Origin: Sphingopyxis sp.
Lineage (GTDB): Bacteria > Pseudomonadota > Alphaproteobacteria > Sphingomonadales > Sphingomonadaceae
Length of the DNA stretch: 64,000 bases
Reading direction: 5' to 3'
Assembly (NCBI GenBank): GCA_030145715.1
Contig: JAIXHQ010000002.1
Location: forward strand, 124,001 to 188,000
Of the stretch, positions 1-64,000 are shown in pieces (positions within the stretch are counted from its first letter, which is position 1; every line of letters begins with the position of its first letter). A model generated the notes under the pieces. That model made no database searches. It saw only the letters and a list, made by a program, of their open reading frames with translations, and was not told where the DNA came from. Both the position numbers and the translations under genes were made by a program.

Positions 1-314
1 CGGGTCCCTATATGTATTTGCCGTTGATCGGCCCGACCACGCTTCGCGATCTTGGGGGGCGCCTGGTCGATCTGTCCGTGGTGCCGGTGGCGGTCGGCAA
101 GCCGTTCACGAATCCCGCCTTCGCCATTCCGACGACGGCCATCCGCCTGATCGACGAACGCGCCGAAGCCGAAGATACGACGCGAAAGCTGATCGACGAC
201 GCAGCCGATCCATATGCGGCCGTCCGTGACGACTATCTGCGCACGCGCCAGGCCGAGATCGATGCGCTCAAGGGCATCGATCGTGACGAGAACCCACCTT
301 CGACGAAATTATGA
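1..314 (+). CDS. mlaA: MlaA/VacJ family lipoprotein, C-terminal part (partial)
   Basis: The reading frame is open from the first complete codon (base 3), so the gene begins before the window and only about the last 104 residues are present. The segment GPYMYLPLIGPTTLRDLGG is the diagnostic core of the VacJ/MlaA family, the outer-membrane lipoprotein that removes surface-exposed phospholipid and passes it to the Mla pathway. The tail (IDERAEAEDTTRKLIDDAADPYA...) is a typical charged helical C-terminus. The ATG at 12 in the ORF track is internal and not the start. Any mla partner gene would lie upstream of the window. The family call is firm; completeness cannot be judged. Confidence 0.9.
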   Translation, partial: GPYMYLPLIGPTTLRDLGGRLVDLSVVPVAVGKPFTNPAFAIPTTAIRLIDERAEAEDTTRKLIDDAADPYAAVRDDYLRTRQAEIDALKGIDRDENPPSTKL

Positions 315-438
315 TGGACGGGATGGGCGTCGTTGACCGCGGGTCCGGAAAATCGCCGCCCATCCCCCGGAAATTCTGCCGCGCCCGCCAGCGCCGGAAG
401 CGGCGCGACGGAGCGCCGGGTCTGCTACCCGTCCGGGG

Positions 439-1599
439 TCATTGGCGCTCCATAAACGCCAGAATCGCCTCGGCCGCGCGTTCCGATGACGGGCGCCCCT
501 GCAGGTCGAAGCTATAGCGGAACAGATATTCCTGCCGCGCGCGGATCGCCGATGTCAGGCGCGGCACGCCGTCGAGCGCGGCGACCAACTCGTCCATCGA
601 CGACACCACGTCGCCCATGCGCCAATGACGGAAATCCGGGTCTCCTTGCCACGGCAAACGCCGCGGATTGAGGAAGATGCAGGGCCGTGGACGCCGGATG
701 AATTCATAAACCTGACTGCTCGCGTCGCCGAGATAGATGTCGGCGGCATCGGTGTAGGTCATGTCGAGACTGGCCGGACTGCCGGTGTCGATCAGCATAT
801 GGTCCTGCGCATATTCCTCGGGCCGCGGCCTGTGGTTCCGGCCGAGCCCAAACGGCGATAGCGAAGCCGTCGCCGGATTCTTGAACGGCAGGACATGCGG
901 GGCGAAGATCAGATTATAACGGCCATCCTGCGCGAACCAGTCGAGAATCTGCGGCCCCATGCGATACCAGGAGGACAGCGCAGGCGAGGGATGCGGATTG
1001 TACAGGATCGTCGGCCGGTCCTTTGGAAACAGCCGCTTAGGCCTGGGCGTTGCGGCATCGAATTTGGGATGGCCGACGATCGCATAGCTCGCCTGTTCAA
1101 GCAGGTCGGCCTGTTCGAGCCGATCGCGGATTTTCTCACCCGACAGTAGCAGCAGATCGAACTTGCCGCTCGCCTTGTCGAAACCAATCTCCCTATCGCC
1201 CGCTGCGTGACGGGTATGCACAAGCTTCAGCGATTTCAGGCCGAACAGCGATCGCAGCAGCAGCGACGTCTTTTCAGGCACGACCAGCGCGTCGAGATTA
1301 CGGAAGCGGTCGAGATTGCGGTGCAGCGTCGAAACAATATCGACCGGAAGCGATCGGCCGCTGGCGCGGCTTGCCAGACTCGCCCATGCGGACGGAGGAC
1401 GGAGGGGGACGATCTCTGGCGCGGGTCCGGCGCGGCCACGGACGAGCCGCCGGACCTCCGTCTCGCATCCGGCGGACACGAGGACCGACACCCGCGCGCC
1501 CGCCGCCTGCCGCGCCAGTTCGAGCGCGACCGGCAGGGCGTGGGCGACCTGGTCGCTGCCCTGATGGCTGAAGAGAAATCCGATCCGCATCGCGCTCAC
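439..1599 (-). CDS. CDP-glycerol glycerophosphotransferase-like protein
   Basis: 386 residues from a GTG start that overlaps the preceding HAD remnant by four bases (GTGA). The fold looks like a TagB/TagF-type GT-B transferase. The N-terminal half has alternating strands (RIGFLFSHQGSDQ) and the C-terminal half has DAADIYLGDASSQVYEF, which resembles the nucleotide-binding region of CDP-glycerol glycerophosphotransferases, followed by RPCIFLNP. There is no signal peptide, so it probably acts in the cytoplasm or at the inner membrane on a surface polymer or phospholipid headgroup. The true acceptor cannot be read from sequence. It is convergent with mlaA. The family is fairly sure, the substrate unknown. 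Confidence 0.7.
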   Translation of the reverse strand: MSAMRIGFLFSHQGSDQVAHALPVALELARQAAGARVSVLVSAGCETEVRRLVRGRAGPAPEIVPLRPPSAWASLASRASGRSLPVDIVSTLHRNLDRFRNLDALVVPEKTSLLLRSLFGLKSLKLVHTRHAAGDREIGFDKASGKFDLLLLSGEKIRDRLEQADLLEQASYAIVGHPKFDAATPRPKRLFPKDRPTILYNPHPSPALSSWYRMGPQILDWFAQDGRYNLIFAPHVLPFKNPATASLSPFGLGRNHRPRPEEYAQDHMLIDTGSPASLDMTYTDAADIYLGDASSQVYEFIRRPRPCIFLNPRRLPWQGDPDFRHWRMGDVVSSMDELVAALDGVPRLTSAIRARQEYLFRYSFDLQGRPSSERAAEAILAFMERQ

Positions 1600-1775
1600 C
1601 GATGGAACTGGCGCCAGTCGAGCGCCGGCCAGCCCCGCTGGGCTGCGATCGCGAGCAATCGGGTCGAAGGATCCACGGCAATCGCTTTGTCCGCATATTC
1701 AAAGGTCGGCAGGATGGTGAGCGTGCGGTCCAGATCGAAGACCGACAGCGCCATCAGACGCGGCCCAGGTGCCAT
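1596..1775 (-). pseudogene. HAD-IB family phosphatase remnant, internally deleted
   Basis: A 59-residue ORF that begins like a HAD-IB phosphatase (MALSVFDLDRTLT, motif I with the two catalytic Asp) and then jumps directly to what looks like the extreme C-terminus of the same family (EYADKAIAVDPSTRLLAIAAQRGW...DW). Motifs II-IV and the cap, normally about 150-190 residues, are missing, yet the frame is kept and the junction with the downstream transferase is intact. The start at 1775 is favoured by AAGGAA eight bases upstream; ATG 1754 is the other option. A complete HAD-transferase pair was probably ancestral. The product cannot be a working phosphatase. What is seen is the short ORF; the deletion is inferred from family knowledge. 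Confidence 0.7.
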
Positions 1776-1800
1776 GGGACCAATTCCTTTCGTCGTTTTA

Positions 1801-1830
1801 AGTCGCCGCCCGGCCATGCGGGCGGCGACT
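1801..1830. repeat. Perfect inverted repeat after mipA
   Basis: Twelve-base arms AGTCGCCGCCCG / CGGGCGGCGACT around a 6-base loop, 52 bases beyond the mipA stop codon. It could end the mipA transcript, but only a very weak T run follows on the minus strand, so a processing or 3'-end stabilising stem is equally possible. Confidence 0.6.
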
Positions 1831-1881
1831 GAGGCGGCAGAGCGGCACCGGCGCGGCGCCGCCCTACCCTCATCGGCGCGT

Positions 1882-2787
1882 TCAGAAACTATAGGTGATC
1901 CCGAAAATTCCCTGCGGACTTGTCTTTTTATAGACGATCGGGCTGTTCTTCGGGTCGCCCATCAAGGTCGACACGCCGCCCATTGCCACCACGCCGATCC
2001 GATCGGTAATGCGATAGATTGCGAGCAATTCGGCCTTTGCATCGACCAGCCCGCTGCCTGCGCTATACTGGCGAAGTCCCGACGCCGCCGACTGTGTCGC
2101 GGTGACGCCGAAATAGCGATTATTATGCTTTCGGTTCGCCCAGGTCGTGCCGATCGACGGCATCAGCATCAATTTCTCGCTGGCCATGATCGGATAGGCG
2201 AGGCTGGCATCCGCCAGAACGCCCTCGGTGCTACCCGAGATGACTTTCATGACGCCGACCGTGGCCTGGAAGCCCTTCTGACGGACCCTCACAAAGCCGC
2301 GACCGCCGAGGCCGGTCGACAGCTTGCCGATTCCGATGGGCACGTCCTTGCTTTTGTAACCATCGGCCATCATGAATCCGGCCCCCACGGTAACGGCTTC
2401 GGATTCATAGAAATTGGCGCCGATGCCGTCGCGATAATTGGCGAAGAAACGGCCCTGTTTAAGATCGAGGTATGGGAGCGGCTGGAATGCAAAATCGTCG
2501 TCTCCCCGATATTTCGGCGCATACATCCCGCCGACACCGATAATGAACTGGTTGCCGTTGCCATGACCACTCGGGCCGCCCGGAACACCAGGGCCTCCGT
2601 GGCCGCCCCCCCGATCGGCTCCGCGGCGCGCATCGCTGCCGCGCGGGCTGTCACCCTCGTCGGGCGGCCCCTGCATCGCAAGCGTCATGGGATCGGTTTG
2701 CGCCTGGACCTCAACGGGCGCCATCGCAAGAGGAAGCATGGCGAACAGAAACGCCTGGCGCGCCCGCGGTGTCGGAAATTGCAGCAT
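1882..2787 (-). CDS. MipA/OmpV family outer-membrane protein
   Basis: 301 residues from ATG 2787, preceded by AAAGGACAAT. The N-terminus is a clean signal peptide (MLQFPTPRARQAFLFAMLPLAMAPVEVQAQ). A low-complexity G/D/R-rich spacer follows (about residues 35-75), then the MipA/OmpV beta-barrel (NQFIIGVGGMYAPKYRG..., ...PYLDLKQGRFFANY) ending in the aromatic FGITYSF signature for outer-membrane assembly. MipA-family proteins are linked to murein scaffolding, envelope stress and drug susceptibility. The ORF is open far upstream of this start, in the same frame as a separate small ORF with its own RBS. Both lie behind an ECF-type promoter shared with fecR and the RND operon, so envelope-stress control is likely. 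Confidence 0.85.
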   Translation of the reverse strand: MLQFPTPRARQAFLFAMLPLAMAPVEVQAQTDPMTLAMQGPPDEGDSPRGSDARRGADRGGGHGGPGVPGGPSGHGNGNQFIIGVGGMYAPKYRGDDDFAFQPLPYLDLKQGRFFANYRDGIGANFYESEAVTVGAGFMMADGYKSKDVPIGIGKLSTGLGGRGFVRVRQKGFQATVGVMKVISGSTEGVLADASLAYPIMASEKLMLMPSIGTTWANRKHNNRYFGVTATQSAASGLRQYSAGSGLVDAKAELLAIYRITDRIGVVAMGGVSTLMGDPKNSPIVYKKTSPQGIFGITYSF

Positions 2788-3216
2788 ATTGTCCTTTTCT
2801 ATGTTGGGCAGGGTCGGGGTGATCGATGGTCCGGACGCCGGGCCCGGGGATGGAGGGGGGGAACCCGGCGTCCGGTGTCCGGCACGGCGGCGGAGCATAT
2901 TGCCGACGCGTGCTCGGAATCTGTTTCGGTGACGATGCGGCGCCAGAAGCGCGTCGATCATTTCCATCTGCCGCCGGTCGAAGCCCAGCCGGTCGAGCCG
3001 TTCACGCTCGCGGCCGGTCGGAACGACCCCAAAGACCCGGCTGAGGATCGCGTAGCGCCGCAAAGCTTCGAGCCTGGCATTGGCCAGCGGCAGCGACGTG
3101 GCACTGTCGCCGAATATCCAGCAGATAAGGCGGTTCTTTTTCATCAGGCTCGACAGGGGGTCGTCCAGCGACAGGGCGATCACTTGCCGTTCCAGCGCGG
3201 CGATCTCGTGGGACAT
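2788..3216 (-). CDS. Hypothetical protein, in phase and contiguous with mipA
   Basis: ATG 3216 has a strong RBS (AAAGGAG) just after the ECF-type promoter, so translation should start here. The first ~100 residues look like a small soluble helical protein (MSHEIAALERQVIALSLDDP...RRQMEMIDALLAPHRHR) with no family I recognise. The last ~45 residues are Pro/Ser/Arg low complexity, like translated intergenic DNA. There is no stop codon before the mipA ATG and both share a frame, so unterminated translation would give a 445-residue fusion with a buried signal peptide. Either a stop was lost or mipA is made mainly by internal initiation. The coordinates given are only the part upstream of mipA. Confidence 0.5.
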
Positions 3217-3236
3217 CAATCCATTCTCCTTTCCCC

Positions 3237-3265
3237 TGAGATGCCGGGGGCCGGAGCGTTCCTCA
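3237..3265 (-). promoter_or_regulatory. ECF-type promoter of the mipA transcript
   Basis: On the minus strand it reads TGAGGA-N16-CATCTCA. Upstream the sequence is TTCTTGTGAGGA, identical to the copy before the RND operon. The element ends 20 bases before ATG 3216, leaving a very short 5' UTR that holds AAAGGAG. It is one of three copies with exactly the same spacing. Confidence 0.65.
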
Positions 3266-3452
3266 CAAGAAAATCGGAAATCGACGGAAGGCCGCACAGA
3301 TGGCCCAAAACGCTTGCGCTTCCTGATCGGGCAAGGCGAAGGTCCCGCGACGGATGCGCGGGACGCCGCGTGGCGTCGTGCGGTCAGCCCCGCTCAAAAA
3401 AAAGCGCGCGGCGGTTAGTGGGCGGCGCTCCGCGAAAGTGGCGGCCGGAATC

Positions 3453-4430
3453 CTAGCGCGCCGTCATGACCCACTTGTCGTCGATTTTCCGGATGACGAC
3501 GTCCAGCGCCGGACTGAGCCGCTCAAGCTGAGCGACGCCGGTGCCGTCGAGGATGATGGTGCCGGAAAAGGGACGCGCGCCGACCGCGGGCGTCACTTCG
3601 ATCCGAATGCCCAATGTCCGGCCTATATCTTCGGCGACCTGCGACAGCGGAGCCAATGAATAGACGAGCGAACCGCTTTTCCACGAACCGACGGCCTGGG
3701 TCGGAACATCCTCGACTTGGATGCGCGCCTCTCCGTTCCGGTCGACGAGCGCCTCGCCAGCGTCCAGCGCAACGGCCGCGGGACCGGGATTATAAACGAC
3801 CTTTCCTTCGGCAACGGCAACGCGCACTTCCCCGGCCGCATGGACGACGTTGAAGATCGTTCCGGCATCCTCGACGATATTGTCGCCGACCACCAGACGA
3901 AAGGGGTTGGCCTCGTCGTGCCGCACCTTGAAATAGGCCTCACCCGACGCCAGCGATGCGAAGCGCGGATTCTTGCGATCAAAGGTCATGCGCGTCCCGC
4001 CATTCAGCGTCACTTCGGTCGTCGCATCGAGCGCAATGACCTGCCGCTCACCAAGGGCGGTGACAACCTCATATCGGTCCGATCCGGTTGCCGGGAACAG
4101 CAGCACCGCCAGCATGATGGACGCCGCCATCGCGCCGCCGGCACCCCATGTCAGCCAGCGGCGACCGGACGCCGTCGCGCCGGAGACTTGCTTCTCTCCC
4201 ATGCCGTCGTCACCGCGATCGTCGTTGGCGCCTTCGCGGACGACCACATGCGGCAACAGGGGATCGAGCGAGTGATCGGTCGCCTCGACTTCGTCATAGG
4301 CGGCGGCGTGACGCGGGTCTTGGGCCAGCCATTCGGCGAAGGCTTCCCATGTTTCGTCGTCGCCGTCGCGCAGCCGGATATGCCACTTGATGGCGCGCGC
4401 GCGAAGACTCTCCTGTGGTTCATATGGCAT
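3453..4430 (-). CDS. fecR: FecR family anti-sigma / sigma regulator
   Basis: 325 residues from ATG 4430 (AGGGGAAAG upstream), overlapping the end of the sigma gene by 11 bases. Residues ~8-50 form the DUF4880 N-terminal cytoplasmic domain (RAIKWHIRLRDGDDETWEAFAEWL). A single membrane segment lies at ~93-112. The periplasmic FecR domain follows (DATTEVTLNGGTRMTFD...SGEAYFKVRHDEANPFRLVVGD). The C-terminal SLVYSLAPLSQVAEDIGRTLGI is the STN-like region that contacts TonB receptors. In cell-surface signalling, FecR holds its ECF partner until the receptor's STN domain signals ligand. Here the likely partners are the sigma factor just upstream and the STN receptor at 11.2-13.6 kb. It also has its own promoter-like element inside the sigma gene. 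Confidence 0.92.
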   Translation of the reverse strand: MPYEPQESLRARAIKWHIRLRDGDDETWEAFAEWLAQDPRHAAAYDEVEATDHSLDPLLPHVVVREGANDDRGDDGMGEKQVSGATASGRRWLTWGAGGAMAASIMLAVLLFPATGSDRYEVVTALGERQVIALDATTEVTLNGGTRMTFDRKNPRFASLASGEAYFKVRHDEANPFRLVVGDNIVEDAGTIFNVVHAAGEVRVAVAEGKVVYNPGPAAVALDAGEALVDRNGEARIQVEDVPTQAVGSWKSGSLVYSLAPLSQVAEDIGRTLGIRIEVTPAVGARPFSGTIILDGTGVAQLERLSPALDVVIRKIDDKWVMTAR

Positions 4431-4995
4431 GGCGGTTTCTTTCCCCTGTGAGATGCCGCCGGTCCAAGCGATCCTCATTCCATCGAAGCCGCGCGGACGC
4501 TATCGCCTCATACGCCCGCGCAAGATGCTTCTCCACCGCGCTGACGCTGATGCCGAGCCCCTCGGCAATCTGGCGTTGCGGTTCGCCTTCGATACGGAAG
4601 CGGCGAAAAATCACCCGGCTCCGTTCCGGCATATCGTCCAGTACGCGTTGCAGCGTCGCCAGTTGCTCACGCGCGATGAGTTCGGTTTCGATCGATGGGC
4701 GGTCGTCGACCTCCCCGGCATCGCCGCCATGAACCCCGACCCAATCCTCCTCGCGCCGCGAACGGCGACCGGCAGCGCGGCGATGCATCAGAAAATGATT
4801 GTTGGCCATGCTGTACAGATAGGCGCGCGGTTGCGCGACCGGCCCCAGCTTCTCGGCCAGCAGTTTCAGGTGAACGTCCTGCAGAATATCTTCGGCCTCG
4901 TCGCGTTCGGCCCCGCGCGACAGGAGGAAGCGCGCAAGCGCCGGGCGAAGGTCGCCGAACAATTGTACCAGGCCGCCTTCGGTCATCATGTGCAT
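4420..4995 (-). CDS. ECF RNA polymerase sigma factor (FecI-like)
   Basis: 191 residues. Region 2 spans ~13-46 (FLLSRGAERDEAEDILQDVHLKLL) and continues to YLYSMANNHFLMHRR. Region 4 spans ~118-165 (LDDMPERSRVIFRRFRIEGEPQRQIAEGLGISVSAVEKHLARAYEAI) with a clear helix-turn-helix. There are no sigma 1.1 or region 3 segments, as expected for ECF factors. Three in-frame ATGs (4995, 4989, 4986) are possible and GAAGG lies upstream of all. It should direct polymerase to its own target set when released by the overlapping FecR. Three promoter-like sites of identical architecture in this window are the best candidate targets. No copy of that motif was found before this gene itself. Confidence 0.93.
   Translation of the reverse strand: MHMMTEGGLVQLFGDLRPALARFLLSRGAERDEAEDILQDVHLKLLAEKLGPVAQPRAYLYSMANNHFLMHRRAAGRRSRREEDWVGVHGGDAGEVDDRPSIETELIAREQLATLQRVLDDMPERSRVIFRRFRIEGEPQRQIAEGLGISVSAVEKHLARAYEAIASARLRWNEDRLDRRHLTGERNRHAI
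4449..4477 (-). promoter_or_regulatory. ECF-type promoter of fecR, inside the sigma gene
   Basis: Reads TGAGGA-N16-CATCTCA on the minus strand and ends 18 bases before the fecR ATG. It lies in the last codons of the sigma factor gene, so those codons double as a promoter. Extra FecR made from here when the sigma is active would give negative feedback (inference). Confidence 0.6.
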
Positions 4996-5198
4996 CGCAC
5001 CTTCGATGGCTCAAGAGGCAATATCAAGGACAGCTCCAGAAAAGCGCAGGAGAAACGGTGCATCATCGCCCGGCCATCCCCGCAACGACGGGTCGGGCCT
5101 ATCCTTGTCTTTCCGTCCGCGCAACTCATCCGGGCGGCCCTCACCCCAGGGGGAAACCGGCGCACGACAGCATCCCAATCAGCCATGCTCGTCACCGC

Positions 5199-8100
5199 TC
5201 ACCCATGGTGCATCCGGCCTTTTCGGCGAAACAGGCCCCGCACCCGCTGCTTGGCGTCGTCCACAAAGCTGAAGATCACCGGCACGACCAGCAGGCTCAG
5301 CAAGGTCGACATCAGCAATCCGCCGATCACTGCGGTTGCCATCGGTCGGCGGAAGCTGGCGTCGGCGCCGAAACCGAACGCGATCGGCACCATGCCCGCA
5401 ATCATCGCAACCGTCGTCATGATGATCGGGCGCGCCCTTTTCCGGCACGCATCGATCAAGGCGTCGTAACGCGACAGGCCGCGCTCGGTGATGCCGAGTA
5501 TGGCATATTCGACCAGCAGGATGCTGTTTTTCGCGACAATCCCCATCAGCATCACCAGACCGATCATGGCTGGCATCACCAGGGCGTTCCCGCTGAGCAA
5601 CAGGGCGATAAAGGCGCCCCCGATCGACAGCGGCAGGGCAAACAGGATGGTGACGGGCTGGAAGAAATCCTTGAACAGCAACACGAGCACGGCATAAATG
5701 CACAGGACTCCAGCGGCGAGCGCGGCGACGAATCCGATCGCCAGTTCCTCGCCGATTTCGGCGCTGCCATCGGGGATCAGCGATACGCTGGACGGCATCG
5801 ACTGGATCGCGGGCAGCGCATCGATGCGGGTCAGCGCATCGCCGACCGCCATTCCGCCCAGGTCGGCGCTGACCGTAATGACGCGCGACCGGTCGTATCG
5901 GTTGATCTGCGACAACCCGCTTTCGACCGAAATCGTAGCGACGCTGCCCAGCGGGATCAGCCCGTCGCGACCGCGAACGCGCAGATTGGCAAGGATCGAC
6001 AGATCCGACCGTGCCTCGCCCGCGATCCGCGTCTTGATAAAGACCTGACGATTGTCGAGGTTGAGCCGCGCCACTTTGGCGTCGAAATCGCCGTTGGTCG
6101 CCACCCGCACCACGTCGCCGATCTCCTGCGCCGTGACGCCAAGTTCCGCCGCGCGCTGGAGATCGGGTCTGATGACGATCTCCTGACGCTCCAGGCTGGC
6201 CGAGGACTTGATATTGGCCAGGGTGCCGATCCCGCGCATCCCGCGTTCCAGCGCCTGCGCCGTCTGTTGAAGCGCCGCACTGTCCTCACCCGCCAGATTG
6301 AGTTCCAGATTCTCGCTGCCAAAGTCGCCGACATTGAAACGCGCACCCGGAATCCCGCGCAGCCGATCGCGCACCACGCCCTCGATTTCCGACTTGGTCG
6401 GGCGTGCGCCGCGCTCGTCGAGGGTCAGCGACATTTGGGCCGTACGCACCTCTCCGACCGCTTCCTGATCGCCCTGCCCGATGGCCGTGAAAATATTTTT
6501 CATTCCCTCGACATCCTGCAACGCCACGCGGACCTCCTCGGCAACGCTTTTGGTCGTTGCCAGGGCGGTGCCGGGCGGCAGCTCAATCGACATTTCGGTC
6601 AGGCTGCGGTCGTCGGCGGGGAGGAAGCCCGACGGGATCAGGGGCAACAGCGCCAGCGACCCCGCCAGAAAGGCCATCGTCGCCGCCAGCGTCGTCTTCG
6701 GGTGATCGAGCGTCCAGTGGATGGCAGCCAGATAACGCTGCATCACCGGTCCCTCGGCGGGTTCGGGGTGGAGATTATCCTTCAGGAAATAAGCCGCCAT
6801 CATCGGCGTCAGCAGGCGCGCCACCAGCAACGACGCCAGCACCGCGATCACCGCCGTCCAGCCAAAGGGCCGGAAGAAGAGGCCCGCGAATCCGGACATC
6901 ATCGCGGTCGGCAGGAATACGACGACAAGGCTCAGGGTCGTCGCGATGACCGCCTTCGCGATCTCGTCCACCGCCTCCTCCGTCGCGGCCAGGATCGGCT
7001 TGCCCATCCGCCGGTGGCGCTCGATATTCTCGATCTCGACGATCGCGTCATCGACCAATATCCCGACGACGACCGCCATGGCGAGCAGCGTCAGCGTGTT
7101 CAGCGTGAAGCCGAAATATTGCATCGCCGCAAAGGTCGGCAGGATCGACAGCGGCAGCGCGGTGGCGGCGATCAACGTCGCCCGCCAGTCGCGCAGGAAC
7201 AGCCAGACCACAAGGATCGACAGGATCGCGCCCTCATAGAGCATCGCCATCGAGCCTTCATATTGCTCCACGGTATAATCGACCGATCCGCCGACCTGTG
7301 TGAACGTCAGCCCCGGCGTCGCCTTGCGCAACTCTTCCAGCTTTTCGCGGACACCGTCGGCGACTCCGACTTCGCTCGCGCCCTTGGACCTGAAAATCTG
7401 GAACGCGACGACCGATCGCCCGTCGAGCAGCGCCGCCTCGGTCGGATCGGCCGCTCCGTCGCGCACGGTCGCCACCTGGTCGAGCCGAACCCGGCGTCCG
7501 TCGGCGAGCACGATCGGCAGGCTCGCCAGTTCCGATGCTTCCGGAACGATCGCGACGGTCCGGATCGATTGCTCGGCAGCGCCAAGCTGGCCCCGGCCAC
7601 CGGACGATTGCTGCTGTGCGCGGCGGATCGCGCTCGACACGTCGCTCGCCGTCGCGCCGACCGCCGCCAGCTTGACGGGGTCGACGACAATATCGACCTC
7701 GCGCCGCACGCCGCCGACGCGCTCGAACTTGCCCACGCCCGGAACCGACCGCACGCGCTTGCCGATCATGTCGTCGACGAACCAGGAAAGCTCGACCTCA
7801 TCCATCCGCGAGGATTCGATCGCCACCACCAATATGGGCTCAAGGGTAAAATTGACCGAGGTAATCACGGGTGCCAGCAGGTCGGGCGGCAGATTGGACC
7901 GGATCGAATCCACCGCGTCCTTGGTCCTGATCTGCGCATCCGACAGCGCGGTTTCCAGACTGAAGGAGGCGTTGATCTGCACGACGCCCTCGTTCACCGC
8001 CGTCGACATGTGCTGCAGCCCGTCGATCGCCGCGACTGCGTCTTCCAGCCGCCGCGCGACTTCCGTCTCCAGTTGTGATGGCGTCGCGCCGGGGAGCACC

Positions 8101-8246
8101 GCGACGATCGACACCGCGGGCAACGCCACGTCGGGCAAATCCTGCACCGCGATCTTGGAAAAGCCGTAAATCCCCGCGATCGACAGCAGGAAGAACAGCA
8201 GGATGGACGGGATGGGATTGCGGATCGACCAGGTGGCAAAGTTCAC
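5199..8246 (-). CDS. RND multidrug efflux permease (HAE-1/AcrB type)
   Basis: 1015 residues from a GTG overlapping the adaptor stop (GTGA). The start MNFATWSIRNPIPSILLFFLLSIAGIYGF is the first membrane helix of RND pumps, followed by the porter domain (LPDVALPAVSIVAVLPGATPSQLE). The paired acidic residues of TM4 are present in VVGILVDDAIVEIENIERH, as is the second helix bundle (ALPLSIGGAFIALLLSG...). This pump uses proton motive force to expel drugs or lipophiles through the adaptor and outer-membrane channel encoded just upstream. Length is normal. Gene order is channel-adaptor-pump with 4-base overlaps at both junctions, so the three are co-translated. A heavy-metal (HME) subtype is less likely because the DD motif sits in LVDDAIVEIEN. 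Confidence 0.95.
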   Translation of the reverse strand: MNFATWSIRNPIPSILLFFLLSIAGIYGFSKIAVQDLPDVALPAVSIVAVLPGATPSQLETEVARRLEDAVAAIDGLQHMSTAVNEGVVQINASFSLETALSDAQIRTKDAVDSIRSNLPPDLLAPVITSVNFTLEPILVVAIESSRMDEVELSWFVDDMIGKRVRSVPGVGKFERVGGVRREVDIVVDPVKLAAVGATASDVSSAIRRAQQQSSGGRGQLGAAEQSIRTVAIVPEASELASLPIVLADGRRVRLDQVATVRDGAADPTEAALLDGRSVVAFQIFRSKGASEVGVADGVREKLEELRKATPGLTFTQVGGSVDYTVEQYEGSMAMLYEGAILSILVVWLFLRDWRATLIAATALPLSILPTFAAMQYFGFTLNTLTLLAMAVVVGILVDDAIVEIENIERHRRMGKPILAATEEAVDEIAKAVIATTLSLVVVFLPTAMMSGFAGLFFRPFGWTAVIAVLASLLVARLLTPMMAAYFLKDNLHPEPAEGPVMQRYLAAIHWTLDHPKTTLAATMAFLAGSLALLPLIPSGFLPADDRSLTEMSIELPPGTALATTKSVAEEVRVALQDVEGMKNIFTAIGQGDQEAVGEVRTAQMSLTLDERGARPTKSEIEGVVRDRLRGIPGARFNVGDFGSENLELNLAGEDSAALQQTAQALERGMRGIGTLANIKSSASLERQEIVIRPDLQRAAELGVTAQEIGDVVRVATNGDFDAKVARLNLDNRQVFIKTRIAGEARSDLSILANLRVRGRDGLIPLGSVATISVESGLSQINRYDRSRVITVSADLGGMAVGDALTRIDALPAIQSMPSSVSLIPDGSAEIGEELAIGFVAALAAGVLCIYAVLVLLFKDFFQPVTILFALPLSIGGAFIALLLSGNALVMPAMIGLVMLMGIVAKNSILLVEYAILGITERGLSRYDALIDACRKRARPIIMTTVAMIAGMVPIAFGFGADASFRRPMATAVIGGLLMSTLLSLLVVPVIFSFVDDAKQRVRGLFRRKGRMHHG

Positions 8247-9370
8247 GGGCGCGCCTTTCCTGCCAGAGCAACCGCGACCGGATCACCATCCTTCAGAAAG
8301 GCCGCGCCCCGCTGCACCACCCGCTCGGCGCCCGTCAGGCCGCGTTCGATCTCGATCAGACCGCCGTTGCGACGGCCTGTCTTAACAGCCCGCAGGACGA
8401 CCTTCGCCGTCTTGCCCGATCCCGGTGCCAGAATGACGAAACTCCGTCCGTCGCGGATGACGACGCATTCGGCCGGCACGACCAGCGCCGGCGACTCCCC
8501 GACCTCGACGGCGCCGCTGACGTACATTCCGGCCCGCGCGGTGCTGCCCGCCAAAATATCGGCATAGATCACGGCCAGTCGCGACGTGTCGGTCAGCGCC
8601 GGCGCCACCTGCCGAACGCGGGCCCGGGCCGTACTGCCGTCGGGAAGCGTCAGACGGACGGTCTGCTCCTTCCGCAATGACGACAACTGACCGGCGGTCA
8701 TCTCGCCGCGCCATTCGAGCCGGTTCTGCCGGATCATCCGGAACAATTCCTGCCCGGCCGGGACGACGGCGCCGAGCGTCGCCGTCCGCGCGCTGATCAC
8801 CCCATCATCGGGCGCGACGATCGCGGTATAGCGCAGTTCGAGGCGCTTGGCAGCCAGGAGCGCGGCCGCCGTCCTGGCCTCGGTTGCGGATTGCAGCGCC
8901 TCTTGGTCGCTGATACCGCCGACTTTTTGAAGCCCCCGCGCCCGCGCATCGTTGGCGGCCGCCTGAATCTGGCGCGCGACGAGTTGGGCCTCCTGGGCAC
9001 GAAGCAGGGCCGGGTTCAGGGTCGCCAGCACCTGTCCGCGCCGGACCTGATCGCCGACATTCGCCCGGACATCGATCAACTGATAGCTGCCCACCTGCGT
9101 CCCGATGCTGGCCTCCTGCCACGCCGCGATCACGCCTTGCGCGCTCAGGCTGTCCGCCCAGTTGATGCGGCGGGGCGTGGCGACGGTCACCGTCAGCGCG
9201 GCGGACGCATCGGCATCGCCCTTTTGCTCAGCATCCCCGCCCCACAATATGTAAAGGCCGAGACCCAGCACGAGGAGCAGGAAAATGATCCCGCCAATAC
9301 AGCCGCGGTTGCCCATCGGGGGAATGTGGTTCTCGCGCGATTTCGCACCGGTTTCCACCGCGTCACTCAT
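8243..9370 (-). CDS. RND periplasmic adaptor (membrane fusion protein)
   Basis: 375 residues. One N-terminal membrane helix (IGGIIFLLLVLGLGLYILWGG, ~23-45) anchors it in the inner membrane. Then come the lipoyl half-motifs (VGSYQLIDVRANVGDQVRRGQVLATLNPALL), an alpha-helical hairpin (AQLVARQIQAAANDARARGLQKVGG...), the second lipoyl half (VAPDDGVISARTATLGAVVPAGQELFRMI) and a beta-barrel/MP domain. It bridges pump and outer-membrane channel. ATGA overlap with the channel gene and GTGA overlap with the pump gene show strict coupling. It belongs to the HlyD_D23/AcrA group; the substrate is not evident. Confidence 0.93.
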   Translation of the reverse strand: MSDAVETGAKSRENHIPPMGNRGCIGGIIFLLLVLGLGLYILWGGDAEQKGDADASAALTVTVATPRRINWADSLSAQGVIAAWQEASIGTQVGSYQLIDVRANVGDQVRRGQVLATLNPALLRAQEAQLVARQIQAAANDARARGLQKVGGISDQEALQSATEARTAAALLAAKRLELRYTAIVAPDDGVISARTATLGAVVPAGQELFRMIRQNRLEWRGEMTAGQLSSLRKEQTVRLTLPDGSTARARVRQVAPALTDTSRLAVIYADILAGSTARAGMYVSGAVEVGESPALVVPAECVVIRDGRSFVILAPGSGKTAKVVLRAVKTGRRNGGLIEIERGLTGAERVVQRGAAFLKDGDPVAVALAGKARP

Positions 9371-10866
9371 TGTCCATCAATCCCATAGCTTTGGCCCGCT
9401 TGCGGTGCCGATCCCGCGGCATTTTCGGCGCCTTCCTGATAGGCGGCAGGTCCGCTGCGGCGGACCAGCGACACCCAGGCCCGCGCCCGGTCGGCAGACG
9501 CGGTGACCAGATTTTCCCGTGCCGCGTTGAACTGCCGCCTGGTTTCCTCCAGTTCGAATTGCGCGATCGCGCCGGCTTGCCAGCGTGCAAGGTTCGCGCG
9601 CAGTGCATATTCCGATGCGGCCAACGCCGCCGCGGCAGCCTCGATCCGCGCCTCGGCCGATTGGCGGGCGACAAGCCCGTCCTCGATGTCGCGGATCGCC
9701 ACCCGAACGACGCCGATCAACTGCGCCGCCGCCTCGCGATAGACAGCTTCGGCAAGGCGGACCTTGGCCTTGCCAGCCCCGCCGTCAAAGATCGGGACGG
9801 CCAGCCCCGCCCCGGCCGAGCCGCTGACATAGGAACTGCTCGAACCGAGCGCGCGGATCCATTGCCCCGTCAATACGCCCAGCAGGTCGATGCGCGGCAG
9901 GCGTTCGGCCTTGGCTACCGCGACCTCAGACCAGCGCGCCATCGCTTCGCCCTCTGCCGCGACGACGGCAGGGTGATTGCGCAACACGGTGGCGGGAAGC
10001 GCGATCGTGAACGGCGGCGAGACGGGCATCGGCGCGGCCGACAAGCCGCCATCGCCCGGCGACGTCTCCTCTGCTGCGGGTGCCACGGGCATCAGGAGCG
10101 CGCGAATCCCACCCGCCTCGACGCCGGTCAGCGCAACAAGCGCGTTGACGATCCGGGTGCAGCCTTCCGCTTGCGCAATCCGGTCGATGCGCGCAGCGGC
10201 AAGATTGCCTTCGGCCGCCGCCACGGCGAACGGCGCAATGCTTCCGAGCGCCAGCCGGCCCCGGCCTATCCTGAGTTCGGTCTCGCGCGACATGATGTCG
10301 CGGTCGCGAATTTCCAGAATCGCATGGCACCCGCGAAGCGCGATCGCGGCGTCGGCAATATCGCTGACAATCGACAATCGCGCCGCTTCCGTATCGGCGG
10401 TACGCGCCGTCAATCGACGTCTGGCTGCATCGGACCTGGCGCGAACCCGGCCCCAAAGGTCGATTTCCCAGGACAGCCGCGTGCCGCCTGACAGGGAGGT
10501 CTGGCCAATCCTGCTGCCACCCGGTCCCGTGCGATCGCGCGAATAGGTAGCGTTCGCGTTCAGACCGACGTTCGGAACCTTCTGGGCATTTTCGACCGAC
10601 AGCGCCGTGCGCGCCTGGTCCATTCGGGCAGCGGCCTCGGCGAGCGTCGGATTGTCGCGCAAGCCCGCACCGACAAGCTCGTCGATCGCGGGGTCGTGAA
10701 GCAGGCGCCACCAGCCGTCCCGGTCGACCTGCGAGGGGGCGTCTGCGCGCGCGTCGCTCCAATTTGCGGGAAGCCCTAGCTCGGGCCGCGGATAGGCTGG
10801 CTGAACAGCGCACGCGCCCAGCAGCGAGAATGATCCCAATGCGATCGCGAGGGGAAATATCTTCAT
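9367..10866 (-). CDS. NodT family outer-membrane efflux lipoprotein
   Basis: 499 residues from ATG 10866. The ORF track start is 29 codons upstream and adds no recognisable sequence. The N-terminus is a lipoprotein signal (MKIFPLAIALGSFSLLGAC, Cys at the lipobox). Then come two TolC-type repeats, with hallmarks DGWWRLLHDPAIDELVGAGLRDNPTL, LSWEIDLWGRVRARSDAARR and AGLAVPIFDGGAGKAKVRLAEA. It forms the outer-membrane exit duct of the RND pump. There is only a weak RBS at this start. A 20-residue leader ORF between the ECF-type promoter and this gene may affect its translation. ATGA overlap with the adaptor. Confidence 0.93.
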   Translation of the reverse strand: MKIFPLAIALGSFSLLGACAVQPAYPRPELGLPANWSDARADAPSQVDRDGWWRLLHDPAIDELVGAGLRDNPTLAEAAARMDQARTALSVENAQKVPNVGLNANATYSRDRTGPGGSRIGQTSLSGGTRLSWEIDLWGRVRARSDAARRRLTARTADTEAARLSIVSDIADAAIALRGCHAILEIRDRDIMSRETELRIGRGRLALGSIAPFAVAAAEGNLAAARIDRIAQAEGCTRIVNALVALTGVEAGGIRALLMPVAPAAEETSPGDGGLSAAPMPVSPPFTIALPATVLRNHPAVVAAEGEAMARWSEVAVAKAERLPRIDLLGVLTGQWIRALGSSSSYVSGSAGAGLAVPIFDGGAGKAKVRLAEAVYREAAAQLIGVVRVAIRDIEDGLVARQSAEARIEAAAAALAASEYALRANLARWQAGAIAQFELEETRRQFNAARENLVTASADRARAWVSLVRRSGPAAYQEGAENAAGSAPQAGQSYGIDGQ

Positions 10867-10927
10867 ATGTGATCTGGTCGCTCGATCGGGGATTGATGAT
10901 GGCGCCGCGCGGAAAACCGGCCGCCCG

Positions 10928-10990
10928 TCACGAGAAGAAGGACCGCTCCGCAAACGCAGGTCGTTCAGGCTCGATGAAGTCAGGCACCAC
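10928..10990 (-). CDS. Possible 20-residue leader peptide of the RND operon
   Basis: GTG start at 10990 with AAGGAG six bases upstream, encoding MVPDFIEP...FAERSFFS and stopping 61 bases before nodT. The start lies 18 bases beyond the CATCTCA element. At the other two copies of this promoter the first gene (fecR, and the mipA leader ORF) starts 18-20 bases beyond it, so the geometry says this GTG is the first translated codon of the operon. It may be a coupling or attenuation leader; no function is recognised. Too short for homology-free proof. Confidence 0.4.
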   Translation of the reverse strand: MVPDFIEPERPAFAERSFFS

Positions 10991-11008
10991 TAGAATCTCC
11001 TTCACCGA

Positions 11009-11037
11009 TGAGATGCCGGCGGTGCCCTTTGTCCTCA
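11009..11037 (-). promoter_or_regulatory. ECF-type promoter of the RND efflux operon
   Basis: TGAGGA-N16-CATCTCA on the minus strand, with the extended upstream TTCTTGTGAGGA shared with the mipA copy. It precedes the leader ORF, nodT, adaptor and pump genes. Identical spacing to the copies at 3237 and 4449. Confidence 0.65.
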
Positions 11038-11131
11038 CAAGAATTTTTTAAAACTGCGCCGCAGCCGCTATCGGCCGGCCAAAGGGTGCGACCGGATCGT
11101 TCGGGATCTGCCGACGCGCCCGGCCGCGGTT

Positions 11132-11172
11132 CTAGAGTGCCGGTTTTGACGGAATCAAAACCGGCACTCTAG
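11132..11172. terminator. Long perfect inverted repeat, probable terminator
   Basis: Perfect 18-base arms (CTAGAGTGCCGGTTTTGA and its complement) around a 5-base loop, followed on the plus side by GTTGTTGTTTTT. It sits between the TonB receptor stop (11231) and the RND promoter (11037), where a minus-strand terminator is expected, but the T-rich tract is on the wrong side for that. A part copy, ACTCTAG, recurs at about 11228. It may be a mobile intergenic palindrome serving as a bidirectional stop. Confidence 0.55.
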
Positions 11173-11230
11173 GTTGTTGTTTTTCCGTGATTTCCAAGCC
11201 GCGAAATGTTCCATTTCACAAGAAACCACT

Positions 11231-13591
11231 CTAGAAACGGACGTCCAGTCCGACGCGGACGGTGCGCGGGCGCAGCGGGGTCATCTGGTTCCGCAATTGC
11301 ACGCCGAACGGGTTGCCGAACGCAAAGCTGTTGCCGCGCATGTCGCCGATGTTCGAGACGTCGAGCGATAGCCCCCAGTGCCCAAAGCCGACCCGCGTCC
11401 CGACGTCGACCACCATATAATCGCCCTGCGATATGTTAAGGAGCGGGCCCACGCCCAAATCCGATCTGCCGACATAGCGCAACGAGCTGTCGCCGGTCAG
11501 AGAGACGCCGCGGGCAAGGTCGAAACGCCATTCCGCCGCCAGACGCGCGCCATTTTCGGCGATATTGGGCAGGCTGCTGCGTTCCGGAATGTCGAACGGC
11601 GGCGGCATGCCATAGAGAAAGCTGCCGTTGAAAAATCCCGTCGCCGACAGCGCAAGTTCCGGCGACACCCGCCACCGGATTTCACCGTCGAGGCCCATGA
11701 TCCGGCCGTTTCCGATATTCGCCGTATAGGGCAGGCCGTCCGCGCCGATCAGGTCGGCCTGGATGTTGCTCCAATCGACGCCGAACAGGGCCGCCCGCAG
11801 CGACAGCCCCTCGCTATCCTTCCGCTTCCATCGGATGCCCAGTTCGGCCTGGCCCAGTTCGTCGCTCTGGAATTCCTGTCCGACGGGCGTCCCGTCACCG
11901 TGCGGCGCGAACGCGAAACCGCCAGCCCGCACGCCCTCCTGATAATTTGCATAGAGCGACACGCGATCGCTGACCTGCCAGTTGACCGCCACGGTTGGAA
12001 CGAAACTGATGCGGGTCCTCGATGATGCCGAAATCGCGTCGGGATCATCGAGCAGCCGGCCCGCGCTGCGCGAAGCCGACAGCCTCATGCCAAAGGTCAG
12101 CTCAATCGCCTTAAAAATCGGAAGCGACACCTGCCCAAAGACCGATCCCTCCACCTGACGATTGCGGATACCGGCAATTCTTTCTGGCGCGGTGGGGGCG
12201 CCCACGCTGCGCGTCAGTCCGCTGATATTATAGACGCCCGCCAGGCCAACGACCCACGGGCTTCGTACGCCGCCGCCCGATAGCCGCGTCTCGTGCGAAT
12301 AAAAGGTGATGTCGGTCCGCTCTTCAAAGCGTCGCGGCGCCGAGGTGCCGTCGGACCCCGTTGCATCGAATACCGAGGTCAGGTCATGCCAGACCACCGC
12401 GCTCGCCGAAACAAGTTCGGTCGCGCCGATGGGCCGGCGGGCGGTCAGAAAGGCCATGCGATATTCGTTGCGGAACGGCTGTGCCAGCACATTGTTGCGA
12501 ACCAGCGGCGGGTCGCCGCGCAGGACATATTGCCCGTCGCGAATGCTGATGCGCTGAAACACGCCGCCGACGTCCACTGTCCAGCCGCCCACATCCTCGA
12601 TGCGCCAGGTCAGCCGCTGACCGAACACCTTGGTACGATTGATGTCGCGCAGATCGCGCGACGGGTCGTCGATATAGCCGGGATCGCGCTTGCCATAGGC
12701 GACCAGACGGATCGCCATATCGTCCTTCCGCAACGGCAGGTTCACCATGATCGCCGCATCCCCGCCAATGGCACCGAAACGCGTCGCACTGAGCCCCGTA
12801 GAGGCGGTCGCCGATGCCGCAGTCGGGTCGGGCGGATTGGGAACCAGACGGACGATGCCGCCCAGCGCACCCGCGCCATAGAGCGTGCCTTGCGGGCCGG
12901 CCAACACCTCGACGCGCTCCATGTCGTACAGGCTCAGGTCGGGATCCGGGGCGCTGTAATTCAGCCGCGCTTCGCCCAGATATTGCCCGACGGTCGCCTG
13001 GGTGGGGCCGGTGAAACTGCTGTCGGCGATGCCCCGGACATAGATTTTGTTCCGGCCGCGTCCCAGATTGGTCGAACTGAGCGCGGGGATCGCATCGATG
13101 AGCATCGCGGTCCCGTCACCCGGCGCGCGCGCCTGTTGGCCAAGGTCGCTCTCGATGATCCGCGCCGAACCGGGATAGTGATCGAGCAGCATATTCTGCT
13201 TGCTGGCCGTGACCACAATATCGACCGGGATGGGTGGCTTGGGCGCCGCGCTTGACGGCGGCTTCGGCCGCTCGGGCGGCTTGGCCCTTGTCCGCTGCGC
13301 CACGATGCGGATCGTCGTCCGGTCGTAAAAATGCGCCTCTGCTCCTGTACCGCGAAGCGCGCGATCGATCGCCTCGCGCAGCGAAAGATCGCCTCTGACG
13401 CCGGGCGAACGGCGACGGGCAACGCCCGGATCGGTCACGGTGATGGTGACGCCAGCCTGCGCGCCGAGGCTCCCCACGACCTCGCCAACGGAGCCGGGCC
13501 GGACATCAAAGGATCGGGCGTCGGCCACCTCGGCAATGCCAAAGCAGCCGACCAGCGCCACGAACGCCGCGCCGCGGCTATGGGCGAACAT
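11231..13591 (-). CDS. TonB-dependent receptor with STN signalling domain
   Basis: 786 residues. Signal peptide ~1-25. Residues ~27-100 form a secretin/TonB short N-terminal (STN) domain (RSFDVRPGSVGEVVGSLGAQAGVTITV...LSLREAIDRAL), the module that signals to FecR. A TonB box/plug entry follows (DIVVTASKQNMLLDHYPGS) with the plug domain (YVRGIADSSFTGPTQATVGQYLGEARL). The 22-strand barrel ends in VRVGLDVRF. FecA-type transducing receptors have just this layout. The FecI/FecR pair lies 6 kb downstream on the same strand, with the RND operon between. The ligand is unknown. No copy of the ECF-type motif or a clear Fur box was seen upstream. Confidence 0.93.
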   Translation of the reverse strand: MFAHSRGAAFVALVGCFGIAEVADARSFDVRPGSVGEVVGSLGAQAGVTITVTDPGVARRRSPGVRGDLSLREAIDRALRGTGAEAHFYDRTTIRIVAQRTRAKPPERPKPPSSAAPKPPIPVDIVVTASKQNMLLDHYPGSARIIESDLGQQARAPGDGTAMLIDAIPALSSTNLGRGRNKIYVRGIADSSFTGPTQATVGQYLGEARLNYSAPDPDLSLYDMERVEVLAGPQGTLYGAGALGGIVRLVPNPPDPTAASATASTGLSATRFGAIGGDAAIMVNLPLRKDDMAIRLVAYGKRDPGYIDDPSRDLRDINRTKVFGQRLTWRIEDVGGWTVDVGGVFQRISIRDGQYVLRGDPPLVRNNVLAQPFRNEYRMAFLTARRPIGATELVSASAVVWHDLTSVFDATGSDGTSAPRRFEERTDITFYSHETRLSGGGVRSPWVVGLAGVYNISGLTRSVGAPTAPERIAGIRNRQVEGSVFGQVSLPIFKAIELTFGMRLSASRSAGRLLDDPDAISASSRTRISFVPTVAVNWQVSDRVSLYANYQEGVRAGGFAFAPHGDGTPVGQEFQSDELGQAELGIRWKRKDSEGLSLRAALFGVDWSNIQADLIGADGLPYTANIGNGRIMGLDGEIRWRVSPELALSATGFFNGSFLYGMPPPFDIPERSSLPNIAENGARLAAEWRFDLARGVSLTGDSSLRYVGRSDLGVGPLLNISQGDYMVVDVGTRVGFGHWGLSLDVSNIGDMRGNSFAFGNPFGVQLRNQMTPLRPRTVRVGLDVRF

Positions 13592-13870
13592 TATGGGTGG
13601 GCCTCATCGTCCAGTCTGTTGAGCATGATGCGCCGGGCAGGCACGCCCGCGCAACACGAGTTCCACAGTTGACGATATTGACGCGAAGCTCAAGTCCGAA
13701 TGAGCGCGAAGGTGGTTAAGGAAGATGTCGAACAGGTGACAACCTCTCTCGACAAACTCAGCACCTGATCCCGAGCTGTCGATGATCACAGTCTCTTCGA
13801 TTAACGAAGCTATTCGTGCCAAGGCTGGCGCGGCACACCTCCACTAAACCACGCATTTCTGCGGAGGTTA
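13592..13870. other. Intergenic region upstream of the STN receptor
   Basis: About 280 bases between the receptor start and tRNA-Arg. It must hold the receptor promoter on the minus strand, but I see no convincing -35/-10 pair, no TGAGGA-N16-CATCTCA element and no TGCGA-N5-TCGCA box. The 72-codon minus-strand ORF at 13604-13822 has no recognisable features. Confidence 0.5.
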
Positions 13871-13947
13871 TGGCGCGCCCGGCAGGATTCGAACCTGCGA
13901 CCACCCGCTTAGAAGGCGGGTGCTCTATCCAGCTGAGCTACGGGCGC
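13871..13947 (-). tRNA. tRNA-Arg (anticodon TCT)
   Basis: The minus strand reads GCGCCCGTAGCTCAGCTGG..., with anticodon loop CTTCTAA (TCT), T-arm GGTTCGAATCC, a 7-bp acceptor stem GCGCCCG/CGGGCGC, discriminator G and an encoded CCA. 77 nt in total. It decodes AGA and possibly AGG. Confidence 0.97.
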
Positions 13948-14018
13948 GCGGCGCTGGTGCGTGTCGGGGCGAATAGCGCGGTTTGCCTATGCTGCAAAGC
14001 GCGTTAAGTAGCGGCTGC

Positions 14019-14768
14019 ATGTCAGACTCTTCTTCCCCGACGAACAGGCCGGTCGCGGTCAGCGCCGCCAGCGTGCGCCACTTCCTTTATTATGATCTGC
14101 TGATGGCCGCCTTCGTCGCGATATTGCTGTTGTCGAACATCATCGGTGCATCGAAACCAAGCTATATCGCCTTGCCCGATGGCACCCAATGGGCGTTCGG
14201 CGCGGGAGTCCTGTTTTTCCCGATCAGCTACATCATCGGCGACGTGCTGACCGAGGTCTATGGTTATGCCCGCGCCCGGCGCGTCATCTGGACGGGATTC
14301 GCCGCGCTCGCCTTCATGGCCTTCATGGCGTGGATCGTCGTCGCCCTGCCGCCCGCCGACGGCTGGCCCGGACAGGCGAGCTATGAATTCGTCTTCGGCA
14401 ATAGCTGGCGCATCGTCATCGCATCGATGACCGCCTTTTGCGTCGGCGAATTTGCCAATTCCTATGTGCTGGCGCGCATGAAACTGTGGACCGGCGGCAA
14501 GAAATTATGGGCGCGGACGATCGGGTCGACAATTGTCGGTCAGGGTCTCGACAGCCTGATTTTCTATCCGCTCGCCTTTTACGGCCTCGCCGGCTGGCCG
14601 CCCGAACAGCTTTACGAAGTTGTGCTGTCGCAATGGCTGATCAAGACGCTGTGGGAAGCGGCGCTGACCCCGGTCACCTATATCGTGGTCGGCGCGTTGA
14701 AGCGGCGCGAGGGCGTCGATGTGTTCGACGAGGACACCGATTTCAGCCCGTTCAAGGCAAGGGTCTAG
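14019..14768 (+). CDS. yhhQ: Queuosine precursor transporter (YhhQ/VUT, DUF165)
   Basis: 249 residues from ATG 14019; the ORF track's TTG at 13983 lies close to the tRNA and is unlikely. It is an inner-membrane protein with about six helices. It carries the family pattern: LLLSNIIGASK at the first helix, FFPISYIIGDVLTEVYGYARAR (the conserved acidic D-TEVYG block), then WARTIGSTIVGQGLDSLIFY and TLWEAALTPVTYIVV. Members import 7-cyano-7-deazaguanine or 7-aminomethyl-7-deazaguanine for tRNA queuosine synthesis. Family assignment is strong; transport of preQ0 by this protein is by analogy. Followed nine bases later by a small membrane-protein gene. Confidence 0.93.
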   Translation: MSDSSSPTNRPVAVSAASVRHFLYYDLLMAAFVAILLLSNIIGASKPSYIALPDGTQWAFGAGVLFFPISYIIGDVLTEVYGYARARRVIWTGFAALAFMAFMAWIVVALPPADGWPGQASYEFVFGNSWRIVIASMTAFCVGEFANSYVLARMKLWTGGKKLWARTIGSTIVGQGLDSLIFYPLAFYGLAGWPPEQLYEVVLSQWLIKTLWEAALTPVTYIVVGALKRREGVDVFDEDTDFSPFKARV

Positions 14769-14777
14769 ACCGGCGCG

Positions 14778-15137
14778 ATGATCGAGACCTCCGCCGCCTA
14801 TCAGCAGATCAAACTGTGGCTGATCGACGGCACCGGGCTCGGCAAGGACGCGCTTCACATCTATGCCGGGCTGGCCGTTTTCCTGATCGTACGCGGCCTG
14901 TGGAGCTGGCGCCGCCCGGGTCTCGCCGCGTGGATCGCGACGCTGCTTGTCGCGTGCGCAGCCGAATGGATCGACCTGCAGGGCGAGGCGCTGCGCGGCC
15001 GGCTGACGCCCGATGCCGCGCACTGGCACGACATCTGGAATAGCATGTTCTGGCCGACGATATTGGCGCTGATCGACGGCTGGCGCCGCCGCAAGGCGTC
15101 AGGCGAGGACGCCGAGCGCCGCCTCGAACAGCCGTAG
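14778..15137 (+). CDS. Small membrane protein of unknown function
   Basis: 119 residues, starting nine bases after yhhQ and so probably co-transcribed with it. There are two or three hydrophobic stretches ([53 protein letters not shown]) and a basic tail. I do not recognise a named family; the acidic EWIDL within a helix and the following [13 protein letters not shown] resemble VanZ-like small membrane proteins only loosely. The last 39 bases overlap the 3' end of purQ on the other strand, so the two transcripts are convergent and overlap. Confidence 0.75.
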
Positions 15138-15764
15138 CCCGTCGGTGCCGCCATGCGCGCGGTCGATCGCGCGTTCGGGGTGCGGCATCATGCCCAGCAC
15201 ATTGCCCGCGTCGTTCAGCACCCCGGCAATGCCGCGCGCCGATCCGTTGACGGGATCGGCATAGCGGAACGCGACGCGCCCCTCGCCCTCGATCCGGTCC
15301 AGCGTCGCCGCGTCGGCGAAATAATTGCCGTCATGATGCGCCACCGGGATGTCGATCGTCTCGCCCGCGCGATAGGCGGCGGTGAACAGCGACTGGCTGT
15401 TTTCGACCGTAAGCGGCACGGTGCGGCAGACAAAATTCAGCCCCGCGTTGCGCATCAGCGCGCCGGGCAGCAACTGCGCCTCGGTCAGCACCTGGAATCC
15501 GTTGCACACGCCCAGGACGGGCACGCCGCGGCCCGCCGCGTCGGCAACGCTGCGCAGGATCGGCGACCGCGCTGCCATCGCGCCCGAACGCAGATAGTCG
15601 CCATAGGAAAAGCCGCCGGGCAAGGTGATGAAGTCGGTGCCGTCCGGCAGTTCGGTGTCGCGGTGCCACACCATGGCGGGCATGGTCCCGGTGACCCGTT
15701 CGATCGCGACGGCCATGTCGCGATCGCAGTTGGAGCCCGGAAAGACGATGACGGCGGTCTTCAT
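15099..15764 (-). CDS. purQ: Phosphoribosylformylglycinamidine synthase subunit PurQ
   Basis: 221 residues, a class I glutamine amidotransferase subunit of FGAM synthase in de novo purine synthesis. It supplies ammonia to PurL via PurS. The nucleophile Cys is in [13 protein letters not shown], the oxyanion strand in [15 protein letters not shown], and the His-Glu pair in [10 protein letters not shown]. Start ATG 15764; length normal. purS is 14 bases upstream on the same strand; purL is not in the window. The 3' end overlaps the opposing membrane-protein gene by 39 bases. Confidence 0.97.
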
Positions 15765-15778
15765 GGCTCGCTATCCCT

Positions 15779-16009
15779 TCAGGCGCGTTCGATGCGATAA
15801 TTTTCGATCACCGTGTTGGCGAGCAGCTTGGCGCACATGGCGTCCAGATCCGCATCGGCAATATCGTCGGCGACGTCGAGTTCGATAAAGCGGCCCGCGC
15901 GCACATCGGCGACGCCCGTAAAGCCCAGCCCTTCCAGCGCATGGTGGATCGCCTTGCCCTGCGGATCGAGAACCCCGGGCTTGAGCGTCACATAGACATT
16001 CACTTTCAT
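15779..16009 (-). CDS. purS: Phosphoribosylformylglycinamidine synthase subunit PurS
   Basis: 76 residues from ATG 16009 (MKVNVYVTLKPGVLDPQGKA). The pattern VTLKPGVLDPQG...ALEGLGF...VRAGRFIELDV is diagnostic of PurS, the small dimeric scaffold that bridges PurQ and PurL in the three-subunit FGAM synthase. The longer ORF start at 16027 adds six residues with no RBS support. Sits directly before purQ in one operon. Confidence 0.97.
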   Translation of the reverse strand: MKVNVYVTLKPGVLDPQGKAIHHALEGLGFTGVADVRAGRFIELDVADDIADADLDAMCAKLLANTVIENYRIERA

Positions 16010-16124
16010 GGGGGCGGACCTTTGCAAGACATAGGGGAAAGATGGGCGCGCCTATGCCCGCGAATCAACTTGGGGGCAAGGGGCGGCGGGCGGCGCGGAC
16101 GGCGAAAATAAAGCCTGTTCGGAT

Positions 16125-16164
16125 TGCGAACCAGTCGCATCTTTCCTGTTGCGAATCCGTCGCA
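16125..16164 (+). promoter_or_regulatory. Two tandem Fur-like boxes upstream of bfd
   Basis: Two palindromes TGCGA-N5-TCGCA at 16125-16139 and 16150-16164, exactly 25 bases apart (about two and a half helical turns), 38 and more bases before the bfd ATG. The genes that follow are iron genes (bfd, bfr). The motif resembles Fur-type boxes of sphingomonads as I know them; the palindromes and spacing are seen directly. Confidence 0.6.
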
Positions 16165-16201
16165 CTATCCCTACATCAATCTTGTTGAGAAGGATTCGCA
16201 C

Positions 16202-16375
16202 ATGGTCGTCTGTGTCTGCAACGCAATAAGGGAAAGTCAACTGCGCGATGTCGCGCGCGATGGCCAATTGCGGTGCGCCAAGGCGGCCTATGCGCAATTG
16301 GGTCGCAAACCCAAATGCGGACAATGCCTGCCTTTCGCTCGCAATATCATCAGCGACGTCGCCACGACCGCCTGA
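16202..16375 (+). CDS. bfd: Bacterioferritin-associated ferredoxin
   Basis: 57 residues from ATG 16202. The four cysteines C4, C6, C39 and C42 (MVVCVCNAIRE ... KPKCGQC) form the BFD-type [2Fe-2S] site. Bfd reduces bacterioferritin haem so stored iron can be released. It lies 100 bases upstream of bfr on the same strand, and two Fur-like boxes precede it, fitting induction in low iron. The ORF track's start at 16124 would run through those boxes and is unlikely. Confidence 0.95.
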   Translation: MVVCVCNAIRESQLRDVARDGQLRCAKAAYAQLGRKPKCGQCLPFARNIISDVATTA

Positions 16376-16428
16376 TTTTTCTTGGTTTTCCGCCATTTTT
16401 TGCCTTGGCCCGATGGGGCCGGGGCGCT

Positions 16429-16434
16429 TATAAT
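16429..16434 (+). promoter_or_regulatory. -10 box of the bfr promoter
   Basis: Perfect TATAAT 41 bases before the bfr ATG, with TTGGCC about 18 bases upstream as a possible -35. It suggests bfr has its own housekeeping promoter apart from bfd. Confidence 0.5.
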
Positions 16435-16475
16435 GCGCGCATCCCATTCCAAGATAAAATGACAGGACTGACAGC

Positions 16476-16958
16476 ATGAAGGGCGACGAAAAGGTCATCG
16501 ATTTTCTGAACGAGGCGCTCAAGAATGAGCTGACCGCGATCAACCAATATTGGCTGCATTATCGGATGCTCGACAATTGGGGCGTCGCGCGGCTCGCGCA
16601 TTTCGAACGCGAAGAATCGATCGACGAAATGAAACATGCCGACAAGCTGGCCGATCGCATTCTCTTTCTGGGCGGCCTGCCCAATTTCCAGATGCTCGGG
16701 CGCCTGCGCGTCGGCGAAACGGTCGAGGAAATCCTGAAGGCCGATCTGGCGCTGGAGGAAGAGGCGATCCCCTTGCTCAAGGATGCGATCGCCCATTCCG
16801 AAAGCGTGCGCGACTATGTCAGCCGCGACCTGTTCGCCGACATTCTCGAAAGCGAGGAACATCATGTCGACGAACTGGAAAAGCAGTTCGAGATGATCGA
16901 GCGCATGGGTCTCCAAAATTATGTGCAGCTCCAGTCGAAGCCCGTCAGCGACGAGTGA
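16476..16958 (+). CDS. bfr: Bacterioferritin
   Basis: 160 residues, a full-length four-helix ferritin. All ferroxidase ligands are at canonical places: E18, E51, H54, E94, E127 and H130. M52 (DEMKHAD) is the haem-binding methionine, so this is a true haem bacterioferritin and not a non-haem ferritin. It forms a 24-mer that oxidises Fe(II) and stores it in the cytoplasm. AGGAC precedes the ATG. bfd lies just upstream and a strong terminator just downstream. A TATAAT promoter of its own allows separate control from the Fur-like sites of bfd. Confidence 0.97.
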   Translation: MKGDEKVIDFLNEALKNELTAINQYWLHYRMLDNWGVARLAHFEREESIDEMKHADKLADRILFLGGLPNFQMLGRLRVGETVEEILKADLALEEEAIPLLKDAIAHSESVRDYVSRDLFADILESEEHHVDELEKQFEMIERMGLQNYVQLQSKPVSDE

Positions 16959-17001
16959 TTCGGCACAGCGGGCCAAAAGCCCGGCCTAAACCATTGATAC
17001 A

Positions 17002-17028
17002 AGGGGCGCTTTCGGGCGCCTCTTTTTT
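17002..17028 (+). terminator. Rho-independent terminator of bfr
   Basis: Eight-bp stem AGGGGCGC / GCGCCTCT (one G-T pair) with a six-base loop and a run of six T, 44 bases after the bfr stop. Confidence 0.85.
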
Positions 17029-17038
17029 CGCTTGTATT

Positions 17039-17053
17039 TGCGACTAATTCTCA
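17039..17053 (+). promoter_or_regulatory. Third Fur-like box
   Basis: TGCGA-CTAAT-TCTCA, one mismatch from the TGCGA-N5-TCGCA palindromes before bfd, directly after the bfr terminator and upstream of a terminator-like hairpin and a small hypothetical gene. Confidence 0.45.
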
Positions 17054-17079
17054 ATAGCACGGTCGGGCAGTCCCCTCTT

Positions 17080-17128
17080 GCCGGCCGCTGCAACTTGAAG
17101 TTGCACTTCAAGGCGGCCGGCATCTTTT
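17080..17128 (+). ncRNA. Terminator-like hairpin; candidate small RNA or attenuator
   Basis: Nine-base arms GCCGGCCGC/GCGGCCGGC enclose a perfect 17-base palindrome TGCAACTTGAAGTTGCA, followed by ATCTTTTTC. Since bfr already has a terminator at 17002, this second structure must act on a transcript starting between them, near the Fur-like box at 17039. Such a transcript would be about 70-80 nt. It could be a short iron-responsive RNA or a leader attenuator of the gene at 17176. The ends are guesses. Confidence 0.35.
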
Positions 17129-17175
17129 TCAAAAATGGGACGGACGGACTGCATGGGCCGGGAGAGACGAACCTG

Positions 17176-17595
17176 ATGCAAGGCAGCACGCTGATCCGCC
17201 AATTGACGCAACAACCGCTGGTGCGCGACCTGTCGGTCGAAGCGGCGCAGGCGGTGCTGGCGCTGCGCTATTGCATCCTCTGCCGCCGCAGCGAACGCGA
17301 CCCGATGCCCGAACTCGAACGACGCTGGGGCAATATTCTCGCGGCGCGCCGTTACCGCCTGGTGGTCGAGGCGATCGGCCATGTCTGGCCCGATCCGTTC
17401 GCGGTCGCCCCGCCCTGTTGCCCGCGCGTCAGTTTCGACGAGGCGCTGCTCGCCGCGATCGTCGGCGCCGCCGCCCACCGCGACCGTGCCGGGTTCGACC
17501 GGCTGACCGCCGAAATGCTGGGCAGCGACGCGCGCGAGATGCTGTTCGTCGCGCTGGAAAACTTCATCCGCGCCCGGGCGCCCGGCCCCGTTTGA
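17176..17595 (+). CDS. Hypothetical protein, possibly iron-linked
   Basis: 139 residues from ATG 17176 with GGAGA nearby; the ORF track start at 17032 runs through the hairpin region. It appears soluble and helical with two cysteine pairs, YCILC and PPCCP, and conserved-looking segments RRWGNILAARRYRLVVEAIGHVWPDPF and EMLFVALENFIRARAP. I do not recognise a family. A Fur-like box and an attenuator-like hairpin precede it, and bfd-bfr are adjacent, so an iron role is possible, but that is inference from position only. Confidence 0.7.
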   Translation: MQGSTLIRQLTQQPLVRDLSVEAAQAVLALRYCILCRRSERDPMPELERRWGNILAARRYRLVVEAIGHVWPDPFAVAPPCCPRVSFDEALLAAIVGAAAHRDRAGFDRLTAEMLGSDAREMLFVALENFIRARAPGPV

Positions 17596-17625
17596 CCGGC
17601 GGCCGGTTGCGTCCCTTCCGGCGTG

Positions 17626-18852
17626 TCAGCCGCCGTTGCTGCGGATCCATTTTTCGACCACCGGCGCAATCTCCTCGCGCCATTTGCGGCCGTTGAAGAT
17701 GCCGTAATGGCCGACGCCCTTGGCCATCAGATAATGTTTTCTGGCGGCGGGCAGCCCCTTGGCCAGCGTCAGCGCCGCCTTGGTCTGGCCGATGCCGGAA
17801 ATATCGTCACGCTCGCCCTCGATCGCGAGGATCGCAATATCCTCGATCAGGCCGACGTCGACCGGCTGACCATGGTGCGTCATCTCGCCCTTGGGCAGCA
17901 GGTGCCGCTGGAACACGACATCGACCGTCTGCAGATAAAATTCGGCGGTCATGTCGCAGACCGCGCGATATTCGTCGTAAAATTCCTTGGTCTTGTCGGC
18001 GCTCTCGCCGTCGCCGTCGACCAGATGTTTGAACATCTCCCAATGGCTCATCATATGATTGCCAAGGTTCATCGACATGAAACCCGCGAGTTGCAGAAAG
18101 CCCGGATAGACGCGGCGCCCGGCGCCCGGATAATAGGCGGGCACGGTCGCGATCACATTTTCCTGGAACCAGGCATAGGGGCGCGTCGTCGCATGTTCGT
18201 TGACCGCCGTCGGTGCCTCGCGCGTGTCGATCGGGCCGCCCATCATCGTCAGCGTCCGGGGACGGCATTCATGCTTATTCGCGCCCATGACCGCCGCGGC
18301 GGCCAGGCTGGGCACCGACGGCTGGCACACCGCCAGCATATGCGCGCCCGGACCGATATGTTCGAGCCACGAGATCAGATAATCGATATAATCGTCGAGG
18401 TCGAACTGCCCCGCCTCCAACGGCACGTTGCGCGCGTCGCGCCAGTCGGTGATCCACACGTCATGGCCGGGCAGCATCCGTTCGACCGTGCCGCGCAGCA
18501 GCGTCGCATAATGGCCCGACATCGGCGCGACAATCAGCAATTTGGGCGCGTCCTTCGTGCCCTTATGCTTGAAATGCTTGAGCTGGCCGAACGGCTTGCG
18601 CGCCTCGACCGCTTCGGTCACGCGGACGGTTTCGCCATCGACGACCGTCTCATATAATTCGAACCCCGGCTTTCCGCGCGGCGCCGCCGCATGGGCGAAA
18701 ACTTCCAGCGCCGAAGCGAACATCGGGCTGCCGCCGAAATAGCCGAGCGGATTTGCGGGATGTTGCATGACCTGCGCGCCCGCGGTGGCCAGCGCGCTGG
18801 CCCCTGCAAGCCAGTTTTTCTGCATGTCAAAGGCGTGATACAGCATGTTCAT
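17626..18852 (-). CDS. phaZ: Intracellular polyhydroxyalkanoate depolymerase
   Basis: 408 residues. Matches the short-chain PHB depolymerase family (PHB_depo_C): MLYHAFDMQKNWLAGASALATAGAQVMQHPANPL at the N-terminus, APMSGHYATLLRGTVERMLPGHDVWITDWRDARNVP, then the presumed nucleophile region VCQPSVPSLAAAA. The C-terminal ILAIEGERDDISGIGQT and GVGHYGIFNGRKW carry the Asp and His. It hydrolyses intracellular PHB granules to oligomers or 3-hydroxybutyrate. No signal peptide, consistent with a granule-associated cytosolic enzyme. No phaC or phasin gene is in the window. Confidence 0.95.
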   Translation of the reverse strand: MNMLYHAFDMQKNWLAGASALATAGAQVMQHPANPLGYFGGSPMFASALEVFAHAAAPRGKPGFELYETVVDGETVRVTEAVEARKPFGQLKHFKHKGTKDAPKLLIVAPMSGHYATLLRGTVERMLPGHDVWITDWRDARNVPLEAGQFDLDDYIDYLISWLEHIGPGAHMLAVCQPSVPSLAAAAVMGANKHECRPRTLTMMGGPIDTREAPTAVNEHATTRPYAWFQENVIATVPAYYPGAGRRVYPGFLQLAGFMSMNLGNHMMSHWEMFKHLVDGDGESADKTKEFYDEYRAVCDMTAEFYLQTVDVVFQRHLLPKGEMTHHGQPVDVGLIEDIAILAIEGERDDISGIGQTKAALTLAKGLPAARKHYLMAKGVGHYGIFNGRKWREEIAPVVEKWIRSNGG

Positions 18853-19083
18853 GTCGTTCCTTGGTTGCCCTGGGCGGCACTCTGACGGCGCCTGCTCGCT
18901 GACCCATAGTCTAGGGGATCAGCCTCATTGTGCAATGCATCATAATTGCCGCTGACCGCAAATCGGGCACGCCGCCCTCGCGGTTCGGACGTCGCGGCAT
19001 AAAGCCATGCTTCATGATGCTTGAAGCGGAAGAATATTCTGGGCCGTTGAGCGCGGCCATGGCCGCTGCTAAGGCCCGGTGCG

Positions 19084-20883
19084 ATGGCAAGCCAATCCGA
19101 ACTGTCCACCGCGAAAGCTCCCGCCGAACCCCGCCGCAAGCTCGGCAGTCTGCGGATGATCTGGCATTATGCCAGCCGCTATCCGCTGCAACTGGCGATC
19201 GCGGCGGTCGCGCTGGGCGTTGCCGCGCTCGCGACCCTCGCCATTCCCTATCAGTTCAAGGAAATGATCGACAGCGGCTTCGTTGCCGGCGGCGGCGATG
19301 TCGCGCCGCACTTTCGTTTCTTTTACGTCATCGTGCTCATGCTCGCGCTGGCGACGGCGCTCCGCTTTTATTTCGTGAGCTGGCTGGGCGAACGCACCGT
19401 CGCCGACATCCGCCAGGCGGTTCAGCGCAACCTGCTGCGCCTGGAACCCGGTTTTTTTGAGGAGAACCGACCGTCGGAAATCGCGTCACGCATGACGTCG
19501 GACACCTCGATCATCGAACAGACGGTCGGCACGACCGTTTCGGTCGCGCTGCGCAACACCGTCATGGGGATCGGCGGCATCGCCTATCTCTTCTCGCTCT
19601 CGCCCAAATTGACCGGCGGCATCCTGCTGGGCATTCCCGTGATTATCACGCCGATCGTCCTCCTCGGGCGAAAGCTGCAGAATGTCTCGCGGTCCAGTCA
19701 GGATCGGGTGGCCGACATCGGCGCGACCACCGCCGAACAATTGGGCGCGATGAAGATCGTTCAGGCTTTCGGCCAGGAAGCGCGCGAGGCACGCCGCTTT
19801 TCGGACACGGTGGAGGCCAATTTCGCCACCGCCAAGCGCCGCATCCGCATCCGCGCGATCATGACCGCGATCGTCATCGGCCTGTTGTTCGGGGCGATCA
19901 CGACATTGCTGTGGTATGGGGCGGCGGGGGTCGCCGCGGGCACGATCACCGGCGGCACGATCGCCGCCTTTGTCCTCACCGGCGGATTGGTGGCGGGCGC
20001 GTTCGGCGCGCTGACAGAGGTTTACGGCGACCTGCTGCGCGCGGCGGGCGCGGCCGAACGGCTCAGCGAACTGCTCAATGCCGAAGCGGGCATCGCCGCG
20101 CCCGCCGCCCCGCGCCCCTTCCCCGAACCGCCGGTCGGGGTGCTGGAATTTTCCCATGTCGAATTTCACTATCCGACCCGCCCCGACGCGCCGGCGCTGC
20201 ACGATTTCAGCCTGGCCATCCGGCCGCGCGAAACCGTCGCGATCGTCGGCCCGTCGGGCGCCGGCAAATCGACATTGTTCCAGCTCGCCGAACGGTTCTA
20301 TGATCCGCAGGCGGGCCAGATATTGCTCGACGGCGTATCGCTGACCGACGCCGACCCCGCCGACATCCGCGCGCGCATCGCCATGGTGCCACAGGAAACG
20401 GTGATCTTTGCGGCCACGGCGCGCGACAATCTGCGCTATGGCAATTGGGACGCCAGCGACGATCAGTTGTGGGACGCCGCGCGCGCCGCCAATGCCGAGG
20501 ATTTTTTGCGAAAGCTGCCGCAGGGTCTCGACACCTTCATGGGTGAAGGCGGCGCGCGGCTTTCGGGCGGCCAGCGTCAGCGCGTCGCGATCGCCCGCGC
20601 CCTGCTCCGCCGCGCGCCGCTGCTCTTGCTCGACGAAGCGACCTCCGCGCTCGACGCCGAATCCGAAAAGCTGGTGCAGGACGCGCTCGAAACGCTGATG
20701 CACGACCGCACGACGATCGTCATCGCGCACCGGCTGGCCACCGTGCGCGCCGCTGACCGCATCATCGTCATGGACGACGGCCGCATCGTCGAAGAGGGCA
20801 GGCATGACGAACTTGTCGCCGCTGACGGCCTCTATGCCCGCCTGGCCCGGCTTCAGTTTCAGGATAATCTGGCGGCCGCCTGA
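19084..20883 (+). CDS. ABC transporter, fused permease and ATPase (exporter)
   Basis: 599 residues. Residues ~30-320 are a six-helix ABC exporter domain and ~345-590 the nucleotide-binding domain. Walker A is VGPSGAGKST, signature LSGGQRQR, Walker B LLLLDEATSALD and H-loop VIAHRLATVRAAD. It works as a homodimer at the inner membrane. It resembles the MsbA/lipid exporter-like or BmrA-like groups; cargo is unknown and no substrate or adaptor gene is adjacent. It is divergent from phaZ. Followed 36 bases later by a DUF1993 gene, so they may share a transcript. Confidence 0.92.
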   Translation: MASQSELSTAKAPAEPRRKLGSLRMIWHYASRYPLQLAIAAVALGVAALATLAIPYQFKEMIDSGFVAGGGDVAPHFRFFYVIVLMLALATALRFYFVSWLGERTVADIRQAVQRNLLRLEPGFFEENRPSEIASRMTSDTSIIEQTVGTTVSVALRNTVMGIGGIAYLFSLSPKLTGGILLGIPVIITPIVLLGRKLQNVSRSSQDRVADIGATTAEQLGAMKIVQAFGQEAREARRFSDTVEANFATAKRRIRIRAIMTAIVIGLLFGAITTLLWYGAAGVAAGTITGGTIAAFVLTGGLVAGAFGALTEVYGDLLRAAGAAERLSELLNAEAGIAAPAAPRPFPEPPVGVLEFSHVEFHYPTRPDAPALHDFSLAIRPRETVAIVGPSGAGKSTLFQLAERFYDPQAGQILLDGVSLTDADPADIRARIAMVPQETVIFAATARDNLRYGNWDASDDQLWDAARAANAEDFLRKLPQGLDTFMGEGGARLSGGQRQRVAIARALLRRAPLLLLDEATSALDAESEKLVQDALETLMHDRTTIVIAHRLATVRAADRIIVMDDGRIVEEGRHDELVAADGLYARLARLQFQDNLAAA

Positions 20884-20919
20884 CTCCCCCGCCTTTCCAC
20901 CAAAGCCAAGGATATTGCG

Positions 20920-21456
20920 ATGCTCTATGACCTGACCGTGCCCGCCTATCAAAATGGCCTTGGCGCCTTGTCGGGCGAACTGTCGCGGGCGCTGGCATGG
21001 GGGACCGAAAACAGCATCGGCGAACTGCAATTCGCCGCCGCGCGCCTGGCCCCCGACATGTTCCCGCTGGCGGCGCAGGTGCGCTATAGCTGTGTGCAGG
21101 CGCTCCAGCCACTGGCGCGCCTTGCCGACATGACAATCCCCGATTTCCCCGACGACGCGGTCGATTTTGCCGGAATGCAGGATCAGGTCGCGGCAACCCT
21201 CGCCATCCTCGACGCCGTCGATCCGGCCGCGATGGGCAAGGATGGCGACCGGCCGATCAGCCTGGACCTGCCGAACGGCATGGTCTTCGACATGACCGCC
21301 CTCGCCTATGTCCGCGACTGGGCCCAGCCGCAATTCCACTTTCACCGCGTCGCGGCCTATGCGGTGATGCGCCACATGGGCGTCCCGCTCGGCAAGGCCG
21401 ATTATGCCGCCTATATGATGCGCCACCTGCGGCCCGGAACGGCGCCCGCCGCCTGA
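20920..21456 (+). CDS. DUF1993 family protein
   Basis: 178 residues, with AAGGA upstream of the ATG. The start MLYDLTVPAYQNGLGALSGELSRALAW and the central LAPDMFPLAAQVRYSCVQA plus PQFHFHRVAAYAVMRHMGVPLGKADY are typical of DUF1993, a four-helix DinB-like fold with conserved His. Function is not established for the family. It follows the ABC exporter closely on the same strand. Confidence 0.88.
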   Translation: MLYDLTVPAYQNGLGALSGELSRALAWGTENSIGELQFAAARLAPDMFPLAAQVRYSCVQALQPLARLADMTIPDFPDDAVDFAGMQDQVAATLAILDAVDPAAMGKDGDRPISLDLPNGMVFDMTALAYVRDWAQPQFHFHRVAAYAVMRHMGVPLGKADYAAYMMRHLRPGTAPAA

Positions 21457-21478
21457 GGCGGCGGCAACCGTCAGGCGA

Positions 21479-21922
21479 TCAGATCAGGCCGCCGTAACCC
21501 GCTATGCCGGGAAAGGCGATTTTCGATCCGCCGTTGCGCCGGATCGCTCCGATCGCCTGATCGACGCGCAGATAGCGCGCGCGGGCTTCGGGTTCGAACA
21601 TCAATGTCGCCGGATCGGCGCGGCTCGACGCCGTTTTGACCAGCAGGCCAAGCTGCGCCAGATCGACGGCCTCGCCATTCCACCGGATCACGTCCGCCGT
21701 GTCGATGGTGATGCGGTTTTCGTCGCTGACCTTTGCCCGCCCCATGTCGGTGCCCGGCAGCGTCACGTCGACGCTGTGCGTCGGGGGCGGTATCGTGATG
21801 ATGAACATCACCAGCATGACCAGCATGACATCGATCAGCGGGGTGGTGTTGATGTCCGGATCGCCATTGGGATCGGCGCGGAAAATGCTGCGGTGATACA
21901 GGCTGCGGCTTTTGCGCATCAT
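21479..21922 (-). CDS. exbD: ExbD/TolR family biopolymer transport protein (orphan)
   Basis: 147 residues with GGGAG before the ATG. The conserved INTTPLIDVMLVMLVMFIIT is the single membrane helix with the essential Asp of ExbD/TolR. The rest is a periplasmic domain (VDVTLPGTDMG...). ExbD normally works with ExbB as a proton-driven motor for TonB. No exbB or tonB gene is adjacent, so the protein must pair with products encoded elsewhere or is an extra paralogue. Convergent with the DUF1993 gene, 22 bases apart. Confidence 0.92.
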   Translation of the reverse strand: MMRKSRSLYHRSIFRADPNGDPDINTTPLIDVMLVMLVMFIITIPPPTHSVDVTLPGTDMGRAKVSDENRITIDTADVIRWNGEAVDLAQLGLLVKTASSRADPATLMFEPEARARYLRVDQAIGAIRRNGGSKIAFPGIAGYGGLI

Positions 21923-22107
21923 CTATCTCCCGGTTGAGGAGGATTGATCGCCCGTGATGCGGCGCCCGCCCTCCATCGGGGGCACGGGTCACCCGCTCCC
22001 CACATGGTAACTATATATCATTCCATTGATGAGGCAAGAATAATGTCGGATGCGCCGGTCGCGCGGGGATGATTGTGGCGGCCACGCCGCCCGCGCCATC
22101 CGGGTAT

Positions 22108-22138
22108 AAAGAAAGGGCGGCACCTTGCGGTACCGCCC
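22108..22138 (-). terminator. Rho-independent terminator of ompA
   Basis: Ten-bp stem GGGCGGTACC/GGTGCCGCCC with a GCAA loop, then TTTCTTT on the minus strand, 40 bases beyond the OmpA stop. Confidence 0.85.
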
Positions 22139-22178
22139 CTCTTTGTCTTCCATTCCCGGTCGGGAGTGGAAACCGGTC

Positions 22179-23291
22179 TTACATGCCCGAGTTCGGACCG
22201 TAAGTGATTTCCACGCGACGGTTCTGGTCGTTGCGGACGCCATCGGCGGTTGCAACTGCCGGGCGGCTTTCGCCGAAGCCCTGCGCGCTGATCGAGCCAT
22301 CCGAGATACCGCGAGCGGTAAGGTAGCTGCGAACCGCGGTGTTGCGGCGTTCCGACAGGCCGACGTTGTACTTGGCCGAACCCGAACGGTCGGCGTGACC
22401 GGCGAGCATGACCTGCGTACCCGTGCAACCACGGTTGTAGGCGCTGATGGCGTTGTCCAGCGTCGAAGCCGCTTCCGGCGTGATGTTCGACTGATCCCAG
22501 TCGAAGTACACGATATACGGTCCGGGCTCGCACACCACCGGCGGAGGCGGCGGGGGCGGCGGGGGCGGCGGGGGCGGCGGGGGCGGCGGCGGGGGCGGCG
22601 GAGCCGGTTCCACCGGCGCCGGTGCGCCACCGAAGTTGAACGTCAGCGTCGCGAGCAGCGAGTGCGAACGGAAACGCGACGACACATTGCGGCCAGCCGA
22701 GTCAACCAGGTCGACGTTGTCGGCGTTGAAGAAACGATACTTCAGGCCAGCGTCGATCGTGTTGGTGATCGGAGCGCGAATGCCGGCGATTGCCTGCCAC
22801 GCAAAGCCCGTGTCCGAATCGTCAAGGAACGCGGTCTGATAGACCGGGCGAACCGAAACGCGCGCCACACCGGCACCACCGCCGACAAAGCCCTGCAGGC
22901 CGTCGTCGTCGCCGAAGTCGAGCATACCATTGACCATGAAGCTCAGGGCGTTGGTGTTGCCGTCCAGATCGGCCGTGCCAACAAAGTTCGTCGGGCCAGT
23001 CTGCGGAATGCCGGGCGTCGAGAAACGACCCGACTTGATGTTGGCGCGGCGATAGCCGACTTCGACTTCGGCGCGGAAACCGCCAAAGTCGTAACCGACG
23101 GTGCCTTCGACGTCATAGCCGACGCGATGGTCGAGCGTACCTGCGTTTGCAACGGTGCCGATGTCGAGATCCATGTCCTCGACGATCATTGCACCAGCGC
23201 CAACACCAACATACCAAGAGTCGTCGCGCGCCAAAGCAGGCGAAGCCAGGGCGGTGGAGGCCAATGCCATAGCTACGGCAAGCTTCCTCAT
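22179..23291 (-). CDS. ompA: OmpA family outer-membrane protein with polyproline linker
   Basis: 370 residues from ATG 23291 (AAGGGG upstream). Signal peptide MRKLAVAMALASTALASPALA. Residues ~22-235 are an eight-stranded OmpA-type barrel (WYVGVGAGAMIVEDMDL...). A linker of about 20 consecutive prolines follows, then a C-terminal OmpA peptidoglycan-binding domain (YIVYFDWDQSNITPEAA, GHADRSGSAKYN, LSERRNTAVRSYL, NRRVEITYG). It tethers the outer membrane to the cell wall. The linker is encoded by a 9-bp tandem repeat, so it may vary in length between strains. Well terminated. Confidence 0.95.
   Translation of the reverse strand: MRKLAVAMALASTALASPALARDDSWYVGVGAGAMIVEDMDLDIGTVANAGTLDHRVGYDVEGTVGYDFGGFRAEVEVGYRRANIKSGRFSTPGIPQTGPTNFVGTADLDGNTNALSFMVNGMLDFGDDDGLQGFVGGGAGVARVSVRPVYQTAFLDDSDTGFAWQAIAGIRAPITNTIDAGLKYRFFNADNVDLVDSAGRNVSSRFRSHSLLATLTFNFGGAPAPVEPAPPPPPPPPPPPPPPPPPPPPPVVCEPGPYIVYFDWDQSNITPEAASTLDNAISAYNRGCTGTQVMLAGHADRSGSAKYNVGLSERRNTAVRSYLTARGISDGSISAQGFGESRPAVATADGVRNDQNRRVEITYGPNSGM
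22552..22599. repeat. 9-bp tandem repeat in the ompA linker
   Basis: Plus strand has five copies of GGGGGCGGC, one preceded by an extra GGC, encoding Pro-Pro-Pro units on the minus strand. All units are multiples of three, so slippage would change linker length without a frameshift. Confidence 0.8.
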
Positions 23292-23421
23292 AGTAATTCC
23301 CCTTTCAAGTTGAGATATACGTCTCGGCAGACGTCCTACTCGCCGCTTTGGTTCCGTGCAACCCAACAAATCGTTAATCTGTTGCCAAAAAGTCGCACTT
23401 TTGACGCCCGCGACCGGAAAT

Positions 23422-23874
23422 TCATCCCGCTATCAAAAGCCCCTGCGCCTTCAGGTGCAGGATCAGCGCGGCGATCACCGTACGCGCTTCCGCGTCGACT
23501 GTCACCCCGCCCTCCGGCGCCGCGATCGTCGCGGGCGCGAACCAGGCCGTTCCGTCGAACCACAACCGCGCCTTGTCGGTCAGCCGAACCACCGTCATCC
23601 CCGCGCGCGGCGCGGCAAATCGCCAGCCGCCGACGGTGCGGATCGCGATCCCATTGTCCTGCCCTGCCCAGTCGCCCGTCGCGCCGGCGCCCACGATCCA
23701 GCACTGGCCCGGGGCCGCCTCGGTCGGCGGTTCGGCGACCGGCCCCGCCTCGACGGCGGCGTGGATCAGCGCGTCGATCAGGGTCAGCGCCTCGTTATGC
23801 GTCACCTCCTTTTGCGCCTGCGCCATCGCGAGTAACGGTAACGCGAGCCGGGGCGTGGTCGAACTGTCGGTCAT
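23422..23874 (-). CDS. DUF2793 domain protein at the end of the GTA cluster
   Basis: 150 residues. Pattern TPRLALPLLAMAQAQKEVTHNEALTLIDALIHA is typical of DUF2793, followed by WIVGAGATGDWAGQDNGIAI and WRFAAPRAGMTVVRL, and a C-terminal helix. In alphaproteobacteria DUF2793 proteins are commonly found at the end of GTA/phage tail gene clusters and may be tail-fibre or receptor-binding parts. It starts 12 bases after the gp15-type gene and is the last minus-strand gene of the cluster. Function is inferred from position only. Confidence 0.8.
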   Translation of the reverse strand: MTDSSTTPRLALPLLAMAQAQKEVTHNEALTLIDALIHAAVEAGPVAEPPTEAAPGQCWIVGAGATGDWAGQDNGIAIRTVGGWRFAAPRAGMTVVRLTDKARLWFDGTAWFAPATIAAPEGGVTVDAEARTVIAALILHLKAQGLLIAG

Positions 23875-23886
23875 GGCTTTGTCCTT

Positions 23887-26064
23887 TCAGGTCAGCGGCA
23901 GCAACAATGGGTCGGACAGCGCGAAATCGCCCGCCTGCCGGATGGAAAGGGCGCAGCCCGGCGGCACCGCCGCCAGGTCGGTCGACGCGATGGTCAGCAT
24001 CGGGGCGTCGCGCTCCCACGGGCCGACACCCGGCACCGGGGGCGACAGGTCTATCAGCCACGCCTCGCGGCCTTCGCCCGGCGCCTGGTCGACATGGTCG
24101 CGCCATCCCGCATCGACCCGGCTGCGCCGGATCCAGTCGATGATCGCACCGCCCGAACCGTCGCGCCGGACCCTGCCATGCACCGCCGCCGGGGGCTTCA
24201 GCGCGCGCGCCGCGCCCGGGACCGCCACGTCGGTCAATGTCGTCCCGCCGCGCGCCGCCCATTGCAGCGTGGCCGCGCCGCCTTCCGCCGATACCGCCAG
24301 CGCGTCGGGCATCGTCAACAGCGCCGGATCGTCGAGCAGGACGAACGGCGTTCCCGCCGCATGGGCGGTGTCGCCTGGCGTCGCTGCGCGGCCGCGCAGC
24401 AATCGCGACAGCCGCCATATCCCCGGCGCGGCGATCTCGGCGCGGCCAAATTGCAACAGTTCGCCGCCGACCATCGCGCGGTTGGCCCCGCCCAGCAAGG
24501 CGGCGTCGTCGACCGACGCCAGCGTCATCGCGGGATGGATCAGCGTCACCGTCGCGACATTGTCCAGGTCGAACAGATAGCTGGTGCCGGGCGGCAGCGG
24601 CGCGGCAAGCTGTCCCAGCGCCGCCGCCGGACGCACAGTGCCGACGGCGATCGGTTCCGCCCCGGCGGTCGGCACGAACCAGCAATCGGCGCCGCGCCAG
24701 CCGTCGTTGCCGCCCGCCCCGGCGATCAGGATGCGCGGCGCCGCCGCTGCCGGGCTGCCGATGCTTGGCAGGTCGAAAAGGCGGACGACGCCGGGCGCGT
24801 CGGGCCAGTCGGGCACCCGGACGGGCACCCCCGGATCGGCGGGCAGCGTCGCTGCGGGCAAGGGCTGATAGCGTTTGAGGTCCAGCAATATCTCGCCGCC
24901 GCGCACCGTCCGCGCGGCCAGCCGCCATCGGCCGCCATCGGCCAGCGTGACGATATGCCCGACCGGCAGGGCCAGCGCCGCCAGATCGGCGCGCCACGCC
25001 ATCGTCTCCCGCCCGTCCGCGGCGGCGGCGGCCAGTTGCTGCGCCAGCGCGCGCGCCGATCCGGCGGACAGCACCGCCGGCATGTCGATCCGTTCCTCGC
25101 GCACCCCGCCCCCCGCGACCTGCACCGCCTGCTGTCCCAGTTGATAATCGCGTCCGGGTTCATAATGGCGCAGCCGGATCGCGCCGGGCAGCGACGACAG
25201 CGGCGCGCGCCGTTGTTCGCTCCGGTCGCCCGGCACCTCCTGCCGCCGCGCTTCGCGAAAAGCGCCGAGGTTCAGCGCCGCGCCCGACAGCCTTTCGGGT
25301 GCCAGCCGCCATCCGTCGCTATCGCTCAGCAACCGCGTGCCATCGGCCTCGAACAGCGGCGCCAGCGCGTCGCGCGCCCGGTCCCCCGACGCCGCATAGC
25401 CGCCAAAGCGCCACGCCCCGGCACAACGTCCGCGCTGATCGAGCAGCGTGTCGCCGATCATCCCCGCATCGACATCGCCCGCATCCGCCTCGACCTCGAA
25501 CGTCAGCGACGGGATGCGGTTGCCGAACGCGCCCAGCTCCAGCTCCTCAAACATGGCATAGGCGGTTCCGCGAAAGCCGCTCGCCGATCCGATGCCGATT
25601 GCCGATGCGATCAACGGATCGACCGGCTGATCCTCGCTTCCGTCATACCATCGGAACAGACAGCGTTCGCGAAACGACCCGCTCGCCCCGCGCAGCAGAT
25701 TGCCGTCGGCCCATATCCGCCGGATCGCGCGGATCCGCCGCGACGACAGCGCGACGGCCAGCGATGCCGAATAGCTATATTCGGTCACCGATGGCCGCCC
25801 CTTGCCGCCGCTTTGCCTGCTGCGCCGTTCGATCAGGTCGGTGGCCCAGATCACGCTGCCCGCGACCCGCATCGTCCCGAACAATTGCGGGATTTGCTGG
25901 CCATAGGTCGACGCCTGCACCTTCAGGTCGGCCAGCCGGGGTCCATCGCGGCCCTTCGGCTTGAAAATCGCCCCGTCGATCTGCTGGCCCACCGCCGCAC
26001 CGATCGCCGCGCCGACCGGGCCGCCAACGATCCCGCCGACCACCGTCAGCACCAAAGTCGCCAT
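23887..26064 (-). CDS. GTA gp15-type baseplate/host-specificity protein (short form)
   Basis: 725 residues. The N-terminus MATLVLTVVGGIVGGPVGAAIGAAVGQQIDGAIF is the glycine-rich hydrophobic start of the gp15 'megatron'/phage tail family, followed by LADLKVQASTYGQQIPQLFGTMRVAGSVIWATDL. The rest is beta-rich. RcGTA gp15 is roughly 1300 residues and carries a TIM-barrel segment. No such segment is evident here and the protein is little more than half that size. It would sit at the tail tip and contact the recipient cell. Follows the NlpC gene by 15 bases. Confidence 0.85.
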   Translation of the reverse strand: MATLVLTVVGGIVGGPVGAAIGAAVGQQIDGAIFKPKGRDGPRLADLKVQASTYGQQIPQLFGTMRVAGSVIWATDLIERRSRQSGGKGRPSVTEYSYSASLAVALSSRRIRAIRRIWADGNLLRGASGSFRERCLFRWYDGSEDQPVDPLIASAIGIGSASGFRGTAYAMFEELELGAFGNRIPSLTFEVEADAGDVDAGMIGDTLLDQRGRCAGAWRFGGYAASGDRARDALAPLFEADGTRLLSDSDGWRLAPERLSGAALNLGAFREARRQEVPGDRSEQRRAPLSSLPGAIRLRHYEPGRDYQLGQQAVQVAGGGVREERIDMPAVLSAGSARALAQQLAAAAADGRETMAWRADLAALALPVGHIVTLADGGRWRLAARTVRGGEILLDLKRYQPLPAATLPADPGVPVRVPDWPDAPGVVRLFDLPSIGSPAAAAPRILIAGAGGNDGWRGADCWFVPTAGAEPIAVGTVRPAAALGQLAAPLPPGTSYLFDLDNVATVTLIHPAMTLASVDDAALLGGANRAMVGGELLQFGRAEIAAPGIWRLSRLLRGRAATPGDTAHAAGTPFVLLDDPALLTMPDALAVSAEGGAATLQWAARGGTTLTDVAVPGAARALKPPAAVHGRVRRDGSGGAIIDWIRRSRVDAGWRDHVDQAPGEGREAWLIDLSPPVPGVGPWERDAPMLTIASTDLAAVPPGCALSIRQAGDFALSDPLLLPLT

Positions 26065-26079
26065 CGCTATCCTCGCTTG

Positions 26080-26478
26080 TCAAATGCGCCAGCGCGCGGC
26101 CGCGGACACCGCCGCATCGATCGGCGTCTCCACCACCTGGCGCAATCCGGCATGGGCATGAATCAGGCTGTCCGGGCCCAGCAGGCCGAAATGAAACTGC
26201 TGCGCCGGATGGGCGATCAGCGCGACGTCCCCGGCGCGCGCATCGCCCGCGACCGGGACGAACCCGGCATCCGCCAGCGCCGCTTCGATACGCCATCGCG
26301 GCCACCCGCGCAGCGGATAGGCGGCGGGGCGCGCCAACCGGCGGCCCGCGATTGCATAGGCCGCCCAAATCAGCCCGGCGCAATCAAGCCCCGTCGCCGG
26401 ATCGCATCCCTGCGGCCGGAACGGCGCGCCGACCATCGTTCGCGCCGCGGCAAAGGCGCGCGCGGCCAGGTCATCCAC
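26080..26478 (-). CDS. NlpC/P60 family peptidase, GTA gp14-like
   Basis: 132 residues. Catalytic Cys in GLDCAGLIWAAY and His in QQFHFGLLGPD... (second block LIHAHAGLRQVVETP). This is the GTA gp14 peptidoglycan peptidase, thought to open the recipient wall during tail entry. Overlaps the DUF2163 gene by eight bases. No signal peptide, as expected for a particle component. Confidence 0.9.
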   Translation of the reverse strand: MDDLAARAFAAARTMVGAPFRPQGCDPATGLDCAGLIWAAYAIAGRRLARPAAYPLRGWPRWRIEAALADAGFVPVAGDARAGDVALIAHPAQQFHFGLLGPDSLIHAHAGLRQVVETPIDAAVSAAARWRI

Positions 26479-27304
26479 CGGGATAACGGGTCAACAGGTC
26501 GTTGCCGGGCAGATGCGCCTCGCCGCGAAAATTGATCGCATTGGCAAATCGGTCGCGGCACGTCGCCAATTGCTTGTCGCATCCCTCGATCAACCGGACC
26601 CGCGCGGGAAAGACGGGGGCAAAGCTTGGCGCCTCGGCCAGTTGCAGCACGCGGCCCGCCGCCGCGATCACCGGGCTTGCCAGGCCGCAATTCGCGCCGT
26701 CCATCCACAGCATCTCGCCAAATGCCATCGCGGGCGCGGCGCTGTCGATCGTCACCGCGCGTCCCTCGACCGCCACCACGCGCCGCATATGCGTTCGCGG
26801 GGCCAGGTCGACGCGGCACGCCCGGTCGCCCAGCATCGCGCGGCACGACGGCGACGTCGCCGGACAGACCGGCCGGTCCAGCATCCGCGTCACCCCCTGA
26901 AGCTCCGCGGCAAAGGCGGGTCCGCGCCGCTCGATCGCCCCCAGCGATCCGCGCGCCACCGTCACCGGCGCCGCCTCGGGCGCGCTCCAGTCGGTCACGA
27001 ACAGCGCCAGTTCGGCGCCGTCCCAGCGCCCCGCATCCAGATCGCGCGCGGCGATCGCGTCGCTGGCCAGCCCGCCCTCGACATCCATTGTCGCCACGTC
27101 GATGCTGTCGCTGGTGTCGAGCGCCGACGGCTTCATCCCCGGCGCGGCGCGATACAGGATGCCGCCGACCATCAGGTCGCTGTCGTGCGATGTCAGCCCG
27201 ATCACCACCCCGTCGCGCCGCGACAGACGCCAGCACCACGCCATCGTCACCAGCTCCGCGCGCAGCCAGTCGGGCGCCTGCCCTGTCGCCGCCGCGCTCA
27301 CCAT
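26471..27304 (-). CDS. DUF2163 protein, GTA gp13-like distal tail component
   Basis: 277 residues. Matches the phage/GTA DUF2163 family: TMAWCWRLSRRDGVVIGLTSHDSDLMVGGILYRAAPGMKPSAL, cysteine-rich C-terminal NCGLASPVIAA and GCDKQLATCRDRFANAINFRGEAHLPGND. In RcGTA gp13 is a hub protein near the baseplate. Overlaps the neighbours on both sides (7 and 8 bases), showing coupled translation. Confidence 0.92.
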   Translation of the reverse strand: MVSAAATGQAPDWLRAELVTMAWCWRLSRRDGVVIGLTSHDSDLMVGGILYRAAPGMKPSALDTSDSIDVATMDVEGGLASDAIAARDLDAGRWDGAELALFVTDWSAPEAAPVTVARGSLGAIERRGPAFAAELQGVTRMLDRPVCPATSPSCRAMLGDRACRVDLAPRTHMRRVVAVEGRAVTIDSAAPAMAFGEMLWMDGANCGLASPVIAAAGRVLQLAEAPSFAPVFPARVRLIEGCDKQLATCRDRFANAINFRGEAHLPGNDLLTRYPGG

Positions 27305-29622
27305 GGCGCGCGCACCTCGACCAGCGGCACATTCGGGATTTCGCCCGCCAGAAAGGTCGCCCGGCTCGCCTCCAGCCGGTCCTCGGCGAACCGGACCGGA
27401 ATGTCGAACCTGTATCCCGCGCGCACCGCCGCGCCGATGGCGGGGGCTTCGTCCAGCAATATCTCGCCCTGCCCGGTCATCAGGAACGCGGCGGTCTCCA
27501 GCCCGTCGACAGACACCCGCACGCTGTCTTCGACCGGCAGGCGAATGCTGCGCGTCTGCACCGCGTCCCCGTCGCCATAATGTTTGACCAGCGCGAACAG
27601 CCGTCGCGTACCGTCGCCAATCCCCAGCATCTGGTCGGTCGCCGTCGGCAATCCGCCGTCGGCCGCCGAACTGGCGTCGAACGGATCGCGAAATCGGAAC
27701 GCCCGCGCCGCGCCGCGCCGCGCGCGAAAGAAATCGGCCAGCGTCCGCACATCCTGTTCGGACCGGATGCCCGGCCCCGCGTCATATCGCATCCGCGCCT
27801 CGGCCCATTCGCTCGCGCGCTGTTCATGGCCCGATGGCGAACTGACGATCTGGGTCGAAAATTCGGTCACGACCATCGCGTCGCGGCCGATCGCCAGCGG
27901 AAAATCCACCGCATCAAAAGCCTGCACCTTTTCCTCCCCGTCGAAAGCGACAAAACCGTCGCGCGCCACCTGCGGCAATGCCCATATGACCGTCCGCGCC
28001 ACGCCCGCCCGCCGCGCCGCGTCGGCGGCCTCGGCGATCGGCGCCCATCCCGCGCGATCCTCTGCATTCAGGACAAATCCCGAAAAATAATGCTGCTCGT
28101 CGATGGGATAGCCAAGCCGCCGGACCATCGCCGCGCGCGCGATCGCCGTCTCGCGCCCGCGCCCGCCCGTTACCCAGTCATAATCTTCCAGTTGCAGCAC
28201 ATCGAACGCCGGCGCCGCCCAGGCCAGCGGCACATTGGCGCGCCGGATCGCGGGCGACGCCGGATCGAACACGGTAGGCAGATAGACGAGCAGATGGCTG
28301 GTCAGTCCCGCCGCCCCCGCTTCGTCGCGCGCCGCCGCTACCAGCGCCGCCGTCGATCCGGCCAGCAACCCGCCCAGCGCGTCGAGCATCGCCAGTTGCG
28401 GCGCCGTCAGCGTCCCACGCACATCGGCGATGGCGACGCTCGCCGGACCCAGCACCACGCCGACCGCAGCATCATAGGCACAGATGCGGCCGCCCGCCGC
28501 GATCCACCACCATGGCTCGCCTACCTGGAATTTCAGCGGCAGGCCTGCCGCCGCGCCGATCGCGACAAAGGCGCGCGCGACCAACTGCAAATATCCCATG
28601 GCGGTGCCATTGGCGGGCGACAGCAAGGTCGATGGCGGCTCCCACCCGGTCAGCGCGGGCGAACCGTCGCTTGCCCGCTGCTTCCAGTCGCCCCAGCAAT
28701 AGGCATCGAAATATTCATAGGACAGCGACCATATCACGCCCAGCCCCGCATCGCGGCACGCCGCCGCGAACCCGCGATGCCACGCCGCGCACGGGCCATT
28801 CAGCACGCCGCCCATCAGGCTGGCGTAAAAACCGTCGCCCGACGCCTCCAGCCGCATATAATGGCTCATCCCGACATAATGGACGACGTCGCCGCGATAG
28901 CCCAGTTGCACGATCTGCCGCACCAGCCGCGCCGGGGTCAGGTTATAGCTGTCGTCATACCCGCTTGCGATGCCCAGCCCCTGTTCGGGCAGGACGACGT
29001 CGCCGATCGCCAGCACCGACCCCGACCCGGAACAGGCGATCTCGCTCATCTCGGCCCAGCCCTCGACCGGTGCCGCCAGCCCGCCCGCGCCACCGTCATA
29101 GGTTGGCGGCACCAGCGAAATGAACATCCGGTCGACGTCGCCCGCCCACACCCGGTCGGCCTCTCCCGGCAAAAGGAAGCCGCCGTCCAGCGCATCGAAA
29201 TCCAGGCTGATGACAGCGTCTTCGCCCCACCCGTCGGCATAGTTCCACAGCCGCACATACCAGGCGCGCGCCGTGCCTGCGGCATCGCGCCCCTCGATCG
29301 TCAGCGTCGGGCCGTGCAGCGCGTCGAGCGGCTTGACCCCGCCCGACCGCCAGCGAAAGCGAAGCTGCGTGTGCCGGAAATCGCGCCGCGTTTCATAGGC
29401 GAGCAGCGGGTGGTCCCAACGGTCCTCCGCTTCCCAGATCAGCCCCGCCAGATCCTGCCGGCGATAGAAAACCGCCTCGACGCGCAGCGATCCCGGTGCC
29501 GCGCTCGTCACGCTGGCCATCATCGGGCGGGCGAAATCGACCGTCCAATATCGCGGGTCGAACCGCTTGATCCACGCCTTGCGATGATGCGGCTCGGCCG
29601 CCGCGACCAGGGCCCAGCCCAT
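27298..29622 (-). CDS. DUF2460 (GTA gp12-like) protein with long N-terminal TIM-barrel-like extension
   Basis: 774 residues from ATG 29622, which overlaps the tape-measure stop by one base (TGATG) after GAGGA. The last ~210 residues (DFPLAIGRDAMVVTEFSTQIVSSPSGHEQRASEWAEARMRYDAGPG...FRFRDPFD) are the DUF2460/gp12 distal-tail domain. The first ~560 residues are unlike ordinary gp12 proteins of about 200 residues. Features there such as YDDSYNLTPARLVRQIVQLGYRGDVVHYVG, GLGVIWSLSYEYFDAYCWGDWK, PLKFQVGEPWWWI and FDVLQLEDYDWV suggest a glycosidase-like TIM barrel. It may be a tail sheath or glycan-binding module. The domain call for the N-terminus is inference. Confidence 0.8.
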   Translation of the reverse strand: MGWALVAAAEPHHRKAWIKRFDPRYWTVDFARPMMASVTSAAPGSLRVEAVFYRRQDLAGLIWEAEDRWDHPLLAYETRRDFRHTQLRFRWRSGGVKPLDALHGPTLTIEGRDAAGTARAWYVRLWNYADGWGEDAVISLDFDALDGGFLLPGEADRVWAGDVDRMFISLVPPTYDGGAGGLAAPVEGWAEMSEIACSGSGSVLAIGDVVLPEQGLGIASGYDDSYNLTPARLVRQIVQLGYRGDVVHYVGMSHYMRLEASGDGFYASLMGGVLNGPCAAWHRGFAAACRDAGLGVIWSLSYEYFDAYCWGDWKQRASDGSPALTGWEPPSTLLSPANGTAMGYLQLVARAFVAIGAAAGLPLKFQVGEPWWWIAAGGRICAYDAAVGVVLGPASVAIADVRGTLTAPQLAMLDALGGLLAGSTAALVAAARDEAGAAGLTSHLLVYLPTVFDPASPAIRRANVPLAWAAPAFDVLQLEDYDWVTGGRGRETAIARAAMVRRLGYPIDEQHYFSGFVLNAEDRAGWAPIAEAADAARRAGVARTVIWALPQVARDGFVAFDGEEKVQAFDAVDFPLAIGRDAMVVTEFSTQIVSSPSGHEQRASEWAEARMRYDAGPGIRSEQDVRTLADFFRARRGAARAFRFRDPFDASSAADGGLPTATDQMLGIGDGTRRLFALVKHYGDGDAVQTRSIRLPVEDSVRVSVDGLETAAFLMTGQGEILLDEAPAIGAAVRAGYRFDIPVRFAEDRLEASRATFLAGEIPNVPLVEVRAPW

Positions 29623-30215
29623 CAATCCTCTCCGCTCGCGACCGCGCGCCGCACCGCGCACGCCAATTGCCGTCCGGTCTGTGCCAGCCGCTGCGGCTCG
29701 CCTCCCGCCTCGCCCCGGACGTTGACCGTGATCGCGATGTTGCGCGCGCCGGTGCCTGACCCCGCCGCCTCGATCCGCCCGCTCGCCGTCGGCACGAACA
29801 GTTCGGGCCCGCGTTCGCCGACCCGGTATGCGCGCCCGGCGCTCACCGGCCCGCCGGTGGCCCGCCCCGGCGCACCGAACAGCGCCATCGCGACCGACGT
29901 GGCCAGCGACAGCAACCCGCCACCACCGCCGCCGCCGGACGATCCGCCGGTGCCGATGGCCGCGCCGATGCCGTTGGAAATCGCCGCGCGCGCAATGTCG
30001 GCCATGACCGTCGTCGCCAGCCGCTTCAGATCCTCGAACCCCAATTTTCCCGAAACGATCGCCCGCGACAGCGCGCGTTCGATCGCGCGCCCGGCGTCTT
30101 CGGCGCCTGCGACCAGCGGCCCGCCCAGTTCGGCGCGCAGCGCGGCGACGTCGCGCCGGAACGCCCCGGTGTCGGCGCGCACCGCGACGACCATCTCATC
30201 CACATCGTCACCCAT
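29622..30215 (-). CDS. GTA tail tape-measure protein (gp11-like)
   Basis: 197 residues. The N-terminal ~80 residues are helical and polar (VRADTGAFRRDVAALRAELGGPLVAGAEDAGRAIERALSRAIVSGKLGFEDLKRLA). A glycine tract and hydrophobic helix follow (GGSSGGGGGGGLLSLATSVAMALFG), then ATGGPVSAGRAYRVGERGPELFVPTASGRI, a motif shared by lambda-type tape-measure C-termini. Its small size fits the short tails of GTA particles. Overlaps the chaperone gene by eight bases. Confidence 0.88.
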   Translation of the reverse strand: MGDDVDEMVVAVRADTGAFRRDVAALRAELGGPLVAGAEDAGRAIERALSRAIVSGKLGFEDLKRLATTVMADIARAAISNGIGAAIGTGGSSGGGGGGGLLSLATSVAMALFGAPGRATGGPVSAGRAYRVGERGPELFVPTASGRIEAAGSGTGARNIAITVNVRGEAGGEPQRLAQTGRQLACAVRRAVASGED

Positions 30216-30408
30216 CGGGAAACCTCTCCATCATCGCCGCCAGCGCGGCGCCGCCGACCGGCGCCTCGGCCTCGCCCGGCGCCCAGCCCGCCAGCACGGC
30301 GCGGACATCGGCGGGCGTCGCCGCCCAGACCTCGTCGGGCCGCCACCCCGCGACGCGCGCCATCACGCCGATCAGCCTGACCGCCACCGGCTCCATGCGA
30401 TCGTCCAT
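30208..30408 (-). CDS. Phage tail assembly chaperone-like protein (rcc01693 type)
   Basis: 66 residues (MEPVAVRLIGVMARVAGWRPDEVWAATPADVRAVLAGW). Small acidic proteins with this 'W-P-EVW-A-T-ADVR' pattern lie between gp10 and the tape measure in GTA clusters and are annotated as tail assembly chaperones. It starts four bases after the gp10 stop and overlaps the tape-measure gene. Confidence 0.8.
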   Translation of the reverse strand: MDDRMEPVAVRLIGVMARVAGWRPDEVWAATPADVRAVLAGWAPGEAEAPVGGAALAAMMERFPDG

Positions 30409-30412
30409 CGCC

Positions 30413-30724
30413 TCATCGGCCCTGCAATATCTGGCGCAACAGGACGCGCAGCGCCGGTGTCACCGCCGCCAGTCCCTGCGCCACGACCGCCGCCCCCACC
30501 GCCTCGCGCGTCAGCCCGTCGGGCCGGTCGACCGCGCAATGCCAGAACAGACAGGCCAGTTCGCCCAGCGCCAGTCGGCCGTCCGCCGCCCGTTCGACCA
30601 GCGCGAACAACGGGCCCAGCTCGGCCTCCGCCGCGACCAGCGCGGCAAAGCTTGGCCGCAGCACGATCGCGCGTGGCCCGATGCGCAATTCCGCTTCGCC
30701 GCGCAGCATGTTGGCGGCGCTCAC
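30413..30724 (-). CDS. GTA gp10-like protein (gene transfer agent family)
   Basis: 103 residues from GTG overlapping the gp9 stop (GTGA). Segments AELRIGPRAIVLRPSFAALVAAEAELGPLFALVERAADGRLALGELACLFWHC match the GTA gp10 family, found between tail tube and chaperone genes. Probably a tail assembly factor. Function is inferred from cluster position. Confidence 0.85.
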   Translation of the reverse strand: MSAANMLRGEAELRIGPRAIVLRPSFAALVAAEAELGPLFALVERAADGRLALGELACLFWHCAVDRPDGLTREAVGAAVVAQGLAAVTPALRVLLRQILQGR

Positions 30725-31128
30725 AGGCTGACCACCGCGCCGCTCGATTCCAGGTTCAGCGTGTAATTGCGCTCGCCATTATAATCGCCGGCATAATCCA
30801 GCCGCGTCACCAGGAACCGGCCGCGCATCCGCTCGCCGCTTTCGAAACTCAGCTCATAATCGTCGATCGCCCCCGCCAGCGCATGACCACGCAGCCGCAC
30901 CTCGGCATCCGACCCGGTAAAGATGCCCGCCGCGCTGACCGAAACCGACCGCACACCCGCCTCCGACAGCAATTCGCGCCAGCCTCCCGAATCCTTGGTC
31001 GTGACGTTCACCGCCTCGCCATTCACCGACAATTGGGTGGTACGCAGCCCCGCGACGGTGCGATACGTCGGCGGCGTTTCTCCGTCGCCGATCTTGAGCA
31101 GAAAATCGCTCCCATTTTCGATTGCCAT
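30721..31128 (-). CDS. Phage major tail tube protein, TP901-1 family (GTA gp9)
   Basis: 135 residues (NGSDFLLKIGDGETPPTYRTVAGLRTTQLSVNGEAVNVTTKDSGGWRELL). This is a textbook TP901-1-type major tail protein; the GEAVNVTTKDSGGWRELL block is diagnostic. It polymerises into the tail tube. The next upstream cluster gene (gp8) is separated from it by an opposite-strand gene. Confidence 0.93.
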   Translation of the reverse strand: MAIENGSDFLLKIGDGETPPTYRTVAGLRTTQLSVNGEAVNVTTKDSGGWRELLSEAGVRSVSVSAAGIFTGSDAEVRLRGHALAGAIDDYELSFESGERMRGRFLVTRLDYAGDYNGERNYTLNLESSGAVVSL

Positions 31129-31177
31129 CGTCTAATCTCCTTGCAGGAAAAACATGAATTAACGGGGGAGTCGCAGG

Positions 31178-31513
31178 ATGCTGATCACGACATTGCTTTT
31201 GGCCGTCATGGCGCCCGCGCCGACCGCGGCGGTGGACAGCACGCGGGCTGCCTTCACCAAATGCGTGCGCGACCACATGAAAAAGTCGCTTGAGGACAAG
31301 ATGGAGGCCGCCGAATATGAACTGGCGCTCAAGGCGGCCTGTTCGACCGAACGCGACGCCTTTCGCAAGGCGGTGATCGCCCTTGGCCGGTCGGGCGGCG
31401 ATTCCGAAAAGGTGGCGGCAGAGGACGCCGACGTTCAGATCGACGACTATCACGCCAGCTTCACCGAAAAATTCAAGGATTATAAGGAAAGCAATATGCT
31501 TCCCGGCGAATGA
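31178..31513 (+). CDS. Small secreted protein on the opposite strand inside the GTA cluster
   Basis: 111 residues on the plus strand in the gap between gp9 and gp8. It has a signal peptide (MLITTLLLAVMAPAPTAAVDS), two cysteines (KCVRDH and ACSTERD) and a highly charged helical body (MKKSLEDKMEAAEYELALKAACSTERDAFRKAVIALGRSGG). I do not recognise a family. The ORF fits the 418-base gap neatly, carries a signal sequence and has GGGGGAGTCGCAGG before its ATG, so it looks real. A role in GTA production is possible but unproven; it may simply be an inserted gene. Confidence 0.7.
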   Translation: MLITTLLLAVMAPAPTAAVDSTRAAFTKCVRDHMKKSLEDKMEAAEYELALKAACSTERDAFRKAVIALGRSGGDSEKVAAEDADVQIDDYHASFTEKFKDYKESNMLPGE

Positions 31514-31546
31514 TCGCCGGCGCCTTCGTCCGCCGGGGCGCCAGCG

Positions 31547-31939
31547 TCATCCCGCCAGGCATCGACAGCGCACGAATATCTCGTGCCGCCAGCCGCCCTC
31601 GCGGGACAGGCTGAACCGCGTGCGGGTCACGCGCGCGCTGACCACCGACCAGTCGCCCGCCGTGCCGCGCATCGCGGCCATCGCCGCTTCGATCCGCGCC
31701 GCCGCGCGGTCGGCGATGCCGTCGCCCACCCCGGCCAGCGTCAGCGTCAGGCGAACCTCGCGCCCGGCACGGTCCTTGGTTCCCCAATCGGCCCCCTCGG
31801 CACCGCCCACCGAAACATAGGGCGCGCTGGTGCGCGGCGGCGTCCCGTCGAACACGCCATGCACCAGCGTCGCCAGGTCCGCATCGTCCGTCAACAGCGC
31901 CAGCGCCCGGGCCCGCACCGCCTGTTCGGCGCCGCTCAT
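31547..31939 (-). CDS. DUF3168 protein, GTA gp8-like tail completion
   Basis: 130 residues from ATG 31939, which overlaps the connector stop as ATGA. The ORF track's longer 264-codon version is arginine-rich shadow sequence upstream of this start. The DUF3168 pattern is visible: ALLTDDADLATLVHGVFDGTPPRTSAPYVSVGGAEGADWGTKDRAGREVRLTLTL and a C-terminal WRHEIFVRCRCLA. It is the tail terminator/head-tail joining component in siphophages and GTA. Confidence 0.88.
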   Translation of the reverse strand: MSGAEQAVRARALALLTDDADLATLVHGVFDGTPPRTSAPYVSVGGAEGADWGTKDRAGREVRLTLTLAGVGDGIADRAAARIEAAMAAMRGTAGDWSVVSARVTRTRFSLSREGGWRHEIFVRCRCLAG

Positions 31940-32487
31940 CGCGCGCTGCCCAGCATCAGCCGCCGCCATGGATGCCACAGCGCGGCGATCATCGCGGGCG
32001 GCGCATCGCCCCCGCTCCCGTCGCCGCGCGCGTCGTGCAGATACTGGATCATCCGCATGATCCCCTGCCTGATCGCGTCGGGAACCCCGCCGGGACCGGG
32101 CGCCATGCCGGCGCGATAGCCGACACGCACCCGCGCCGCCGCGCCGGGGCGATGGATGGTCAGCCGCGCGTCGCCATCGCGCCCGATCGTCACGCGATAA
32201 TCCTCTGCCGCCAGCGCCGTTTCGCCGCCGCCCTCGATCATCAGCGTCACGGTGTCGACCGCGACCACCGGGCGAACGGCCAGCCGCAGCGCGCCCGACC
32301 CGATCGGCAATATCTCTTCGGCGCCGCGCACGACCAGCCACTGGCCGACAAAGGCCTCGCAGATATTGGTCGCCGCGCCGATCAGTCCCGTGACCACGTC
32401 ATCGTCGATCGCGGCGCCCATCCGCAACCATCTGCGCGCCTCTTCCAGGCTCACCGGCGCCTCGCCCGGCAACAGGCTTGTCGTCAT
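31936..32487 (-). CDS. Head-tail connector protein, HK97 gp6-like (GTA gp6)
   Basis: 183 residues if started at ATG 32487. Three ATGs follow each other after AGGAGG, and only the third has proper spacing. SLEEARRWLRMGAAIDDDVVTGLIGAATNICEAFVGQWLV is the gp6/DNA-packaging connector helix pair; VDTVTLMIEGGGETALAAEDYRVTIG and IRQGIMRMIQYLHDAR complete the family. It forms a ring under the portal. No separate gp7 (head-closure) gene lies between it and gp8, which it overlaps by four bases. Confidence 0.88.
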   Translation of the reverse strand: MTTSLLPGEAPVSLEEARRWLRMGAAIDDDVVTGLIGAATNICEAFVGQWLVVRGAEEILPIGSGALRLAVRPVVAVDTVTLMIEGGGETALAAEDYRVTIGRDGDARLTIHRPGAAARVRVGYRAGMAPGPGGVPDAIRQGIMRMIQYLHDARGDGSGGDAPPAMIAALWHPWRRLMLGSAR

Positions 32488-32634
32488 CATCATCCCTCCT
32501 CGCGCCCGATCGCGGACGCACCGCCCCGTGCGGGCCCTGTCCTGGTTTTTGTCGATGTCATGAAAATTGGCGCCCGGCCCCTTACCGAAAGGGGGAGGTG
32601 CGGAACCGGGCGCCGCATCGCGCACCAGCCGCGT

Positions 32635-33774
32635 TTAGCTGGCGGCGAATTTCATCAGCTTGATAGCCTGTGAATCGATGATCGCACCGCCGACCCTTTT
32701 GGTTGCATAAAAATGCACAAAGGGCTTGTTGCTGAACGGATCGCGCAGGATGCGCGTCTCGCCGCGATCGGCGACCAGATAGCCTGCGGCGAAATTGCCG
32801 AACGCGATCGACAGGCTGTTCGCGGCGACATCGGGCATGTCCTCGGCCTCGACCACCGGATAACCCAGCAACGTCGCCGCCTGTCCCTCGACCATGCCGG
32901 GTTGCCAGATAAAGGCACCGTCGCTCGTCTTGAATTTGCGGATGCGGCCCAGCGTATCCGAATTCATCACCCAGCACGCGCCCTGCCGATATGGCGCCTT
33001 CAACGAATGGACCAGTTCGATCAGCCTGTCCTGCGGGCTGGCCGCCGGAAAGGCGCCCGCGGTGCCCGTCGCCAGATATTGCAGCGAACCGAAAGCGCGC
33101 ACGCTGTCGCTCTCGTTCGTCGCGGCATAGGTCAGGAACCCCTTGGGCCGGTTGGTGCCGTCTCCGTTGACAAAGGCGCTGCCCTCGGCGACCGCGAACT
33201 CGCGTCCCAATTGGTCGGCCAGCCACGCCTCGACGTTGAACATCGCATCGTCCAGCATCGCCTGGCTTGCCGCCGGATTGGCATAAAGCTCGCCCGACGG
33301 CGGCGCGATCTCGGCAAAGCCGCGGGTCGCGGTCTCGGGCCGTGCCGCCGTTTCGCCGACCCAGCCCGCGCCCATCGAACCCGTCGCGACCAGCTTGCGG
33401 TATCCGCTCGTCCCCGTCTGCACGACCGTCGCGATCGACCGGATCGGCGACAGCGCCTTCAATGTTTCCGCGATGCTCGTGTCGATCTCGCGCGGCACGG
33501 CATAGCCGCCATCGCCGCCCGTCGCCCCCGACAGGCTTTTCATCTCGCTCGCCGCTTCGATCCCGCGCCGCAGATAGCGATCGACAAAGGCACCCAGCGC
33601 CGGGTCGGCCGCCTTGGCGCCATCCAGCGGCAGGCGCGAAGCCGCCACCGCCTGCGCATCGACCTGCGCCTTCAGCGCCGCGACCGACGCCTTCAATTCA
33701 TCGACCGCCTCGGCCGCCATCACCGCATCGAACGCGCCGTCCAGCGCATCGGCCTTCACTTCCATATCGTCCAT
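32635..33774 (-). CDS. Phage major capsid protein, HK97 family (GTA gp5)
   Basis: 379 residues from ATG 33774 (AAGGAG eight bases upstream). The first ~100 residues form the delta/scaffold domain (coiled KADALDGAFDAVMAAEAVDELKASVAALKAQVD). The HK97-fold coat follows (ATGGDGGYAVPREIDTSIAETLKALSPIRSIATVVQTGTSGYRKLV ... NPAASQAMLDDAMFNVEAWLADQLGREFAVAEGSAFVNGDGTNRPKGFL). The delta domain would be cut by the adjacent prohead protease. It builds the icosahedral GTA head. Confidence 0.96.
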   Translation of the reverse strand: MDDMEVKADALDGAFDAVMAAEAVDELKASVAALKAQVDAQAVAASRLPLDGAKAADPALGAFVDRYLRRGIEAASEMKSLSGATGGDGGYAVPREIDTSIAETLKALSPIRSIATVVQTGTSGYRKLVATGSMGAGWVGETAARPETATRGFAEIAPPSGELYANPAASQAMLDDAMFNVEAWLADQLGREFAVAEGSAFVNGDGTNRPKGFLTYAATNESDSVRAFGSLQYLATGTAGAFPAASPQDRLIELVHSLKAPYRQGACWVMNSDTLGRIRKFKTSDGAFIWQPGMVEGQAATLLGYPVVEAEDMPDVAANSLSIAFGNFAAGYLVADRGETRILRDPFSNKPFVHFYATKRVGGAIIDSQAIKLMKFAAS

Positions 33775-33879
33775 GCTCGTCACTCCTTCGATAAAAAGAT
33801 CCTCCCTGTCGCAAGGCGATGGGAAGGGGGGACCGCCGCGAGGCGGCGGTAACGGGGCACCTGTGCCGGCGCCCCTTCG

Positions 33880-34374
33880 TCAGCCCTGCGGGCCGGCGCC
33901 TCGCCACGCCTTCGGCGCAGCGAGGAATGATGGCTCGTCCACCGCGATCACGCGCGCCAGCGGCTGCATCGGCATGGCCACCAAACTCACCTCGGCCAGG
34001 TCGAGCGCCAGCAATTCGCGCGGATTCATCCCCCGCGAATCCCGCACCCGATAACCAAAGCTCAGTCCGGTCAGCGCGCCGCGCGCGACCAGCGCCGCCG
34101 CCGTCGGATGCGTCACCCGCGCCACGACGCGCAGCCCGCGCGCATCCTCGCCCATCGCCTCGATCGCGCCGATCACCGCCCCCGGCCGGTGCTGCCAAAG
34201 CAGCGGCACCGCGCGCCGCGCCCGCAAACTCGCGGCAAAGGCCCCGGCGCGCACCACGTCGCCGCCGCGATCGACCCGGTCGAACACCGACGCATAGCCC
34301 GCGAACCGGACCCCGCCCTCCGGCGGGCGCGAAAGGGACGGCGCGCGGACGGGCGTCCTCGCGCTGCGCGTCAC
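33880..34374 (-). CDS. HK97 family prohead protease (GTA gp4)
   Basis: 164 residues from a GTG at 34374 that overlaps the DUF6127 stop (GTGA). The upstream ORF extension is shadow. VRFAGYASVFDRVDRGGDVVRAGAFAASL and VPLLWQHRPGAVIGAIEAMGEDARGLRVVARV carry the serine-protease His region, and THPTAAALVARGALTGLSFGYRV the catalytic Ser. It trims the capsid delta domain during head maturation. Confidence 0.93.
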   Translation of the reverse strand: MTRSARTPVRAPSLSRPPEGGVRFAGYASVFDRVDRGGDVVRAGAFAASLRARRAVPLLWQHRPGAVIGAIEAMGEDARGLRVVARVTHPTAAALVARGALTGLSFGYRVRDSRGMNPRELLALDLAEVSLVAMPMQPLARVIAVDEPSFLAAPKAWRGAGPQG

Positions 34375-34706
34375 TTCAGCAATCCCGGCAGGCCCAGCCG
34401 CATCGCCAGCCCGACAACCAACAGCGCCAGCGCGCCGCGCACCGCCCAGTCGACCGCCGCTTTCCACGCGCTCTGCTTCGCGTCGCGCCACGCGCCCAGC
34501 AACTGGCGCAGGTCGCTCACATCGTCCCGCGCCGCCTCGTCGGCCAGCCCCAGCCGGGCAAGCGCCCGCCGCGCGCCCAATTCGCTCGCCTCCTCGATCA
34601 CCGCGCGCAGCAACGCCGCGTCGGGCGCGCCGGACGCTCCGGGCGCGCCGGACACACTTGTCCCCGCCAGCGCGATCAACCGCGCCAGCGCCTGTTCCTC
34701 ATCCAT
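34371..34706 (-). CDS. DUF6127 family small membrane protein of the GTA cluster
   Basis: 111 residues; ATG 34706 is seven bases after AAGGAC, while ATG 34712 is too close. The N-terminal part is helical (EEQALARLIALAGT...ALLRAVIEEASELGARRALARLGLADEAARDDVSDLRQLLGAW). A C-terminal membrane helix follows (WAVRGALALLVVGLAMRLGLPGL). It resembles the DUF6127 proteins found between portal and protease in sphingomonad GTA clusters. Function unknown; the tail-anchored helix is unusual for a structural head gene and could mean a membrane role in assembly or release. Confidence 0.72.
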   Translation of the reverse strand: MDEEQALARLIALAGTSVSGAPGASGAPDAALLRAVIEEASELGARRALARLGLADEAARDDVSDLRQLLGAWRDAKQSAWKAAVDWAVRGALALLVVGLAMRLGLPGLLK

Positions 34707-34724
34707 GTCCATGTCCTTTCGTCG

Positions 34725-34787
34725 TCCCGGACCTGGTCCGGGATCCACAGCCGCGCCAAAGTCCTGAACCCCGGATCGAATCCGGGG
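34725..34787. repeat. Paired palindromic intergenic repeat (REP-like)
   Basis: Two strong palindromes: TCCCGGACC-T-GGTCCGGGA (34725-34743) and CCCCGGAT-CGA-ATCCGGGG (34769-34787), between portal and DUF6127. The arrangement is like dispersed REP/BIME elements of sphingomonads as I recall them. It fills nearly the whole gap between two GTA genes. Confidence 0.65.
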
Positions 34788-34799
34788 TGACAACGCCGA

Positions 34800-35912
34800 C
34801 TAGCTGATCCCCAACAGCGCCTTCTTCTCGTCCGCCGTCAGCCACTCCGCCGCCGACACCTCGCGCCACAGTGTCATCCGGTCCTCGGCCAGCGCGGGCA
34901 CCTTATCCATATCGACCCGCAACTCCGCGCCGTCGAACCACCCCGACAATCCCTGCGCCACCGCCCCCAATATCTTCGCGCACAGCGGCAGCACCGTCAG
35001 CCGCCACAGCGCGCGATTGGCCTCGCGATAATTGGCATAGGTGGCATCGCCGGGCAGCCCCAGCAGCATCGGCGGCACCCCGAACGCCATCGCGATCTCG
35101 CGCGCGCTACTGTCTTTCAGCGCCAGGAAATCCATCTCGGCGGGCGACAGCGACAGCGTCTGCCACTTCAATCCGCCCTCCAACAGCAACGGCCGTCCGG
35201 CATTGGCCCCGCCCGCAAAGCTCTCCGCCAGCTCCTCGCGCAACCGATCGACCTGTTCCGCCGACAGCGGCATCCCCTTGTCGCCCGGATCATGGACCAG
35301 CGCGCCCGACGGCCGCGCCGCATTGTCCAGCAGCGCCGCATTCCACCTTGCCGCCGCGTTATGCGCCGCGATCGCGCCCGCCGCCGCGCCCAGGCACCCG
35401 GCGCCATAATGATCGTCCAGCGGGTGCAGCGTCTTCACATGCACCATCGCGGCGCGCCCCGCGCCATCCTCGGCGGGCAGCACCGCGCTCGCTCCCCCGG
35501 CCTTGTACCGATAGGCGACGGGCCACCCGCGCGCGTCGGCCTCGACCGCCACCCGTTCCGGCCGCAGCGCGAACAATTCGGCGGGCGCCCCCGCGCCGTC
35601 GGTCAATATCTGGACATAGCCATTGCCGTGCAGCAACAGGTGCGACGCCAGCTTTTCGACCAGCCCCTGCCCGCCCGACGTCGCCGCGACCAGCGCCGCC
35701 AACGCCGGATCGCTCGCCACCAAAGGCGCACTCCCCGCCGCCTCCGCCACCATCCGCACCGCCCGCTGCGCGATCGCATTGCCCAGAAACCCCTCGCGCA
35801 CCTGCGCTTCCCAACCAAGCGGCACATGCGCAGCCGCCGACCACGTTCCATACACACGCGACAAAACAGGCCGCGCAGACCCCCGCGCGGCCTTCCGGCC
35901 AAACCAGTTCAT
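34800..35912 (-). CDS. Phage portal protein, HK97 gp3-like (GTA gp3)
   Basis: 370 residues from ATG 35912 with GGGGAGA upstream; the 75-codon ORF-track extension overlaps terminase and is not coding. Features: MNWFGRKAARGS, AIAQRAVRMVAEAAGSAPLVA, HLLLHGNGYVQIL, FALRPERVAVEADARGWPVAYRYKAGG, DNAARPSGALVHDP and FGVPPMLLGLPGDATYANYREANRALWRLTVLPL, all typical of HK97 portals. It forms the dodecameric DNA-entry ring. Confidence 0.95.
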   Translation of the reverse strand: MNWFGRKAARGSARPVLSRVYGTWSAAAHVPLGWEAQVREGFLGNAIAQRAVRMVAEAAGSAPLVASDPALAALVAATSGGQGLVEKLASHLLLHGNGYVQILTDGAGAPAELFALRPERVAVEADARGWPVAYRYKAGGASAVLPAEDGAGRAAMVHVKTLHPLDDHYGAGCLGAAAGAIAAHNAAARWNAALLDNAARPSGALVHDPGDKGMPLSAEQVDRLREELAESFAGGANAGRPLLLEGGLKWQTLSLSPAEMDFLALKDSSAREIAMAFGVPPMLLGLPGDATYANYREANRALWRLTVLPLCAKILGAVAQGLSGWFDGAELRVDMDKVPALAEDRMTLWREVSAAEWLTADEKKALLGIS

Positions 35913-35946
35913 GATGATTCTCCCCATTGCGCCCGCAGGCGCCAAC

Positions 35947-37314
35947 TCAAACCCGCCGCACGCCCACTGTCTTCGCCAATCTCGCCCCCTCCAGCAAAGC
36001 CGCCAGCGCCCACACGCAGGCATCGGCGCGGTCGGGCGATCGCCCCGGTCCGGCATAGCCGCCGCCCACCTGCAACCCGCACAGTTCGTCCTCAAGCCGC
36101 CCGAACGCGCCCGCGTGGACCACCTGGCCGCGTTCATAGGCCAGCGCGACCGGCTCTGCCCTGCGCGCCTTGCCGACGCTGGCGTGGACGGGCACCACGG
36201 GCAGTTTCATGTCGGCCTGGCGCAGCGTGCTTTCGACCATTTCGCCGCCCATATTGCTTTCGGCGACGACGCGGTCGGCGCCCCATCGCGCCGCCGCCGC
36301 GGCCGCCGCCTGGGCCCACAGGATCGGCGGCGGATTTTCGACGCTCGCATCCTCGACCACCGCCAGCCGCCCGTCGCGCAGCAGCGCCGCGACGACGATC
36401 CCGCATGCATCGCCGGTGCTGGTCGCCGGCGGATCGACGCCGATCACGACGCGCACCGGCTTGCCGATCGCATCGGCATCGACGCGGCATCGTTCGATCA
36501 GCGCGCGGGTCCACAGCGCGCCTTCGACATCCTCCAGCATCTCTCCGTCCAGTTCCTGCCGCCCCAGCCGCGTCCCGCCATAGCTTTCCAGCATCGCGGC
36601 GACAAAGCTTTCGGGCAGCCAGCCATTGTCGCGCGTCCGCCCGCGGGTCTGTTCCAGCCCCGGCGCGGCCAGCACGCGCTGCATGGCGGCGTTGACGCGC
36701 GGCGTCGTCGTCACGACGATGCGCGGCCGTTCGCCCAGCCGCATCCCCATCATCAGATTGTCCCACGCCGCCTCGCCGCGCCGCCATTTGGCCAGTTCGT
36801 CGCACCAGGCGAAATGATGTTCGGGCCCGCGCAATTCCTCGCCCGCCTCGGCCGAATAGAGGGTGGCGACGGCGCCGCTGGCAAAGCGCAGCTCGCGCTT
36901 GCCCGGCATCCAGCGTGGCGCCTCGCCATGGCGCGCGACCGCGATCAGGCCGCTCGGGCCGTCGATCATCACGCGCTGCCCGTCGGTCTGCGTCGCGCCG
37001 ACCAGCGCGATGCGCGCGGCGGGGTGGCTGCGCGCGACCTCGCTCACCCATTCGGATCCCGCGCGGGTCTTGCCGAACCCGCGGCCCGCGCGGATCAGCC
37101 AGATGCGCCAGTCGCCCGGCGGGGCGCGCTGCCCGTCATTTTCGAACCCGTACCAGCGGCGCGCCAGTTCGCGCCTTTGCCCCACGGTCAAGTCGCGCAG
37201 CACCGACCGCCGCTCCGCCTCGGTCAATTTGGCCCACCCTGTCCAAATATCGTCGGATCGTTCCTGCCGCGATGCCGTGTCGGTCGCATCGATCGCGACG
37301 GCGGTTATCTTCAT
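35947..37314 (-). CDS. Terminase large subunit, GTA gp2
   Basis: 455 residues. N-terminal ATPase with Walker A-like RAGRGFGKTRAGSEWV, acidic block FAWCDELAKWRRGE (Walker B region) and motif III VVTTTPRVN. The C-terminal nuclease domain has VRVVIGVDPPATSTGDACGIVVAAL and the acidic RSPDRADACVWALAAL. It packages host DNA into GTA heads headfully. Overlaps the gp1-like gene by ATGA. Full length, no disruption seen. Confidence 0.96.
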   Translation of the reverse strand: MKITAVAIDATDTASRQERSDDIWTGWAKLTEAERRSVLRDLTVGQRRELARRWYGFENDGQRAPPGDWRIWLIRAGRGFGKTRAGSEWVSEVARSHPAARIALVGATQTDGQRVMIDGPSGLIAVARHGEAPRWMPGKRELRFASGAVATLYSAEAGEELRGPEHHFAWCDELAKWRRGEAAWDNLMMGMRLGERPRIVVTTTPRVNAAMQRVLAAPGLEQTRGRTRDNGWLPESFVAAMLESYGGTRLGRQELDGEMLEDVEGALWTRALIERCRVDADAIGKPVRVVIGVDPPATSTGDACGIVVAALLRDGRLAVVEDASVENPPPILWAQAAAAAAARWGADRVVAESNMGGEMVESTLRQADMKLPVVPVHASVGKARRAEPVALAYERGQVVHAGAFGRLEDELCGLQVGGGYAGPGRSPDRADACVWALAALLEGARLAKTVGVRRV

Positions 37315-37868
37315 GCGCCCGCCGCCGTGTCGGACAGACGGCTTTCGGGCGGCGGCAGAGCGATCACGCCGCCACGCTCGGCGCGCAGCGCCCGCTGGCG
37401 CAGCACCATGGTGATCCGCTGGATCAGCACGGCGTCGGTTTCTTCCTGCGTCGCGATCTCGCGCGCCTGCGACCGGCGTCCGTTCGCCGCGCCGCGTTCG
37501 ACACTGGCGCGGTGCTGGCGCAACAGCGTGATCGCCTGCGCCACCGACATTTTTTCGACCAGCTCGCTGCCTTCGTCCAGCACCAGGTCGTCGACGGCTT
37601 CCAGCGCCCGGCGCACCAGCGCCAGTTCCAGCCGCTCATATCCCAGCTCCAGCGCCTCCTGCCATTCCCGCGCGAACAGAGGGTCGCGGTTCCTCAGCCG
37701 ATAGGCGCTGCCCTGCGCCATCTCGGCCGCGACATGCGCGCGGCGGACGTTACAGGACGACGCCAATTCTTCCAGAAACGCGGTGCGCCGCGCCTTGGTC
37801 CATCCGTTCGCCTTGGTCTTCTTGCGCTGCAACGGCCCATTGTGCTGCGGCCCGATCTCGTCATCCAT
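37311..37868 (-). CDS. GTA gp1-like protein, putative terminase small subunit
   Basis: 185 residues from ATG 37868. The N-terminal part looks like a DNA-binding helix-turn-helix (TKARRTAFLEELASSCNVRRAHVAAEMAQGSAYRLRNRDPLFAREWQEAL). A long helical region follows (LELALVRRALEAVDDLVLDEGSELVEKMSVAQAITLLRQHRASVERG). Its position directly upstream of the large subunit and an ATGA overlap support a small terminase (gp1) role. It is the first gene of the minus-strand cluster, after a large hairpin at 37890. Confidence 0.75.
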   Translation of the reverse strand: MDDEIGPQHNGPLQRKKTKANGWTKARRTAFLEELASSCNVRRAHVAAEMAQGSAYRLRNRDPLFAREWQEALELGYERLELALVRRALEAVDDLVLDEGSELVEKMSVAQAITLLRQHRASVERGAANGRRSQAREIATQEETDAVLIQRITMVLRQRALRAERGGVIALPPPESRLSDTAAGA

Positions 37869-37889
37869 CGTCGCCTGCCTCCCCAAAGC

Positions 37890-37937
37890 AGTCGGGCCGG
37901 AAACCCCCTTCGCATGGAAAGGGGCACCGGCCCGACT
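37890..37937. repeat. Large nested inverted repeat upstream of the GTA cluster
   Basis: Outer arms AGTCGGGCCGG/CCGGCCCGACT (11 bases, perfect) enclose inner arms CCCCTT/AAGGGG. It starts 22 bases before the gp1 ATG. It could be the leader hairpin of the GTA transcript, or a barrier to incoming transcription. Confidence 0.7.
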
Positions 37938-38249
37938 CGCAATTCTTCATGATGGGATATTTGTGCCATATCAGCGTTACGATGTCAATATATTTTAACC
38001 CATATGGTTCAAGCTCATTTTGCACAGCTTTGGTTGCGATGCCGCATTCGATGCCGCGATTGATGCCGCGAGCGATGCCAATATGGGGAATTTTACGTAC
38101 GCCGCCCGCCGATCGCGCCCTTTATTTCATCGAAGTTTCGCATCGTAGTAAAAACGTCATCAACCCATGAAATAGGCCCGCGCGACACCAGTCGGCGCCG
38201 CGAATGAAAACAGCCTCGCGGCGCTTTTTGCTTATCTTGGGGGGTCCAA
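37938..38249. other. Intergenic region between GTA cluster and TonB receptor
   Basis: 312 bases of distinctly AT-richer DNA between divergent genes. It must hold the promoter of the GTA cluster (minus) and of the receptor (plus), but no consensus -35/-10 is obvious. It contains the 12-bp tandem repeat at 38038 and a GCCTCGCGGCGCTTTTTGC stem-T stretch just before the receptor RBS. Confidence 0.6.
38038..38079. repeat. 12-bp tandem repeat, 3.5 units
   Basis: GATGCCGCATTC, GATGCCGCGATT, GATGCCGCGAGC, GATGCC in direct order. It could be a set of binding sites with near one-turn spacing in the divergent GTA/receptor promoter region. Confidence 0.7.
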
Positions 38250-40595
38250 ATGTTGAAGAAATCCGTCTCGGCGATCGCGGTTGCGGTCGCCTGTCTCGCT
38301 TATGCCGCACCCGCAATCGCACAGGACAATGCGCCGCTGGATGCCGACAGCGGCGACGTCGATGAAATCGTCGTGATCGGCAGCGGCCAGACCCGCTCCG
38401 TCTCGACCCTGCTGCCGTCGAACCTCGACGTCCTGCCGCCGGGCGTCAGCGCGCAAAAAGCGCTGAACTTCCTGCCGGGCGTCAGCGCGCAGTCGCTCGA
38501 CGCGCTGGGCGTCAACGAAAAATCGATGTCGCTTCAGGTCCGCGGGTTCAGCACGACCTTTCTTGGCTATACGCTCGACGGTATGCCGCTCGGCGACGGC
38601 GCCTATAATAATTACAACGGCCTCAGCATCAGCCGCGCGCTGATTTCGGAAAATCTTGCACGGGCCGAACTCGCGACCGGCATCGCAGGCCTTGCCATTC
38701 CGTCGACCAGCAACCTGGGCGGCGCCGTGACCTATTTTTCCAGCGACCCGCGCAAGGACATGGGCGTCAACGCCACCCTCACCGCCGGCAGCAACGGCTT
38801 GCGCCGCGGCTTCGTTCGCTTCGACACCGGCGAAACAAACGGTTTTTCGGCCTATATCTCGGGCCAATATCATGAATATGATCTGTTCGTGAACCAGCCC
38901 GCCTATAATGAATCGACCGGCAAACAGCTTAATGCAAAGCTGATGTATGAATTTGACGGGGGCAAGATCACGGCGTTCGCCGACGTTTCGCGCACCAATC
39001 AGGCCAGCAATGCCTATATCTCAAAGGATATGCTGGCCCGCCTCGGCTGGGACCAGGGCGGCTATGCGCCCAATTGGCAGGCCTATCTCGACCGCTCCTA
39101 TTGCGCGGTGACGAACCCCACCGCCACGCCGCGCTGCGTCGATTCGGTGGCGCCGGAAAAACGGTCGGACGTGACCTTCACCAACGGCCAGATCCTGCGC
39201 AACGACGAAGTCTTCTATCTCAAGGGCGAATTTGACCTGACCCAGTCGATCGCGCTGAACGTCCAGGGCTATCGCCACCAGAACAAGGGCGCCGGCAACA
39301 ACTGGATCATGGGCTGGTCGAAACAGGGCACGACCGACACGTCCGATGACGTGCCGGTGCAGATCCGCGACACGCGCTATACGATCGACCGCAACGGCGT
39401 CCTCGCCAACCTCAGTTGGGATGCCGGCTTCAACCGGCTTCAGGCGGGCATGTGGTTCGAAGATAACACCAGCAGCGCCGCGCGTTACATCTGGCAGAAC
39501 GTCAAGGGTCCGTTCAGCCTGGCCCAATATCTGAAGGGCCAGCCCGACACGGCCCAGTGGGTTCAGGAAACCGACTGGACGACCTGGCAATTCTATGTCC
39601 AGGACACGATGAAGCTGTTCGACGACGCGCTGACGATCGATTTCGGGTTCAAGAGCACCTATGCCAAATCGACCGCCCGCGCGATCGACGGGATTGCCAA
39701 GGCACCGCCGCCCGCATCCAGCCAGTTCGCCAGCGGCACCCTGGTTGCCAAGGATAATTTCCTGCCCGAAATCGGCGTTCACTGGAACGTCGGCGGCGGA
39801 CACGAACTATATGCCAGCTATGCCGAAAATATGGCGATGTTCCAGGGCGGTTTCAAACTGGGCCCGCAATCGGTGTCGCAGACCATCTGGGATCTTCAGG
39901 GCAAATATCTGAAACCCCAGACGTCGAAAAGCATCGAAGGCGGCTATCGTTATGTCAGCGGACCGTTGCAGGTGTCGCTCGCGGCCTATCGGACGCAGTT
40001 CGAAAATCGCCTGCTGCAATATAATCCCTGCCCGACCAACCAGCAACAGAACCCCGGTTGCGGCAACAGCTTCCACAATGCGGGCGGCGTCACCAGCCGC
40101 GGCGTCGAACTCGGCGTGTTGTGGAAACCGGCGCCGTGGGTGAACTGGTATAATTCGGCCTCGTATAACAAGTCGACCTATGACGAAAATCTCAACTGGT
40201 GTACCGGCGCGACCTGCTCCGTAAAACAGACAAAGGGCAAGCAACAGGTCGATACGCCGCGCGAAATGTTCTCCAGCGTGCTCACCGTCAATCAGGGTGG
40301 CTTTTTCGCATCGCTGATGGGCAAATATACCGGACGTCGCTATTACACCTATACCAATGACCAAAGCTTCAAGGGTTACACGACCTTCGACCTTGGCCTT
40401 GGCTATAAATTCGGCGACGTCGGGCCGATGAAGGGGGCGAAATTGTCGTTGAACATCACCAACCTCACCGACAAACGCTATGCGACCAACTTCGACAACA
40501 GCGTGTTTGCCCCGGATGACGCATCGGGCACCATCGCCGTGTTCCACGCCTCGGCCCCGCGCCAGGTCTTCGGATCGCTCAGCTTTGGCTTCTAA
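38250..40595 (+). CDS. TonB-dependent receptor (no STN domain)
   Basis: 781 residues. Signal peptide MLKKSVSAIAVAVACLAYAAPAIAQ. A TonB box-like DEIVVIGSG (~38) is followed by the plug (VSAQKALNFLPGVSAQSLDALGVNEKSMSLQVRGFSTTFLGYTLDGMPLGDGAY) and a beta-barrel ending VFGSLSFGF. Two Cys pairs lie in extracellular loops (NPCPTNQQQNPGC, WCTGATC). No STN domain, so it does not signal through FecR. GGGGGG precedes the ATG. It overlaps the phytase-like gene by 11 bases, a common sphingomonad pairing that suggests uptake of a product released by that enzyme. Confidence 0.95.
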   Translation: MLKKSVSAIAVAVACLAYAAPAIAQDNAPLDADSGDVDEIVVIGSGQTRSVSTLLPSNLDVLPPGVSAQKALNFLPGVSAQSLDALGVNEKSMSLQVRGFSTTFLGYTLDGMPLGDGAYNNYNGLSISRALISENLARAELATGIAGLAIPSTSNLGGAVTYFSSDPRKDMGVNATLTAGSNGLRRGFVRFDTGETNGFSAYISGQYHEYDLFVNQPAYNESTGKQLNAKLMYEFDGGKITAFADVSRTNQASNAYISKDMLARLGWDQGGYAPNWQAYLDRSYCAVTNPTATPRCVDSVAPEKRSDVTFTNGQILRNDEVFYLKGEFDLTQSIALNVQGYRHQNKGAGNNWIMGWSKQGTTDTSDDVPVQIRDTRYTIDRNGVLANLSWDAGFNRLQAGMWFEDNTSSAARYIWQNVKGPFSLAQYLKGQPDTAQWVQETDWTTWQFYVQDTMKLFDDALTIDFGFKSTYAKSTARAIDGIAKAPPPASSQFASGTLVAKDNFLPEIGVHWNVGGGHELYASYAENMAMFQGGFKLGPQSVSQTIWDLQGKYLKPQTSKSIEGGYRYVSGPLQVSLAAYRTQFENRLLQYNPCPTNQQQNPGCGNSFHNAGGVTSRGVELGVLWKPAPWVNWYNSASYNKSTYDENLNWCTGATCSVKQTKGKQQVDTPREMFSSVLTVNQGGFFASLMGKYTGRRYYTYTNDQSFKGYTTFDLGLGYKFGDVGPMKGAKLSLNITNLTDKRYATNFDNSVFAPDDASGTIAVFHASAPRQVFGSLSFGF

Positions 40596-42054
40596 ACGAA
40601 CCGGCCTCGCGGCCCTGGCCCTGATGGCTCTCTTCCCCGGCGTCGCCGCCGGGGAAGAACCCGTCGTCCGGCCGAATATCGAACAGGGTGATGGCCCGCG
40701 CAGCGTCGCGCTGCGCGGGAACACCTATATCAACCAGGGCCTTGTCGGCACCGGCACGCTTCCGGCGGGTACGGTCGATTTCCTGGGCGACACGCTCGGC
40801 TCCTTCTCGTCGCTGAAAATCGCGCCGGAAAGCTGGAAACGGACCGCCGACGGCTATACGGCGATCCTGTGGACGCTGCCCGATCGCGGGCGCAACAATC
40901 CCGAAGCCAATATCTTCTTCGACTATCCGGCGCGCCTCCACCGCTTTCGCATCCACTTCACCCCCGCCGATGGCCGCGTCACGATGGTCCCCGACGGCGG
41001 CATCGAATTGCGCGACTTTCGCGGGCGGCCTTTTACCGGCGCCGATCCGGGCAACGGCACGCTGGTCCAGCGCGGCCTGACCCTGCCCGCGCCCGCCAGC
41101 GGCATCGGTCGGGGCAAGCTATCGCTCGACGCCGAATCGCTGCAATTCACGCGCGACGGCGGATTTTACATCGGCGACGAATATACGGCGAACATCTATT
41201 ATTTCGACGCGCGCGGCCGTTTGCGCGGCGTCATTCGTCCGCCCGCCGCGATCACCCCGCGCGGGCCCGACGGCACCTTGCATTTCGGTTCGCTGAAACC
41301 GCCCGCCACCGGCCGCCGCAACAATCAGGGGGCAGAAGGGATGGCGCTGTCGCCCGACGGCCGCACCCTGTTCGTGGCCTTGCAAAGCGCGCTGGTTCAG
41401 GACAGCGCCATCGGCAACGCCGCCGGGCGCATCAACACTCGCATCCTCGTCTATGACGTCAGCGTCACGCCGACCCCGGCGCGGCCCAAGGCGCATCATG
41501 TCGTCCAGCTTCCCGCCTATCGCGACGACGGCAATGGCGGCAAGGCGAACCGCACCGCCGCGCAAAGCGAGATCGTCGCGCTCGACGACCGCCGCCTGCT
41601 GATGCTCGCGCGCGACGGCGCGGGTCATGGTGCCGACGGCGACAACCCCATGATGTACAAGGGCGTGCTGCTCGTCGACATCTCGGGCGCGACCGACCTC
41701 GCGGGGACCGAATATGAAACGGGCACCGCCTCGCTGCTCCAAAGCCCCGGCGATACCGCGCTGCGGCCCGGCATCGTGCCGGCGGAGAGCGCCGAACTGG
41801 TCAATATCCTGAACCCGGCACAGCTCGCGCGTTTGGGGCTGGGCCTCGATACGCTTTCGGAAAAATGGGAGGCGATGGATCTTGTCCCGGTGCCCGACCC
41901 GGAAAATCCGGGCGATCATTTGCTGATCGTGGGCAACGACAATGATTTCACCGCGCGGCGCTGCGTCATGACCGGCCAGTCCTGCGATTCCGAACTGGAC
42001 AATGACAACCGGCTCCTGATCTATCGCCTGCGCCTGCCCGTTGCGGCGCGATAG
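40585..42054 (+). CDS. Phytase-like esterase family secreted protein
   Basis: 489 residues if started at TTG 40585. That start gives a good signal peptide (MASKRTGLAALALMALFPGVAAGEE), while ATG 40624 would cut it in half. Conserved esterase-like/phytase-like (PF13449-type) blocks: LDAESLQFTRDGGFYIGDEYTANIYYFDARGRLRGVI, NNQGAEGMALSPDGRTLFVALQSAL, SEIVALDDRRLLMLARDG and KWEAMDLVPVPDPENPGDHLLIVGNDNDF. A periplasmic six-bladed propeller hydrolase acting on phosphate or ester compounds is likely. The start overlaps the TonB-receptor stop, so the pair is translationally coupled. Confidence 0.85.
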   Translation: MASKRTGLAALALMALFPGVAAGEEPVVRPNIEQGDGPRSVALRGNTYINQGLVGTGTLPAGTVDFLGDTLGSFSSLKIAPESWKRTADGYTAILWTLPDRGRNNPEANIFFDYPARLHRFRIHFTPADGRVTMVPDGGIELRDFRGRPFTGADPGNGTLVQRGLTLPAPASGIGRGKLSLDAESLQFTRDGGFYIGDEYTANIYYFDARGRLRGVIRPPAAITPRGPDGTLHFGSLKPPATGRRNNQGAEGMALSPDGRTLFVALQSALVQDSAIGNAAGRINTRILVYDVSVTPTPARPKAHHVVQLPAYRDDGNGGKANRTAAQSEIVALDDRRLLMLARDGAGHGADGDNPMMYKGVLLVDISGATDLAGTEYETGTASLLQSPGDTALRPGIVPAESAELVNILNPAQLARLGLGLDTLSEKWEAMDLVPVPDPENPGDHLLIVGNDNDFTARRCVMTGQSCDSELDNDNRLLIYRLRLPVAAR

Positions 42055-42097
42055 CGGACGGCCCCTTCGATGGCGGCGGGCTGCTGCGCCGGACGGG

Positions 42098-43189
42098 TCA
42101 TTCCCCGATCCGTGGCAGCCCGTCCATCACCGCCGTCAGCGCCAGCGCATTTTCCCGCTCCATCGCGCTGTGCCCGGCGTTCGTCACCACATAGGTCGCG
42201 GGCGGGCGTCCCGCCTCGGTCAAGGCCGCGACCAGCCGCGATGCCTGGGTCAGCGGGCATACCTCGTCGAACCGGCCGTGCACGATATGCACCGGGATCG
42301 ACGCCAGCGTGGCGATATTGTCAAAGAAATGCCCTGCCGGGATGAACAGGTTGTTGGCGAAATAATGCGCCTCGATCTGCGCGAAGCACAGGGCGAAATC
42401 GGCCTCGCCGAACTTGCCGGTGTCGGCGGTCTCGGGGATCATGTTCGAAATCACCCCCTCCCACAGCGACCATGTCACCGCCGCGGTCAACTGCCGCTCC
42501 TTCTCCGCCTCGGTCGTGGGCACATGGTCGAAAATCGCCTTGTACGACGCCATGACGTCGCGGCGTTCCTCGGCGGTCAGCACCGACAGCAACGCCGCCC
42601 ACTCGGCGGGATATTTGATATAGGCGCCGGGCGCGGTCAGGCCAAAGGGGTCGGCCTCCCACGTCGCGGCATTGCCCTGGTACAGATACAGCAGGTCCTC
42701 CGCCGCGCCCAGGAATATGCCGCGCAGGATCAGGCTCGCGCAATGCGCCGGATGCGCGATCGCATAAGCCATGGCCAGCGTACTCCCCCAACTCCCCCCA
42801 AAAACGTGCATCGGCCCGTCGATGTCCAGCTTCTCCCGTAATTTCTCGACATCGCCGATCAGGTCTCCGGTCGTGTTCTTGCTCAGCGCCACGGCGGGGC
42901 CGGCCGACGCGACATTGGGTTCGCTCTTGCCGCACCCGCGCTGGTCGAACAGGATGATGCGGTAACGCCTGGGGTCGAAAAAGCGCGCCATCGCGGGCGC
43001 ACAGGCGCCGCCGGGGCCGCCATGCAGGAACATCACCGGCTCACCCGCCGGGCTTCCATATTCTTCCCAGTAAATGCGGTGGGCAGGATCGCGATCGACC
43101 TCCAGCCAGCCGAAATTCAGGCACGGTGGCTGCGGATACACCCAATCGGTGCCTATTTTGCTCGAAGCCTGCAATCGCGAAAAATCCAT
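42098..43189 (-). CDS. pip: Proline iminopeptidase (alpha/beta hydrolase, S33)
   Basis: 363 residues. The oxyanion motif HGGPGGACAP and nucleophile elbow GGSWGSTLAMAYA are those of S33 prolyl aminopeptidases. The Asp is in HGRFDEVCPLTQA and the His in TNAGHSAMEREN. FDQRGCGKSEP is also characteristic. It removes N-terminal proline from peptides in the cytoplasm; no signal peptide. About 40 residues longer at the N-terminus than the 317-320 residue typical form. Divergent from the S9 peptidase gene. Confidence 0.93.
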   Translation of the reverse strand: MDFSRLQASSKIGTDWVYPQPPCLNFGWLEVDRDPAHRIYWEEYGSPAGEPVMFLHGGPGGACAPAMARFFDPRRYRIILFDQRGCGKSEPNVASAGPAVALSKNTTGDLIGDVEKLREKLDIDGPMHVFGGSWGSTLAMAYAIAHPAHCASLILRGIFLGAAEDLLYLYQGNAATWEADPFGLTAPGAYIKYPAEWAALLSVLTAEERRDVMASYKAIFDHVPTTEAEKERQLTAAVTWSLWEGVISNMIPETADTGKFGEADFALCFAQIEAHYFANNLFIPAGHFFDNIATLASIPVHIVHGRFDEVCPLTQASRLVAALTEAGRPPATYVVTNAGHSAMERENALALTAVMDGLPRIGE

Positions 43190-43375
43190 ATTTCGGTGCC
43201 TTCAGTCTAAGCCGCGCCACCGAAAGGGCACTGGCGGGATCGCAATCGCAGCAACCTACCCTCTCTCACGGCCATGTCCACAGCCTCCAAGCCACCCCCC
43301 GTTCATCCCCACGACGGTTGACCAGTCGGGGCGAAAGGTACAGACCTTCCGCATCGAAAATAGGGAAAGCATTTC

Positions 43376-45520
43376 ATGCGCAAACTGGTCTTGTTCGGGA
43401 CGAGCCTGCTCGCCCTTCTCCCGCTGCTCGCACTGGCGCAAGAGGACCAGCCTTCGCCTCCCAAGGCGGAAACGGCACCCGTCGCCCCGATGTCCGCCGC
43501 CGCCGTCGGCAGCGCCCGTATGGGCCCCGAACGCCGCCTGACCGGGGCCGACCTCTTCGACCTGTCCATTGCCTCCGACCCGCAGATCAGCCCCGACGGC
43601 CGCCACATCGCCTATGTCCGCCGCGCGAACGACATCATGACCGACCGGGCGGTTTCCTCGGTCTGGTTGATCGACACGACGACCGGCGAAGAAACGCCGG
43701 TTGCGGGCCGCGCTGGGGGTGCTTTCGCGCCGCGCTGGTCGCCCGATGGCAAGCGCCTTGCCTTCGCCTCGACCGAGGGCGGCAGCGCGCAGCTCTGGGT
43801 ACGCTGGATGGACGGCGGCGAAGCGGTGCGCCTCACGGGACTCCCGACCAGCCCGTCAAGCCTCGCCTGGTCGCCCGACGGCCGTTCGATCGCCTATACG
43901 ATGCTCGTCAAGGATGAGGGCCCATCGTTCGGTTCGGCGCCCAAGAACAAGCCCGAAGGCGCGAAATGGGCCGACCCGCTCGAAGTGCGCGACCTCCTGA
44001 CCTACCGCGCCGACGGCGAAGGCTATCTCGAACCCGGCTTCGAAAAAATCTTCCTCGTTCCCGCCACCGGAGGCTCGCCGCGCCAACTCACCTTCGGTCC
44101 CTATCATGACGGCGGTCCGTTAAGCTGGTCGCGCGATGGCCGCACGCTCTATTTCAGCGCGAACCGCAGGCCCGATTGGGAAAAGGATCCGGTCGAAAGC
44201 GAAATTCACGCGCTCGACTTGGCCAGCGGCGCCGTCACCGCGTTGACCGATCGCAACGGGCCCGACGCCAATCCCGTCGTCTCGCCTGACGGCAGCAGGA
44301 TCGCCTATGTCGGTTTCGACGACAAGTTGCGCGCATATGAAAACACCCAGCTCTATGTCATGAACCGCGACGGTTCGGGCAAACGCAGCCTGACGGGCAA
44401 TTGGGACTATGGCGTCGACGCGATCCAATGGGCGGCCGACGGGCGCAGCATCTATGCGCAATATGACGATCATGGCGAAACCAAGGTGGCGCGCATCGGC
44501 CTCGATGGCACGGTGCGCAATGCCGCGACGGGGCTGTCGGGCGGTGGGCTCGATCGACCCTATACGGGCGGCAGCTTTACGGTGTCCGACGGCGGCGCGA
44601 TCGCCTTCACCGGCGGCACCGCGACCCGCCCCGCCGAAGTGCAGCTAACCCGAGGCGGGGCGGCGCGCATCCTGACAGATCTCAATCGCTCGCTTCGCGA
44701 AGTGAAATCGCTGGGTGAGGTGCGCAAGATCACGGTCGCGTCCAGCCATGACGGCAAGACGATAGAGGGCTGGCTGACCCTCCCGCCCGGATATCGCGAG
44801 GGCCAGCCTGTACCGCTGATCCTCGAAATCCACGGCGGGCCGTTCGCGGCCTATGGCGGCCATTTTTCGACCGACAACCAGCTCTATGCCGCGGGCGGCT
44901 ATGCGGTCCTCTCCGCGAACCCTCGAGGGTCGACCAGCTATGGCGCGGCCTTCGCGAACGAGATCGACAAGGCCTATCCGGGCAATGATTATTTCGACCT
45001 CATCTCGATCGTCGACCGCGCGATCGAACTCGGCGTTGCCGATCCCGACGCCCTTTTCGTCACCGGCGGGTCGGGCGGCGGCGTGCTGACCAGTTGGATC
45101 GTCGGCAAGACCAACCGGTTCAAGGCCGCGGTCACGCAAAAACCGGTCATCAACTGGACGACACAGGCGCTCACCGCCGACGGCCCGGGCTTTTTCGGTC
45201 CCTATTGGCTGGGTGCCGAGCCCTGGGAAAAGCCCGAACTATTTTGGGCGCGCTCGCCGCTGTCGCTGGTCGGCAATGTCGAAACGCCGACGCTCGTGAT
45301 CGTCGGGGCGGAGGATTACCGCACGCCGGTCAGCGAATCCGAACAATATTATACCGCGCTCCGCCTTCGCGGCGTCCCTACCGCGCTCATCAAGGTTCCC
45401 GGCGCCAGTCATGGCGGCATCTCCGCGCGCCCGTCGCAATCGGCGGCCAAGGCGTCGGCGATCCTCGCCTGGTTCGACAAATATAAGAAAGGCTGGACAC
45501 GCCCGGCGGAGGGTAAATAA
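43376..45520 (+). CDS. S9 family prolyl oligopeptidase / acylaminoacyl-peptidase, exported
   Basis: 714 residues. Signal peptide MRKLVLFGTSLLALLPLLALAQ. Residues ~50-440 form a WD40-like/PD40 propeller (PQISPDGRHIAYVRR, APRWSPDGKRLAFAS, SLAWSPDGRSIAYT). The C-terminal hydrolase has the catalytic Ser in VTGGSGGGVLTSW, Asp in VIVGAEDYRTPV and His in PGASHGGISARP. The oxyanion block ILEIHGGPFAAYGGHFS is also present. It is a periplasmic serine peptidase that trims oligopeptides. Length is usual for the family. Confidence 0.94.
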   Translation: MRKLVLFGTSLLALLPLLALAQEDQPSPPKAETAPVAPMSAAAVGSARMGPERRLTGADLFDLSIASDPQISPDGRHIAYVRRANDIMTDRAVSSVWLIDTTTGEETPVAGRAGGAFAPRWSPDGKRLAFASTEGGSAQLWVRWMDGGEAVRLTGLPTSPSSLAWSPDGRSIAYTMLVKDEGPSFGSAPKNKPEGAKWADPLEVRDLLTYRADGEGYLEPGFEKIFLVPATGGSPRQLTFGPYHDGGPLSWSRDGRTLYFSANRRPDWEKDPVESEIHALDLASGAVTALTDRNGPDANPVVSPDGSRIAYVGFDDKLRAYENTQLYVMNRDGSGKRSLTGNWDYGVDAIQWAADGRSIYAQYDDHGETKVARIGLDGTVRNAATGLSGGGLDRPYTGGSFTVSDGGAIAFTGGTATRPAEVQLTRGGAARILTDLNRSLREVKSLGEVRKITVASSHDGKTIEGWLTLPPGYREGQPVPLILEIHGGPFAAYGGHFSTDNQLYAAGGYAVLSANPRGSTSYGAAFANEIDKAYPGNDYFDLISIVDRAIELGVADPDALFVTGGSGGGVLTSWIVGKTNRFKAAVTQKPVINWTTQALTADGPGFFGPYWLGAEPWEKPELFWARSPLSLVGNVETPTLVIVGAEDYRTPVSESEQYYTALRLRGVPTALIKVPGASHGGISARPSQSAAKASAILAWFDKYKKGWTRPAEGK

Positions 45521-45583
45521 CGACAACATCCTCCGCCGCCCACAGCCCTCATCATGGCGCCCCGCGCTATGGGGCGCGAGGGG

Positions 45584-46237
45584 TCAGGACGTCTCCAGCA
45601 CCTTTGCGATCAATCGCTCCTCTTTGGCGATCCACGGCGCCATGCTCGCCCGCGACAGTATCCCTCCGCTCCAGGCGGCAATCTTCGGATAAGCCTCTGG
45701 ATCGATGCCCGCTCCGCAATGGCGCAGGTTTATCAGCGGTGATGCAACCGCAAGGTCCGCAAGCGTCAGCCTGTCTCCGACCAGAAAACCTGACGCGGGG
45801 ATTGCGTCTTCCAGATAGGCCAGCAGTTTCGGCAACTCCTCGCTTTCGGCCAGCGCCGCCGCGGCCAGATCGCCCTCACGGCCCAGGAACTTCGGCGCGA
45901 CGATGCGGTTGAAAAACATCTTGCCACTGCACGCCGCGAACACCGTGTCGCCGAATTCCTCCCACCATATCACCTGTCCGCGTTCCTGCGGATCGCTGGG
46001 AATCATTTCCGGTTTGGGATGTTTCGCTTCCAGATAGTGTATAATCGCGCTGGAATCGGCGAGCATGAACCCATCGTCATCCATTGCCGGCATTTTGCTC
46101 AGGGGCGACGCGGCACGGAAGCCCGGATCGGGGTCGCCGATGCCGACGCCCTTCAGTTCGAAATCTATCCCCTTTTCCCCCAGATAGCCCAGTAGCTTGC
46201 GCACAAAGGGTGACACGACCGAACCATAGATAATCAT
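45584..46237 (-). CDS. Glutathione S-transferase family protein
   Basis: 217 residues from ATG 46237 with AAAGGAGAG upstream. Thioredoxin-like N-domain IIYGSVVSPFVRKLLGYLGEKGIDFEL, the cis-Pro/glutathione site SKMPAMDDDGFMLADSSAIIHYLEAKH, and the helical C-domain with the N-capping box GDRLTLADLAVASPL. Probable cytosolic GST; Ser in SPFVRK may be the activating residue. Substrate unknown. Divergent from the HWE kinase. Confidence 0.93.
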   Translation of the reverse strand: MIIYGSVVSPFVRKLLGYLGEKGIDFELKGVGIGDPDPGFRAASPLSKMPAMDDDGFMLADSSAIIHYLEAKHPKPEMIPSDPQERGQVIWWEEFGDTVFAACSGKMFFNRIVAPKFLGREGDLAAAALAESEELPKLLAYLEDAIPASGFLVGDRLTLADLAVASPLINLRHCGAGIDPEAYPKIAAWSGGILSRASMAPWIAKEERLIAKVLETS

Positions 46238-46404
46238 TCCGCGCTCTCCTTTTTCGTCGTGCAGCATAGGCGAAAGGTTGCGTGTCGCAACCCACGGGTG
46301 TTGCCGGGGCGGCACGAAATAGGCTTGCTATCGCGTTTCGGCCATGGAACATCCAATGGTGGAGGGGGCGCGCTGCTGCGGCATCCATCAGGCAGGATAG
46401 TTTC

Positions 46405-48030
46405 ATGCGCCCTTCGTCATGGGCAGATCGGCTGTTGGCGCTGCTGGTAAGGTTTGTCGGGCTGGTCATTCTGCTCGCGACGTTGGCGGCGGCGACCGCC
46501 AGTTTCCTTTACAATAGGTCGGAAGAGGCGGACCAGGCCGCGCAGGTCGCGGTTCAGGTCAATATGCGGCTGCGCGATCATATCGCGGTGCTCGAAGGTG
46601 TGCGCGCGCTCTATCAATCGGACAGCGGCACCGGCGGCCCTGGCATTCGGGGCTATCTCAATGCGCTCCAACCGCATGTCGGCGCGCCGGGGATGGAAGG
46701 GATCGGTATCGCGGCCGCCATGCGCGCCGATACGCCCGCCGCGGTCGAGGCGAAATTACGTGAAAACTACGACGACGACATCAGGATCTGGCCGACCACC
46801 GACCAGCCGATCGGCTTTGCGGTGGTCCTGGTCGAACCCTATACCCCGCGCCGCCGCGCCGCGCTGGGTTTCGACATGTATAGCGAGCCCATCCGGCGCG
46901 ACGCGATGCGACGGGCCTGGCAAACCGGTCAGCCGGCCGCGAGCGGCATCGTGCGCCTGGCCCAGGAAAAGGCCGCTCAGGTCAAGCAACCGGGCTTTCT
47001 CATCTATCTTCCAGTCTATGCCCGCGGCCCAACGGGTCCGGATGCCGACACCGTCGTGACGACCACGGGCGCGCGTCCGGTCGAAGCCTTTGTCTATGCC
47101 CCGTTTCGGGTGCGGGATATGATGATCGCGGTCCTTGGGTCGCAACTTGACGGCATCTCGGGACTCGAAGTCTATGCGGGCGAAGGACCGGCAGCGCCAC
47201 TCGTGTTTCGTCAGGGCACCATGGGATGGGACGCGCAGGAACAGAAACTGCGCATCGCCGACCGCATATGGACGATGCGCATTTCCTATGGTCGCACCCT
47301 CGAACGGCTGGGCCGTCCGCTGGCTATCCTCATCTTCGGCGTCGCGCTTGCGATGCTCGCGACACAGCTTCACCGCGTTCAGCGGCGGCGCCTCGTCGCG
47401 TTTCAGGAACTCGCGGAACAAAAGGCGCGCCATGCCGAAGACCGCGAATTGATGATCGGCGAAATGGCGCACCGGATGAAAAACGCCTTCGCCCGCATCG
47501 GCGCGCTCGCCCGCATCACGCTGCGCGAATCGAAAAGCCTTCAGGAGTTTGAGGCAAAGTTCGACGGCCGGATGCGCGCCCTGTCCGATGCGAAGCAGAT
47601 GCTCGTCACCGGGGCGGTGGACAGTGTCGAACTCGGCCGGATCGTTCACCGCGAACTCGAACTCGCCGGCCGTTCGCCCGAACAACTCGCCACGATCGCC
47701 GGTCCCGCCGTCCGCCTCGACGACGAAGGCGCCCAGGCGCTCTCGCTCGCGATCCATGAATTTGTCACCAACAGCATCAAATATGGCGCGCTCGCGGGTA
47801 AGGGCGATCTCGCGGTCAGTTGGCGCCGCGCCGACGGGGACATCCTGTTGAGCTGGGTCGAAAGCGACCTTCCCGAAACCCCGCATATCGAAAGCGAGAG
47901 TTTCGGAACCCGGTTCATCCGCACGCTGATCGAACGGCAGTTGAAAGGGCGCTGGGACCGCAGCGTCGGCGACCGGCGCCTGTCCATCACGATCATCTGG
48001 CCCGACTATGACGCGGCCCGCCTGACCTGA
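46405..48030 (+). CDS. CHASE-domain HWE-family sensor histidine kinase
   Basis: 541 residues from ATG 46405. First membrane helix (LLALLVRFVGLVILLATLAAATASFLY) at ~10-36. A periplasmic CHASE domain spans ~50-290 (LRDHIAVLEGVRALYQ, FAVVLVEPYTPRRRAALGFDMYSEPIRRDAMRRA). The second helix is LAILIFGVALAMLATQL. The HWE H-box is ELMIGEMAHRMKNAFARIGALARITLR with phosphoacceptor His, and the ATPase lobe is LSLAIHEFVTNSIKYGAL...FGTRFIRTLIERQL. There is no receiver domain. HWE kinases often feed the PhyR-EcfG general stress pathway; that link is inference, since no phyR is nearby. Confidence 0.93.
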   Translation: MRPSSWADRLLALLVRFVGLVILLATLAAATASFLYNRSEEADQAAQVAVQVNMRLRDHIAVLEGVRALYQSDSGTGGPGIRGYLNALQPHVGAPGMEGIGIAAAMRADTPAAVEAKLRENYDDDIRIWPTTDQPIGFAVVLVEPYTPRRRAALGFDMYSEPIRRDAMRRAWQTGQPAASGIVRLAQEKAAQVKQPGFLIYLPVYARGPTGPDADTVVTTTGARPVEAFVYAPFRVRDMMIAVLGSQLDGISGLEVYAGEGPAAPLVFRQGTMGWDAQEQKLRIADRIWTMRISYGRTLERLGRPLAILIFGVALAMLATQLHRVQRRRLVAFQELAEQKARHAEDRELMIGEMAHRMKNAFARIGALARITLRESKSLQEFEAKFDGRMRALSDAKQMLVTGAVDSVELGRIVHRELELAGRSPEQLATIAGPAVRLDDEGAQALSLAIHEFVTNSIKYGALAGKGDLAVSWRRADGDILLSWVESDLPETPHIESESFGTRFIRTLIERQLKGRWDRSVGDRRLSITIIWPDYDAARLT

Positions 48031-48106
48031 CGATCGCCGCCGATTGACAAGCCCCGCCCTCGCGGCGACAGACGGCGCGAAGGGAAAGCCGAAGGTGAAC
48101 GGAAAG

Positions 48107-49111
48107 ATGCTGCGCCCGACATCGTTCGACGTCGCTGAGCGGGCGGGCGTATCGCAATCGACGGTATCGCGCGCCCTGCGGGGCAGCCCCGGCGTCAACG
48201 CCGAAACGCGCGCCCGCGTCGCCACCGCCGCGCGCGAACTCGGCTATGTCGTCGATCGTCATGCATCGTCGCTGCGCCTGAAAAGCAGCGAGACGATTGC
48301 GCTCGTCACCATCTGTCGCCCCGGCGAGGACCGCAGCGCGATCAATCCCTTCTATTTCGCGCTGCTCGGCAGCATCGCCGCCGCAACCTCGGCACGCCGG
48401 TTCAACCTGCTCGTTTCGTTTCAGGAAAGCAGCGCCAATTTCCGGGCGGACTTCGTCGCGTCGGGCCTCGCCGATGCGATGATCGTGATCGGCACGACCA
48501 GCAATCGCGCCGCCTGGGACTATTTTGCCCAAGCGCAAGCGTCGGGGCTCGATTTCGTGTGCTGGGGCAGTCCCGGCAGCCCCTTTCACTGGATGCGCAG
48601 CGAAAACGACATCGGCGGACAACTTGCCGCCGACCATTTCATAGCCTCAGGTCGTCGCCACATTGCCTTTATCGGCCCCCAGCAATCGCCGCAGCGCCAG
48701 TTCGACGAGCGCCGCGACGGCTTTTTGGCGACGCTCGCGGCACATGGCATGACCGCGGCCGTCGCCGAACCACCCGCCGCCGCCGATCGCCATGCACAGG
48801 GCGTCGCCGCCGTGCAGGCGCTGCTCGCGGCGCATCCCGAAACCGACGCGATCTTCGCCGCCAGCGACATGCTCGCCCTCGGCGTTCTACAGGGGCTGAA
48901 GGATGCCGGCCGCCGCATACCCGAAGATGTGGCGTTGATCGGCTTCGACGGCATTCGCGCCGGCACGCTTGCCGACCCCGCGCTCACCACGCTCGAACCC
49001 GATATTGACGCGGCGGGAGAGGCGCTGGTTGCTATGGCGCTGGAGGATGACGAACGCACTCGCAGCGGCACGCGCATTCCCGTCCATCTGGTGGTTCGCG
49101 GCACCGCCTGA
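48107..49111 (+). CDS. LacI family transcriptional regulator
   Basis: 334 residues if started at ATG 48107. GTG 48095 and TTG 48044 are also in frame and the RBS does not decide between them. The N-terminal LacI headpiece is TSFDVAERAGVSQSTVSRALRGSPGVNAETRARV. The periplasmic-binding-like effector domain has INPFYFALLGSIAAATSARRFNLLVSF, ITSFYDAG-like DNDIGGQLAADHFIASGRRHIAFIG and GFDGIRAGTLADPALTTLEPDIDAAG. It probably controls a sugar or nucleoside operon elsewhere, as no transport or sugar gene lies beside it. Follows the kinase gene closely but is likely independent. Confidence 0.92.
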   Translation: MLRPTSFDVAERAGVSQSTVSRALRGSPGVNAETRARVATAARELGYVVDRHASSLRLKSSETIALVTICRPGEDRSAINPFYFALLGSIAAATSARRFNLLVSFQESSANFRADFVASGLADAMIVIGTTSNRAAWDYFAQAQASGLDFVCWGSPGSPFHWMRSENDIGGQLAADHFIASGRRHIAFIGPQQSPQRQFDERRDGFLATLAAHGMTAAVAEPPAAADRHAQGVAAVQALLAAHPETDAIFAASDMLALGVLQGLKDAGRRIPEDVALIGFDGIRAGTLADPALTTLEPDIDAAGEALVAMALEDDERTRSGTRIPVHLVVRGTA

Positions 49112-49213
49112 ATGTCCGAATCGGCATCCGTTACCATTGCTTAACCGACCGAAAAGTAACGAGTCATTATCTATGATGCTGCTATCCCGAGCTTCAGGAT
49201 AGAAGGCGGTAGT

Positions 49214-50395
49214 GTGAACGGACAATTTTTCATCTCGTTGCTCAATCCGGGCATCGGACTGTTGTTCGCAACCGCCTTTCTGCTGCTGTGGCTAAATCGG
49301 CGCGAACGCTATATCGCCTATGCGGCGGGCGCCTATACCGCATCGGCCCTCGCCTTCCTGATTCAGGATGTCGGCCCGGTGCTGCCGATGGAATTGCAGC
49401 GACTCCCCGCCAATTTCGCGTTCGTCGCCACCGGCTGCCTCTTCGCCGCCGCGATCATCAAGCGGTACGGCCTGCCCATTCCCTGGCGCACCATGGCGAT
49501 GACGACCGCGGTGTCGATGACGGTCTTTATATGGTTCCTGCTTGTCCAGCCGATCATTGCCGCCCGCATTCTGGCAATCAGCATCGGCACCGGCATTATC
49601 GCGGCGACCGTCGTCGTCGCGCTGTGGCCGATCGAAAAGCGCCACCTGATCGATCGCGTGCTGTTCTGGGTCGCCGCCGTGTCCGCGCTCAACCTCATTA
49701 TCCGGCCCATCGTCCTCCTTTCGCTGGGCGGCGGCTTCGACAATTATGTCGGCTTTCAACAATCGGTCTATTGGACCACCGTCCAGTTCAGCCAGGCGAT
49801 GGTGTCGATCGTCGCCGCGATCAGCCTGATGGTGGCGGTCGCGATCGACCAGATCGCCGAACTGCGCCGCGAGGCCGACGATGACAATCTTTCGGGCCTG
49901 CTCAACCGCCGGGGGTTCGAAACGCAGGCAGCGCGCGCGCTCCGCCTTTGCCTCGACGATGCGCGCCCCGTCGCCTTGCTCATCGCCGACCTCGACCATT
50001 TCAAGCGGGTCAACGACAATCACGGCCATGCGGTCGGTGATGCCATCATCGCCGCATTCGGCGCGCATGTCCGCCTGATCGGTCCTGCCGAAATGATTGC
50101 CGGCCGGATCGGCGGCGAAGAATTTGCGATGCTCGCCCCCGGCGCGGGGATAGAAGCCGCGCGCCAGATCGCCGAAGCCGTCCGTACCGGCCTTCACCCC
50201 GCCTGTGCGGGCCGCATCCCGGCCGAACTCTGCCCGACGGTCAGTATCGGCATTGCCATCGCCAAGCCCGGCACCGGACTGCCGGCACTGATGCAGGACG
50301 CCGATCGGGCGCTCTATGATGCAAAGCGCACCGGTCGCGACCGCGTCCGCGCTTTCACGCCAAAGCCGGTGCGCCTCGCCGCCAACGGCAGTTAG
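49214..50395 (+). CDS. Membrane diguanylate cyclase (GGDEF)
   Basis: 393 residues from GTG 49214. Seven or so membrane helices (residues ~6-215) form an MHYT/7TM-like sensor with no known ligand motif. The cytoplasmic GGDEF domain follows. The active site GRIGGEEFAML is intact (GGEEF), with LIADLDHFKRVNDNHGHAVGD supplying metal and nucleotide contacts. The RxxD inhibitory site expected just before GGEEF reads PAEM, so product inhibition is probably absent. It makes c-di-GMP from GTP. Convergent with the receiver-kinase operon. Confidence 0.93.
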   Translation: MNGQFFISLLNPGIGLLFATAFLLLWLNRRERYIAYAAGAYTASALAFLIQDVGPVLPMELQRLPANFAFVATGCLFAAAIIKRYGLPIPWRTMAMTTAVSMTVFIWFLLVQPIIAARILAISIGTGIIAATVVVALWPIEKRHLIDRVLFWVAAVSALNLIIRPIVLLSLGGGFDNYVGFQQSVYWTTVQFSQAMVSIVAAISLMVAVAIDQIAELRREADDDNLSGLLNRRGFETQAARALRLCLDDARPVALLIADLDHFKRVNDNHGHAVGDAIIAAFGAHVRLIGPAEMIAGRIGGEEFAMLAPGAGIEAARQIAEAVRTGLHPACAGRIPAELCPTVSIGIAIAKPGTGLPALMQDADRALYDAKRTGRDRVRAFTPKPVRLAANGS

Positions 50396-50448
50396 CCGTC
50401 CACATGATTTCCATACCGCCCTGCTGACAATCGACCGCAGGGGAAAAA

Positions 50449-51537
50449 TCAGTCCGACGAAATCAGTGGCTTTACGTCCTCCGGCCGCAGGTCGACGCGG
50501 ATCGACGCGCGCGTGCCAGGTCGGCTCCCTGCCGCGTTAATCGGCGCATAGGAAACGGCGGCCTTGTGCGTCCGCGCCAACGCCTCGATCAATCGCGTGC
50601 CCAGCCCCGTTCCACGCGCCACGCCGTCGCCCGGCATTCCCGCGCCATCATCCTCGACCGTCAGTTCGATCGACGCGCCGCCCATTTGCCGCAGTATCAG
50701 GCGGATTTCCCCGCCATCGTCATGGTCATAGGCATATTTGCAGGCATTGCTGACCCACTCATTGGCGATCATTCCCAGCGCCACGGCCTTGTCGGTCGCC
50801 ACCCGGACGGGATCGACCGACGCGACGACGCGCCTTACGCCCGCGCCGTTCGACCAGGTTTCAGAAAGGTCATGTGCCAGCCCGGTCAGATAATCGCCCA
50901 TCGCGACAAATTCGACATCGTCGGTGGTATAAAGGCGGCGGTTCACCTGCGCCACCGTCGCAATCCGCTGCTGCGTCTTTTGCAGCGCCTCGCGCGCGGC
51001 TGGGTCGGTCAGACTTTTCGACTGCAGCGCGACGAACGACATGATCATCTGCAAATTATTCGCGACCCGGTGGTTCACTTCTTTCAACAAGGCTTCAAGC
51101 CGCGCGTTGCTCGCGCGCAGTTCGGCCTCTGCCGCCTCGCCGGCACGGCGAAGCTGCGCGCGGTCGAGCACCTGGTCAAAGCTTGACGCCAGCAGGTCGA
51201 AAAAATCCTCGCCGACCGATTTCACGACATAGTCGTCGGCGCCCGATTGCAGCGCGGCCACCGCGATCCGGCTTTCTTCCGATCCGGTCACATAGACGAT
51301 CGGCGGACAATCGCGCAGCGCACGCAGCGCCTCCAGCGTCGCCAGCCCGTCCTGCCCCGGCATATAATGGTCGACCGCAACCAGATCGAACGCGGTCACT
51401 TTCGCCATATCGACGCCCTCGGCACCGCTCGCCGCAAGGCTGACTTCAAAGCCCTTGCGCGCGAGCGCCCGCGCGGCAAGACGACGCATGCCATCGTCGT
51501 CGTCGATATAGAGGATGTGGGTCAGCGTGGGCCTCAG
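50449..51537 (-). CDS. Receiver domain fused to HisKA_2/HWE-type histidine kinase, probable CTG start
   Basis: About 362 residues if begun at CTG 51537. The first ATG in the frame (51489) would remove the first beta strand and the acidic pair of the receiver, whose codons THILYIDDDDGMRRLAARALARKGFEV lie upstream. The only in-frame near-start codons there are CTG 51537, which overlaps the preceding TGA as CTGA, and CTG 51525. The receiver's phosphoacceptor Asp is in LVAVDHYMPGQDG, with YVTGSEES and YVVKS as switch residues. The C-terminal kinase has KEVNHRVANNLQMIMSFVALQ (His box) and LGMIANEWVSNACKYAYDH (N box). Third gene of a three-gene minus-strand operon. Confidence 0.82.
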   Translation of the reverse strand: MRPTLTHILYIDDDDGMRRLAARALARKGFEVSLAASGAEGVDMAKVTAFDLVAVDHYMPGQDGLATLEALRALRDCPPIVYVTGSEESRIAVAALQSGADDYVVKSVGEDFFDLLASSFDQVLDRAQLRRAGEAAEAELRASNARLEALLKEVNHRVANNLQMIMSFVALQSKSLTDPAAREALQKTQQRIATVAQVNRRLYTTDDVEFVAMGDYLTGLAHDLSETWSNGAGVRRVVASVDPVRVATDKAVALGMIANEWVSNACKYAYDHDDGGEIRLILRQMGGASIELTVEDDGAGMPGDGVARGTGLGTRLIEALARTHKAAVSYAPINAAGSRPGTRASIRVDLRPEDVKPLISSD

Positions 51538-51980
51538 GCGGGATCGGGGTCGGGGACCTGGATCACCGACAGGAACAGGCCCAATTGACGGATCGCGTCG
51601 GCGAAATTCTCATAATTCACCGGCTTGGTGATATAGACATTGCATCCAAGGTCATAACAACGCTGAATTTCGATCTTGTCGTCGGTGGTCGTCAGCACGA
51701 CGACGGGTGTTCGCCGTAGCGGGCTGCCATCGGCTTTCAACTTCGCCAAGATGTCGGTTCCGCTCATGTCCGGCAGGTTGAGGTCGAGCAGCACGAGCGC
51801 CGGCCCGTTGCGAACCGGCCCTTCGGCAGCATCGTACAGAAACTCCAGCGCCGACGTCCCATCAAGAAAATGGTGGATCGCGTTCGAGATGCCGGCGCGC
51901 CGGATATTCTTTTCGATCAGGCGCGCATGTCCCTCATCGTCCTCGATCATAACGATATTGACAGGCTTCTGGTCAGACAT
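51534..51980 (-). CDS. CheY-like response regulator (Rcp1 type)
   Basis: 148 residues. A single receiver domain with no output domain: IVMIEDDEGHARLIEKNIRRAG, phosphoacceptor Asp in VLLDLNLPDMSGTDIL, Thr in VVVLTTTDD and Lys in VYITKPVNYENF. This is the Rcp1-like subgroup that pairs with histidine kinases carrying phytochrome-like output. Overlaps the upstream kinase by eight bases and the downstream hybrid kinase by four. It may shuttle phosphate between the two kinases (inference from order). Confidence 0.92.
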   Translation of the reverse strand: MSDQKPVNIVMIEDDEGHARLIEKNIRRAGISNAIHHFLDGTSALEFLYDAAEGPVRNGPALVLLDLNLPDMSGTDILAKLKADGSPLRRTPVVVLTTTDDKIEIQRCYDLGCNVYITKPVNYENFADAIRQLGLFLSVIQVPDPDPA

Positions 51981-53484
51981 CCTCTTCTCCGCTTTGCCAC
52001 TCGATCGGCAAGATCAGCCGGAAGGTGGACCCCTCACCCAATTCGGACTGGACTTCGATAGTACCGCCGAGGCGATATGCGAGCGCGCGCGCATGCGCAA
52101 GGCCGATCCCCTCGCCGGGCTGATCCTGCACACCCGATCGCCGAAAAAGATCGAACACGCGCTCATGATCGCGCGTCGCGATGCCGCGACCATTGTCGAT
52201 CACATCGACCCATGCGCGACCAAAATCGGCCCCGCCGGTCACGCGGATCACGCCGGGACGGCCGGGACGGCCGGGCTGGAGATATTTGAGCGCATTTTCG
52301 ACCAGGTTCGACAATATCTGTTCGACCGCGACCCGGTCGTTCACGACGACCGGCAGCTTGCCCACCGACACATCGGTCCCGCTTTCGTCGATCCGGTGCT
52401 GAAGGCTTCCGACGATCGCCTCCAACACCGCTGCCAAGTCGAGCCGTTCGGGCGCCAAGGTCCGCCTGCCCTGCCGCGACAGGTTGAGGATGGCGTTGAT
52501 GAGCCGGTCCATCTTTTGCGTCGAGGTGCGGATAAAGCCGATCGATTCGGGCAGATCCTCCTCGACCGCCAGGCGTGTCGCAGCGTCGGGTTCGCTCCAT
52601 CCGTCGGCTGCGCCCTTTTCCAGATAGGCGGCGATCGCCTTCCGCGCTGTCTCCAACTCGGCGGTAAAGCCCATGACGTTGACCAGCGGCGATCGCAGAT
52701 CGTGCGAGACGATGTAGGCGAAACGCTGAATTTCCGCATTCGCGCGTTTCAATTCACCCGTTCGCGCCTCGACCACGTCTTCCAGCCCGTCATTAAGGCG
52801 CCTGAGTTCGATGCGCGACGTCCGAAGCTCCACCAGATTCCGCCGCACCAGCAACAATGTCGCGATCGCGACGCCCATGATCAGCAGCGCCGTGAGGCTC
52901 AGCAGGATATTGAACTGTCCCTGCGTCCGTTGCTGCCTCTGCTCGCGGTCGCGCAGCAGCGCGAGTTCGGCATTCGTCATCTCTTCGACGACCGCGCGCG
53001 ACGCCCGCACCTCCAACACGCCCCTGTCGGCAGCGAAGCCCGCGAGCAGCGCGGCGCGATCATCTCCCCGCAGGCCCAGCGTCTTGCGATAATGGTCCGC
53101 ATAGATTTTCAGATGCGCGCGAAGCCTCGCTGCCCGTGCCTGTTGCACCGGATTGTCGGCGACAAGTCGAACCAGATTTTTCAACCGATCATATGACTGA
53201 GCCTCTGCATCGGCCATGATCGTCGCAAATCGCGGGTTCTGCGTCATGATGAGCCCGCGGCGCGCCGTCTCCATGCGCTCCATCGCGCTCGCATAGGCGC
53301 CAAGGCTTGCCTCGACCGCCAGCGTATGCACGACCCGCTGCGCGTCGATGCCATTTTGCCGCTGGATATAAAAGGCGCTGCCCGCCGCCATCAGCAGCGC
53401 GGCGAATCCCAAGGCCAGCAGCGCGAAGATCAGACGGGTCGCGCGCGTGTCACGGCCCAGCGAGGAAAGTCTGCTCGATTCCAT
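51973..53484 (-). CDS. CHASE3-type membrane histidine kinase
   Basis: 503 residues. N-terminal helix (LIFALLALGFAALLMAAGSAFYI). A CHASE3-like sensor domain has VHTLAVEASLGAYASAMERMETARRGLIMTQNPRF, followed by helix FNILLSLTALLIMGVAIATLLLV. A coiled segment leads to HisKA (ELKRANAEIQRFAYIVSHDLRSPLVNVMGFTAELE). The HATPase has LVENALKYL and DNGRGIATRDHERVFDLF...GEGIGLAHARALAYRLGGTIEV. Its order with a CheY-like regulator matches phytochrome-type kinase-regulator pairs. Signal unknown. First gene of the operon. Confidence 0.93.
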   Translation of the reverse strand: MESSRLSSLGRDTRATRLIFALLALGFAALLMAAGSAFYIQRQNGIDAQRVVHTLAVEASLGAYASAMERMETARRGLIMTQNPRFATIMADAEAQSYDRLKNLVRLVADNPVQQARAARLRAHLKIYADHYRKTLGLRGDDRAALLAGFAADRGVLEVRASRAVVEEMTNAELALLRDREQRQQRTQGQFNILLSLTALLIMGVAIATLLLVRRNLVELRTSRIELRRLNDGLEDVVEARTGELKRANAEIQRFAYIVSHDLRSPLVNVMGFTAELETARKAIAAYLEKGAADGWSEPDAATRLAVEEDLPESIGFIRTSTQKMDRLINAILNLSRQGRRTLAPERLDLAAVLEAIVGSLQHRIDESGTDVSVGKLPVVVNDRVAVEQILSNLVENALKYLQPGRPGRPGVIRVTGGADFGRAWVDVIDNGRGIATRDHERVFDLFRRSGVQDQPGEGIGLAHARALAYRLGGTIEVQSELGEGSTFRLILPIEWQSGEEDV

Positions 53485-53732
53485 ATCTTCCCATGCCTTG
53501 CGGTGCCCCCGCCCGCAAGCCGTCCGAAGGCCTCACAAGATATGCCGCTCCCGTTTGTCGGGCGAATTGTCCGCGACGACGCCGTAAACCTCCCCACCCC
53601 CTTGCAATTCCATGGGTCGGGCGTAAGGCGGCGCCAACATAAACCTGCGCGTGCGACTCCCGCTGGCCCCGCTCTCCCGCTTTGCCACCGGACGGTCATT
53701 CCCCGCCGCGCCAACATGGGGACTGCAATCCT

Positions 53733-56405
<2,673 letters not shown>

Positions 56406-56551
56406 TCGTGAATGAAGGCGGAGAGCGGATTTCCTCTCTTCGCCTTCGATCCTTTCGGCGGCGGCTACCGACCGGATGACCATCGCGGCCGGATAGCGGC
56501 GGCCGGACGAACGCTGCATGACCTGCCCCGCTTCATGCCAAAGGATCGCCC

Positions 56552-56827
56552 ATGGACGCGCTGCGCATCGCCATCGAAGTCGTCGGCTGGGCGGCGGCGG
56601 TCATCATCCTTGCCGCCTATATCCTGCTGTCGCTCGGCAAGCTCGACGGCCGAAGCTATGTTTATCAGTGGATGAACGTGATTGGTGCGGGCGGCTTCGT
56701 CATCAATTCCGGCTATAACGGCGCGCTACCGTCGGCGGTACTCAACGTGATATGGGCCGGGATGGGAATATTTACGCTGGCGGTCGTGTGGCGCGCGCGC
56801 AAAGCCGCCCGCGCCATCATTTCCTAG
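56552..56827 (+). CDS. CBU_0592 family small membrane protein
   Basis: 91 residues with three hydrophobic helices (IAIEVVGWAAAVIILAAYILLSLG, YQWMNVIGAGGFVINSGYNGALPSAVLNVIWAGMGIFTLAVVW). The pattern VGWAAAVIILAAYILLSLGKLDGRSYVYQWMNVIGA fits the CBU_0592 family of SWEET-like small membrane proteins. Function not established. Stands alone between acnA and tRNA-Val. Confidence 0.85.
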   Translation: MDALRIAIEVVGWAAAVIILAAYILLSLGKLDGRSYVYQWMNVIGAGGFVINSGYNGALPSAVLNVIWAGMGIFTLAVVWRARKAARAIIS

Positions 56828-57015
56828 GGCGTACATCGGCAACCATCCGTTGATCCTGCTCGGCGCCGCGTGGCACTGGCGGACGCAGGTCGATACGGCG
56901 TTCGCGGGGTTCGGGTTGCGGTCCGCCGTCGCGATCGAAACCCACACGCACGGATCGTGCCTGCGCGCTGGCCGCACTCACGGACGATCAAGGGGAAAGC
57001 CGCGCCGCCGCGGCA

Positions 57016-57091
57016 TGGTGGGCGCTGACGGGCTCGAACCGCCGACCCTCTCGGTGTAAACGAGATGCTCTACCAACTGAGCTAAGCGCCC
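57016..57091 (-). tRNA. tRNA-Val (anticodon TAC)
   Basis: The minus strand reads GGGCGCTTAGCTCAGTTGG..., anticodon loop TTTACAC (TAC), T-arm GGTTCGAGCCC, acceptor pairing GGGCGC and encoded CCA. 76 nt. Confidence 0.97.
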
Positions 57092-57144
57092 CCGTTCGGG
57101 GAAGCGCCCCCTGCCACAACCCGGCGCATCTGGCAAGCGCGCCG

Positions 57145-58191
57145 CTATTCCTCCAGCGCCTCGAAATAGCGCGTCAGCGCGTCACCGGCCCGATCGGCCA
57201 GCGCGATGAAGATGCGGCGGCCGTCCTGCGGATCATCCTGGCGCACGAACAGCCCGGCATCGGTCATCGTCTTGATCCAGCGCAGCGCCGTCGTCGCCGG
57301 GACCGCCGCCGCGATGCACAGGCTCGACACCGACACCGGCTGGCGTTCAAGCTGCGCCGCATATAGGTCGAGCAGCATGTCCCACGCCGGATCGGCGAAC
57401 AGGTCGGCCGGGAAAAACTGTTCGCGCATCCGCCTCTGGCGCAGCATTCGCCGCACCTCCTTGGCCAGCCGCCGGTCGCGCGCATGGTCGTCGATGACAA
57501 AGCCGCGCGGTGCGGCCACGAAATCGCGCGGCGGCGATCGGACCTGTCCCGCATGATCGGCCGGTCCGCCGCGCCACGGCGCCGCCCCCGGAATCGTCCC
57601 CGGCAGGGCGGCCCGTTGTGCCGCCAGATCGTTCAGGACGCGCGAAATCCGCGCGACTTCTTCCTGCAATTGATCGATCCGTTCCATCGCGTCGTCGCGC
57701 GCGACGTCGTGCAATATCCCGTGCCGGATGCGCCGCGCCGCCGCCAGCGCGACCATCCGTTCGGCCGGGTCGGCATCGACTAGGAACTGCACATTGACCG
57801 CCGCGGGAATCGCCGCCGCGACGTGATCGAGCGCGAACAGCGCGGTTTCGCAGATCAGGCTGCACCCCCGCGCTTCGACCGCATCGCAGATCGCGGCCAG
57901 CGTCGCGGCGTCCACCGTTTCGGCCGCCGCCAGCCACACGATGTCCAGCGTGATCGTCTGACGGATATAGTCCGCCGCGCAAAAGGCAGGGAGCATATTG
58001 GCCAGCCGCACCTGTGCGATCACGGCGGCATCGGGCCATTCGCTTCGCGGCCCGACGAACAACAGCGGCGAATGGATGCCCATGGGCACCGCCCCGCCGA
58101 TCGTCGGCGGCGGCCCGGCATCGCCCGCGCCGAATCCCTCGACCGGAAAGGCCGATGTATCGAATCCCGATTCCGCACCATGATCGATCAT
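57145..58191 (-). CDS. MarR-like winged-helix regulator with long N-terminal domain
   Basis: 348 residues from ATG 58191. The N-terminal ~190 residues show no known sensor domain but have repeated alpha/beta segments (SPLLFVGPRSEWPDAAVIAQVRLAN, IVWLAAAETVDAATLAAICDAVEARGCSLICETALFALDHVAA). A short coiled coil follows (MERIDQLQEEVARISRVLNDLAAQ). The C-terminal winged helix is MarR type (MLLDLYAAQLERQPVSVSSLCIAAAVPATTALRWIKTMTDAGLFVRQDDPQDGRRIFIALADRAGDALTRYF). Similar proteins occur across sphingomonads. The DNA target is unknown; a role with divergent crcB 311 bases away is untested. Confidence 0.82.
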   Translation of the reverse strand: MIDHGAESGFDTSAFPVEGFGAGDAGPPPTIGGAVPMGIHSPLLFVGPRSEWPDAAVIAQVRLANMLPAFCAADYIRQTITLDIVWLAAAETVDAATLAAICDAVEARGCSLICETALFALDHVAAAIPAAVNVQFLVDADPAERMVALAAARRIRHGILHDVARDDAMERIDQLQEEVARISRVLNDLAAQRAALPGTIPGAAPWRGGPADHAGQVRSPPRDFVAAPRGFVIDDHARDRRLAKEVRRMLRQRRMREQFFPADLFADPAWDMLLDLYAAQLERQPVSVSSLCIAAAVPATTALRWIKTMTDAGLFVRQDDPQDGRRIFIALADRAGDALTRYFEALEE

Positions 58192-58502
58192 GCCGTCATC
58201 CTCGCTGCATCGCCCCGCCATGGCGTAATCATGCCTTCATTTCGGTTGAATTCGCCTGTTATTCGTTCCTTTTTGCCGCCAATTCGGACCAAAGCCACGT
58301 CCGGGTGGCGGCCGTCACGGAACGGTCGGAGCGGATTGCTCCAATTTGGACATGATTTGTTCTCATCGTCAAGATGTTCCGCGCGCCTGCCGATCCATCG
58401 GCGGCGATTCTGGCCAAGTCATTGTTTCCCCACGCCTCGCAGACGTCGCCGCCACACCGATAACGCGCCCGCTATGCCTCGCCGCCGTTTCCGGCTAGGG
58501 CG
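58192..58502. other. Intergenic region between the MarR-like gene and crcB
   Basis: 311 bases, AT-richer than its surroundings. It holds the divergent promoters but I see no clear consensus boxes, no Fur-like palindrome and no fluoride-riboswitch pattern before crcB. Nothing else recognised. Confidence 0.6.
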
Positions 58503-58886
58503 ATGGTCATGAACAGCCTGTTCCCCGTCATGCTTGGCGGCGCGATCGGCGCCGGGGCCCGCCATCTGGTCGGCCAGGCGATGCTCGCGCGGCTTGGCCC
58601 CGGCTTCCCGTGGTGGACGCTGGCGATCAACATCGTCGGCAGCCTGATGATGGGGCTGCTCGTCGGCTGGCTTGCCCGTGGCGATGGCGGCGACACCACG
58701 CGCCTGTTCGTCGGCGTCGGAATCCTCGGCGGCTTCACCACCTTTTCCTCTTTCAGCATGGAATTCTGGATGCTTTTCGAACGCGGCCAAAACGCCCAGG
58801 CGGCCGCCTATATCATCGCGTCGGTGGTCGGCGCGCTCGCCGCCTGCGGCATCGGCCTGGTCATGATGCGGCAGGTGCCGGCATGA
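58503..58886 (+). CDS. crcB: Fluoride efflux channel CrcB/Fluc
   Basis: 127 residues (ATG 58509 would give two fewer). Four membrane helices with the family motifs GGAIGAGARHLVGQ, TLAINIVGSLMMGLL (pore Asn) and GGFTTFSSFSMEFWML (fluoride track Phe/Thr/Ser). It forms a dual-topology dimeric F- channel that lowers cytosolic fluoride. It heads a plus-strand operon; its stop overlaps the next start as ATGA. No fluoride riboswitch was seen upstream. Confidence 0.95.
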   Translation: MVMNSLFPVMLGGAIGAGARHLVGQAMLARLGPGFPWWTLAINIVGSLMMGLLVGWLARGDGGDTTRLFVGVGILGGFTTFSSFSMEFWMLFERGQNAQAAAYIIASVVGALAACGIGLVMMRQVPA

Positions 58887-60106
58887 GCAGGACCGAACAG
58901 GATAAAGCGACGATCGCCGAAGAGGATGACGGCATCCGGCTCGACCGCTGGTTCAAGCGCCATCGCGAAGGGACGCCCCATGCGCTGCTGGCGCGCTGGG
59001 CGCGTTCGGGGCAGTTGACGCTGGACGGGAAAAGGGCCGATGTTTCGGACCGGATCGCCGCCGGACAGACATTGGTGATGCCGACCCCGCCGGTCGAAAC
59101 CGTGGCGCGCCCGGCGCGCAAGGGCCGCCCGCTGACCGACGCCGACGTCGAACTCGCCACCGGCATGATGATCCACCGCGATGCGAGCGCGATCGTCCTC
59201 AACAAGCTGCCCGGCCTTGCGACACAGGGCGGGACAAAGACCGAACAGCATGTCGACGGCCTGCTCGACGCGCTGAAATTCGACGGGCCGGTGCGACCGA
59301 AACTTGTCCACCGGCTCGACAAGGATACGTCCGGCGCGCTGCTGATCGCGCGGACTCCCAAGGCGGCGGCCTATTTCGCCAAGAGTTTTTCGAACCGCAG
59401 CGCGCGCAAGACCTATTGGGCGCTGATCGTCGGCGTTCCCGATATTCAACAAGGCGAAATCGACCTGCCGCTGGCCAAGCAGCCGGGATCGGGCGGCGAA
59501 AAGATGCATGTTCATGACGACGGCCTCGCGTCGAAAACCCGCTATCGCGTCATCGAACGCGCGGGCAACAGCGCGGCATGGGTGGAATTGCAGCCGCTGA
59601 CGGGGCGGACGCACCAGCTTCGCGTGCATATGGCCGCGATCGGCCATCCGATCGTCGGCGACGGGAAATATGGCGGCAAAGGCGCCTTCCTGACCGGAAC
59701 GATCAGCCGCAAGATGCATCTGCACAGCCGACGCCTGCGCATCGATCATCCCGACGGCGGCGCCATCGACATCAGCGCGGACGTGCCCGAACATTTTGCC
59801 GCCAGCCTTGACGCGCTGGGTTTCGACCTGTTGCTGGGCGACGTCGGCGTCGACGATGTCGCAAAGGGACCGCCACCGAAAGCCGCGGCAAAAGCGGCGG
59901 CAAAGGCGCACAGCAAACAGATCCGCAAGGCACGGCGCGGCGAACGGCGCGGCCGGACAGCCGACAGCAAGCCGACCGATTTCGTCGGCAAGCCAAAGCC
60001 AAAGCCCAAGGCAAAGGCCGGATCGGGCAAAGCCGCCCCCGCCAAACCGGCGGGCCGCAAGCCGGGCGCGCAGAAACGTTCGGCGCCGCCGCCAAAGGCA
60101 CGCTGA
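58883..60106 (+). CDS. RluA-family pseudouridine synthase with basic C-terminal tail
   Basis: 407 residues from ATG 58883 (ATGA with crcB). An N-terminal S4-like segment (EDDGIRLDRWFKRHREGTPHALLARWARSGQLTLDGKRADV) is followed by the RluA catalytic core: PKLVHRLDKDTSGALLIARTP (catalytic Asp) and GRTHQLRVHMAAIGHPIVGDGKYGG. The last ~95 residues are a Lys/Ala/Pro-rich disordered tail (KAAAKAAAKAHSKQIRKARRG...KPKPKPKAKAG), likely RNA or ribosome contacting. It probably modifies 23S rRNA (RluC/RluD group). ORF-track start 58610 is shadow of crcB. Confidence 0.93.
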   Translation: MSRTEQDKATIAEEDDGIRLDRWFKRHREGTPHALLARWARSGQLTLDGKRADVSDRIAAGQTLVMPTPPVETVARPARKGRPLTDADVELATGMMIHRDASAIVLNKLPGLATQGGTKTEQHVDGLLDALKFDGPVRPKLVHRLDKDTSGALLIARTPKAAAYFAKSFSNRSARKTYWALIVGVPDIQQGEIDLPLAKQPGSGGEKMHVHDDGLASKTRYRVIERAGNSAAWVELQPLTGRTHQLRVHMAAIGHPIVGDGKYGGKGAFLTGTISRKMHLHSRRLRIDHPDGGAIDISADVPEHFAASLDALGFDLLLGDVGVDDVAKGPPPKAAAKAAAKAHSKQIRKARRGERRGRTADSKPTDFVGKPKPKPKAKAGSGKAAPAKPAGRKPGAQKRSAPPPKAR

Positions 60107-60726
60107 TGCATCCCAATTCCGCTTTCCGTCCGCGACAGGACGATCTTGCCGAACTGTTGGTGCGCGAAATCGGCTTTGCCGCGATCTTCGCGGCCACCCC
60201 CGACGGCCCGCGCGTCGCCCACGCGCCGGTGGTGCTGGCGGAGGACCGGACGACGCTGCAATTCCACCTGGCGCGCGGCAATGCGCTGACCCGGCATCTC
60301 GACGGCGCAGCCGCACTGGCGGTGGTGCAGGGTCCCGACGCCTATGTCAGCGCAAGCTGGTACGCCGACGCCAACCAGGTGCCGACATGGAATTATGTCG
60401 CGATCGAAATGGAAGGCGTGGCGCGCAAGCTGGACGACGCCGCGCTGGTGCGACAGCTCGACGCGCTGAGCGAAGCGCATGAGGCGCGCGTCGGCGCCAA
60501 TCCGCCATGGACGCGGGACAAGATGAACCCCGCGCTATTCAGCAGGATGACGGGCACCATCACCGGATTCGAGATGCGGATCGCCGCGTGGCGGCCCACG
60601 ATCAAGCTGTCGCAGAACAAGTCCGCCGACGAACGCGCGCGGGTCGTCGCGGGGGTTGAGGCGGCGGGCCATGGCGCGCTGGCGCAGTTGATGCGCCACC
60701 TTGGCGGCGATAGGGAGGGCGCATGA
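60106..60726 (+). CDS. FMN-binding PaiB-family protein
   Basis: 206 residues, start overlapping the pseudouridine synthase stop by one base (TGATG). Family blocks: MHPNSAFRPRQDDLAELLVREIGFAAIFA, LQFHLARGNALTRHLDGAAALAVVQGPDAYVSASWYADANQVPTWNYVAIEMEG and GFEMRIAAWRPTIKLSQNKSADERARVV. PaiB-like split-barrel flavin proteins are called transcriptional repressors of sporulation enzymes in Bacillus but their role in proteobacteria is not settled. Coupled to the neighbours by overlapping stops. Confidence 0.9.
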   Translation: MHPNSAFRPRQDDLAELLVREIGFAAIFAATPDGPRVAHAPVVLAEDRTTLQFHLARGNALTRHLDGAAALAVVQGPDAYVSASWYADANQVPTWNYVAIEMEGVARKLDDAALVRQLDALSEAHEARVGANPPWTRDKMNPALFSRMTGTITGFEMRIAAWRPTIKLSQNKSADERARVVAGVEAAGHGALAQLMRHLGGDREGA

Positions 60727-60959
60727 CCCGCCCCGACGACGCGCTCGCCCGAAAACGCTTTTTCGCCATCGCCGCCATGCGCGTCGTCGGGGCGATTTTC
60801 GTGCTCGCCGGTTTCGTGCTGATCCGTGGTGGATGGGTGCTGGCGGGCCAGCCGGCCGACCGCTGGATCGGAACCGCCGTCGTGCTGGTCGGCGCCTTTG
60901 ACTTCGCGGTCATGCCGCTGCTCCTCGCGCGCCGCTGGCGTTCGCCCAAGCCGCGGTGA
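60723..60959 (+). CDS. Small membrane protein, two helices
   Basis: 78 residues (ATGA overlap with paiB). Hydrophobic helices AIAAMRVVGAIFVLAGFVLIRGGW and WIGTAVVLVGAFDFAVMPLLLARRW, basic at both ends. I do not recognise a family. It sits between paiB and the ATP12 chaperone gene, which starts inside its stop codon (GTGA), so the five genes form one translationally coupled run. Confidence 0.8.
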   Translation: MTRPDDALARKRFFAIAAMRVVGAIFVLAGFVLIRGGWVLAGQPADRWIGTAVVLVGAFDFAVMPLLLARRWRSPKPR

Positions 60960-61645
60960 AGCGTTTTTGGAAAGAGGCCGCCGTCGTCGCCGACGGCGAC
61001 GGTTGGGGCATCGCGCTCGACGGGCGCCCCGTCCGCACGCCGCAGCGCGCGCCGCTGACCGCGCCCAGCCCCGCCCTTGCCCAGGCGATCGCCGCCGAAT
61101 GGAATGATGTCGCCGGGACCATCGACCCAGCCGCCATGCCGATGACGGGGCTGACCAACGCGGCGATCGACATCGCCATGCCCGACCTGCCCGCCTTTGC
61201 CGCGCCGGTCGCGGCTTATGCGCAAAGCGACCTTTTCTGTTACCGCGACGCGCGCGATGCCGCGTTGCAGGCCGAACAGGCGGCGGCGTGGAACCCCCTG
61301 CTCACTTGGGCCGAGGGGCGATACGGCATCGAATTTGTGCTGACCCAGGGCGTCCTGCCGATCGATCAGCCCGCCGCGACGATCGCCGCATTGCAGGACG
61401 CGGTCCTTGCGCGCGACGCATGGCGCATCACCGCGCTGACCCCGCTGGTGACGATCGGCGGATCGCTTGTCGCGGGACTGGCGCTGCTGGAAAATGCTTT
61501 CGACGCCGCCGCCCTGTGGGACGCGGTCAGCCTTGACGAACTTTATCAGGAGCGCCGATGGGGCGCCGACAGCGAAGCGCAAAAGGCGCGCGCCGGGCAC
61601 CAGCGCGACTGGGACAATGCCGCGCGCTTTCTGACGCTGCTGTAA
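60956..61645 (+). CDS. ATP12-type F1-ATPase assembly chaperone
   Basis: 229 residues from GTG overlapping the previous stop. Family blocks: MKRFWKEAAVVADGDGWGIALDGRPVRTPQRAPLTAPS, LAQAIAAEWNDVAGTIDPAAMPMTGLTNAAID and CYRDARDAALQAEQAAAWNPLLTWAEGRYGIEF. ATP12 binds the F1 alpha subunit and helps assemble F1 in mitochondria and alphaproteobacteria. Last gene of the crcB operon. Convergent with the crotonase gene. Confidence 0.95.
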   Translation: MKRFWKEAAVVADGDGWGIALDGRPVRTPQRAPLTAPSPALAQAIAAEWNDVAGTIDPAAMPMTGLTNAAIDIAMPDLPAFAAPVAAYAQSDLFCYRDARDAALQAEQAAAWNPLLTWAEGRYGIEFVLTQGVLPIDQPAATIAALQDAVLARDAWRITALTPLVTIGGSLVAGLALLENAFDAAALWDAVSLDELYQERRWGADSEAQKARAGHQRDWDNAARFLTLL

Positions 61646-61682
61646 CGTCGGGCGCCGCGCGGGACGCCCACGCCGTCCTCAT

Positions 61683-62486
61683 TCAATCGGCAAAATCGGG
61701 CTTGCGTTTCTGCATCCCCGCCATCACCGCCTCGATCTGGTTCGGGCTGCGCATGACCTTTACCTGCTCGTCGCTTTCCGCCTGAAGGATTGCGGCGTCA
61801 CTCGCGTCGGCCAGCATGTTGCACAGCCTTTTGGCGCCGCGGATCGCATGGGGATTCTTGTCGGCGATGACCGCCGCAAGCTCCATCGCCTTGGCCAGCG
61901 GGTCGTCCGACACATGCGTCGCGAACCCCAGCAGCTTTGCCTCCGACCCATTGAATTCGCGATTGGTATAGATCATCTCGCGCAGCACATCGTCGGCGAC
62001 CTGCGTCCGCCACAGCGCCATGCCGGCGACGTCGGGAACCAGGCCCCAGCGCATTTCCATGATCGCGATGCGCGTGTCGGGGTGAACGATGCGGATGTCG
62101 GCGGCGGCCATGATCTGGCTTCCCGCGCCGAACGCGACGCCATGAACGGCGGCGATCACCGGCACCGGCAGCTCGCGCCAGCCCCATGCCGCATATTGGG
62201 CGTTGTTGGCGATGCCGCGCGTCCGGTCGGCCAATGTGCCCCCCGCGCTGCTCGTGCCCGGCGCGCGATCATTGCTGAGGCTCGACAGGTCCAGCCCGGC
62301 GCAAAAGGCGCGCCCTTCGCCCGACAGCACCACCACGCGCAGCCCCGCCGCCGCCTTTAACTGATCGATTGCCGCGACCAGCGCATCCCACATCGCGGGG
62401 TCGAGCGCGTTCATCTTGTCGGCGCGGATCAGCCGGACGTCGGCGATGCCGCCATCCAGCATGGTGATCGAAATACGGTCTTTCAC
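61683..62486 (-). CDS. Enoyl-CoA hydratase/isomerase (crotonase) family protein
   Basis: 267 residues. Crotonase fold with the oxyanion-hole segments VVVLSGEGRAFCAGLDLSSL and VIAAVHGVAFGAGSQIMAAADIRI, then MEMRWGLVPDVAGMALW where the catalytic acidic residue would lie (D or E near position 140). It acts on a CoA-thioester in fatty-acid or related degradation. Co-directional with the DSBA-like isomerase and acyl-CoA synthetase just upstream, 13 bases apart, as a small catabolic operon. Exact reaction is unknown. Confidence 0.93.
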   Translation of the reverse strand: MKDRISITMLDGGIADVRLIRADKMNALDPAMWDALVAAIDQLKAAAGLRVVVLSGEGRAFCAGLDLSSLSNDRAPGTSSAGGTLADRTRGIANNAQYAAWGWRELPVPVIAAVHGVAFGAGSQIMAAADIRIVHPDTRIAIMEMRWGLVPDVAGMALWRTQVADDVLREMIYTNREFNGSEAKLLGFATHVSDDPLAKAMELAAVIADKNPHAIRGAKRLCNMLADASDAAILQAESDEQVKVMRSPNQIEAVMAGMQKRKPDFAD

Positions 62487-62499
62487 GGGAGAATCCTTT

Positions 62500-63108
62500 T
62501 CAGCGTGTCAATGCGGCCTCAACCAGCACAAGCTGGTCGTTGCCGAAATACATATCGTCCCTGTCGACGAAGATCGTCGGCGAGCCATAGCCGCCGCGCG
62601 CGATGAGTTCATCGGTATTCGCCCGCAATCGCGCCTTCACCGCGTCGCTGCCCGCCGCCGCCGCCAGCGCCGCGCCGTCCAGCCCCTCGGCATCGGCGAC
62701 CGCCATCAGCACGGCGGGATCGTCCAGATTTTCCTGCCGGTCGAAATAGCTGGCAAAGGCGCCGCGCGCAAAGCGGAGCAGCGCCGCCTGGTCATCCTCT
62801 AGCGCACAGCAGAACCGCATCGCGGCGATGCTTTTCGCCGGATGCCATGGCGACGGGAAATGCATCGGCACGCCCGCCAGCCGCGCCCAGTCCTTCAGCA
62901 CTTTCCAGCCATGCGACAGCCGCCGGTTGTCCACCTGTTCGCGCGCGGCATAAACGGCGGGATTGACCGCGTTGAACACCCCGCCGACCAGTATCGGCCG
63001 ATACACCGCCGCCGCACCCGCCCGGTCGAGTACGCCGGGCAGATTGTGAAAGGCAAGGCAGGTCCACGGGCTGGACAGGTCAAAGAAAAATTCGACGCGG
63101 GCGGTCAT
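62500..63108 (-). CDS. 2-hydroxychromene-2-carboxylate isomerase-like, DSBA/GST-kappa fold
   Basis: 202 residues from ATG 63108. MTARVEFFFDLSSPWTCLAFHNLPGVL matches the FFFDxxSP start of 2-hydroxychromene-2-carboxylate isomerases, followed by KSIAAMRFCCAL and GYGSPTIFVDRDDMYFGNDQL. The active-site Ser is in SSPWT. Such enzymes occur in naphthalene pathways but also as general GSH-dependent isomerases. No ring-cleavage gene is nearby, so here it more likely serves a CoA or oxidised-fatty-acid step. Overlaps none; the synthetase stop is four bases upstream. Confidence 0.88.
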   Translation of the reverse strand: MTARVEFFFDLSSPWTCLAFHNLPGVLDRAGAAAVYRPILVGGVFNAVNPAVYAAREQVDNRRLSHGWKVLKDWARLAGVPMHFPSPWHPAKSIAAMRFCCALEDDQAALLRFARGAFASYFDRQENLDDPAVLMAVADAEGLDGAALAAAAGSDAVKARLRANTDELIARGGYGSPTIFVDRDDMYFGNDQLVLVEAALTR

Positions 63109-63112
63109 CGGT

Positions 63113-64000
63113 TCAGGCCCCCGTCCCCACCTTGGTCGCCGCCTTCGCGTCCGCCTTTTCCCAATATTGGTCGCGCAGCAGGCGCTTGTACAATTTGCCC
63201 GTATCATGACGGGGCAGCGCCTCCAGAAAGTCGATGCGCCGCGGAATCTTTACTCCCGACAATTTCTCGCGCGCATAGGCGATCAATTCGTCGCGAAAGG
63301 CCGGGGTCGCGTCGGCCATGTCGGCGGGCTGGATCACCGCGATCACCTCTTCGCCCATTTCGTCGTGCGGGCCGCCAACCACCGCGACGTCGGCGACCTT
63401 TGGGTGGGTGATGAGGTGGTTTTCGATTTCCTGCGGATAGATGTTCACGCCGCCGGAGATAATCATGAAGCTCTTGCGGTCGGTCAGGTACAGAAAGCCT
63501 TCTTCATCGAGCTTGCCCACATCGCCCAGCGTCGACCAGCCCTTCGAATTGCGGCTGGACGCCGTTTTTTCGCTGTCGCCATGATATTCAAAGATATTTT
63601 CGCTTTCGAAAAAGACCGCGCCTTCCGCGTTCGGGCCGAGTTCGCTTTCGCCGTCCTCGCCCATGATATGCACCGTCCCCAGGATCGGGCGGCCCACCGA
63701 ACCCTTGTGCGTCAACCAGTCGGGGCTGGAAATGAAGGTCATGCCATTCCCCTCTGACCCCGCATAATATTCGAACAAGACCGGGCCCCACCAATCGATC
63801 ATCGCCTGTTTGACCGGCACCGGGCACGGCGCCGCGGCGTGGATCGCGACCTTCAGCGATGAGGTGTCATAGCGGGTGCGAACCGCATCGGGCAATTTCA
63901 GCATCCGCACGAAATGGGTCGGCACCCATTGGCTGGCGTTCACGCGGTATCGCTCGATATGCGCCAGCGCGGCTTCGGGATCGAATTTCTTCATCAGGAC
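63113..64000 (-). CDS. Acyl-CoA synthetase, C-terminal part (partial)
   Basis: At least 295 residues; the frame is open to the window edge, so the N-terminal half lies beyond it. AMP-forming ANL motifs are seen: VLFEYYAGSEGNGMTF (A5), GWSTLGDVGKLDEEGFLYLTDRKSFMIISGGVNIYP (A7-A8, with the hinge), PKVADVAVVGGPHDEMGEEVIAVI and the A10 Lys in LPRHDTGKLYKRLL. It activates a fatty or aromatic acid as a CoA ester for the neighbouring crotonase. The ATG at 63994 in the ORF track is internal (VLMKKFDPE). Confidence 0.93.
   Translation of the reverse strand, partial: VLMKKFDPEAALAHIERYRVNASQWVPTHFVRMLKLPDAVRTRYDTSSLKVAIHAAAPCPVPVKQAMIDWWGPVLFEYYAGSEGNGMTFISSPDWLTHKGSVGRPILGTVHIMGEDGESELGPNAEGAVFFESENIFEYHGDSEKTASSRNSKGWSTLGDVGKLDEEGFLYLTDRKSFMIISGGVNIYPQEIENHLITHPKVADVAVVGGPHDEMGEEVIAVIQPADMADATPAFRDELIAYAREKLSGVKIPRRIDFLEALPRHDTGKLYKRLLRDQYWEKADAKAATKVGTGA

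Follow-up and report, generated by a model that had tools for sequence, protein, structure and literature searches.

The region between bfr and a hypothetical gene in a Sphingopyxis genome most probably (at a probability of roughly 0.8) encodes a lineage-specific iron-sparing small RNA that would be repressed by Fur, would follow the logic of RyhB without being related to it, and would be made by transcription termination within a leader. The window, i.e., the whole stretch of 64,000 nucleotides that was analysed, corresponds to G000:C2:124001-188000 in the Sphingopyxis genome G000. An iron-repressed small RNA with the RyhB logic had been proposed in the first-pass annotation of this DNA, and conservation, the Fur box, and the predicted targets now make it the best explanation of the element. 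The conservation, the covariation of the terminator, the identity of the box, and the conserved complementarity with its co-occurrence with the element were computed; we infer the transcript and its exact start, the binding of Fur, the repression of acnA and sodB, and any dependence on Hfq.

Location and Conservation of the Element

The features of the locus and of the predicted target lying in the same window are as follows.

16202-16375 (+): bfd, bacterioferritin-associated ferredoxin (Pfam Fer2_BFD, E 7.5e-07; NCBIfam NF007803 match below the cut-off)
16476-16958 (+): bfr, bacterioferritin (NCBIfam TIGR00754, 220 bits, above the cut-off)
17001-17024 (+): intrinsic terminator of bfr (terminator scan; kept 5' of the element in most relatives)
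17032-17060 (+): putative promoter, from conservation (-35 TTGTAT at 17032-17037, 17-nt spacer, -10 TAGCAC at 17055-17060)
17038-17056 (+): predicted Fur box TTGCGACTAATTCTCAATA within the promoter spacer (conservation; weight-matrix matches elsewhere)
17066-17129 (+): predicted small RNA of ~64 nt, 5' seed and terminator (covariance model R1; alignment of 72 sequences)
17067-17084 (+): invariant block GCAGTCCCCTCYTGCCGG (position counts; exact 18-mer almost confined to Sphingopyxis in GTDB)
17080-17121 (+): terminator hairpin (RNA fold; covariation)
17080-17088 and 17113-17121 (+): outer arms of the hairpin, GCCGGCCGC and GCGGCCGGC (sequence)
17094-17101 and 17105-17112 (+): inner extension of the hairpin, CUUGAAGU and ACUUCAAG (sequence)
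17125-17129 (+): T run (T5) closing the predicted small RNA (invariant in the alignment of 24 sequences)
17176-17595 (+): downstream gene, 139 aa (67-142 nt 3' of the invariant block)
53718-53726 (+): predicted target site GGGGACTGC over the acnA ribosome-binding site (perfect complement of nucleotides 2-10 of the RNA)
53733-56405 (+): acnA, aconitate hydratase, an Fe-S enzyme and predicted target (NCBIfam TIGR01341, 1349.6 bits, above the cut-off)

The first-pass annotation had placed the feature at 17039-17128. A real element was found there, but its extent, with the promoter included, had to be corrected to 17032-17129. The transcript envisaged at that time, 70-80 nt long and starting between 17030 and 17080, was close to the RNA of ~64 nt at 17066-17129 that conservation suggests; here the start at 17066 was placed by conservation and the end is that of the T run. 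The intrinsic terminator at 17001-17024 agrees with the earlier statement that bfr is already terminated at 17002.

In a first strict search, the invariant block was found within reach in 24 of the 30 bfr-containing loci from relatives. The covariance model R1 was built from these 24 loci and gave strong matches in 74 of the 80 genomes of the genus; in one of the six genomes without a match (G032), bfr lies at a contig end. When the same model was applied to a sample of 251 genomes of the family, no convincing match was obtained outside the genus, and the weak ones were mostly 38-47 bases long. The one near-full-length match whose sequence was read (L055) was rejected, as it proved to be a different palindromic sequence. 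The exact 18-mer likewise came almost only from Sphingopyxis records of GTDB. The 15-nt core GCAGTCCCCTCCTGC is unchanged in 73 distinct loci except for two single substitutions, one of which is that of the window itself.

In most genomes bfr precedes the element, whereas in several the element lies elsewhere. It is thus not the adjacency to bfr that is conserved but that to the downstream hypothetical gene, which always adjoins the element, even where bfr is elsewhere. The spacer to this gene has a median length of 51 nt (24-97 nt). No open reading frame had been annotated between the Fur box and the hairpin, and this held: the frame from TTG at 17032 is open through the whole region, but the lengths of the hairpin and of the spacer vary by non-multiples of 3 among relatives, and therefore the block is not coding. 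The coding reading was rejected, as the reading frame is not kept among relatives.

Putative Promoter and Fur Box

All 24 aligned sequences agree at the CTTG and TAGCA columns, which are spaced constantly. Across 73 loci, the -35 TTG and the -10 TAGCA with the 17-nt spacer are nearly invariant, and the stretch from the -10 element to the block is variable. The Fur-like box of the first-pass annotation is conserved and overlaps this putative promoter. For the Fur-repressed iron-sparing small RNAs as a class, the overlap of a Fur box with the promoter is a defining trait, and the predicted box shows it, being conserved and situated in the 17-nt spacer.

A Fur weight matrix was built from the element and scanned over 2.4 Mb of a relative. 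Matches were found before feoAB and two TonB receptor genes of the haem and siderophore types, as well as near a cysteine desulfurase gene and in the bfd region. In the related Sphingobium SYK-6, boxes of this kind are bound by Fur ahead of feoA and of TonB receptor genes (PMC7376174). Fur therefore very likely controls the promoter of the predicted small RNA.

Two further Fur-like boxes were seen just 5' of bfd in the window, at 16148-16169 and 16181-16202 (13.6 and 16.1 bits), and one of them has a counterpart at the same place in the relative G388. By its boxes, bfd is probably controlled by Fur, too.

Terminator Hairpin

The second GC-rich hairpin with a T run, as described in the first-pass annotation, was confirmed with arms at 17080-17088 and 17113-17121 and with T5 at 17125-17129. 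The folding of the RNA from 17060 to 17132 gave -33.9 kcal/mol (z = -3.7), and none of the 200 shuffled sequences folded as well. Covariation of the hairpin in relatives had been named as a check; when this was run, the arms of the terminator were found to covary, 4 of the 9 pairs being changed on both sides, a score reached by none of 500 shuffles. In the alignment, 99.5% of the cells of the terminator pairs are paired, and in the divergent genome G424 the inner stem is completely re-paired. Together with the strong matches in most genomes of the genus, this covariation places the feature beyond chance.

The 17-base palindrome described inside the hairpin is present in the window (TGCAACTTGAAGTTGCA at 17089-17105), but it is peculiar to this genome. 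As a functional element it was rejected, because the inner part is wholly missing in 10 of the first 24 relatives. It should be noted that the T run has just 5 nt, which is short for an Hfq-type small RNA.

Complementarity to the acnA and sodB Ribosome-Binding Sites

The sequence GGCAGTCCCCTCTTGCCGG occupies 17066-17084, that is, G17066 and the invariant block. The 5' part of this block, together with G17066, is predicted to be single-stranded and to act as a seed. The 5' end of the RNA, GGCAGUCCCC, has its complement in GGGGACUGC, the ribosome-binding site of acnA; in this genome that site lies 36 kb away from the element. Both acnA and sodB, the genes for aconitase and iron superoxide dismutase, are classical targets of other Fur-controlled iron-sparing small RNAs.

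The 13-nt seed was compared with 2108 predicted gene starts of the relative G388. In this unbiased scan acnA came 15th, its Shine-Dalgarno (SD) sequence being covered by GGGGACTGC, 9 nt that match perfectly; the ranking by seed energy over all 2108 starts was overall no better than that of shuffled seeds. The sodB gene was found in a separate list of gene starts bearing the non-SD part of the complement, with GGAGACTGCC directly before the ATG. Here, GACUGCC directly adjoining the AUG is complementary to the 5' end of the RNA. Against shuffled target windows, the duplex energy was significantly better for both acnA (p = 0.001) and sodB (p = 0.002).

Both sites are kept with the element and are absent without it. 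In the acnA leaders, ACTG is invariant in all 46 element-bearing genomes compared (35 distinct leaders), preceded by GGGG in 39, GGGA in 6, and GGGAA in 1, at a distance of 3, 6, 7, or 8 nt from the ATG. Seven leaders with GGGAACTG or GGGAAACTG have a mismatch to the seed that is uncompensated in the small RNA. ACTGC is absent from the acnA site in all five close relatives that lack the element, and the sodB site is missing from the same five. The sodB pattern GACTGCC|ATG occurs in 59 of the 74 element-bearing genomes, including the most divergent ones, and is unmatched in the other 15. A sodB pattern match in G150, a genus genome without the element, was rejected as a chance match.

The sodB and sdhB counts, and the acnA counts across the family, are presence/absence counts of a pattern. 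Among 201 genomes of the family, the acnA pattern was found only in the three that carry the element (198 of 198 others lack it); the acnA gene as such was present in 99 of 101 genomes. The sodB pattern was likewise confined to the same three element-bearing genomes, with 0 of 198 others, where the pattern requires a PLPYA-like N-terminus and the denominators outside the genus are therefore inexact. As the element and the sites are confined to one clade, shared ancestry alone could explain their co-occurrence; this is the main weakness of the case. Its strength is that two unrelated genes have an exact complement of the seed at the functional position in those genomes that possess it.

The first-pass annotation had supposed that the RNA silences the adjacent bfr and had named complementarity to bfr and to other iron-protein mRNAs as a check. 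The bfr half of this idea found no support, and the conserved predicted targets are acnA and sodB instead. At the ribosome-binding site of bfr, a 6-nt GGACTG chance match drifts freely among 30 relatives, and in some genomes the element lies away from bfr, which was therefore rejected as a target and can be used as a negative case. Pairing energies against shuffled target windows were not significant for sdhB, bfr, or sufE. On this ground sufE was rejected, as was sdhB as a third target, since its ACTGC site is present in 23 of 80 genomes and missing in this one.

Several other observations were made at these sites. In the acnA leader at 53690-53732, TTCCCCGCCGCGCC is kept upstream of GGGGACTGC, and perhaps a UCCCC:GGGGA hairpin over the ribosome-binding site is a regulatory element of the aconitase mRNA in its own right. 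Part of the conservation of the acnA site may come from this hairpin, which covers neither ACTGC nor sodB. In G388, a gene for a 190-aa membrane protein matching Urate_ox_N (PF06181) has GGGGGAACTGCC directly before the ATG (L318:17890-18459, minus strand) and, by this match, is possibly a further target. A glyoxalase-superfamily gene of the same genome (L227:9928-10335, plus strand) has a perfect GGGGACTGC at -13.

Proposed Mechanism

With iron present, Fur on 17038-17056 would block the promoter, as its box and position suggest. With iron absent, transcription would start at about 17066 and mostly end near 17129, where the hairpin and its T run would stop it. The product would be an RNA of ~64 nt composed of the 5' seed GGCAGUCCCCUCY and the terminator; an unpaired 5' end ahead of a terminator is the simplest layout of a small RNA. 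The seed would pair with the ribosome-binding sites of acnA and sodB and block their translation, and the scarce iron would be spared from aconitase and Fe-superoxide dismutase. Some transcripts would read through into the 17176 gene, the promoter being common to both.

The protein encoded by this gene (139 aa) is all-helical, carries the motif WPxxxxxxxPCCxxxSxDE, and has an AlphaFold2 model with a pLDDT of 91. No match was found in Pfam, NCBIfam, or among PDB folds, and identity with any Pfam or NCBIfam family or PDB relative was rejected in spite of the confident model. In other genera of the Sphingomonadaceae, its homologues have a Fur-like box directly 5', mostly without a terminator between the box and the start. 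The Fur promoter would therefore be ancestral to the gene family, and the Sphingopyxis leader would consequently have gained the invariant block and the terminator. Because the spacer leaves little room for a second promoter, the 17176 gene must be fed by read-through from the Fur promoter. In G150, a different GC-rich hairpin with C-rich loops and no clear T run was seen between the Fur box and the homologue of the 17176 gene (L037).

A leader with two outputs is possible. In a fuller form, which we put forward tentatively and hold to be clearly less probable than the small RNA itself, one Fur promoter would give either the small RNA or, by read-through, an all-helical iron-stress protein, and the ratio would be set by pairing of the seed with its own distal leader. 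The small RNA would have arisen in the leader of an ancestral Fur-regulated gene at the root of the genus, with acnA and sodB gaining their sites in the meantime, and the RyhB circuit would thus have been invented independently in the Alphaproteobacteria.

Alternative Explanations

The strongest rival is a cis-acting attenuator. The element would then be the leader of the Fur-regulated 17176 gene, termination at 17129 would be relieved by a signal, e.g., one stabilising a 5' hairpin GGCAG-UCCCCUC-CUGCC that has bases in common with the terminator stem, and the short RNA would be a by-product. That the 17176 gene follows the element without exception, including the loci where bfr is elsewhere, fits well with such a leader, as do the Fur-like boxes directly 5' of the gene family in other genera and the letters GCAG...CUGC, which could make a hairpin of 4-5 bp. 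However, this hairpin would reach about -7.6 kcal/mol against -20 to -30 kcal/mol for the terminator and overlaps the base of the stem only. A conserved, mutually exclusive antiterminator of comparable stability was not found at the loci compared, nor was a leader peptide. Stretches of at least 7 nt that are complementary to the 5' end occur in 30% of the distal leaders versus 7% in shuffles, an enrichment, but many loci lack them, and a conserved long-range pairing between these two parts of the leader was rejected as far from universal. As attenuation would also leave the matching acnA and sodB sites unexplained, we consider it improbable. The suggestion of the first-pass annotation that the hairpin attenuates the 17176 gene thus stands in so far as the Fur promoter belongs to this gene family in the Sphingomonadaceae and read-through is expected, but not as to a conserved antiterminator.

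The conserved block could also be bound, as DNA or as RNA, by a protein (a second transcription factor acting just past the start, or an RNA-binding protein), in which case acnA and sodB would be complementary to it by coincidence or through a shared binding site. The stem letters GCAG/CUGC never covary, which indicates that the sequence itself is constrained, and the GACTGC motif of acnA and sodB could serve the same protein. Nevertheless, the mRNA sites are exact reverse complements of the block and not copies of it, as base pairing predicts, and they are located on ribosome-binding sites, so that a protein site appears very improbable. The idea that the element only completes a double terminator, its Fur box being degenerate and without any part in regulation, is hardly credible in spite of its place after the bfr terminator and its hairpin of the terminator type, since promoter, box, and block are invariant genus-wide and the element travels with the downstream gene, not with bfr.

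Comparison with Known Small RNAs

Iron-sparing control of aconitase and iron superoxide dismutase by a small RNA has long been known in E. coli. We know of no such circuit found in Caulobacter, the best-studied relative. In the openly accessible papers that were searched, no report of such an RNA in sphingomonads was found. If the small RNA reading is true, a sphingomonad genus would have an iron-sparing circuit with named targets and a 13-nt seed, and an iron function would be attached to the unnamed protein family of the 17176 gene. The clear clade boundary, which includes close relatives without the element, would make the birth of a small RNA regulon from a Fur-regulated leader directly testable.

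The element resembles RyhB (RF00057), PrrF, NrrF, and MrsI in that the promoter of a short, terminator-ended RNA is overlapped by a Fur box, and in the predicted silencing, at low iron, of acnA- and sodB-type mRNAs at the ribosome-binding site. In contrast to RyhB and its analogues, it lies at a different locus and would have only ~64 nt, with the seed at the very 5' end. A search of Rfam gave no sequence or structure match to any family at the element, and membership in the RyhB family RF00057 was rejected, as its covariance model did not match here even at E values of up to 10. The targets common to such iron-sparing small RNAs have been noted (PMC9410917). FsrA of Bacillus subtilis and IsrR of Staphylococcus are alike in being Fur-repressed and in pairing a C-rich stretch with the Shine-Dalgarno regions of iron-enzyme mRNAs (PMC9410917), whereas their sequences and hosts are unrelated, and the Sphingopyxis RNA would have a single 5' C-rich seed with a GCAGU extension outside the SD complement.

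RusT of Caulobacter crescentus is likewise an alphaproteobacterial small RNA of iron starvation. This RNA of 118 nt is encoded between lolA and xth under the control of NtrYX, has no Fur box, and mainly targets transporters (PMC11005374). Identity with RusT was rejected because of the different neighbours and regulator and the strong Fur box at the Sphingopyxis element. SuhB (RF00519), a small RNA of Sphingopyxis granuli with 61 nt, is conserved in Sphingopyxis (PMC6563040) and is thus similar in both length and distribution. Identity with SuhB was rejected as well, since RF00519 has no match at the element and the member of this genome lies at G000:C12:50527-50600. Several weaker RF00519-like matches were seen in each relative.
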